26,241 nucleotides of DNA, from IMG/VR virus record IMGVR_UViG_3300031977_001746, positions 1-26,241 of that record; one strand, 5' to 3'. Under the pieces are notes generated by a model. The model worked only from the letters and a program-made list of their open reading frames with translations. It made no database searches and was not told the DNA's origin. Below are positions 1 through 26,241 of this stretch, in pieces. The DNA is from a virus. A program made the translations under genes and the position numbers. Every line of letters begins with the position of its first letter. The stretch's first letter is position 1.

Positions 1-300
1 GACTGGCTCAACTCTGGAGACTTCAATCTCATCCGTGTCAACATCGGCACGCTTGACGAAGGAATGCACAAGATCGCAGAGACGGTGCAGAGTATAGATG
101 CGCCCTTCGTTGAGGTAAAGTACAAACCCCTTCTTGACGATAAAGAAGTTTTCATTCCAGATGAGAGGACTGTCACATCAGTAATGAGTGACGATCTAAT
201 TGAGCACTACATAAACTCCAGCAATACTAAGATAAACAAGAAAGACTTGTTGGATGGGCTAAGACAGATTCATGAAAATCAACAAAGTAGAAATTGCTAA
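1..300 (+). CDS. C-terminal end of a probable gp47-like (Mre11-type) nuclease subunit, cut by the window start
   Basis: The frame is open from base 1, so this is the last 99 residues of a longer protein and no catalytic motif is in view. The visible part is a charged, mixed alpha/beta-like tail with no membrane segment. The call rests on position: in T4-like phages gene 47, the Mre11/SbcD-type phosphodiesterase, lies directly before gene 46, and here the reading frame overlaps the gp46-like gene by 29 bases. Such an overlap suggests translational coupling of two subunits of one complex that resects DNA ends for recombination-dependent replication. The coding call is firm; the identity is inferred and needs the upstream sequence. 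Confidence 0.55.
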   Translation, partial: DWLNSGDFNLIRVNIGTLDEGMHKIAETVQSIDAPFVEVKYKPLLDDKEVFIPDERTVTSVMSDDLIEHYINSSNTKINKKDLLDGLRQIHENQQSRNC

Positions 301-1858
301 CTTTTATTCTATCAAAGATGTCAAGTTATCACTAGACAAGTATAAAGGCATCGTCCTTATTGAGGGACAGAATAAAGACACTGGCGGTTCTAATGGCTCA
401 GGAAAGAGTGCGCTAATTGAGGCTGTTGTTTGGGGGCTCTTTGGTAAGACTGTTCGTAAGTCTACCGAGGAAGCCCTCGTTAACAATCAAGCTAAGAAAG
501 GCTGTAAGGTTCGGATTACAATCAATGATAATTATGTAATCGAGCGGGGCAAGAAGCCTGTGTTCCTCAAGTTCTTCCACAAGGATAAGGAACTTACGAA
601 AGACAATGCTACAAACACACAGGCGTATATCGAAGAGGTTTTGCATACGAACTACAAGGTGTTTCTAGCTTCGACCGTGTTCGGCCAACAGAACAACATT
701 GAGTTCATCAATGCTACTCCAGACGATAAGCGCACGATCATTAAGAATTTCCTGAATCTTGATGAGTTGTTCTCGCTGCGGGATACTGTGAAGAGGCTCA
801 AGTCTCAGTATAGTGCGGAGGTCAAAAAGCACGATACTCTAATTTCCCAATGCGAAAAAACTATATCAAAGTTTGATAAAGAACTGAAAGCCCTTGCCTC
901 TCTTAAGAAGCAGATTGAGAAGACAAACACCACTGCGGCTCTAGAAACGCCCTTATCAGAAATCCTTGAAATTGAGGGCAATAATGCTGATAAACAATAT
1001 CAAATTAGTAGGATAAATCTAGAGGTAGAGGCACTAGATACTAGACAAAAAGAAATTAAAAAAAGGTTAGACAATCCAAATGAGACTATATCGTGCCCTA
1101 CTTGCGGTCAATCCGTATCCGAATCCATTCACCCGAAGCGCCTCATGGTTGAGTATTCCGATCTACAGTCGGAGATCGAGGAGAAGCAAGGTCAAATATT
1201 CCAACTCCAGTCAGAGTTCAGAGACCCCCCAATCTCGTCCGTCGATTACCATAAAGTTCACGAATACAGAACACTGGCAAAAGAGACGGAAACTTACGAA
1301 GGTCTGAAAGAAGATACCTTAGTGGATCTTCAATGGCATCATGATCAGAAGGCTGATTATTCCAGTCAGTATGACATCATGAGATTCTGGGAAAAAGCTT
1401 TCTCTGAGTCTGGTATAGTAAAGTATGTTATCAAGAATGTGCTGGACTATTTCAACTCAAAGGTGAACTTCTACCTAGCACATCTATCCCAGGGGAAATT
1501 CTTTATCACTTTTGATGAAGAGTTGAAAGAGACCATCACTCACAACGAAAGGAGCGTACCATATATTTCCTTGTCGGGGGGAGAAAAGAAGAAGATTAGC
1601 CTTGCGGTCATGCTTGGATTGCAGGAACTGCTCAAGATGTCTAACAACCAGAAGACCAATCTAATGTTCTTCGATGAAGTTGCGGAAAATCTTGACCAAG
1701 AAGGACTCGAAGGTCTCTACATACTATTATCCGAACTAAAGAAAGACAAGAGTTTGTTCGTAATTACGCACAACAATTATCTTAAATCTTTAATGGACAA
1801 TAGCAAGAGCCTCACTATCATAAAGGCAGACGGTATATCTACAATCAAAGGAAAATAA
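272..1858 (+). CDS. 46: gp46-like recombination nuclease ATPase subunit (SbcC/Rad50 family)
   Basis: 528-residue SMC/Rad50-type ATPase, near the length of T4 gp46 (560). Walker A lies at about residues 39-46 (GSNGSGKS). A central coiled-coil region is interrupted by a zinc hook, CPTC at 275-278. The ABC signature SLSGGEKKK is near 432-440 and Walker B (LMFFDE) near 464-469, followed by an ITHN switch-like motif. With gp47 it should form the Mre11-Rad50-like complex that resects double-strand ends for UvsX-driven recombination and fork restart. The two arms of the coil are short, as usual for phage versions. The start at 272 overlaps the preceding gene by 29 bases. The stop is followed after two bases by the nrdJ start. 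Confidence 0.93.
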   Translation: MKINKVEIANFYSIKDVKLSLDKYKGIVLIEGQNKDTGGSNGSGKSALIEAVVWGLFGKTVRKSTEEALVNNQAKKGCKVRITINDNYVIERGKKPVFLKFFHKDKELTKDNATNTQAYIEEVLHTNYKVFLASTVFGQQNNIEFINATPDDKRTIIKNFLNLDELFSLRDTVKRLKSQYSAEVKKHDTLISQCEKTISKFDKELKALASLKKQIEKTNTTAALETPLSEILEIEGNNADKQYQISRINLEVEALDTRQKEIKKRLDNPNETISCPTCGQSVSESIHPKRLMVEYSDLQSEIEEKQGQIFQLQSEFRDPPISSVDYHKVHEYRTLAKETETYEGLKEDTLVDLQWHHDQKADYSSQYDIMRFWEKAFSESGIVKYVIKNVLDYFNSKVNFYLAHLSQGKFFITFDEELKETITHNERSVPYISLSGGEKKKISLAVMLGLQELLKMSNNQKTNLMFFDEVAENLDQEGLEGLYILLSELKKDKSLFVITHNNYLKSLMDNSKSLTIIKADGISTIKGK

Positions 1859-1860
1859 TT

Positions 1861-3759
1861 ATGGCAAATGTAACCCTAGAAGGTCTTGGACAAGAAATTT
1901 TTGAATCTCGCTATGCGTACCCAGGGGAAACCAGATGGGCAGAGAGAGCTAAGGTCATCGCAAGAACAATGGCTTCGGCTGAGAATGATGATGAGAAAGA
2001 GAAGATTGAAAAACTCTTCTACGACTCGATTGGATCAGGAGACCTTATTCCTGGGGGCCGCATTATTTTTGGTTCTGGTCGGAATCGTGGCCGACACAAT
2101 CTTCTAAACTGCTATGTCATTATTCCTGAGGATAATGTAGATTCTATCGGTAAGACCGTCATGGATATGTACCGTATCTCCTGTGCAGGAGGTGGGGTAG
2201 GATTCAATGTGTCCAAGATTCGCCCAAAGGGTGATCACATTGGCAGCGTCAAGAACTCTGCTCCAGGGGCAGTCTCTGTCCTCAAGATGATTAATGAGGT
2301 AGGTGAGCATGTACGAGCGGGAAAGAATCGTCGCACGGCTCTTATGGGCATTCTTAATGTCACTCATCCTGATCTGCTTGAGTTCCTTAGTGTCAAGCTT
2401 GACCACGGGGAACTAAACAACTTCAATATTTCTGTTGCCATTACTAACCGTTTCCTAGAAGCAGTTGAACTGAATGAGCCTTGGTTCTTCACCTACGGCA
2501 ACAAAGAGTATCACTCCTACGATCTGTCTCGTAACGGTGAAGAGGTTGTAAGTGTTCTTGGTCTGGACGAGGAGGACGCCCTCGCTCGCGCAGAAAACTT
2601 CCACAAGGTAAAGTGGACAGATACCTTCGAGATGATCGGCCAGCGTGATATGATGGCGCGTGAACTCTGGGATATGATCTGGAAGAACTCTGTGGAGTCG
2701 GGCGATCCTGGCATCTACAACATTGATCTAGCTAACAACTACACCAATGTTTCTTACTTTGAAAAGCTCGACAGCACTAACCCTTGTGGTGAGATTTCTC
2801 TTCCATCCTATGGTAATTGCTGCCTCGCTAATATCAATCTCAATAATATGGTTCTTGATGACGGCAGCGACCTTGATTGGAAGCGTCTGGCTAGAACTGT
2901 TAGAACTGGTATCCGATTCCTAGATAATGTTCTTACGGTAAACACTTTCCCTACTGAAGAGTGCAAGCTTGTAGGTGAGCGTTCTCGTAGAATCGGTCTG
3001 GGTGTCACAGGACTGCACTATATGCTCATCAAGCTCAACATCAAGTACGGTAGCGAGAAGTGCCTGGAGTTCCTTGAAAGACTGTTCAGCACTATTCGTG
3101 ATGAAGCCTACAAGATGTCTATATACCTTGCGAGGGACAAGCAACCCTTCCCTGAGTTCGACTACAAGAAATACCTCAATGAAGAATTCGCAAAAACCCT
3201 CCCTGCAAGGATTCGAATGCTTATTAAGCGACATGGAATTAGAAACGCAGTCATGCTCACAATCCCTCCTTGCGGAACTATTTCAATGCTACATGGAGTA
3301 TCAAGCGGAATTGAGCCTATCTTCTCAGCCATGTACAACAGACGATGGAGAAGCAACAACATCTGGAAGGAGCAGCTAGTTGTCGATCCACTATTCCAAA
3401 AGTATTATGACGAAGGAAAATCGCTGGAACCATTTGTCGGATCTTACGATATCGCGCCCGACGACCACATTAAGGTACAAGCGACGGTCCAGAGGTTCAT
3501 TGATTCCTGCATTAGTAAGACAATCAATCTACCAGCAACTTCAACTCCAGAGGAGTTCTCGCAAGCTGCCTTGGACTACGCGCCTTATCTCAAAGGTCTT
3601 ACAGTTTATCGGGCTGGATCAAAAGGAAACGAACCCCTACAAGCAATCTCACTAACGGAGGAGAACATTGAAAGATACATGGGAAAAAGAGAAACCGTTG
3701 AAACAGGAGTCCAATCAGGAGATGCCTGTTCACTCGACGGAGGAGACTGTGGAGCTTGA
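1861..3759 (+). CDS. nrdJ: adenosylcobalamin-dependent (class II) ribonucleotide reductase
   Basis: 632-residue monomer-type reductase that makes deoxyribonucleotides using a B12-derived thiyl radical. The family pattern is clear: first redox cysteine C84 in LLNCYV, a glycine-rich GGGVGFN stretch near 110-116, the active-site triad N307-C309-E311 (NPCGEI), a second redox cysteine at C320/C321, GLGVTGLHYM near 379-388 and TIPPCGTISM near 467-476. The end VYRAGSKGNEPL (582-593) followed by C623 and C630 matches class II enzymes, with a cysteine pair for re-reduction by thioredoxin-like donors. No nrdB radical subunit, NrdI or NrdG is in the window, which agrees with class II. The bases AAGGA precede the start. 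The host must supply cobalamin, or import it (inference). Confidence 0.9.
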   Translation: MANVTLEGLGQEIFESRYAYPGETRWAERAKVIARTMASAENDDEKEKIEKLFYDSIGSGDLIPGGRIIFGSGRNRGRHNLLNCYVIIPEDNVDSIGKTVMDMYRISCAGGGVGFNVSKIRPKGDHIGSVKNSAPGAVSVLKMINEVGEHVRAGKNRRTALMGILNVTHPDLLEFLSVKLDHGELNNFNISVAITNRFLEAVELNEPWFFTYGNKEYHSYDLSRNGEEVVSVLGLDEEDALARAENFHKVKWTDTFEMIGQRDMMARELWDMIWKNSVESGDPGIYNIDLANNYTNVSYFEKLDSTNPCGEISLPSYGNCCLANINLNNMVLDDGSDLDWKRLARTVRTGIRFLDNVLTVNTFPTEECKLVGERSRRIGLGVTGLHYMLIKLNIKYGSEKCLEFLERLFSTIRDEAYKMSIYLARDKQPFPEFDYKKYLNEEFAKTLPARIRMLIKRHGIRNAVMLTIPPCGTISMLHGVSSGIEPIFSAMYNRRWRSNNIWKEQLVVDPLFQKYYDEGKSLEPFVGSYDIAPDDHIKVQATVQRFIDSCISKTINLPATSTPEEFSQAALDYAPYLKGLTVYRAGSKGNEPLQAISLTEENIERYMGKRETVETGVQSGDACSLDGGDCGA

Positions 3760-3820
3760 TGAACAGTGGAATGAGCAGGAAAAACTTCCTAGCGAACACT
3801 GCCCTTATTGGGAAGAGTAA
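3722..3820 (+). CDS. possible 32-residue acidic small protein overlapping the nrdJ end
   Basis: This short frame starts inside the last codons of nrdJ and closes the otherwise empty gap before the next gene. The peptide is acidic and ends in SEHCPYWEE. It stops two bases before the next ATG, the same TAA-TT-ATG spacing as the gp46/nrdJ junction, which is why it is listed. Against it: AGGAG abuts the ATG with no spacing, and such short overlapping frames arise by chance. No function can be assigned. Confidence 0.25.
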   Translation: MPVHSTEETVELDEQWNEQEKLPSEHCPYWEE

Positions 3821-3822
3821 TT

Positions 3823-4341
3823 ATGGCAACATTTGAGTGGATATGTAACGACTGTGATATTTATTGGGACAGGGAGTGTGATGTAGGTAAAGCTCCTAAC
3901 CGTACTCGCTGTCCCAAGTGTAGCAAACTTTCTAATCGCTACTGGGGTAATCAGAATGTGTCCATCTCGTTCAAAGATGATGGCACAGGTAATAGGAATA
4001 ACCCAGGCGCAAATGATTTTCATACAGTCAAGAGAAGGTACAAAAAGTTTGCTGAAAAAGGATGGGATAAGGACTCAGCTAATCGCTGGCTAAATAAGAG
4101 TATTGAAAAAACAAAAGAAACGATGAATGATGAAAGCTATCGGTATAAGCCCATGCATATAAATTATGAGGCGTTGGCCCGAGATGGTAAAGCAAGAAAG
4201 CTATCCGATAGAGAGTCCAGAGAAAAGATTGAAAGAGCTAAAAAACTGACCGAGCAAGCCTATGATAATGCAAACAAGCGGGGCTACAAGGATGCTGGCT
4301 CCGACAAGTTAGACATCGCAAAACCCCAAAAACAACAATAA
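3823..4341 (+). CDS. zinc-ribbon protein of unknown function
   Basis: 172 residues. The N-terminus carries a FmdB-like ribbon with C8-x2-C11 and C30-x2-C33, plus an extra C19, followed by a hydrophilic, lysine-rich, mostly helical-looking remainder with no recognisable catalytic motif. The ATG at 3823 is preferred over an upstream in-frame TTG because the protein then begins MATFEWICNDC, placing the first cysteine pair where zinc ribbons of this type usually have it. It sits between nrdJ and the helicase gene, so a role in nucleic-acid binding or replication is possible but only inferred. A nucleic-acid-binding or transcription-accessory role is equally possible. Confidence 0.75.
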   Translation: MATFEWICNDCDIYWDRECDVGKAPNRTRCPKCSKLSNRYWGNQNVSISFKDDGTGNRNNPGANDFHTVKRRYKKFAEKGWDKDSANRWLNKSIEKTKETMNDESYRYKPMHINYEALARDGKARKLSDRESREKIERAKKLTEQAYDNANKRGYKDAGSDKLDIAKPQKQQ

Positions 4342-4343
4342 CA

Positions 4344-5648
4344 ATGGCTTACGATTTTTCTGAGAACATTCAGCGAGGTATCCTGTACCTTCTGAAGTCC
4401 AACAAGGACTTCTACCTTCAGATCGTGAATCTGGTTCAACCAGAGCACTTCGAGTTCCCCAGCCACGCAAAGATCTTTGAGCGTGTCCGAGCCTACTACG
4501 AGAAGTATGGCAAGCTCCCTACCGATGATTTCATCGTGCAGGACATCAAGCCTACCCTCACTTCCCGTGAGTCTGCTTCGGATTACGAGGACGAGCTTTC
4601 GTACATCAACAATGTGGATACTTCCACTGTTGGTAACACGGATTATATGCTCGACCTTGTGGAGAACTTCGCTAAGAAGGAGGCTATGAAAGCAGCCATC
4701 GCTGATAGCATCTCGCTTATCAAGGAGAATCGTATGGATGAGGTTGAGGCTCTCGTCAAGAAAGCTCTCCTCATCAACCGAGATGTGGACACAGGCCAAG
4801 ACTACTTCCGAGATGTCATGGGTCGGTGGGATCGCATCTTCAATAAGAAGCAAGAAGAAAAGTACAAGACCTTCCTCCCTGGCATCAACAAGTCCCTAGA
4901 AGGCGGTTTGGGGTCCAAGGAATTGGCGATGGTTGTTGCCCCTCCTGGGGTCGGCAAGTCTTTGTTCCTAGTGAATCAAGGCGTGCATTCGATGATCGAG
5001 GGCAGGAAGGTTTTGTATATCTCCCTTGAGATGAGTGAGGATAAGATCGCGCAGAGGTTTGATTCTGTCATGACCCTTATGCCTCAGTTCAAGCTCAAGG
5101 ATCCAGCCAACCAGCTTACCGTCAAGGAGCGTCTTGAGATGTTCAAGAAAGAGTTTCCTGGCAGCGAGCTAGTTATCAAGGAGTTCCCTACGGGTCAAGC
5201 TTCGATCAACACGATCCGTAACCTTCTAGTTCAACTCAAGAATTATGATGAGTTTGAACCCGATCTTCTGATCGTTGATTATCTTGAGCTTCTGCGCCCC
5301 ACACGGGAGATTCAGCAGGAGTACCAAGCCCAGCAGAAGATCGCTGAGGAGCTTCGAGGAGTTGCCATGGAGTATGGTCTACTAACTTGGACTGCGACCC
5401 AAACCAACAGGCAAGGTCGTATGGTGAAGATCATCACCGATGCCGAGCTAGGAGACTCTTATGGTAAAATCAGGACATGCGATTTTGCTATGTCCCTGAA
5501 CCAGTCCGAGGAAGAGTTTGACGAGGGCAAGATGAGAGCTTATGTCATCAAGTCTCGGAACGGTAGGCCAAGGTTCACTGTCCCCATGGAGGTGGACTAC
5601 GGCACCCTTCGAATGTCTGAAGGCGACGAAGTATTCTCAGGAGAATAA
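4344..5648 (+). CDS. 41: replicative DNA helicase, DnaB family, gp41-like
   Basis: 434 residues with a helical N-terminal domain (about 1-150) and a RecA-fold C-terminal domain. Walker A is APPGVGKS at 199-206, LYISLEMS follows near 224-231, Walker B is DLLIVDY at about 307-313, and ATQTNR after it acts like the DnaB sensor/Q motif. A KSRNGRP segment near the C-terminus matches the DnaB arginine-finger/beta-hairpin region. The length is close to T4 gp41 (475). It should form the hexamer that unwinds the lagging-strand template at the fork. It lies 2 bases after the zinc-ribbon gene and 1 base before the HEXXH gene, in one replication operon. No primase or gp59-type loader was recognised nearby. 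Confidence 0.9.
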   Translation: MAYDFSENIQRGILYLLKSNKDFYLQIVNLVQPEHFEFPSHAKIFERVRAYYEKYGKLPTDDFIVQDIKPTLTSRESASDYEDELSYINNVDTSTVGNTDYMLDLVENFAKKEAMKAAIADSISLIKENRMDEVEALVKKALLINRDVDTGQDYFRDVMGRWDRIFNKKQEEKYKTFLPGINKSLEGGLGSKELAMVVAPPGVGKSLFLVNQGVHSMIEGRKVLYISLEMSEDKIAQRFDSVMTLMPQFKLKDPANQLTVKERLEMFKKEFPGSELVIKEFPTGQASINTIRNLLVQLKNYDEFEPDLLIVDYLELLRPTREIQQEYQAQQKIAEELRGVAMEYGLLTWTATQTNRQGRMVKIITDAELGDSYGKIRTCDFAMSLNQSEEEFDEGKMRAYVIKSRNGRPRFTVPMEVDYGTLRMSEGDEVFSGE

Positions 5649-5649
5649 T

Positions 5650-5985
5650 ATGAAAGATAAGCCCGTTCATCCGATGGTGGTCTTGACAGGATCAAAGACC
5701 TACACGATTGAACAAAAGTCCTTGCAGAAGGATCAACTTCACGGGGATGTCGATTTCTCTAAAAACATTTTACGAATCGACCCAAACCAGTCTTTGGAAG
5801 ATTACAAGAACACTCTTCTGCATGAGATCTTACACATTGGATACGATATGTTTGGATTGGGCAGTGATGATGATATGCCCACAATTCAAAACGAATTTCT
5901 AACTCTTGTAACTGGGAATATGCTTAGGCTTTTTGCAAATCTAAACCCTGAACTGTTTGAATATATCTTCGAGCGCCCTAAATAA
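5650..5985 (+). CDS. small HEXXH putative metallopeptidase-like protein
   Basis: 111 residues, starting at the ATG one base after the helicase stop. A canonical zinc-protease motif H58-E59-I-L-H62 sits in a helix (LLHEILHIGYD), preceded by a segment of mixed beta character. A downstream glutamate near residue 86 could be the third ligand. The size and motif recall compact zincins of the ImmA/IrrE or SprT-like type, but no closer family is recognised. There is no signal peptide, so it would act in the cytoplasm. Its place between helicase and recombination genes suggests a role during genome replication or in clearing a host factor (inference). The motif could also be structural. Confidence 0.75.
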   Translation: MKDKPVHPMVVLTGSKTYTIEQKSLQKDQLHGDVDFSKNILRIDPNQSLEDYKNTLLHEILHIGYDMFGLGSDDDMPTIQNEFLTLVTGNMLRLFANLNPELFEYIFERPK

Positions 5986-5998
5986 CTAGGGTGTTGTT

Positions 5999-6466
5999 AT
6001 GAAAGATTTAGAACTAAAGGATGTATTAGACAGGCAAAGAATTAGACTAACCAAAGTCTCCGTTTATGTAAACGGTATTTGGCAGTTCGCTGCTGTACAA
6101 GGATCTACCTTCGTGGATGAGGGCCAGACCTTGTACAAATCCACTTACAAATTTGCTCTGATTGATCAGGCCGTGGATGATCCAAAAGCAGGTGAGATTT
6201 TTGGTAAGCCAGGAGACTACATAGCCATCGACCCCACAGGAGAGGTCAGTCTCATAACTGCTGAACAATACAAGCAAAGATTCCCAAAGAGAGTGAAACA
6301 ACCCTATATGCCAGAAACCTCTAGCAAACTTAAGAACCCAAACTTTTTGACAGAAATCGTCCGAGGATCTCAGACTACCTCCTCTAATACTACACCTACA
6401 CCACGATACAGCCCCTCGACTGGCGGAACCTCTGGTGGTTCCTCAGGTGGGGGCACTGGCTACTAA
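5999..6466 (+). CDS. unknown protein with PGDY motif and Gly/Ser/Thr-rich tail
   Basis: 155 residues. The first 100 or so look like a compact beta-rich domain with a KPGDYIAID segment followed by a short amphipathic stretch. From about residue 122 the chain becomes low-complexity, rich in Ser, Thr, Pro and Gly, ending GGSSGGGTGY, which should be disordered. No membrane segment or catalytic motif is seen. It lies between the HEXXH gene and the uvsY-like gene, so it is probably expressed with the replication set. I do not recognise the family; the PGDY motif occurs in phage proteins of unknown role in my memory. Confidence 0.7.
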   Translation: MKDLELKDVLDRQRIRLTKVSVYVNGIWQFAAVQGSTFVDEGQTLYKSTYKFALIDQAVDDPKAGEIFGKPGDYIAIDPTGEVSLITAEQYKQRFPKRVKQPYMPETSSKLKNPNFLTEIVRGSQTTSSNTTPTPRYSPSTGGTSGGSSGGGTGY

Positions 6467-6471
6467 TTATT

Positions 6472-6903
6472 ATGGAAGACCTCACTGTACTACTAGAAGA
6501 TTTCACCTGGGAAAACTACAAGGACATCAGCGATGCTGTTGTCAAGTTTGACGAATACAACATCGACAACGAAATGTTCCGTCAGGCATCAGTTTACTCG
6601 TACTATTATGGACTAATGGGTGCTGCAAAAAAGCGCATGAACGATCTTGACACTGAGCTTGTGCGTCTTTCGTCCACGCTTCGTCGGGATTACAAGGCTG
6701 GATCTACTACCAAGCTTACGGCTAAGGATCTAGACGATCTCGTCTTCGCGGACAGCAGCTACCAACTGGCAGTATCGCAAGTTAATGATGCTACCTTCAA
6801 ATACGAACTACTCAAGGGCCTCGTTCGCGCTCTTGAGCAGAAAAAGGACATGCTCCAACAAGTCTCTGCAAATAAGCGAGAAGAGACTAAACTTTACAAG
6901 TGA
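6472..6903 (+). CDS. uvsY: UvsY-like recombination mediator
   Basis: 143 residues, almost entirely helical and highly charged, close to the size of T4 UvsY (137). The layout fits UvsY: an N-terminal acidic helix, a segment with aromatic residues (YSYYYGLM near 43-50), a basic coiled-coil helix, a KAGSTTKLTAKD stretch like the T4 loop before the central aspartates, and a C-terminal helix with repeated Lys/Gln. UvsY loads UvsX onto gp32-coated single strands, and the ssb gene follows directly, with uvsX also in the window. Identity is from architecture and context rather than exact motifs; a different helical phage protein remains possible. Confidence 0.65.
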   Translation: MEDLTVLLEDFTWENYKDISDAVVKFDEYNIDNEMFRQASVYSYYYGLMGAAKKRMNDLDTELVRLSSTLRRDYKAGSTTKLTAKDLDDLVFADSSYQLAVSQVNDATFKYELLKGLVRALEQKKDMLQQVSANKREETKLYK

Positions 6904-6943
6904 CCTCACTATCATACTATACTAACTAAGGAGAACTACTACT
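6893..6943 (+). promoter_or_regulatory. possible promoter and G-depleted leader of the ssb gene
   Basis: TTTACA (6893-6898) and TATACT (6918-6923) are 19 bases apart; TACTAT at 6915-6920 gives a 16-base spacing. The 40 bases between the uvsY stop and the ssb ATG contain only three G residues, all in the Shine-Dalgarno AAGGAG at 6929-6934, so the leader should be unstructured. T4 gp32 represses its own translation by binding an unstructured leader; a similar autogenous site here is an inference. Confidence 0.4.
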
Positions 6944-7684
6944 ATGGCTATTGATCTAGACGCACTACGCAAAAAGCACGAACAACTGAACAACCCTGGG
7001 GGCGGCAGCAACTCCAACGCTGATTTCCTCAACAAGTTCTATCAAATTCCCGAAGGCACCAACGCCGTCCGTATCCTGCCTTGGCGGGATGACAGCAAGG
7101 AGTTCTACGCGGAGACTAAGATTCACCGTGTCCCTGGTCCTGATGGTAATGTCAGGAACATTCACTGCCGCAAGGTTCACGGGGAGAACTGCCCCATGTG
7201 TGACCTTTACTACGCTCTGTGGAAAACGGGGCGCAAGGAGGACGAGGATCTTGCTCGCCAGATCAAGCCCCGTGCTCGTTACTACATGAACATCATGGAT
7301 CGTGAGTCTGGTGACATCAAGATTCTATCCGTGGGTGTCATCCTGTTCAAGAAGATCATCGGTGCCATGCTCGATGAAGACTTCGGTGACATCACTGATG
7401 TTGAGTCTGGTCACGACTTCAAGATCGTGAAAGAAATGGAGGGACAATGGCCTAAGTACGATCAGTCTGCACCTCGGCCCAAGTCCTCGCCTCTAGGTTC
7501 GAAAGCTGAGGTTGCCGCTAGTATGGAAAGCCTCCATGAGATCCACGATCTCGTCAAGCTTGAGGACTACGAAGAGGTCAAGCAAGCAGCCCAAGCACTC
7601 GGCGTTGTTTCGGCTCCCCAAGGTAACACCAAACAATCCGAAGAAGTATCGGACGGTGATTACCTCTCAAAACTTCAAAGTTGA
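6944..7684 (+). CDS. 32: gp32-like single-stranded DNA-binding protein
   Basis: 246 residues. The zinc-binding core HCRKVHGENCPMC gives C75, H79, C83 and C86 (with H61 or H74 nearby), closely matching the CxxxH...CxxC cluster of T4 gp32. An OB-like region surrounds it (QIPEGTNAVRILPW near 34-47). The C-terminal third is acidic and ends DGDYLSKLQS, the kind of tail through which gp32 contacts polymerase, helicase loader and recombination proteins. It coats single strands at the fork and in recombination. It follows the uvsY-like gene and has a strong AAGGAG ribosome site. Codons look optimised (ATC, CTC and no obvious ATA), as expected for an abundant protein. Confidence 0.9.
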   Translation: MAIDLDALRKKHEQLNNPGGGSNSNADFLNKFYQIPEGTNAVRILPWRDDSKEFYAETKIHRVPGPDGNVRNIHCRKVHGENCPMCDLYYALWKTGRKEDEDLARQIKPRARYYMNIMDRESGDIKILSVGVILFKKIIGAMLDEDFGDITDVESGHDFKIVKEMEGQWPKYDQSAPRPKSSPLGSKAEVAASMESLHEIHDLVKLEDYEEVKQAAQALGVVSAPQGNTKQSEEVSDGDYLSKLQS

Positions 7685-7689
7685 TAATT

Positions 7690-8262
7690 ATGAGAAGTAT
7701 TCTTAATCTTGCTATCGTTGCATTCCTTGGTCTCGGTGTTGCCTCTTGTGCGGCTCTGGAATCTTTCTTCGGAGAGGGCGCAGTAGTCACCACCGCTGAC
7801 CAACTAGCAGAGGGCGAAGAAGCCCCTGTCATCCCTTGGCAACAGCTTCCTGACGAGCTTAAAGCTCAGATCCCTGAGGGCACCGAGGTAGTTATGGCTA
7901 CCAAGGACCAGCTTACGGAAGAGGCTGCATACATCCCCCTTGGAGGTGAGCTTGATGGTGATTCCATCGGCGGAATCATCGACGCAGGATTTGGAATCGC
8001 AAGCACCTTCCTTCCTGGCCTCGCCGCCTGGGAAGGTGTTGTGACCCTCTTCTCTCAGCGCAAGCGGAAGAATTATGCTAAAGCCATTAAGGCTGCTGTT
8101 CCATCTGATAAGAACATCGACCTTGCTGGCGCTGTTGCTGGTGTCGCTGCGGCTCTCGGTATGTCTCACACCTCTGAGGGATCTAAGGCCGCTGCTGATG
8201 ACGAGGACGCTGCTGCTGCTGCAACGGAAGCTGTAGCTGCAAAAGCCGCTGAAAAAGCCTGA
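7690..8262 (+). CDS. phage-encoded lipoprotein of unknown function
   Basis: 190 residues. A lipoprotein signal is clear: basic MR start, hydrophobic core, and lipobox VASC with the acylated cysteine at residue 20. A second hydrophobic, glycine-rich segment (IGGIIDAGFGIASTFLPG..., near residues 97-120) could insert in a membrane, followed by a basic QRKRK cluster. The C-terminal 40 residues are an Ala/Glu/Asp-rich low-complexity tail. The ATG at 7690 is chosen over an upstream TTG because it begins the signal peptide. It would sit in the inner or outer membrane facing the periplasm. Superinfection exclusion or lysis roles are possible, but nothing in the sequence decides. It is the last gene before the terminator. 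Confidence 0.8.
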   Translation: MRSILNLAIVAFLGLGVASCAALESFFGEGAVVTTADQLAEGEEAPVIPWQQLPDELKAQIPEGTEVVMATKDQLTEEAAYIPLGGELDGDSIGGIIDAGFGIASTFLPGLAAWEGVVTLFSQRKRKNYAKAIKAAVPSDKNIDLAGAVAGVAAALGMSHTSEGSKAAADDEDAAAAATEAVAAKAAEKA

Positions 8263-8287
8263 TCTCTTCCCTGACTCTGGCTATAAT
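8259..8287 (+). promoter_or_regulatory. promoter overlapping the terminator before the sugar island
   Basis: A perfect TATAAT lies at 8282-8287 with CTGATC (half match to TTGACA) exactly 17 bases upstream. It carries the GGCTATAATAG form shared with other sites in the window. Expected initiation is near 8294, inside the 5' arm of the terminator hairpin, so RNA made from here could not form that hairpin and would read into the first glycosyltransferase gene. Confidence 0.55.
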
Positions 8288-8288
8288 A

Positions 8289-8323
8289 GGAGGACATCCA
8301 TCGTGGGTGTCCTCCATTTTTTT
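8289..8323 (+). terminator. intrinsic terminator after the lipoprotein gene
   Basis: An 11-bp stem, 8289-8299 paired with 8305-8315 (one G-U pair), closes a 5-base loop and is followed after one A by seven T residues (8317-8323). This is a textbook intrinsic terminator for the upstream replication operon. The next ATG is only 4 bases past the T-run. Confidence 0.85.
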
Positions 8324-8326
8324 ATC

Positions 8327-9493
8327 ATGAAAGAGAAATTAAAAATCCTAGCAGTTCCAGCAAACGAGGGGGGCTGCGCTTACTATAGAATCATCTGCCC
8401 AATCAAAAAACTAGAGCAACTCTACGGAGATCATGTAGAAGTTCGGTGGAATAAAAACCCTTTAGGTGTTGATGAAAAGAATGGAGCTTGGCAGGAGAAT
8501 TGGGACTTTGCCGACATGAAGTGGGCTGATATTGTGTTCACCCAAAACCTATCAAACTTTGGAGGAAACTACACTGCCCGCATTGTTGGTAAGGCAAAAG
8601 AGTTTGGCAAGTTTGTTCATTATGACACTGATGATCTTTTGACCAACATTTACGAAGGTCATCGTCTGTATCATGTGTACAAGGAGAAGGGCCTAGAGGA
8701 GATTACCAAGTTCATCTACAATAACTCAGATCTAGTGACGGTAACGCAACGCAAATTTGCTCAAAGAGTTGCGCCTTACTGTAATCCAAACAATACACTA
8801 GCTATTGTTAAAAACAGTATTGATTATAATCTACCTTGTTGGAACATGCCAAAAGTTCCCAAGCCCAAGAAGAAGTATACTCGTTTTGGCTGGGTAGGAG
8901 GTATCCACCATGAGCAGGATCTCAAATACTTTTCTGGAGTTCCTCACTTTGTAAACCAGCGCGTTGGTCGAGAGAATTGCAGATGGGACTTTTACGGCCA
9001 CCCACCTCCAGGGACGCCTGAGGATGATTGGCAGTTAGATGTTTGGAGAAAGTACAGAGAAATCATTCTGCGAGGATTCAAAGGACAAGCGAATTGGAGA
9101 ATCCACTACGCCCAGCAAGCAGACAGGTACGGACAGTTCTACACCGACATGGATGTAGCCCTTGCTCCTCTTGAGGTGAACGAATTCAATGATAGCAAGT
9201 CTGAGATCAAAGTTGCTGAGTGCGGTCGCTATAAGATTCCTCTTGTAGCCACAGACTGCGGAGCTTATGATGAGTGGATTGAAAATGGAGAAACGGGATT
9301 CCTAATTGATGCCAAGAAACCTATTTCTGAGTGGACAAAGATTCTTACCATGTGTGCCAAGAGGCCCGACATGGTGAAGCGCATGGGTGAGAACCTCCAC
9401 CAGAAAACGGAGGAAGCTTTTAATATGAATAAGGTAGTGGGGGCACGCCTCGATCTGTACAAGGAGCTTTTAGTTGCAAGTCAAGCTAGTTAG
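8327..9493 (+). CDS. glycosyltransferase, GT-B fold, GT4-like
   Basis: 388 residues. The second half has the GT4 pattern: WVGGIHH at about 204-210, followed by a long donor-binding domain with KSEIKVAECGRYKIPLVAT and a GETGFLID turn, which together hold the nucleotide-sugar. The N-terminal half is a Rossmann-like acceptor domain. It should transfer a sugar from a nucleotide donor to an acceptor in the cytoplasm. The ATG at 8327 is preferred over an upstream in-frame GTG at 8303 that lies inside the terminator loop region. No clear ribosome site precedes it, which is odd. It opens the sugar island and overlaps the next gene by 20 bases. The sugar and acceptor are unknown. Confidence 0.85.
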   Translation: MKEKLKILAVPANEGGCAYYRIICPIKKLEQLYGDHVEVRWNKNPLGVDEKNGAWQENWDFADMKWADIVFTQNLSNFGGNYTARIVGKAKEFGKFVHYDTDDLLTNIYEGHRLYHVYKEKGLEEITKFIYNNSDLVTVTQRKFAQRVAPYCNPNNTLAIVKNSIDYNLPCWNMPKVPKPKKKYTRFGWVGGIHHEQDLKYFSGVPHFVNQRVGRENCRWDFYGHPPPGTPEDDWQLDVWRKYREIILRGFKGQANWRIHYAQQADRYGQFYTDMDVALAPLEVNEFNDSKSEIKVAECGRYKIPLVATDCGAYDEWIENGETGFLIDAKKPISEWTKILTMCAKRPDMVKRMGENLHQKTEEAFNMNKVVGARLDLYKELLVASQAS

Positions 9494-10235
9494 TGGGTGG
9501 TCAAATCCTGGCGGCAGCACTCTGCACCATATCGGTCTAACTAATTTGTTAAACGATAATGGGATCGACTGCACCTTCTACGGACCTCATGAGTGGCATA
9601 GGGATAAGTGCAAATCTGGGCATATCAAGGACTGTACGCTGACTGTCCATGATACGCTCATCAGCCACTTCATTCAAGTGCCAACCACAAATGTAAGGAA
9701 ACATATTCTGAGTTGTCATGAGACTAATCTGTTTCCGCTCCAACAGATTCCCACGGCGGGATACGATGTGATTCAATATGTAAGTAATTTTCAAAGAGGG
9801 TGGCATGGGATAGATCATCCATACAAGATTATCCCACCACGGGTAGAGAAGATCGACTGGAAATTTACTCCATCACAATGCGCTGGTGTAATCGGTAGCA
9901 TTGATGAACACAAGCAAACCCACAAAGCTATTCAGCAAGCATTTGATGACGGGTTTGATCGTGTACTTCTATATGGTCAGATTACTGATCTTCCATACTT
10001 TGAAAAGTACATTCAACCACTTATGGGTCGTGTTGAAGTACGCAACCATGTGGATGATAAGGAGGCCATGTACGGCTCTGTAGAGGCTGTCTACCACGCT
10101 TCGAAGCGAGAGACCTATGGACTCGTAGAGGCTGAGTGCAAGGCCGCTGGAGTGCCTTACAGGGGCGTGGAGAACAACCCTGAGATCCTGACTGACGAGG
10201 AGATCCTAGAGAGATGGAAGACGGTATTACAGTAA
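9474..10235 (+). CDS. glycosyltransferase, short GT-B/GT4-like, TTG start
   Basis: 253 residues. The C-terminal part has the GT4 donor-site pattern (HASKRETYGLVEAECKAAG, a relaxed E-x7-E motif) and an earlier VIGSIDEHKQ segment like the linker strand of GT-B enzymes. It begins with KLVSGWSNPGGSTLH, typical of the first beta strand and glycine loop. The start is a TTG: AAGGAG at 9461-9466 sits 7 bases before it, and no better ATG is near. It is short for the family, which usually exceeds 300 residues, so part of the acceptor domain is reduced. It overlaps both neighbours. Confidence 0.75.
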   Translation: MQVKLVSGWSNPGGSTLHHIGLTNLLNDNGIDCTFYGPHEWHRDKCKSGHIKDCTLTVHDTLISHFIQVPTTNVRKHILSCHETNLFPLQQIPTAGYDVIQYVSNFQRGWHGIDHPYKIIPPRVEKIDWKFTPSQCAGVIGSIDEHKQTHKAIQQAFDDGFDRVLLYGQITDLPYFEKYIQPLMGRVEVRNHVDDKEAMYGSVEAVYHASKRETYGLVEAECKAAGVPYRGVENNPEILTDEEILERWKTVLQ

Positions 10236-10957
10236 TCTTAAACTGCTACAAGCGACCTGAATATTTACAAGAGCAGGTTCGAGCCCTACGATCCCAAACC
10301 GTAAAACCTAAGTACATCTGGCTTTGGATGAACGCTTGCCCTGAGAACAAGAAGTTTAATCCATATTCTTTTGGTCTGGATAAGGTATTCAAGTCGGATA
10401 CAAACTGTAAGTATCATGGGCGTTTTGCTGTAGGACTTCTAGCCCAGACAGAGTATGTGGCTTTCTTTGACGATGACACTATCCCAGGGGATATGTGGTT
10501 AGAGAACTGCATGAACACCATGAAGGAAACTCCTGGCATTCTTGGTGGGGCAGGGTGCATCCTTCAGAGTAGAGCTTATGTTCAGCACCAACGCATGGGC
10601 TGGCCTGTGAAGAATCCTGTGACAATGGAGGTAGATCTGGTTGGGCACGCATGGTTTATGAAGCGCGAGCATCTTAACTACATGTGGTACGAGACCCCAT
10701 TTACCTTTGAGAATGGAGAGGATATCCAACTATCGTATCTTGCAAAGAAGCATGGAAATGTTAGAACCTATTGTCCACCACACCCAGCGGATAATCCTAG
10801 GATGCATAGCTCACTCAAACCAGAGGAGTACGGTAACGATCAGAAGGCATCTTCTAACGGCTCACTAAAATCTATACCACAATTCTACGCAGAACGAGAC
10901 GCATGTATCTCTCATAGTATAGACAACGGCTGGAACACACTACTTCAAATACCATGA
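10214..10957 (+). CDS. glycosyltransferase, GT-A fold, GT2-like
   Basis: 247 residues. The opening GITVILNCYKRPEYL is the GT-A first strand, and D86-D87-D88 in VAFFDDDTIPG is the metal-binding DxD-type motif. Later, GHAWFMKREHL and the ENGEDIQLSY segment resemble the acceptor and catalytic-base region of GT2/GT64-like enzymes. It would use a metal ion and a nucleotide sugar to extend a glycan. It begins 22 bases before the end of the previous gene and shares an ATGA with the epimerase gene, so translation is coupled. The donor sugar cannot be predicted. Confidence 0.8.
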   Translation: MEDGITVILNCYKRPEYLQEQVRALRSQTVKPKYIWLWMNACPENKKFNPYSFGLDKVFKSDTNCKYHGRFAVGLLAQTEYVAFFDDDTIPGDMWLENCMNTMKETPGILGGAGCILQSRAYVQHQRMGWPVKNPVTMEVDLVGHAWFMKREHLNYMWYETPFTFENGEDIQLSYLAKKHGNVRTYCPPHPADNPRMHSSLKPEEYGNDQKASSNGSLKSIPQFYAERDACISHSIDNGWNTLLQIP

Positions 10958-11943
10958 TTGGATTATTTTACGGAACAAGACCTGAGTATATCAAGCTACT
11001 TCCTGTTGCTAGGGCTTTGAATGATAAAAATATTGAATACGAGCTTGTTCAAATTCAGCAACATACAGACCTAATTAGAAACTGTGAATATGATCGTCGT
11101 ATCAGAGTTTTTACGAGCCCTGTAGGTAATGTAATCTGTAGACTCAATGATATCTTTCATGCTGCATTAGGTATAAACTTAAAATGTTATAAGTATGTCA
11201 TGGTACAGGGAGACACTAGCACCGCAGCAGCAGTTGCTTTGAGTGCCTTCAATCAAGGTGTCCCAGTTATGCATGTTGAGGCTGGACTAAGAACCTACGA
11301 CAAGAATAATCCGTATCCTGAGGAGACAAATAGGAGAATCATTAGCGCCCTTGCTTCTGTGCATTATTGTCCAACCGACTTTGATGTGTCCAATCTGCTT
11401 GATGAGGGATTCAGAGATGACGAGATTGTACTGACAGGCAATACTGTCATCGACAATCTTAGAGGTCGTGAGGCTACAAAGGGGAACACTATCATTGTGA
11501 CAATGCACAGAAGGGAGAACCAGCCACACCTACGGGAATGGTTCTCACAAATAGAAGCATTAGCTTGTGAGCATCCTGATTATGAGTTCATCTTCCCCAT
11601 GCACCCCAGCCCACAGGTTCAAAAGCATCGGGATATCTTTAATCAGGTTCAGGTAATTGATCCTGTGGATCACGAAACTATGCTGGATATGATTGCCTCC
11701 TGTCACTGTGTAATCACTGACAGCGGAGGAATGCAGGAAGAATGCTCATTCTTTAGGAAGCGGTGCTTTGTTTGTAGAGCAGTAACAGAGCGCCCCTGTG
11801 CGGGACAGGTGCTTTGTAAGACGCCAGGGATCCTGCACAAAAAGTTCAACAGTGATGTTAAGATCGAGTTTGATCGACCAACACCTTTCGGAGACGGATA
11901 TGCAGGAGAAAAAATTGCAGAAGACATTCAGCGGAGAGTTTGA
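10954..11943 (+). CDS. wecB: UDP-N-acetylglucosamine 2-epimerase family enzyme (WecB/NeuC type)
   Basis: 329 residues, slightly shorter than WecB (about 375). Family motifs are all present: GTRPEYIKLLPV at 7-18, VQGDTSTAAAV near 84-93, HVEAGLRT at 107-114, PYPEETNRR at 120-128, HRREN at 185-189 and TDSGGMQEE at 255-263, followed by TERPCAG. These hold the UDP moiety and catalytic acids. The reaction is UDP-GlcNAc to UDP-ManNAc, or a hydrolysing variant of it as in sialic-acid-like pathways. It is the only clear sugar-nucleotide epimerase in the island and points to an N-acetylated amino sugar as building block (inference). The start is coupled by ATGA to the preceding gene. Confidence 0.9.
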   Translation: MIGLFYGTRPEYIKLLPVARALNDKNIEYELVQIQQHTDLIRNCEYDRRIRVFTSPVGNVICRLNDIFHAALGINLKCYKYVMVQGDTSTAAAVALSAFNQGVPVMHVEAGLRTYDKNNPYPEETNRRIISALASVHYCPTDFDVSNLLDEGFRDDEIVLTGNTVIDNLRGREATKGNTIIVTMHRRENQPHLREWFSQIEALACEHPDYEFIFPMHPSPQVQKHRDIFNQVQVIDPVDHETMLDMIASCHCVITDSGGMQEECSFFRKRCFVCRAVTERPCAGQVLCKTPGILHKKFNSDVKIEFDRPTPFGDGYAGEKIAEDIQRRV

Positions 11944-12718
11944 TAGACTCTTACAAAAACTAAAGGATCAAGAGAACTTCGCGTTCCTTAGATTCTCTGA
12001 TGGAGAGCTTTTCATGCTTAGGGGGGAAAAGGTGATACTAGCAGAAAATCATTATGTAACGGGAGAAACAGCAGGAGCGGGCTTCTATCCTAAAGAAGAG
12101 CAAAAGGATGTTGATCCTGAACGAGAGCCATTCTACAGAGATCGTCTTATAGCTGCCCTCCAACACCGACAACCAAACTATTTCAAGGGACTGACGGGTG
12201 TGGTTGACGAGGATATTGCTGGCGAGGGAGCGTTCGAATATCAACTAGAGATGCATGGCGAAGGCGATGATGAGCATCTAACTTTTGCAAATGTTCTAAT
12301 CAACGCTAACTATAAAAGATTTATCGAAGAGATGATGCCTCTCGTAAAGCAGAAACCAATTGTCATGATTTGCAACGAGGCGGCGACACTAACAAACTTT
12401 GCGTTCCCTGTGGTCAAAGACTTCAGGGTAGGATCTAACTGTATCATCAATGACTATTCTCTGATTGAAGATATCAAAGAATGGATACGCGATAACGATA
12501 TTCAAGATCACATCTTCCTATGCTCTGCATCTACGCTGAGTAATTATATCATCCATGAGTGCTTCAAGGAGTTCCCTAATAACACCTTCATTGACATTGG
12601 AAGCACTCTGAATCCTTGGATGGAACTAGAGGGTTGGATGCATTCCAGGGCATACTTGCAGCATTGGATCTTAGGACAGCATAATAAGTATGGTGTTATG
12701 GAGGATGTATGGATCTAG
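11900..12718 (+). CDS. putative glycosyltransferase with GT-D-type RFxDGE motif
   Basis: 272 residues from the ATG at 11900, which has CGGAG six bases before it; a longer upstream frame would overlap the epimerase gene by about 145 bases and is unlikely. Residues 29-37 read FLRFSDGEL, the RF(G/S)DGE signature of the GT-D fold (DUF1792) transferases known from streptococcal glycan assembly. The rest alternates strand and helix, with an IGSTLNPW segment near the end. If the fold is right, it adds a sugar from UDP-sugar donors. The motif match is short, so a different Rossmann-like enzyme is possible. It overlaps both neighbours. Confidence 0.6.
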   Translation: MQEKKLQKTFSGEFDRLLQKLKDQENFAFLRFSDGELFMLRGEKVILAENHYVTGETAGAGFYPKEEQKDVDPEREPFYRDRLIAALQHRQPNYFKGLTGVVDEDIAGEGAFEYQLEMHGEGDDEHLTFANVLINANYKRFIEEMMPLVKQKPIVMICNEAATLTNFAFPVVKDFRVGSNCIINDYSLIEDIKEWIRDNDIQDHIFLCSASTLSNYIIHECFKEFPNNTFIDIGSTLNPWMELEGWMHSRAYLQHWILGQHNKYGVMEDVWI

Positions 12719-13707
12719 TTCCTGCAAAGGAGGAGCACTGGTCATTTATCCGTGATTTACGAATGCATCCCGATAATATATCTGGATTTTTGACTGAGGC
12801 CAATATTACCGATGAGCAGCAAAAACAATACATGCAGAAGTATGGAGATTGTTACTTTGTGGCTCTATCATATGGCAAGCCCGTGGGTTATGTTGGAGTG
12901 ATAGATGGGGACATTAGAATCTGCACAGACCCCAGCAATAAAAGATCTGGTGTTGGCAAATTCATGCTTAGAAGAATATTCGAAATGTTTCCTAAATCTA
13001 AGGGACGCATACTGAAGGATAATTTAGCAAGCCAACGACTATTCTCAAAATGTAAAGTTCCGTTTGAAATAATTATGAAGATAGGTATTCTAACAGATAC
13101 ACGACAGAGTTGGATTTTACCATATATTGAAGATCTAAAAAAGGGATTAGCTAACCATGAAGTGTATCATGTATTCAGCAGCGACGAAGTTGAGGAGGGT
13201 GATGTTCTATTCGCTTTGTCTTGCGAGAAGATATTAAGAGACAGTATCTTGAAAAAGAACGATCATAATATTGTAGTTCACCCCAGCGCGTTACCCAAGG
13301 GCAGAGGCTGGTCCCCCTTGGCTTGGCAGATTCTGGAAGGCCAAAATCGAATCCCCGTTAGCTTATTTGAAGCACAAGCCTCTGTAGATTCAGGAGCAGT
13401 ATACTTAGTGGATTACTTAGAATTAGATGGGACTGAGCTAAATGATGAAATAAAAGATCTCCAGGGAAAGAAAACAGTTGAGATGTGTCTTTCTTTCATT
13501 AAAGATTATGATACGATTGAAGGTAAAGAACAGGAGGGAGAGCCTACCTTCTATACCAAGAGAACAGCGGAATCGAGTCAGCTTGATGTTTCTAAATCAA
13601 TAAAGGATCAGTTCAATCTTTTAAGAGTTGTGGACAATAAACGATACCCAGCACACTTCTTTATGAAGGGGCATAAGTACACTATAACAATAGAAAGAGA
13701 ACAGTAG
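12709..13707 (+). CDS. fusion of GNAT acetyltransferase and sugar formyltransferase domains
   Basis: 332 residues. Residues 1-122 form a GNAT domain with the acetyl-CoA loop R79-S-G-V-G-K84 and an N105-x4-R110 segment. From M123 the chain restarts as MKIGILTD, the first strand of a formyltransferase, with H191-P-S-A-L-P, KGRGWSPL and V-D227-SG as catalytic region. The usual N-x-H asparagine is replaced by Val, as I recall for some sugar-linked formyltransferases. The enzyme would acetylate and formylate amino sugars, using acetyl-CoA and N10-formyl-tetrahydrofolate. GGAGG precedes the start by four bases. M123 follows TAATT, so separate translation of the second domain is possible. Confidence 0.8.
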   Translation: MDLVPAKEEHWSFIRDLRMHPDNISGFLTEANITDEQQKQYMQKYGDCYFVALSYGKPVGYVGVIDGDIRICTDPSNKRSGVGKFMLRRIFEMFPKSKGRILKDNLASQRLFSKCKVPFEIIMKIGILTDTRQSWILPYIEDLKKGLANHEVYHVFSSDEVEEGDVLFALSCEKILRDSILKKNDHNIVVHPSALPKGRGWSPLAWQILEGQNRIPVSLFEAQASVDSGAVYLVDYLELDGTELNDEIKDLQGKKTVEMCLSFIKDYDTIEGKEQEGEPTFYTKRTAESSQLDVSKSIKDQFNLLRVVDNKRYPAHFFMKGHKYTITIEREQ

Positions 13708-13708
13708 T

Positions 13709-14335
13709 ATGACACATAAAAGTATAAAGCACAATCCATATAAGATTGTTCAAATGTTTGAAGAGGAAGTCGCAGAGTACACAGGGGCTCCTTTTGCCGT
13801 AGCCGTAGACAGTTGCACTAACGCTTTGTTCTTGTGCTGCAAATATTATAATGCAAAGGAAGTTACTATACCAAAGCGAACTTACCTCTCTGTCCCCATG
13901 TCAATTATTCATTCAGGCGCAGAGGTTATTTTTGAGGATCTCGATTGGACAGGAACATATCAACTAAAGCCTTACCCAATCTATGATGCTGCTAAGAGAT
14001 TTACTTCTGACATGTATATTTCAGGAACAGCGATGTGTGTGTCTTTTCACATTAAAAAACTCCTTGCTATAGGCAAGGGTGGAATGATCTTGACAGATAA
14101 TTATGACATGGTGCAGTGGCTTAAGAAAGCTCGATATGAGGGACGGGGTGAAGTAAACTATAAGAACGACAGCATTGAATCTTTGGGCTGGAACATGTAT
14201 ATGACCCCACAACAAGCTGCACACGGCTTGGCTCTCATGCAAAACTATCCTGAGAATGTTCCTGATCTTGACGAGAACAATGGCTACAGAGACCTAACGG
14301 AGTTTCCCGTATTTAAAGACTGCAAAGTAGTATGA
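13709..14335 (+). CDS. compact DegT/DnrJ/EryC1/StrS-type sugar aminotransferase
   Basis: 208 residues against 360-390 usual for this PLP enzyme family. It keeps the core: VDSCTNAL near 33-40 (phosphate site), TIPKRTYLSVPMSIIHSGA (53-71), YDAAKRF with D93 contacting the pyridine, SFHIKKLLAIGKGG (112-125) with Schiff-base lysine K116 or K117, and GWNMYMTPQQAAHGLALMQ (160-178). The C-terminal small domain of about 150 residues is missing and the chain ends shortly after, at CKVV. The stop is shared (ATGA) with the next gene, so this looks like a settled short form, not a fresh truncation. It would aminate a keto-sugar nucleotide if active. Confidence 0.8.
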   Translation: MTHKSIKHNPYKIVQMFEEEVAEYTGAPFAVAVDSCTNALFLCCKYYNAKEVTIPKRTYLSVPMSIIHSGAEVIFEDLDWTGTYQLKPYPIYDAAKRFTSDMYISGTAMCVSFHIKKLLAIGKGGMILTDNYDMVQWLKKARYEGRGEVNYKNDSIESLGWNMYMTPQQAAHGLALMQNYPENVPDLDENNGYRDLTEFPVFKDCKVV

Positions 14336-15471
14336 AAAATATAATTCATATAGGTGGTATGGATACTTATGATCAAACTCATGAGTCTGGAAATACTATT
14401 CACTTTGATATTATCAAAAAATTACCATTTAATTCTACCCATGTTCTAGGACTGCAAAGATTAAGAAATGATCCTCAAAGTGTATTCATTCCTCTTGGTG
14501 GGCCTCAGGACGGTCTAGAAAATTATATTTCGCCCGACGCGGTTATCTTATATGATACACTTCTAAAACCGCAAACTATACTAGACATATACGAAAAACA
14601 TAAGTGTCCAATTATCTGGAGCGCCATGGGGCATGATTTTTTAACTGGAGGCTGTGCATACCCAAACCAACATGGGTTGTCTTGCGAAAAGTTTAAGACT
14701 GATTGTTCAAATTGCCCACAACAATTTAGTAATAGTGTCGAAACACTAAAGGATAAAATTAGATTAAATGAAATCGAATTGTATGGTGTGGCTGTGAGCA
14801 CATATACTTTATCTTTGATGAACAGCAGCCCCATATTTAAAGATAAGAAATGCATTTTGATTCCCTTTCCGTATGACGAAATACCTGTTAGCGACCTTAG
14901 TAAAGAGGAAGCTAGAAATATGTTCTCAATTCCGCAGGATAAGTTCGTAATCTTTTGGGGCACTTGCCATCCAGATACACCTAGAAAGGGGAAGGTTTAT
15001 GCTGAAGAGGCGTTGAACAACTTATACAATAAAGTTTCTAATCCAGATGATTTTGTTCTGGTGACAGCGGGGCTTGAGCCAACCGTTTCATTTGAGAACA
15101 CCCAACCTTTTGAAGTAATTCATGCTGGTTATATGGATACCAGAGAAAGGCTTTCTCATCTGTACAGGGCCGCTGATGTAGGTTTACAAACTACCGTTGA
15201 AGATGCGGGACCGATGATGGTTACAGAATGTCTCATGAATAACACCAGAGTTGTGTCCTTTGACAATTGTGTCTCACCAGATGTGATAGAAGAAGGCAAA
15301 ACTGGCTTTGTTGTTCCTACTTTTGATACTGAAGCTTTGAGCGATGCACTAATCAAAGCGTATGATACAAAGGACTTTCTTGTAGACTGCACCAAAAAAT
15401 GTCTTGAGTTTAATAGTAAAGAATCATTCAAGCAGAAGTGGTTTGATTTTTTATCTGAAGTAATCAAATGA
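14332..15471 (+). CDS. glycosyltransferase, GT4-like, with Cys-rich N-terminal motif
   Basis: 379 residues. The N-terminal half has the GHDFLTGGCAY...C...C..CP pattern with C108, C118, C125 and C128, known in a set of lipopolysaccharide/colanic-acid type GT4 enzymes and probably binding zinc or forming a structural knot. The C-terminal half has FVIFWGTC, AADVGLQTTVEDAGPMMVTECLM (the D-x7-E donor motif) and EEGKTGFVV. It transfers a sugar from a nucleotide donor. Codon use is strikingly A/T-rich, with several ATA and TTA codons in the first 100 codons. The start is coupled by ATGA to the aminotransferase stop. Substrate unknown. Confidence 0.85.
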   Translation: MKNIIHIGGMDTYDQTHESGNTIHFDIIKKLPFNSTHVLGLQRLRNDPQSVFIPLGGPQDGLENYISPDAVILYDTLLKPQTILDIYEKHKCPIIWSAMGHDFLTGGCAYPNQHGLSCEKFKTDCSNCPQQFSNSVETLKDKIRLNEIELYGVAVSTYTLSLMNSSPIFKDKKCILIPFPYDEIPVSDLSKEEARNMFSIPQDKFVIFWGTCHPDTPRKGKVYAEEALNNLYNKVSNPDDFVLVTAGLEPTVSFENTQPFEVIHAGYMDTRERLSHLYRAADVGLQTTVEDAGPMMVTECLMNNTRVVSFDNCVSPDVIEEGKTGFVVPTFDTEALSDALIKAYDTKDFLVDCTKKCLEFNSKESFKQKWFDFLSEVIK

Positions 15472-16166
15472 AGTTTATCTTTTACTCACACAAAGATTAC
15501 TCTGATATCTGGCCCATAATGTTTGGTCAGGCAGAGAAGTACCTAGGACAGTATCAAAAGGTTTTGTTTACCAACGAGGGGGACGCTCCTGACGATTGGG
15601 ATGTTCTGTATTATGATGACTCGCTCCCCTATCAGCAGAGAGTGCTGTCCTGCCTCGCTAAACTAAAGGATGAGGTGGTAGTATTTCACCATGAGGATAT
15701 GTTTCTCCGCGCCGAGCCAGACCACGAAACTCTTAAGTATTTTGCGAACATAGTTGAGGCGGATCAAGTATCTTTTATCAAGCTGCTACGGGGAGGTTAT
15801 GTTGATACCCAGGTAGAGTCTGAGTATGCTGGACTTCTTATTAGTCCACAAGATATGGTGTTTACTATTCAGCCAACCATCTGCAAAAAGCACAATCTAG
15901 AAACTATGTATCGCGAGACTCCAGGGGAATCTATCTGGGAGTTTGAGTCTAATACTCATATCACCACTACAAAAGAAAACTTTACAGGTTGTATGGCATT
16001 TGAATCAGGCGATAAAAAGCGTGGAATGTATCACTATGACTCCAAAGCTTATCCTTACATCGCTACAGGAGTCGTGAAAGGCAAGTGGTATACCTCTGAC
16101 TACCCAGAAATGCTGACCATACTAAACGACTATGATATTGACAAGAGCCTCCGAGGAGAAGTATGA
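15468..16166 (+). CDS. putative GT-A-like glycosyltransferase
   Basis: 232 residues. The sequence has a first strand (MKFIFYSH), a segment with paired aspartates (WDVLYYDDSLPYQQRVL) and an acidic motif HHEDMFL at 74-80 after a hydrophobic strand (EVVVF), which resembles the metal-binding site of GT-A enzymes. I recall similar proteins near glycan genes of marine phages but cannot name a family. It shares ATGA junctions with genes on both sides, so it is translated as part of the sugar operon. A role as transferase is inferred from motif and setting; a different sugar-modifying function is possible. Confidence 0.6.
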   Translation: MKFIFYSHKDYSDIWPIMFGQAEKYLGQYQKVLFTNEGDAPDDWDVLYYDDSLPYQQRVLSCLAKLKDEVVVFHHEDMFLRAEPDHETLKYFANIVEADQVSFIKLLRGGYVDTQVESEYAGLLISPQDMVFTIQPTICKKHNLETMYRETPGESIWEFESNTHITTTKENFTGCMAFESGDKKRGMYHYDSKAYPYIATGVVKGKWYTSDYPEMLTILNDYDIDKSLRGEV

Positions 16167-16768
16167 ACTTTACGAAAGCAGTATTATTTGATTTAGACGG
16201 AGTGCTTGTGGATGCCTGTGATTGGCACTATGAAGCATTGAATAGAGCCTTGAGAGAGGTAGCTAATTATGAAATCTCTAGACATGATCATGAGACGAGA
16301 TTTAATGGATTGCCTACTAAAGTTAAACTTAAAACTCTAGCAGCCCAGGGTCTTATTAAAGAGCATCAAATGCAGGAGGTTTCTGATTTGAAGCAAGAAC
16401 TAACCATTCAGGTAATTGAGGATCTCTGTAAAGTAGATGATAGTAAAGTTCAGCTTATGCGAAAGCTAACACAACAAGGTTTTAAGATTGCTTGTGTCAC
16501 AAATTGTATTCGTAAAACTGCAATAATGATGCTTCATAAAAGTGGAGTTTATGAGTATATGGACTGCGTTGTTTCTAACGAGGATGTTGATCACACTAAA
16601 CCTCATCCAGAGGGCTACATTAAAGCCTTGGTTATGCTGGGTTGTGCGCCAAGCAATGCTATCATAGTAGAGGACTCACCAAAGGGTATTCAGGCTGCTG
16701 AGATGACTGGTGCCAAGGTGGTTGTGGTAGCAAATGCTACTGAAGTAAACGAGGACATGAAACTATGA
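16163..16768 (+). CDS. HAD-superfamily sugar phosphatase or phosphomutase
   Basis: 201 residues with all four HAD motifs: DLDGVLVD with nucleophile D10 and D12, CVTN near 115-118 (motif II Thr), K in HTKPHPEGY (motif III), and VEDSPKGIQAA (motif IV) near 169-179. The helical cap after motif I is of the beta-phosphoglucomutase type (C1 cap). It should remove or move a phosphate on a sugar phosphate in the cytoplasm. Next to it lies a nucleotidyltransferase, the usual partnership in routes that make an NDP-sugar from a bis-phosphorylated or isomerised precursor, as in heptose activation (analogy). Overlap with both neighbours is four bases. Confidence 0.85.
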   Translation: MNFTKAVLFDLDGVLVDACDWHYEALNRALREVANYEISRHDHETRFNGLPTKVKLKTLAAQGLIKEHQMQEVSDLKQELTIQVIEDLCKVDDSKVQLMRKLTQQGFKIACVTNCIRKTAIMMLHKSGVYEYMDCVVSNEDVDHTKPHPEGYIKALVMLGCAPSNAIIVEDSPKGIQAAEMTGAKVVVVANATEVNEDMKL

Positions 16769-17472
16769 ACATTCTAATTCCCATGGCGGGCGCTGGCTCA
16801 CGCTTTGAACAGGCTGGTTACACTTTCCCTAAGCCTCTGATCGAGGTTCATGGAAAGCCTATGATTCAAAAAGTGGTAGAAAATCTTAATATTGATGGGC
16901 GACACATCTTTATTGTTCAGAAGAAACACTACGATAAGTATGCACTAAACTATCTTTTACCTTTAATTGCCCCAGGGTGCGAGATTGTTCAGGTTGATGG
17001 GGTGACTGAAGGTGCTGCGTGTACCACACTACTTGCAAAGCAATTTATTGATAATGACTCTCCTCTGATCACAGCCAACTCGGATCAATATATTGAGTTT
17101 GAGGACGATTGGCAGAGACATCTTAACACCGACTGGTCTGACGGGAGTATCCTAACCTTCGAAGCAACACACCCTAAGTGGAGTTTCGCTAGAGTGGATG
17201 AAGGTGTTGTAAAAGAGGTCGCTGAAAAGAGACCAATTAGTAACACAGCAACCGTAGGAGTCTACCACTGGAAGAAGGGTTCCGATTATGTTAAGTACGC
17301 CGAGCAGATGATTGAGAAGGACATTCGTGTCAATAACGAGTTCTATGTTTGCCCAGTGTTCAATGAAGCCATCGCTGACGGCAAGAAGATCAGAACCATT
17401 CCAGTAAAGCGTATGTGGGGTCTGGGCACTCCAGAAGATCTTAGAACCTATCTATCGGACTACAAGGGATGA
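16765..17472 (+). CDS. sugar-1-phosphate nucleotidyltransferase
   Basis: 235 residues with the NTP_transferase signature at the N-terminus: MAGAGSRFEQAGYTFPKPL, whose GxGSRF loop binds the NTP phosphates and whose PKPL lysine contacts the sugar phosphate. Metal-binding acidic residues are likely in ITANSDQYIEF near 98-108. A W-G-L-G-TPEDL end (near 219-226) matches RmlA/LicC-like enzymes. It couples a sugar 1-phosphate (or similar alcohol phosphate) to a nucleotide to give an activated donor for the island transferases. Which nucleotide and sugar are used cannot be read. It begins at ATGA after the HAD gene and ends at ATGA before the GDPD-like gene. Confidence 0.85.
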   Translation: MNILIPMAGAGSRFEQAGYTFPKPLIEVHGKPMIQKVVENLNIDGRHIFIVQKKHYDKYALNYLLPLIAPGCEIVQVDGVTEGAACTTLLAKQFIDNDSPLITANSDQYIEFEDDWQRHLNTDWSDGSILTFEATHPKWSFARVDEGVVKEVAEKRPISNTATVGVYHWKKGSDYVKYAEQMIEKDIRVNNEFYVCPVFNEAIADGKKIRTIPVKRMWGLGTPEDLRTYLSDYKG

Positions 17473-17837
17473 TTCAAACCGTAGCGCATAGAGGCAACAC
17501 AAAGGGTAAGACTGAGCATGAGAATCGCCCAGTCTACCTGACGAATGCCGCCAAGGATCATTTTGTAGAAGTAGATGTTTGGTATGTCAAGGACAAGATC
17601 TTCCTAGGCCATGATGAGCCTACCTACGAGGTCTCGATTGATTTTCTAAAGAACGAGAAGTTCTTCTGTCACGCAAAGAACATCGAAGCACTTCACAGGA
17701 TGCTAGAAGAGCCAGACATCCACTGCTTCTGGCATGAGAATGATTTGGTAACGCTGACATCAAAAGGCTATGTATGGAAATATCCTGAAGTATATTTTCA
17801 AGGAAAGCTTTGGGGAGTCTGCTCTGATTGGGTATAA
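17469..17837 (+). CDS. GDPD-like (glycerophosphodiester phosphodiesterase) short protein
   Basis: 122 residues. It shows the first half of a GDPD active site: H7-R8-G9, E18-N19, E34-x-D36 and H48-D49 in FLGHDEP. Full GDPD enzymes are about 250 residues TIM barrels, so this is a half-length form. In capsule and lipopolysaccharide clusters, proteins of this kind occur beside HAD and nucleotidyltransferase genes, as here, where glycerol- or other phosphodiester decoration of the sugar is a plausible use (inference). The frame ends in GTATAA, so the stop codon is part of the -10 box of the next gene. It could be inactive or work as a dimer. Confidence 0.7.
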   Translation: MIQTVAHRGNTKGKTEHENRPVYLTNAAKDHFVEVDVWYVKDKIFLGHDEPTYEVSIDFLKNEKFFCHAKNIEALHRMLEEPDIHCFWHENDLVTLTSKGYVWKYPEVYFQGKLWGVCSDWV

Positions 17838-17838
17838 T
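17810..17838 (+). promoter_or_regulatory. promoter of the mazG operon, predicted leaderless
   Basis: TATAAT lies at 17833-17838 with TTGGGG exactly 17 bases upstream (17810-17815). It has the GGGTATAATAG form. The ATG of mazG is 5 bases after the box, so transcription should begin at or next to the start codon, giving an mRNA without a ribosome site. The box also contains the stop codon of the previous gene. Confidence 0.55.
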
Positions 17839-17843
17839 AGATC

Positions 17844-18182
17844 ATGAGTTTCGATGACTATCAAGAGGAAGCAGTTAGCTTCGCATTCTATCCAAAAAGC
17901 ACTGAATGGGAACTTCCCTTCTACCCAGCCCTCGGCCTAGCGGGCGAAGCAGGTGAGGTAGTTGAGAAGATCAAGAAGCTGATGCGAGATACTGACGCGA
18001 AAATTTTGACAGAGGATCAAAAGCGTGAGATTGCTAAAGAGCTAGGTGATGTGCTTTGGTATGTTGCTAACCTTGCTGCGGATCTAGAGTACGGCATGGA
18101 GGAGATTGCTGAGATGAATCTGAACAAGCTGCGATCTAGACAAGAGCGTGATGCTCTGAAGGGGTCTGGAGATAATCGCTGA
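17844..18182 (+). CDS. mazG: MazG-family nucleotide pyrophosphohydrolase
   Basis: 112 residues, one MazG domain. The metal-binding signature is E35-x2-E38 in LAGEAGEVVEKIKK and E66-x2-D69 in KELGDVLWYVANLA. These enzymes hydrolyse (d)NTPs to monophosphates, and phage forms are thought to clean nucleotide pools or affect ppGpp-linked stress. The ATG at 17844 sits 5 bases after a TATAAT, so it is probably translated from a leaderless message. The next gene overlaps its stop (TGATG). It starts a nucleotide-related mini-operon of four genes, not related in content to the sugar island. Confidence 0.88.
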   Translation: MSFDDYQEEAVSFAFYPKSTEWELPFYPALGLAGEAGEVVEKIKKLMRDTDAKILTEDQKREIAKELGDVLWYVANLAADLEYGMEEIAEMNLNKLRSRQERDALKGSGDNR

Positions 18183-18391
18183 TGCCTCTTTATACTTACG
18201 AATGCTCCAAGTGTGAGAAGCACTTCGAAGAGTTTGCCTCCATGAAGGAGTACAACAGCAACGATCTGCCTCACTGCCCTAACTGTGACCCAGAGGCGAA
18301 AGAGGAAACGACCCTCTTCCGATTCATGGGTAATGTGCGCCCTGCATTCCAAGTGAAGGGCGACGGCGCATACGACACCAGAATGAAATGA
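18182..18391 (+). CDS. FmdB-type zinc-ribbon small protein
   Basis: 69 residues opening MPLYTYECSKCEKHFE, the FmdB family start, with C8-x2-C11 and C32-x2-C35 as zinc ligands. The C-terminal part FQVKGDGAYDT is hydrophilic. Such proteins are usually 70-110 residues and are regarded as putative regulators, but function is unknown. It starts at the TGATG overlap with mazG and ends in an ATGA overlap with the deaminase gene. With the gene at 3823 it makes two zinc-ribbon proteins in the window. Confidence 0.85.
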   Translation: MPLYTYECSKCEKHFEEFASMKEYNSNDLPHCPNCDPEAKEETTLFRFMGNVRPAFQVKGDGAYDTRMK

Positions 18392-18729
18392 ACGAGCCCC
18401 CTCCGATGAGGGCAGCACGAAAGGCGTCTGAGAAATCACAACACAGATTCCAACTCGGTGCTGCCATAGCAAAGAAGAACAAGGTTCTAGTTACCGCTTA
18501 TAACACATGCAAGACACATCCACGATTTGGTTCTGGCGACTACAATACGCTACATGCGGAAAGCAACGCGATCTACAAAGCGGTGCGGCGGGGGATCAAC
18601 ATCGAGGGAGCGACGATCTATGTGTATCGCAAGAACAACAACCTTGCGAAACCGTGTCCTTGCTGCATGGGGCTAATTCATGAGCACGGCATCAAACAAG
18701 TGGTTTACAGCCGAGGACTACCTGAGTGA
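18388..18729 (+). CDS. cytidine/dCMP deaminase-like protein
   Basis: 113 residues. The zinc deaminase core is intact: H56-A-E58 in TLHAESNAI and P89-C90-P-C92-C93 in KPCPCCMGLIHEHG, with IYVYRKNNN between. It should hydrolyse a cytosine-type amino group, most likely of a nucleotide, feeding dUMP for dTTP, or of another amino substrate. It is far shorter than T4 dCMP deaminase (193), so the allosteric region is missing and the true substrate is open. It begins at an ATGA overlap and its end is overlapped by 50 bases by the next gene, in the mazG operon. Confidence 0.8.
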   Translation: MNEPPPMRAARKASEKSQHRFQLGAAIAKKNKVLVTAYNTCKTHPRFGSGDYNTLHAESNAIYKAVRRGINIEGATIYVYRKNNNLAKPCPCCMGLIHEHGIKQVVYSRGLPE

Positions 18730-19270
18730 TTACACCTGTGAGTTTCTAGCCGAGACTGCGAGGTCTTCTAAAACTCAGAACACTTCAAACAAGTTCTTCG
18801 ATGACTCGGTTGTTTATCCACACATGATGAACAATGGACGGGCGATTAATTATGCCACTGAGGTCAAACGCAAGCTTGAGCAAGATATCAAAGTTGCGTA
18901 TGGTCTAGAGGGCGAGGTTTATGCAGATACCATCGCTCTGTGCAAGTGGCCTGAGGGGAAGAGTATGACCCCACACAGGGATAACCAAGACGAGTTTGAT
19001 TATTCCACACCCTGGAGAGAGTACGCTGCAATCATTTATCTGAATGATGATTATGATGGTGGCGAACTTACTTTGGATGAGTTAGGGATTTCGATCAAAC
19101 CAAAGAAGGGACAGTGTATCCTTCTTGAAGCTGATATGCTACACGGTGTTTCTGAGGTCACACGCGGGACACGATACACCTTGATCAGTTGGTTTAACTC
19201 TGAGAAGCACAGAGGCGAGCGATTGGATGCTGTTCTGGCTGAGTCGCTTGAGAGATTTAACAAGCACTGA
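18680..19270 (+). CDS. 2-oxoglutarate/Fe(II)-dependent oxygenase (P4Hc-like)
   Basis: 196 residues. The iron-binding facial triad is H99-R-D101 in TPHRDN and H155 in MLHGVSEV, with R165 in RGTRYTLISWF for 2-oxoglutarate. Strand patterns around YAAIIYLNDDYDGGEL are typical of the prolyl 4-hydroxylase-like double-stranded beta helix. It would oxidise a substrate (protein side chain, base or sugar) using oxygen and 2-oxoglutarate in the cytoplasm. The ATG at 18680 lies within the end of the deaminase gene. The two oxygenases in this window do not share much beyond these motifs. The substrate is unknown; DNA or protein hydroxylation are candidates. Confidence 0.85.
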   Translation: MSTASNKWFTAEDYLSDYTCEFLAETARSSKTQNTSNKFFDDSVVYPHMMNNGRAINYATEVKRKLEQDIKVAYGLEGEVYADTIALCKWPEGKSMTPHRDNQDEFDYSTPWREYAAIIYLNDDYDGGELTLDELGISIKPKKGQCILLEADMLHGVSEVTRGTRYTLISWFNSEKHRGERLDAVLAESLERFNKH

Positions 19271-19291
19271 CTGTGACAGATTTCTCACAGT
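19270..19291 (+). promoter_or_regulatory. inverted repeat, possible operator, before uvsX
   Basis: ACTGTGA (19270-19276) is repeated exactly in inverse as TCACAGT (19285-19291) around an 8-base centre. It begins at the last base of the oxygenase stop codon and is followed by TAGTGAGG, with no T-run, so a terminator is unlikely. A 22-base dyad 29 bases upstream of the uvsX -10 box suits a regulator binding site. Confidence 0.45.
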
Positions 19292-19319
19292 TAGTGAGGA
19301 CCAAAAAGTCAAAAGATTC

Positions 19320-19325
19320 TATTAT
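19320..19325 (+). promoter_or_regulatory. -10-like box directly before uvsX, predicted leaderless
   Basis: TATTAT is 5 bases before the uvsX ATG (AAGGC between). TATAAG at 19323-19328 is an alternative register. No -35 hexamer is visible at 17 bases, so activation, perhaps through the dyad at 19270-19291, would be needed (inference). The AAGG could also act as a very short-spaced ribosome site. Confidence 0.4.
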
Positions 19326-19330
19326 AAGGC

Positions 19331-20329
19331 ATGGACAATGCAGTATTGAATAGACTCAAGAACGCGGGTCTACTGTCCGAACACACCACCGACATGGGGT
19401 TCGTTTCAACAGGCAGCTACGCGCTCAACAAGGTCATCTCTGGAGATTACACCAAGGGCATTCCAATTGGAATGATCACCCAGTTTCATGGCGAGGCTTC
19501 CACAGCCAAGACAGTCTTCGCCACGCACATTCTCAAGGAGGCACAAGCGCAAGGTTATTACACCATGCTTGTGGACTCAGAGAATGCATACAATCCTGAA
19601 TTTGCGAAGAGCTTGGGCATTGACCCCAAAAAGCTTATCTACGCAGCGCCTGAAACACTTGAAGATTGTTTTCAGGTTATCGAGGATACTATCGTAGCCA
19701 TTCGAGAAACTGATAAAGATACACCTATCGTTGTGGCTTACGATTCGATTGCTGTTTCACCTTCCAAAGCGGAGTATGAAGCAGAAAACTACGAGGGCAA
19801 CAACATGCAAGGTGCAGTAAGAGCTAAGTCTACTGGTGCCTGTTTGAGAAAGATAAACCCCCTCATGCGTAAACACAAGGTTGCATTAGTAGTAATCAAC
19901 CAGATCCGAAACAAGGTCGGAGTTATGTACGGCAGTCCAGATACAATGGCTGCTGGGGGTAAGTCGTTAGAGTATTACCTAGGCGTAAACTTGAAGACTA
20001 TCTCTAATAAAACCAGCGACCTGATTCGTGACGAGCACAAGAATGTGAAGGGAATCAGGGGTACAGTTCGTAACACAAAGAACAAGGTGTCTGTGCCTTT
20101 CCGTGAGTGCGAATTCGAACTGATGTACAACGAGGGCCTGAACGAATTTGCTGGAACACTCAAGCAGATCGAGGCTGACGGACTTGTAGACCGCAACGGT
20201 GCATGGTACACCGTCAAAGAAACGGGAAAAAAGTTCCAAAGTAAGGAGTTCAATGAGCTATTACTCAACCAGAGCGAGGAGGGCTTCGAGCCCATCCGCA
20301 AATTTTTTGGCCTTTCCTCTTGCAACTAA
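19331..20329 (+). CDS. uvsX: UvsX/RecA-family recombinase
   Basis: 332 residues, shorter than T4 UvsX (391). Walker A is G54-E-A-S-T-A-K60-T61, with Ala where RecA has the Gly before the lysine; T4 UvsX also departs there. Walker B is VVAYDS at about 134-139, followed by SPSKAEYEAENYEGNNMQGAVRAK, a DNA-binding loop L1 region, and INQIRNKVGVMYGSPDTMAAGG (loop L2-like segment, near 195-215). It catalyses strand exchange in recombination-dependent replication, together with the gp32-like and UvsY-like proteins encoded upstream. The start is fixed by the -10 box just before it. It is monocistronic or ends before a new promoter. Confidence 0.92.
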   Translation: MDNAVLNRLKNAGLLSEHTTDMGFVSTGSYALNKVISGDYTKGIPIGMITQFHGEASTAKTVFATHILKEAQAQGYYTMLVDSENAYNPEFAKSLGIDPKKLIYAAPETLEDCFQVIEDTIVAIRETDKDTPIVVAYDSIAVSPSKAEYEAENYEGNNMQGAVRAKSTGACLRKINPLMRKHKVALVVINQIRNKVGVMYGSPDTMAAGGKSLEYYLGVNLKTISNKTSDLIRDEHKNVKGIRGTVRNTKNKVSVPFRECEFELMYNEGLNEFAGTLKQIEADGLVDRNGAWYTVKETGKKFQSKEFNELLLNQSEEGFEPIRKFFGLSSCN

Positions 20330-20348
20330 TCACCGAACAGGGTATAAT
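20320..20348 (+). promoter_or_regulatory. promoter of the DUF932 gene
   Basis: TTGCAA (20320-20325) and TATAAT (20343-20348) are separated by 17 bases, the best promoter in the window, in the GGGTATAATAG form. The -35 hexamer overlaps the last codons of uvsX. Initiation near 20355 leaves a 20-base leader with AAGGAGG at 20359-20365. Confidence 0.7.
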
Positions 20349-20374
20349 AGGGGGACCGAAGGAGGCAGTACGAC

Positions 20375-21262
20375 ATGGATGACAAGTTCTACGAAGATCT
20401 GAGCCGACTCATCAATGGTGCGTTTGACGCTACCTTCGGTCGCAACATCACCCCTACACAAAAGGAGAAACCTATGGTTACTATCAAGAATGAAGAACTG
20501 ATCCGCCAGTACGCTCCCGCAGCCTTTGCTACGGAGCCCGAAGAGGGTCGCGTCTCTGGTCGGTACTCTTTCCTCCCCACTACGGAGATCCTCTCCATCC
20601 TACAGGATGAGGGCTGGACTGCGTGGAAGGCCCAGCAGGTCAACGCTCGCAAGTGGAGCAAGGACCACGCCAAGCACATTATTCGTCTCAAGCACGAAGA
20701 CATGGACATGGGCAACTTCGGTGTCGGTGACAGCTTCCCTGAGATGCTGCTTATCAACGCCCACAACGGTCTCGGAGGCTACACCCTGCAAGGGGGCATC
20801 TTCCGCATGATCTGTTCTAACGGAATGGTGATCTCCGAACAGGACTTCGGCAAGATCCACATTCGCCACATCGGCTTCGAGGCCAAGCAGGTTCAGGAAG
20901 CATCCCGTGAGCTTATCATGAACTCGTCCCGAATTGCGGACAAGATCGGTAGCTGGCAGCAGACTGAGCTTTCTGAGCGCAGCCGCAAGGACTTCTTCGC
21001 TGACGCTGCAAAGCTTCGCTGGGAGAACCCCGACGATGGACTGATTCTCGATGTCGCTACCCCTCGCCGCGAGGCAGACAAAGGTAACGACCTCTGGCGT
21101 ACTTTCAATGTCGCACAGGAGAACCTGCTGCGAGGCGGATTCCGCAACGGAACTACGCGCCGAATGGTTCGTCCCATCTCTAACATTCAAAAAGATGTGA
21201 ATTTGAACCAACAACTGTGGGAGCTTGCCTCTACATATAGTGAGGGCGTTGCTCTCAACTAA
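20375..21262 (+). CDS. DUF932-family phage protein
   Basis: 295 residues of the DUF932/phage-plasmid-like family: YSFLPTTEILSILQDEGW near 64-81, HIIRLKH near 100-106, ICSNGMV near 144-150 and the ending NIQKDVNLNQQLWELASTYSEG. The family occurs in phages and plasmids and no biochemical role is settled. It has its own good promoter, a perfect AAGGAGG site and G/C-rich optimised codons, so it is probably made in quantity. A second in-frame ATG at 20474 (residue 34) has AAAGGAG six bases upstream, so two forms may exist; the shorter one begins MVTIKNEEL, closer to a usual domain start. A hairpin follows the stop. Confidence 0.85.
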   Translation: MDDKFYEDLSRLINGAFDATFGRNITPTQKEKPMVTIKNEELIRQYAPAAFATEPEEGRVSGRYSFLPTTEILSILQDEGWTAWKAQQVNARKWSKDHAKHIIRLKHEDMDMGNFGVGDSFPEMLLINAHNGLGGYTLQGGIFRMICSNGMVISEQDFGKIHIRHIGFEAKQVQEASRELIMNSSRIADKIGSWQQTELSERSRKDFFADAAKLRWENPDDGLILDVATPRREADKGNDLWRTFNVAQENLLRGGFRNGTTRRMVRPISNIQKDVNLNQQLWELASTYSEGVALN

Positions 21263-21268
21263 TTCCTT

Positions 21269-21303
21269 GAGGGAGGGGTGTTTCCCCCGTCCACCTCTCC
21301 CTC
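21269..21303 (+). terminator. hairpin after the DUF932 gene, probable weak terminator
   Basis: A 12-bp stem, 21269-21280 with 21292-21303 (one G-U pair), encloses a pyrimidine-rich loop. It is followed by TCTTATTATT rather than a pure T-run, so termination may be partial or the hairpin may protect the mRNA end. Confidence 0.55.
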
Positions 21304-21313
21304 TCTTATTATT

Positions 21314-21664
21314 ATGCTAGAAGGCGATTTCAGAGAACCCCTGATGGTTGATGAGTATGGCTTGTACATTACCATCTCCCAGATGGAGTTCTTTCTTAAC
21401 AGGAAACACGGTGAAGAGCTAGTGAATAACGCTTCACCTGAATTCATGAAGTATTACAAGAATTGTTGTTTGTACAATCTTGTCTACGACATGATGGAGG
21501 AAGATCCCGATTGCGCTAAAATGTATTGGGATGATGTTACTGAGTCCGTCGCTATGGCTTTTCCCATGGACGGTAAAGTGGCAAAGGCATTGGCTTCCGT
21601 AGCTATCCATTTCGCTGAGGTGGATGAGGAAGACGATGATGACGAATTTGGATTATTCGATTGA
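21314..21664 (+). CDS. unknown acidic small protein
   Basis: 116 residues from the ATG at 21314, which follows the hairpin with TTATT and no clear ribosome site; an upstream TTG at 21278 would lie within the hairpin. The protein is mixed helical with cysteines (NCCLYN near 50-55; C67) and ends in a strongly acidic run of Glu/Asp residues followed by FGLFD. No family is recognised. It is next to a small basic protein gene, and an acidic/basic pair could interact (inference only). A short acidic tail is also seen in DNA mimics, but the body shows nothing to support that. Confidence 0.65.
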   Translation: MLEGDFREPLMVDEYGLYITISQMEFFLNRKHGEELVNNASPEFMKYYKNCCLYNLVYDMMEEDPDCAKMYWDDVTESVAMAFPMDGKVAKALASVAIHFAEVDEEDDDDEFGLFD

Positions 21665-21665
21665 T

Positions 21666-21863
21666 ATGGGACGCACATTTCGAAGAGACGATGATCATAG
21701 ATCCTATGGTGTAAATCGTTCGGCAAGACCTAAGAAAAATAAACCTCGTAAACAGAAGAAGAACTTCTCTGACAAGAGCTATAATGTAGCAGAAACCTAC
21801 GAAGACCACTACGGCGATCAAGGGTTCGAGAAGTTTGACTATGCAAAGCGTAAAGGTAAATAA
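21666..21863 (+). CDS. unknown small basic protein
   Basis: 65 residues beginning MGRTFRRDDD; the ATG at 21666 follows the previous stop by one base, and an earlier in-frame ATG at 21624 would lie in the preceding gene. It is very basic (KKNKPRKQKKN in the middle) with several Tyr and acidic residues in the second half. No domain is recognised; nucleic-acid binding is plausible from composition. Its end overlaps the oxygenase gene by 23 bases. Confidence 0.6.
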   Translation: MGRTFRRDDDHRSYGVNRSARPKKNKPRKQKKNFSDKSYNVAETYEDHYGDQGFEKFDYAKRKGK

Positions 21864-22440
21864 TCCAGAGCCAACATACATCACCGCTAAGGATGTTCTC
21901 ACGCCAGAGTGTGCGGAGACATTGATGAAGTTGGTAGACGAACGGGGGAAGCGATCTGAGTGGTCTTATAATCCTTGGTGTCTTGAATTTCAGATCGCTA
22001 ACCCTTTTACTAAGGTGAGGACGGAGAATGATGAAAACATCATCTCTGTTCTTCCTGAACTTTTTTCAGTTGGCGAAAGCTTTTTGAGGCACATCAACTG
22101 GAGCTTCCAGAATACTGGATGTGATATCGCTACAGGACATCACGGTTTCTGGATTCTACGATACGACAAGGACGGTTACTTTGACCTACATTGTGATTGG
22201 GACTCTGGCCCAAACGGAATTCGTCCACCTATCGTAGCCACAGCAGCTATCCTGTTAAACGATAAGTTTGAAGGAGGGGAGACAGTTCTTCTCGACTCCA
22301 CAGGAACAGAAGCTATAATAGAACAACAAGAGCCGTTATCTGCGCTCGTATGGGACGGGTTCACACAGCACAAAGTTGCTACGGTGACATCGGGCAGCAG
22401 ATACGCTCTTGTCATCCACTACACAGGAACAATCAAATGA
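21841..22440 (+). CDS. second 2-oxoglutarate/Fe(II)-dependent oxygenase
   Basis: 199 residues from the ATG at 21841 (an in-frame TTG lies two codons upstream). The facial triad is H117-C-D119 in FDLHCDWD and H177 in TQHKVATV, with R187 in GSRYALVIHY to bind 2-oxoglutarate. FEGGETVLL and the conserved strands fit the P4Hc fold. It probably hydroxylates a protein, base or sugar substrate that is not identifiable here. Compared with the oxygenase at 18680 the triad spacing is 58 versus 54 residues between D and distal H, so the two are related but diverged. Its stop overlaps the next ATG (ATGA). Confidence 0.82.
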   Translation: MQSVKVNNPEPTYITAKDVLTPECAETLMKLVDERGKRSEWSYNPWCLEFQIANPFTKVRTENDENIISVLPELFSVGESFLRHINWSFQNTGCDIATGHHGFWILRYDKDGYFDLHCDWDSGPNGIRPPIVATAAILLNDKFEGGETVLLDSTGTEAIIEQQEPLSALVWDGFTQHKVATVTSGSRYALVIHYTGTIK

Positions 22441-22685
22441 GTTGGCTTTGGAAAGATAAATCACAAGAGAAGACCAAGCTAGATTTCACTGCCAAGAACA
22501 GGCGTCGAGATCTAGTAACTAGAACCATCAAGGTCCACCTTGAGCTACAGATGGAATATCCAGAGAGCATGGACATTGTGCAATCAATTCGTGAGACTAA
22601 GACTTCATTCGATCTACCCATGGGTATCGAGATGAAGGATGCACACCTAGCTCATGTAGAAATTCTGGGGGAACCAGATGCTTGA
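22437..22685 (+). CDS. unknown small protein
   Basis: 82 residues starting at the ATGA junction with the oxygenase gene. The N-terminal 25 residues are basic (MSWLWKDKSQEK..., KNRRRDL), followed by one amphipathic helix and a moderately acidic end. No motif is recognised. It is one of three small genes in tandem before the AAA+ ATPase, with short overlaps, so expression should be coupled. Membership of the T4-type late or packaging regulators is possible, but no evidence singles one out. Confidence 0.6.
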   Translation: MSWLWKDKSQEKTKLDFTAKNRRRDLVTRTIKVHLELQMEYPESMDIVQSIRETKTSFDLPMGIEMKDAHLAHVEILGEPDA

Positions 22686-22836
22686 TGATGAGTATATTGG
22701 TTGGGAGCCTTTTGGCCTCAAAGATCTAACTTTCCAAGAATGGGACGAACTTGTCACATGGTATGTGCAAAAAAAGATCTCAGAGAGACTAGATACTGTG
22801 GAGGAAGAAGACAATGCCTTCAAACTATATTCCTAA
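22678..22836 (+). CDS. unknown 52-residue acidic protein
   Basis: A short open frame from the ATG at 22678 to TAA at 22836, filling the gap between two listed genes with 8 and 23 base overlaps. The peptide is acidic with several Trp (GWEPFGLKDLTFQEWDEL), and ends DNAFKLYS. It has no obvious membrane segment. Composition, absence of stops and tight packing support it being real, but no ribosome site is strong (GGGGGAA 5' of the ATG, near). Function unknown. Confidence 0.6.
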   Translation: MLDDEYIGWEPFGLKDLTFQEWDELVTWYVQKKISERLDTVEEEDNAFKLYS

Positions 22837-23152
22837 AAACTCTCTGCTTGGCCCCACTCGGGTACAACGGATTGCTAAAAAGCTGATTGATGAGGCTGGC
22901 GAGGATCGCAAATTAGCTCTCGAAGCTCATCGGTTTTTCAGAAACATGGTTGACGAGAACCCACAGGACTCTACAGCTAAGAGTCTTATGGTTGATTCAC
23001 TCAAGGTTGCCCAAGCATCCAAAAACAATGTGATCAAAATTCTCAACCTTGTGGTTAAAATGGAGGAGGTCAAGGATGAGAACATCACCAAGGCTTCCAA
23101 AGGTTCCGAAAACTCTGTATTCAGCGAATTAGACAATCTACTAAATGAGTGA
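22814..23152 (+). CDS. unknown helical protein, possibly gp16-like small terminase
   Basis: 112 residues, mainly helical, with GGAGG nine bases before the ATG. The middle (residues 30-76), with RFFRNMVDEN, SLMVDSLKVAQASKNNVIKILNLVVKM, has the hydrophobic spacing of the coiled region in T4-like small terminase subunits (gp16), and the size is comparable. But the match is only in pattern, and other small helical phage proteins look similar. No DNA-binding motif is sure. It overlaps the AAA+ ATPase gene by 8 bases. Confidence 0.55.
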   Translation: MPSNYIPKNSLLGPTRVQRIAKKLIDEAGEDRKLALEAHRFFRNMVDENPQDSTAKSLMVDSLKVAQASKNNVIKILNLVVKMEEVKDENITKASKGSENSVFSELDNLLNE

Positions 23153-24488
23153 GCGCAAGACTTATCGTGTCGTATGTCCAGAACTAAACGCAGTTCTGTA
23201 TGTCAAAGGCTATTCAATGGAGGAGGAGCACAAGCTCTACACTTCCCTTCGTAAGAAGATTCAGGACTCAGAGAAACCTATCAAGATTGACGAGTACAAA
23301 AATTTTGTCGTTCGTAAGTTCTTGGTCGATGTTGATGGTTTCTTTGACCTGTTTCCTGACGATGACATCGAAGAATTGATGGAAGGCGTCAACGCTGCCT
23401 ACGATGCGATTATCAATCTGTACCCACCATTCTCCCTGGACTTCATTTGCACGGATCTGAACAGCGAGGCGTTCTTCTCTGGTATTGAGAAGCGGATGCT
23501 GAACAAGCTCAAGGAGCAGATCACGGGCAAGTCCACACAGGCGCACCCTGAGGGCTCTGTGGCGCTCTCCTCGCTTGAGGAGCTAGAGCTACTGGAGCAG
23601 CACTTCGGAGACAACATCGTGGGCCAGAAGGACGCTATACGCGCTCTCATGCGCTCGCTCAAGCTCATGGCCTCTGGCCTAGCTGACCACTCCTCGTTCC
23701 TTTTCGTGGGACCAACAGGCGTGGGCAAGACACAAATTGCTAAACTACTGGGTGAGAAGTTCAACGGTAATTTCTACAAGGTGAACTGCGCTGAGTATGC
23801 TGGTGGACATGAGTACGCCAAGCTAATCGGTTCTCCTCCAGGCTATGTGGGACACAGCGAGAAGTCCCTACTGGCAGAGAAAGCAGAACAGTCCAACTCT
23901 TGGGTATTCCTATTCGATGAGATCGAGAAGGCACACCACAAGCTGTATGATTTCCTATTGAGTCTTCTGGATGATGGCACTTGCACAGATAACATGGGAC
24001 AGGTGCTAGACTTCACTCAGTCGATCTTCATCTTCACATCCAACCAAGGTGTGTCTGAGATCAAGCGTGAGCCTTTAGGCTTCGGTGAGCGGAAGAAAGA
24101 GGTTGAGCATAATGTGACTGAGGACACAATTCGCAAGTCCATCAAGCGTCACTTCAGTCCCGAATTCCTAAACCGTATTGATGAGGTGGTTGTATTCAAA
24201 TCCCTCAGCAGGGCAGATGTGAGGGAGATTGCAGAAATCCAACTGGAGGATCTACCTATCAAAGCCACGAAGTCTCTGATTGATTTTGTTGCTGAGAACG
24301 GATACTCCCAAGAGTATGGAGCACGGAACATCGCAAGGTTCATCAAGAACAATGTTTCCGATAAGATAGCTGATGCCATTCTGAACCGACTTGTCCCCAA
24401 GAAGGAGGAGGAGTATTACACTCCCCGAATCGTGGACAATCAGGTGAAGATCGTAGACACCAAAAAATTTAATGTGTCTTCGATGTGA
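23145..24488 (+). CDS. Clp-type AAA+ ATPase with a phage-specific N-terminal domain
   Basis: 447 residues: a unique N-terminal region (1-140), then one AAA+ module like the second ring of ClpA/ClpC/ClpB. Walker A is G189-PTGVGK-T196, the pore-loop region is HEYAKLIGSPPGYVG (222-236), Walker B is FLFDEIEK (255-262), sensor 1 TSN (298-300), arginine finger FLNRID (R344) and sensor 2 GAR (392-394). LGF at 311-313 sits where ClpA and ClpC carry the (I/V/L)-G-(F/L) loop that docks ClpP; ClpB lacks it. It may therefore work with host ClpP to degrade chosen proteins, or remodel phage complexes. No Clp protease gene is in the window. The N-domain is not recognised. Confidence 0.85.
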   Translation: MSERKTYRVVCPELNAVLYVKGYSMEEEHKLYTSLRKKIQDSEKPIKIDEYKNFVVRKFLVDVDGFFDLFPDDDIEELMEGVNAAYDAIINLYPPFSLDFICTDLNSEAFFSGIEKRMLNKLKEQITGKSTQAHPEGSVALSSLEELELLEQHFGDNIVGQKDAIRALMRSLKLMASGLADHSSFLFVGPTGVGKTQIAKLLGEKFNGNFYKVNCAEYAGGHEYAKLIGSPPGYVGHSEKSLLAEKAEQSNSWVFLFDEIEKAHHKLYDFLLSLLDDGTCTDNMGQVLDFTQSIFIFTSNQGVSEIKREPLGFGERKKEVEHNVTEDTIRKSIKRHFSPEFLNRIDEVVVFKSLSRADVREIAEIQLEDLPIKATKSLIDFVAENGYSQEYGARNIARFIKNNVSDKIADAILNRLVPKKEEEYYTPRIVDNQVKIVDTKKFNVSSM

Positions 24489-24512
24489 GAACTGTAGAGG
24501 CAAGGCTATAAT
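24485..24512 (+). promoter_or_regulatory. promoter at the head of the RNA cluster
   Basis: TATAAT at 24507-24512, in GGCTATAAT form, with GTGAGA (4 of 6 to TTGACA) 16 bases upstream at 24485-24490. The -35 overlaps the end of the AAA+ gene. Initiation near 24519 lies at the foot of the hairpin RNA that follows. Confidence 0.5.
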
Positions 24513-24515
24513 GTT

Positions 24516-24571
24516 ATGTCTGGGTGGAGCGAGCAGGTAACTGCCGCTGTCAGAACGCACTACCCAGATAT
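24516..24571 (+). ncRNA. structured RNA between promoter and tRNA-Ile
   Basis: Bases 24516-24525 pair with 24562-24571 (10 bp with one G-U pair). Inside, AGCG (24528-24531), a bulged A, and GCAG (24533-24536) pair with CTGC (24541-24544) and CGCT (24545-24548) around a GUAA loop, a GNRA-type tetraloop. A 13-base single strand (24549-24561) joins the two helices. It lacks a T-arm and anticodon arm, so it is not a tRNA. It may be a leader or a small RNA. The fold is from base pairing only. Confidence 0.45.
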
Positions 24572-24581
24572 CATCGACCAC

Positions 24582-24657
24582 CCTCCAGTAGCTCATCGGT
24601 CAGAGCAGCGTTCTTATAAAGCGTTGGTAGGTGGTTCAATTCCACCCTGGAGGACCA
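24582..24657 (+). tRNA. tRNA-Ile (anticodon UAU), CCA encoded
   Basis: The 7-bp acceptor stem is perfect, D-stem GCTC/GAGC, anticodon stem GCGTT/AGCGT with loop CTTATAA (anticodon TAT), 5-base variable loop, T-stem GGTGG/CCACC with loop TTCAATT, discriminator A and CCA at 24655-24657. It decodes AUA directly, whereas most bacteria use a CAU tRNA with a modified C. The phage may thus be independent of that modification (inference). Confidence 0.9.
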
Positions 24658-24678
24658 AACACCTAAAGGAAAACTATT

Positions 24679-24885
24679 ATGCAAGCACTAGCAGAAAAAT
24701 ATCTATCGTCCGCTCTCGAAGGCGCAGAGCAAGCAACTCAACAAATTGATCAAGCAATCGCCCAACTTGAAGCCCAGCTTGAAAAGATGCAGGAGCAACG
24801 CTCCGAAGTCGGTGAAGCGGTGTCTGATCTCAAACTACTTCTCGGTCTGGAGGAAGAAGATGTCGATCAGTCTGAAGAAGTCTGA
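24679..24885 (+). CDS. small coiled-coil protein of unknown function
   Basis: 68 residues, ATG at 24679 after AAAGGA with about nine bases spacing. Nearly the whole chain is a predicted coiled coil rich in Gln, Glu and Ala (IDQAIAQLEAQLEKMQEQRS) with an acidic end (LEEEDVDQSEEV). It probably oligomerises; no other motif is seen. It lies between tRNA-Ile and tRNA-Asn and overlaps the next gene by 26 bases. Confidence 0.75.
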   Translation: MQALAEKYLSSALEGAEQATQQIDQAIAQLEAQLEKMQEQRSEVGEAVSDLKLLLGLEEEDVDQSEEV

Positions 24886-25057
24886 CAAGATCAAGTTCGG
24901 GTACTTTCGTACCGAGAGTAAAGCTCAAGAGTTTGTTGAGCATTACAAAAAGTTTCGCATGAAGAAGGACGCTGATGCTAAGTTCTTCGTTGTGAAGCGT
25001 GATCGAAAAAAGACAGGGCAAAAAGCCTACGAGGCATACTGTCTCATTCCCCGATAG
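24860..25057 (+). CDS. small basic protein whose stop codon lies inside tRNA-Asn
   Basis: 65 residues, ATG at 24860 with GGAGG six bases upstream. Basic and compact: FGYFRTESKAQEFVEHYKKF and FFVVKRDRKKTG. The fold may be a small alpha/beta RNA- or DNA-binding type, but no family is recognised. Its last codons read CLIPR and the TAG stop is bases 8-10 of tRNA-Asn. Maturation of the tRNA by RNase P would cut its message 10 bases before the end (inference). Confidence 0.7.
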   Translation: MSISLKKSDKIKFGYFRTESKAQEFVEHYKKFRMKKDADAKFFVVKRDRKKTGQKAYEAYCLIPR

Positions 25058-25123
25058 CTCAATCGGTAGAGCATCTGGCTGTTAACCAGAGTGTTGTAGG
25101 TTCGAGTCCTACTCGGGGAGCCA
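25048..25123 (+). tRNA. tRNA-Asn (anticodon GUU), CCA encoded
   Basis: Acceptor TCCCCGA/TCGGGGA, D-stem GCTC/GAGC, anticodon loop CTGTTAA (GTT), variable loop of 5, T-stem GTAGG/CCTAC with TTCGAGT, discriminator G, CCA at 25121-25123. The first 10 bases overlap the preceding protein gene. One base separates its CCA from tRNA-Pro. Confidence 0.93.
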
Positions 25124-25124
25124 T

Positions 25125-25201
25125 CGGGGATTGGCGAAGCTTGGTATCGCGCTGCATTTGGGGTGCAGAGATCGCAGGTTCAAATCCTGCATCCCCGACC
25201 A
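25125..25201 (+). tRNA. tRNA-Pro (anticodon UGG), CCA encoded
   Basis: Acceptor CGGGGAT/ATCCCCG, D-stem GCGA/TCGC, anticodon stem CTGCA/TGCAG with loop TTTGGGG (TGG), variable loop AGATC, T-stem GCAGG/CCTGC with TTCAAAT, discriminator A, CCA at 25199-25201. It begins one base after tRNA-Asn, so both are surely processed from one precursor. Confidence 0.93.
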
Positions 25202-25205
25202 CCTC

Positions 25206-25281
25206 GCCAGCATAGCTCAATTGGCAGAGCAGTTGCCTTGTAAGCAACAGGTTTACGGTTCAAGTCCGTATGCTGGCTCCA
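25206..25281 (+). tRNA. tRNA-Thr (anticodon UGU), CCA encoded, followed by T8
   Basis: Acceptor GCCAGCA/TGCTGGC, D-stem GCTC/GAGC, anticodon stem GTTGC/GCAAC with loop CTTGTAA (TGT), variable loop AGGTT, T-stem TACGG/CCGTA with TTCAAGT, discriminator T, CCA at 25279-25281. Eight T residues at 25282-25289 follow directly, a possible termination point using the tRNA fold as hairpin. Confidence 0.93.
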
Positions 25282-25312
25282 TTTTTTTTAACCAACAGAA
25301 AGGAGGTAACTC

Positions 25313-26005
25313 ATGTTTAAGAAAAATATCCTAGCAGCTATTTTTAGTCTGCTACCTATCGTTAGTGTTCAGGCTCAGAACCTACCAATGGGCCAGTCTT
25401 CACTTGTTTTTTCTCAAAGGCCACAAGTCCTTAGCTTTAAGGAAAAACTTGGTAGCGGAGTTCCCGTCCCTGTTCAAATTCCTTACAAGACTAGTCCTGA
25501 TCAGACTCAACTTCATATGCGTCTGTGGACTCGTCAATGGTCTAGGGTTGGTGGACAAAACCGTAGTGGTGAAACGCACCCTGGTTTTGGTTACATGAAC
25601 AATCCTGTTGCTGGTCTGGATATGAGGTTCGAGGGTTCGGACGGTTATGCCGCGCTCCCTGGAAGTTGGAATGGTCACTTTGTTGGTCAAGAATGGGGTC
25701 CAACTGAATCAGCCTCCCCTGGAGAATGGATTGATCAGAGTGATTGGCCTGTGCGATGCGAAGAAGATCCCACTTGTTATTGGGGAGCAGCAACCTACCA
25801 AGGTCCCCGCTCCTACAGAGATACCATGCGGGAATATGTTATCGAGGAAGGTGGTCCACACTGGACACAAGGAACCATTCCTGGCAACATTGTGTACTTC
25901 ACCGCATCAGGTTGGTGGGACGGAAACGGTTGGGACGGATCACATGCTTGGCCTGTCCGAATTGATTTCACCCAGACCACGGTACTCTATCTAGAGTGGC
26001 ACTAG
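25313..26005 (+). CDS. secreted protein of unknown function, with signal peptide
   Basis: 230 residues preceded by AGGAGG 5 bases from the ATG (a strong site). Residues 1-22 are a Sec signal: basic MFKKN, hydrophobic core, and cleavage likely after VQA. The mature part is rich in Trp, Gly, Tyr and Asp, with repeats of W and G (WDGNGWDGSHAW near the end), a possible disulfide C147-C153 (RCEEDPTCYW) and no cytoplasmic domain. The beta-rich composition suggests a periplasmic or extracellular binding protein, for example of sugars or cell-wall material (inference). It stands alone among tRNAs, like a moron gene. The family is not recognised. Confidence 0.75.
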   Translation: MFKKNILAAIFSLLPIVSVQAQNLPMGQSSLVFSQRPQVLSFKEKLGSGVPVPVQIPYKTSPDQTQLHMRLWTRQWSRVGGQNRSGETHPGFGYMNNPVAGLDMRFEGSDGYAALPGSWNGHFVGQEWGPTESASPGEWIDQSDWPVRCEEDPTCYWGAATYQGPRSYRDTMREYVIEEGGPHWTQGTIPGNIVYFTASGWWDGNGWDGSHAWPVRIDFTQTTVLYLEWH

Positions 26006-26017
26006 CCGTAGAGTAAA

Positions 26018-26094
26018 GGGACAGTAGCCCAATAGGCAGAGGCAACAGACTTAAAATCTGTCAAGTGCGGGTTCGAGTCCCGCCTGTCCTACCA
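26018..26094 (+). tRNA. tRNA-Leu (anticodon UAA) with short variable loop, CCA encoded
   Basis: Acceptor GGGACAG/CTGTCCT (a G-U at the first pair), 3-bp D-stem GCC/GGC, anticodon stem ACAGA/TCTGT with loop CTTAAAA (TAA), a variable loop of only five bases (CAAGT), T-stem GCGGG/CCCGC with TTCGAGT, discriminator A, CCA at 26092-26094. Bacterial tRNA-Leu normally has a long variable arm; here it is missing. Anticodon and discriminator A73 fit Leu. Confidence 0.85.
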
Positions 26095-26095
26095 C

Positions 26096-26101
26096 TATAA
26101 T
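26096..26101 (+). promoter_or_regulatory. -10 box directly after tRNA-Leu, predicted leaderless
   Basis: TATAAT begins 2 bases after the tRNA CCA and ends 5 bases before an ATG (ATATC between). No convincing -35 hexamer is present in the tRNA sequence upstream. The same 5-base spacing is seen before mazG and uvsX. Confidence 0.4.
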
Positions 26102-26106
26102 ATATC

Positions 26107-26220
26107 ATGTGTCAAACTTGTGAAATCATAATGACCGCACCAGCCAAGCTGGCTGCATTCACGCCTTTCGTTGCATACTGCGGCTGGGCAATTCGTTCTA
26201 GATTTAGTAAGCACTCGTAG
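26107..26220 (+). CDS. possible 37-residue small membrane protein between tRNAs
   Basis: This short frame has a CQTC pair near its start and a hydrophobic segment LAAFTPFVAYCGWAI that could cross a membrane, with a basic end (RSRFSKHS). No ribosome site exists, but TATAAT is 5 bases before the ATG, so it could be a leaderless message. The TAG stop is bases 8-10 of the following tRNA, as for the small gene before tRNA-Asn. Its length makes a chance frame possible. No function is known. Confidence 0.4.
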   Translation: MCQTCEIIMTAPAKLAAFTPFVAYCGWAIRSRFSKHS

Positions 26221-26241
26221 CTCAGTTGGATAGAGCAACGG
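26211..26241 (+). tRNA. tRNA 5' half, cut by the window end (possibly Arg)
   Basis: GCACTCG acceptor strand, TA, D-stem GCTC with loop AGTTGGATA and GAGC, then A and the first bases ACGG of an anticodon stem. This is a tRNA beginning, but the anticodon lies beyond the window. The opening resembles tRNA-Arg(UCU), a likeness from memory that needs the rest of the gene. Confidence 0.75.

Follow-up and report, generated by a model that had tools for sequence, protein, structure and literature searches.

Glycan gene islands are already known from cyanophages and pelagimyophages. The cyanomyovirus LPS clusters of P-SSM2, S-SSM7 and S-SM2 (PMC3037559, PMC2984593), together with the islands of S-CAM9, B23 and Bellamy, contain nucleotidyltransferase, HAD, GDPD-like and transferase genes like those of the locus reported here, but lie near tRNAs, hli03 or phoH; a constant glycosyltransferase pair between gp32 and mazG is not described in the portions of those reports drawn on for this comparison. 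The host recognition cluster of the pelagimyophages is likewise a hypervariable, glycosyltransferase-rich island of T4-superfamily marine phages, although it occupies the structural region from VrlC to gp14 together with tail fibres, and its divergence was reported to be gradual (PMC7029224). The present locus instead sits between gp32 and mazG and has no recognised tail-fibre gene. What sets it apart is a fixed pair of glycosyltransferases, GT1 and GT2, beside a cassette that is swapped whole at exact borders.

Bacterial O-antigen and capsule loci combine constant flanks with a swapped central cassette of low G+C content, in which precursor enzymes and transferases are mixed. The locus resembles them in all of these features; however, Wzx, a Wzy-like polytopic protein and a PF02397 transferase were not detected. 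Phage-encoded transferases are also found in glycosylating mycobacteriophages, which are not known to have more than a few of them or a large precursor cassette. In the mycobacteriophages these transferases are reported to place glycans on capsid and tail-tube subunits (Freeman et al. 2023, via PMC12619734). Chloroviruses provide a precedent for a conserved core with a virus-specific glycan, since their virus-encoded, cytoplasmic N-glycosylation of the capsid protein yields a glycan core conserved in all members and involves a conserved core transferase (PMC7826918). They are eukaryotic viruses with a proven acceptor, whereas the acceptor here is a putative one.

The viral lineage and its glycan operon

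The window, i.e., the whole stretch of 26,241 nucleotides analysed, comes from an uncultured T4-type bacteriophage of marine origin. UvsX, UvsY, gp32, gp41 and gp46 all gave profile matches to T4-superfamily proteins, and a Gp23-type major capsid protein, which is not encoded in the window, exceeded the PF07068 threshold in the related contigs G001, G010 and G014, the lineage protein being approximately 28% identical to cultured gp23 over most of its length. T4 itself has a family B DNA polymerase, whereas that of the relative G014 belongs to family A (PF00476, 1.1e-72). The label "T4-like" in the preliminary description thus suits the relatives' capsid protein and the five proteins named above, but not the relative's polymerase. 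Used as a nucleotide query, the island matched no phage isolate.

Twelve consecutive, intact open reading frames on the + strand (8327–17837) lie between a lipoprotein gene and mazG (17844–18182, +; PF03819 1.3e-11, phrog_229 3e-36), confirming the twelve-gene glycan island first described from the sequence. Nearly all junctions from GT1 to the GDPD-like gene are ATGA or longer overlaps. The conserved phage lipoprotein gene (7681–8262, +, probably starting at ATG 7690) separates gp32 from the operon, and its product has a signal peptide and a lipobox ending in SC in all 16 relatives read. Downstream of it, the promoter-like motif CTATAATA (8281–8288, +) abuts an intrinsic terminator (8289–8325, +) with a 12-bp stem (8289–8315) and a T7 tract, ending just 5′ of the GT1 ATG at 8327. 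Judged against mononucleotide shuffles, both elements are conserved among relatives: TATAATA occurs in 32 of 62 upstream regions (1.9 in shuffles), and a terminator-like hairpin is present in 54 of the 60 distinct upstream regions, with differing stem sequences, but in none of the 60 shuffled ones. The same motif class stands upstream of gp32, mazG and uvsX. The gp32-lipoprotein transcripts would end at the terminator, while operon transcription would begin from CTATAATA on its 5′ side, a promoter function that is predicted from the sequence.

Constant transferases and an exchanged cassette

GT1 (8327–9493, +; PF13692 1.4e-8, phrog_7162 5.9e-31) is a GT4-type glycosyltransferase and GT2 (9474–10235, +; PF13692 0.0013, a weak match) a short GT4-like protein. 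In almost every relative of sufficient length, GT1 comes after gp32-lipoprotein, and its identity tracks that of gp32 (Spearman rho 0.86). GT2 was found in most relatives, with some missed by tblastn, so that constancy holds for GT1 and, for the most part, for GT2. Both are fixed core genes of the lineage, outside the exchanged block; they were not acquired with the remainder, and the exchanged unit is therefore the ten genes from GT3 to the GDPD-like gene (10218–17829, +, as delimited by blastn against close relatives).

The borders of this unit are sharp. The alignment with the close relative G004, whose gp32 is 94% identical, breaks off at 10217 and picks up again at 17830, and between the same borders G004 has 14 unrelated open reading frames. 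Alignments with two further contigs stop at 10219, and that with a third resumes at 17832. The junction sequences agree with these borders. On the left, the border falls in the last codons of GT2, the 3′ end of which holds the ribosome binding site and the start codon (ATG) for the cassette's first gene; on the right, realignment begins at the TATAATA promoter-like motif of mazG (17833–17839, +). Closed cassettes (n = 24) range from 3.2 to 11.8 kb and from 5 to 15 open reading frames. They lie between gp32-lipoprotein and mazG, or uvsX and its neighbours where mazG was not detected, and none occupies the structural-module position of the pelagimyophage and cyanophage host recognition clusters.

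Comparison of relatives did not bear out the clean insertion of the island between ssb and mazG that had been envisaged: the island is not one insertion, only 10218–17829 is replaced, whole and at exact borders, and there is no empty site among the 24 closed cassettes. The proposed acquisition of the island stands for the ten genes, gained by whole-cassette replacement, but not for GT1 and GT2. Its A/T enrichment is similarly real but starts at GT3 rather than GT1, with a GC content of 45.2% in GT1 and GT2, 41.8% from GT3 to the GDPD-like gene, and 45.9% and 48.0% in the left and right flanks. No direct repeats of at least 10 bp were shared by the two 150-bp border windows, hence site-specific insertion is not supported. 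The block from the GT2 3′ end to the mazG promoter is replaced as a unit, and the flanks presumably serve as the sites of homologous recombination.

Cassette content, in contrast to GT1, did not follow gp32 identity (rho −0.25). The negative correlation is partly due to sampling, since a DegT query was used to retrieve the distant loci, and the only evidence used here is that close relatives have no cassette genes in common and that individual distant pairs have many. The window has no cassette genes in common with relatives at 94–95% gp32 identity, but seven of ten in common with L162 and L164 (gp32 36–37%), and the pair G014 and L173 (gp32 44%) has all 11 in common.

Predicted enzymes and product

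Profile searches, models and motifs upheld the earlier domain assignments. GT3 (10214–10957, +; PF00535 4.9e-6) is a GT-A family 2 glycosyltransferase with profile hits to heparosan synthase B (1.1e-6) and KfiA (0.0018). Gene 4 (10954–11943, +) is firmly identified as WecB, the non-hydrolysing UDP-GlcNAc 2-epimerase, scoring 219.6 bits against the NCBIfam equivalog cut-off of 210.15 (TIGR00236), with the motifs GDT, HVEAGLR, PEExNR and HRREN aligned to 5enz. Gene 5 (11900–12718, +) encodes a GT-D-like glycosyltransferase (PF22882 2.3e-5, below the Pfam cut-off) in which R31 and D34-G35-E36 are invariant in 24 homologues; its profile found nothing meaningful in the PDB. Gene 8 (14332–15471, +; PF00534 6e-12) encodes a further glycosyltransferase, of GT4 type, and gene 9 (15468–16166, +) a probable GT-A glycosyltransferase, which has no Pfam match but models as a GT-A-type nucleotide-sugar fold (pLDDT 93.8) matching GT-A and sugar nucleotidyltransferase folds.

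Gene 6 (12709–13707, +; PF00551 2.1e-8, PF00583 1e-4) fuses a GNAT acetyltransferase to a formyltransferase-like domain. The latter keeps the catalytic His and Asp but has Val in place of Asn (NxH to VVH), and so lacks the full Asn-His-Asp set of sugar N-formyltransferases of the ArnA and VioF type. The adjacent gene 7 (13709–14335, +) encodes a PLP aminotransferase of only 208 aa, here called mini-DegT, without the C-terminal domain and thus short of the two-domain chain of about 370 aa typical of DegT/DnrJ/EryC1/StrS enzymes. All but two members of its cluster span 197–241 aa, against 359–445 aa for PDB relatives. The Schiff-base lysine K117, the PLP aspartate D93 and the phosphate serine S112 are nevertheless invariant in 49 of 49 homologues, and the AF2 model (pLDDT 92) matched GDP-perosamine synthase, PseC and ArnB in Foldseek. 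To judge from their sequences, mini-DegT and the formyltransferase half may be catalytically altered. Mini-DegT is not exclusively viral, as eight MAG contigs have it. At least one of these, L245, looks cellular and carries an ABC transporter and a GtrB-like gene.

The last three genes encode a beta-PGM-like HAD phosphatase or phosphosugar mutase (16163–16768, +; PF13419 1.4e-32; TIGR02009 113 bits, below cut-off), a sugar-1-phosphate nucleotidyltransferase (16765–17472, +; PF00483 8.2e-9) and a short GDPD-like phosphodiesterase (17469–17837, +). The nucleotidyltransferase is 67.8% identical to its counterpart in S-CAM9, where, as in B23, a single annotated gene takes in both the HAD and the NTP match. 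The GDPD-like protein, at 122 aa, is too short for the full TIM barrel of about 250 aa, but it has the HR(x)nExD(x)nH signature (H7-R8, E34-x-D36 and H48, invariant in 21 homologues) and weakly matches the solved GDPD 7e0v (E 0.0026, about 50 residues covered).

Together these enzymes would form UDP-ManNAc through WecB, modify a sugar through an aminotransferase and N-acyltransferase pair, and add further transferases, with the HAD, nucleotidyltransferase and GDPD-like proteins as a putative activation module. The amino-sugar steps are plausible, the product chemistry being predicted from gene content. The original proposal that an acetylated or formylated amino sugar is made, activated and attached holds in so far as this is a biosynthesis-plus-transfer operon; a formylated sugar is uncertain because the catalytic Asn is Val, the gene next to mini-DegT usually encodes a stand-alone GNAT of some 129 aa, and no enzyme making the keto-sugar needed by the aminotransferase is encoded in the window.

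Probable acceptor and purpose of the glycan

The predicted lack of a membrane exporter was borne out. Wzx flippase (PF01943) was absent from all 40 related contigs but present in 13 of 14 control genomes, and initiating phosphoglycosyltransferases of the PF02397 type were likewise absent from all 40. By a crude hydropathy count, none of 219 cassette open reading frames has at least three hydrophobic segments and six have one, against nine and six segments for Wzx and Wzy of the E. coli rfb control; this is weak evidence alone because polytopic proteins are rare in these phage open reading frames generally (1 of 4,026). All enzymes look soluble, and assembly of the glycan therefore probably takes place in the cytoplasm and straight onto the acceptor.

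With moderate confidence, we interpret the locus as a phage operon for glycosylation that is complete in itself, has an exchangeable upper part on a fixed base, and most likely acts on a virion protein. GT1 and GT2, inherited with the phage backbone, would attach the first sugars to the acceptor of this lineage, and the swapped cassette would set further, outer sugars on that invariant base. Such a sugar coat would serve in shielding or host contact. More tentatively, the lineage may have phage serotypes, in which the virion acceptor and the GT1/GT2 sugars stay constant while the outer glycan is switched by a one-step cassette trade, including across deeply diverged lineages; mini-DegT might then be a miniature, mainly viral PLP aminotransferase forming a part common to several cassettes.

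As acceptor, a virion protein is probable, a host envelope glycan is a close second and DNA is unlikely. Lipid-linked precursors of the host are another potential substrate for soluble transferases; in this somewhat less probable alternative they would use O-antigen or core precursors at the inner membrane face and the host would export the product, such that a changed surface blocks superinfection or alters receptors. The conserved lipoprotein next to the operon is suggestive of a function at the envelope and could belong to the same programme, the gene types are those of LPS and capsule loci, and cassette diversity resembles that of host O-antigens; host modification was proposed for pelagimyophages (PMC7029224) and for P-SSM2 (PMC2984593). 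Against this, the closed cassettes lack Wzx, a PF02397 transferase and polytopic membrane proteins, and GT1 goes with the phage backbone, although an acceptor supplied by the host should differ from one host to another.

Sugars on modified bases of the phage genome, evading restriction, are improbable. T4 is a precedent, the operon sits among replication genes, and its promoter-like motif is of the same class as those of gp32 and uvsX, but nothing was found to support the suggestion that phage DNA is the acceptor: a PF00303 thymidylate-synthase-type hydroxymethylase and a PF00145 C5 methyltransferase were absent from 28 lineage contigs, which is not decisive because the contigs are fragments. 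A 2OG oxygenase (18680–19270) touches the Tet_JBP model below its cut-off, with no such match in the other 27 contigs, and that reading of it was rejected. Finally, the sugar genes might be filler DNA without a function, a question that came up for the LPS clusters of cyanophages and was left open when their genomes were compared (PMC3037559), but this is very improbable given the low dN/dS of the cassette genes for which it was measurable (0.06 GT3, 0.08 HAD, 0.10 GDPD; dS is saturated for most others), the intact overlapping reading frames, the conserved regulatory element and the lack of an empty site.

The evidence here leans firmly towards a functional island. The architecture also opens the question to testing: the constant transferases point to one constant acceptor, and close phage relatives that differ in the entire cassette amount to swap experiments already done by nature. 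A minimal family of PLP aminotransferases and a promoter-like motif of the lineage came to light as well. The wholesale swapping resembles the bacterial exchange of surface-sugar types, and suggests a coat or disguise of sugars that these viruses can exchange.

Gene content and borders of the cassette

The IMG/VR record, 26,241 bases and linear, found no close match in a search of 50,697 phage records. Between the lipoprotein gene and mazG lie twelve consecutive plus-strand ORFs (8327-17837), most with glycan-family domain support, as the preliminary description had claimed, and their junctions overlap nearly throughout. Domain searches backed the glycosyltransferase assignments at genes 1, 2, 3, 5 and 8, and identified WecB (gene 4), a GNAT-formyltransferase fusion (gene 6), DegT (gene 7), HAD (gene 10) and a nucleotidyltransferase (NTP, gene 11). 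Gene 9 had no match in a Pfam search; its structural model (pLDDT 93.8) suggests a GT-A-type nucleotide-sugar fold. The GDPD signature of gene 12 is invariant across 21 homologues, and its profile matches a solved GDPD weakly. In most of the lineage a conserved lipoprotein (7681-8262), with a lipobox ending SC, a hydrophobic stretch and an acidic tail, separates gp32 from GT1; no family match was found for it, and an envelope or exclusion role is possible.

Every window gene was mapped onto 80 gp32 relatives from IMG/VR. GT1 (8327-9493) follows gp32-lipoprotein in nearly all relatives of sufficient length (67-100% identity) and GT2 (9474-10235) comes next in most, whereas the genes 3' of GT2 vary, which contradicts the single twelve-gene insertion first proposed. 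Comparison with the related contig G004 (gp32 94%, gp41 97% and UvsX 97% identical to the window) was decisive for the borders of exchange: blastn alignment at 82-85% ends at 10217 and restarts at 17830 with 82-89%, with nothing aligned in 10218-17829. Alignments of two further relatives (L018 and L012) end at 10219, and that of L008 restarts at 17832. On the left, the border falls at the ATG of the next gene, inside the last codons of GT2 together with a ribosome-binding-site-like GAGGAG; on the right, it falls at a TATAATA motif, 4 nt ahead of the mazG ATG. The comparison with relatives proposed as a check for a clean ssb-mazG insertion gave a sharp block, but one that leaves GT1 and GT2 outside, and none of the 24 closed cassettes was an empty site. 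No flanking direct repeat of at least 10 bp was found at the borders, and homologous recombination in the conserved flanks would be the simplest mechanism of swapping. Two 2OG-Fe(II) oxygenase-like genes of the window (18680-19270 and 21835-22440) also lack a counterpart in G004, which is elsewhere collinear.

Expression signals

A promoter-like CTATAATA and a strong intrinsic terminator abut at 8281-8325, an arrangement kept in most relatives; the terminator has a 12-bp stem and T7 tract and ends 3 nt 5' of the GT1 ATG. A terminator-like hairpin occupies this site in 54 of 60 distinct relatives (0/60 shuffles), with diverging stem sequences, and 32 of 62 upstream regions contain TATAATA (1.9 in shuffled controls), mostly touching the hairpin's 5' side. 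CTATNATA is found again ahead of gp32, mazG and uvsX; within the window, it or TATAATA stands shortly upstream of gp32 (6909), GT1 (8281), mazG (17833), uvsX (19319) and a DUF932 gene (20343). On the related contig G001, 12 of 23 CTATNATA copies are non-coding, while the contig's non-coding share is 2.4%. An RNA whose 5' end lay just past the motif would be missing the 5' arm of the hairpin and so could not terminate there; gp32-lipoprotein transcripts, by contrast, would.

Cassette diversity, modules and predicted chemistry

The 24 closed cassettes range from 3.2 to 11.8 kb and from 5 to 15 ORFs, nearly all with G+C below their own flanks, and those scanned hold mostly glycan genes. That of G004 encodes GT11, full-length DegT, a DHQ-synthase-like protein with class III aminotransferase and cytidylyltransferase, and a GDP-mannose dehydratase together with an epimerase. 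The L060 and L008 cassettes carry transferases of families 2, 25 and 10, a methyltransferase, a hexapeptide acyltransferase and epimerases, and that of L018 a UDP-galactopyranose mutase with Fringe-like and family 2 transferases. One phage cassette (L264:12485-16376) groups genes for a cytidylyltransferase, a cupin-like protein, an SDR, a DHQ-synthase-like protein and a class III aminotransferase, a combination that hints at an unusual precursor, of cyclitol type or otherwise. Another (L080:3362-9068), which includes a radical SAM/SPASM protein, has 28.8% G+C against 44.9% in its flanks and looks recently acquired.

GT1 identity correlated with gp32 identity (rho = 0.86); for cassette sharing rho was -0.25, a sign biased by distant loci having been fetched by DegT, which leaves individual pairs unaffected. 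The window has no cassette genes in common with relatives at 94-95% gp32, and shares 7 of 10 with L162 and L164 despite gp32 of 36-37%, DegT there being 87-88% identical. Contigs G014 and L173 have all eleven genes in common, with gp32 only 44%. The DNA polymerase of G014 (L259:14663-17854) lies in two ORFs, uracil-glycosylase-like plus exonuclease and family A polymerase, with another ORF between; a split family A polymerase is unusual in a phage with a T4-type capsid.

Across 91 neighbourhoods of mini-DegT (gene 7, 13709-14335), a lone GNAT (~129 aa) lies immediately upstream in 45 and GT-D two genes upstream in 37, with GT3 and WecB close by in ~40; on sequence inspection, a hexapeptide-type acyltransferase takes the GNAT position in other loci. 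A second module, made up of HAD, NTP and GDPD, also occurs in cyanophage islands, and in S-CAM9 and B23 one annotated gene covers both HAD and NTP matches. The WecB assignment is sound and its motifs are conserved, making UDP-ManNAc the firm predicted product. Mini-DegT lacks the C-terminal domain and keeps K117, D93 and S112 in 49/49 homologues; its model (pLDDT 92, pTM 0.89) matches GDP-perosamine synthase, PseC and ArnB over ~215 columns. At the search depth used it was found in 197 viral stretches against only 8 contigs among 84,980 genomes; some of these contigs look cellular. L245, L247 and L249 are MAG contigs with mini-DegT, and the ABC transporter and GtrB-like gene on L245 show that the family is not confined to viruses. 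In the formyltransferase half of gene 6, the catalytic Asn is replaced by Val. The window cassette encodes no dehydratase or dehydrogenase, so an amino sugar would need host or other phage genes.

Selection, known systems and the acceptor

At close range, dN/dS of cassette genes was 0.06-0.10 where computable (dS being saturated elsewhere), and the genes are therefore selected. Phage glycan islands are already known. In pelagimyophages, a hypervariable host recognition cluster rich in glycan genes lies between VrlC and gp14 (PMC7029224), and cyanomyovirus LPS clusters lie near hli03 or phoH, their function left open, with filler DNA among the options (PMC3037559; PMC2984593). Set against these clusters as there described, the window locus differs in position, constant anchor transferases and exact whole-cassette exchange, and it is these features that are new here. 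All contigs compared were fragments, and no close cultured relative was present in the collections searched.

Searches of 40 contigs detected neither Wzx nor a PF02397 initiating transferase, and none of 219 cassette ORFs had three or more hydrophobic segments (six had one; the controls, E. coli Wzx and Wzy, had 9 and 6), in agreement with the proposed lack of Wzx/Wzy or membrane proteins. The acceptor had been placed among virion protein, phage DNA and a host precursor. The host envelope is less favoured, as a transferase passed down together with the phage backbone suggests a constant phage-encoded acceptor. Against phage DNA, the usual base-modifying enzymes are lacking in the fragments available. 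Chloroviruses assemble their capsid glycans, which have a conserved core, in the cytoplasm (PMC7826918). Inheritance of the transferase with the backbone leads us to favour a virion protein as the acceptor that these phages would glycosylate.
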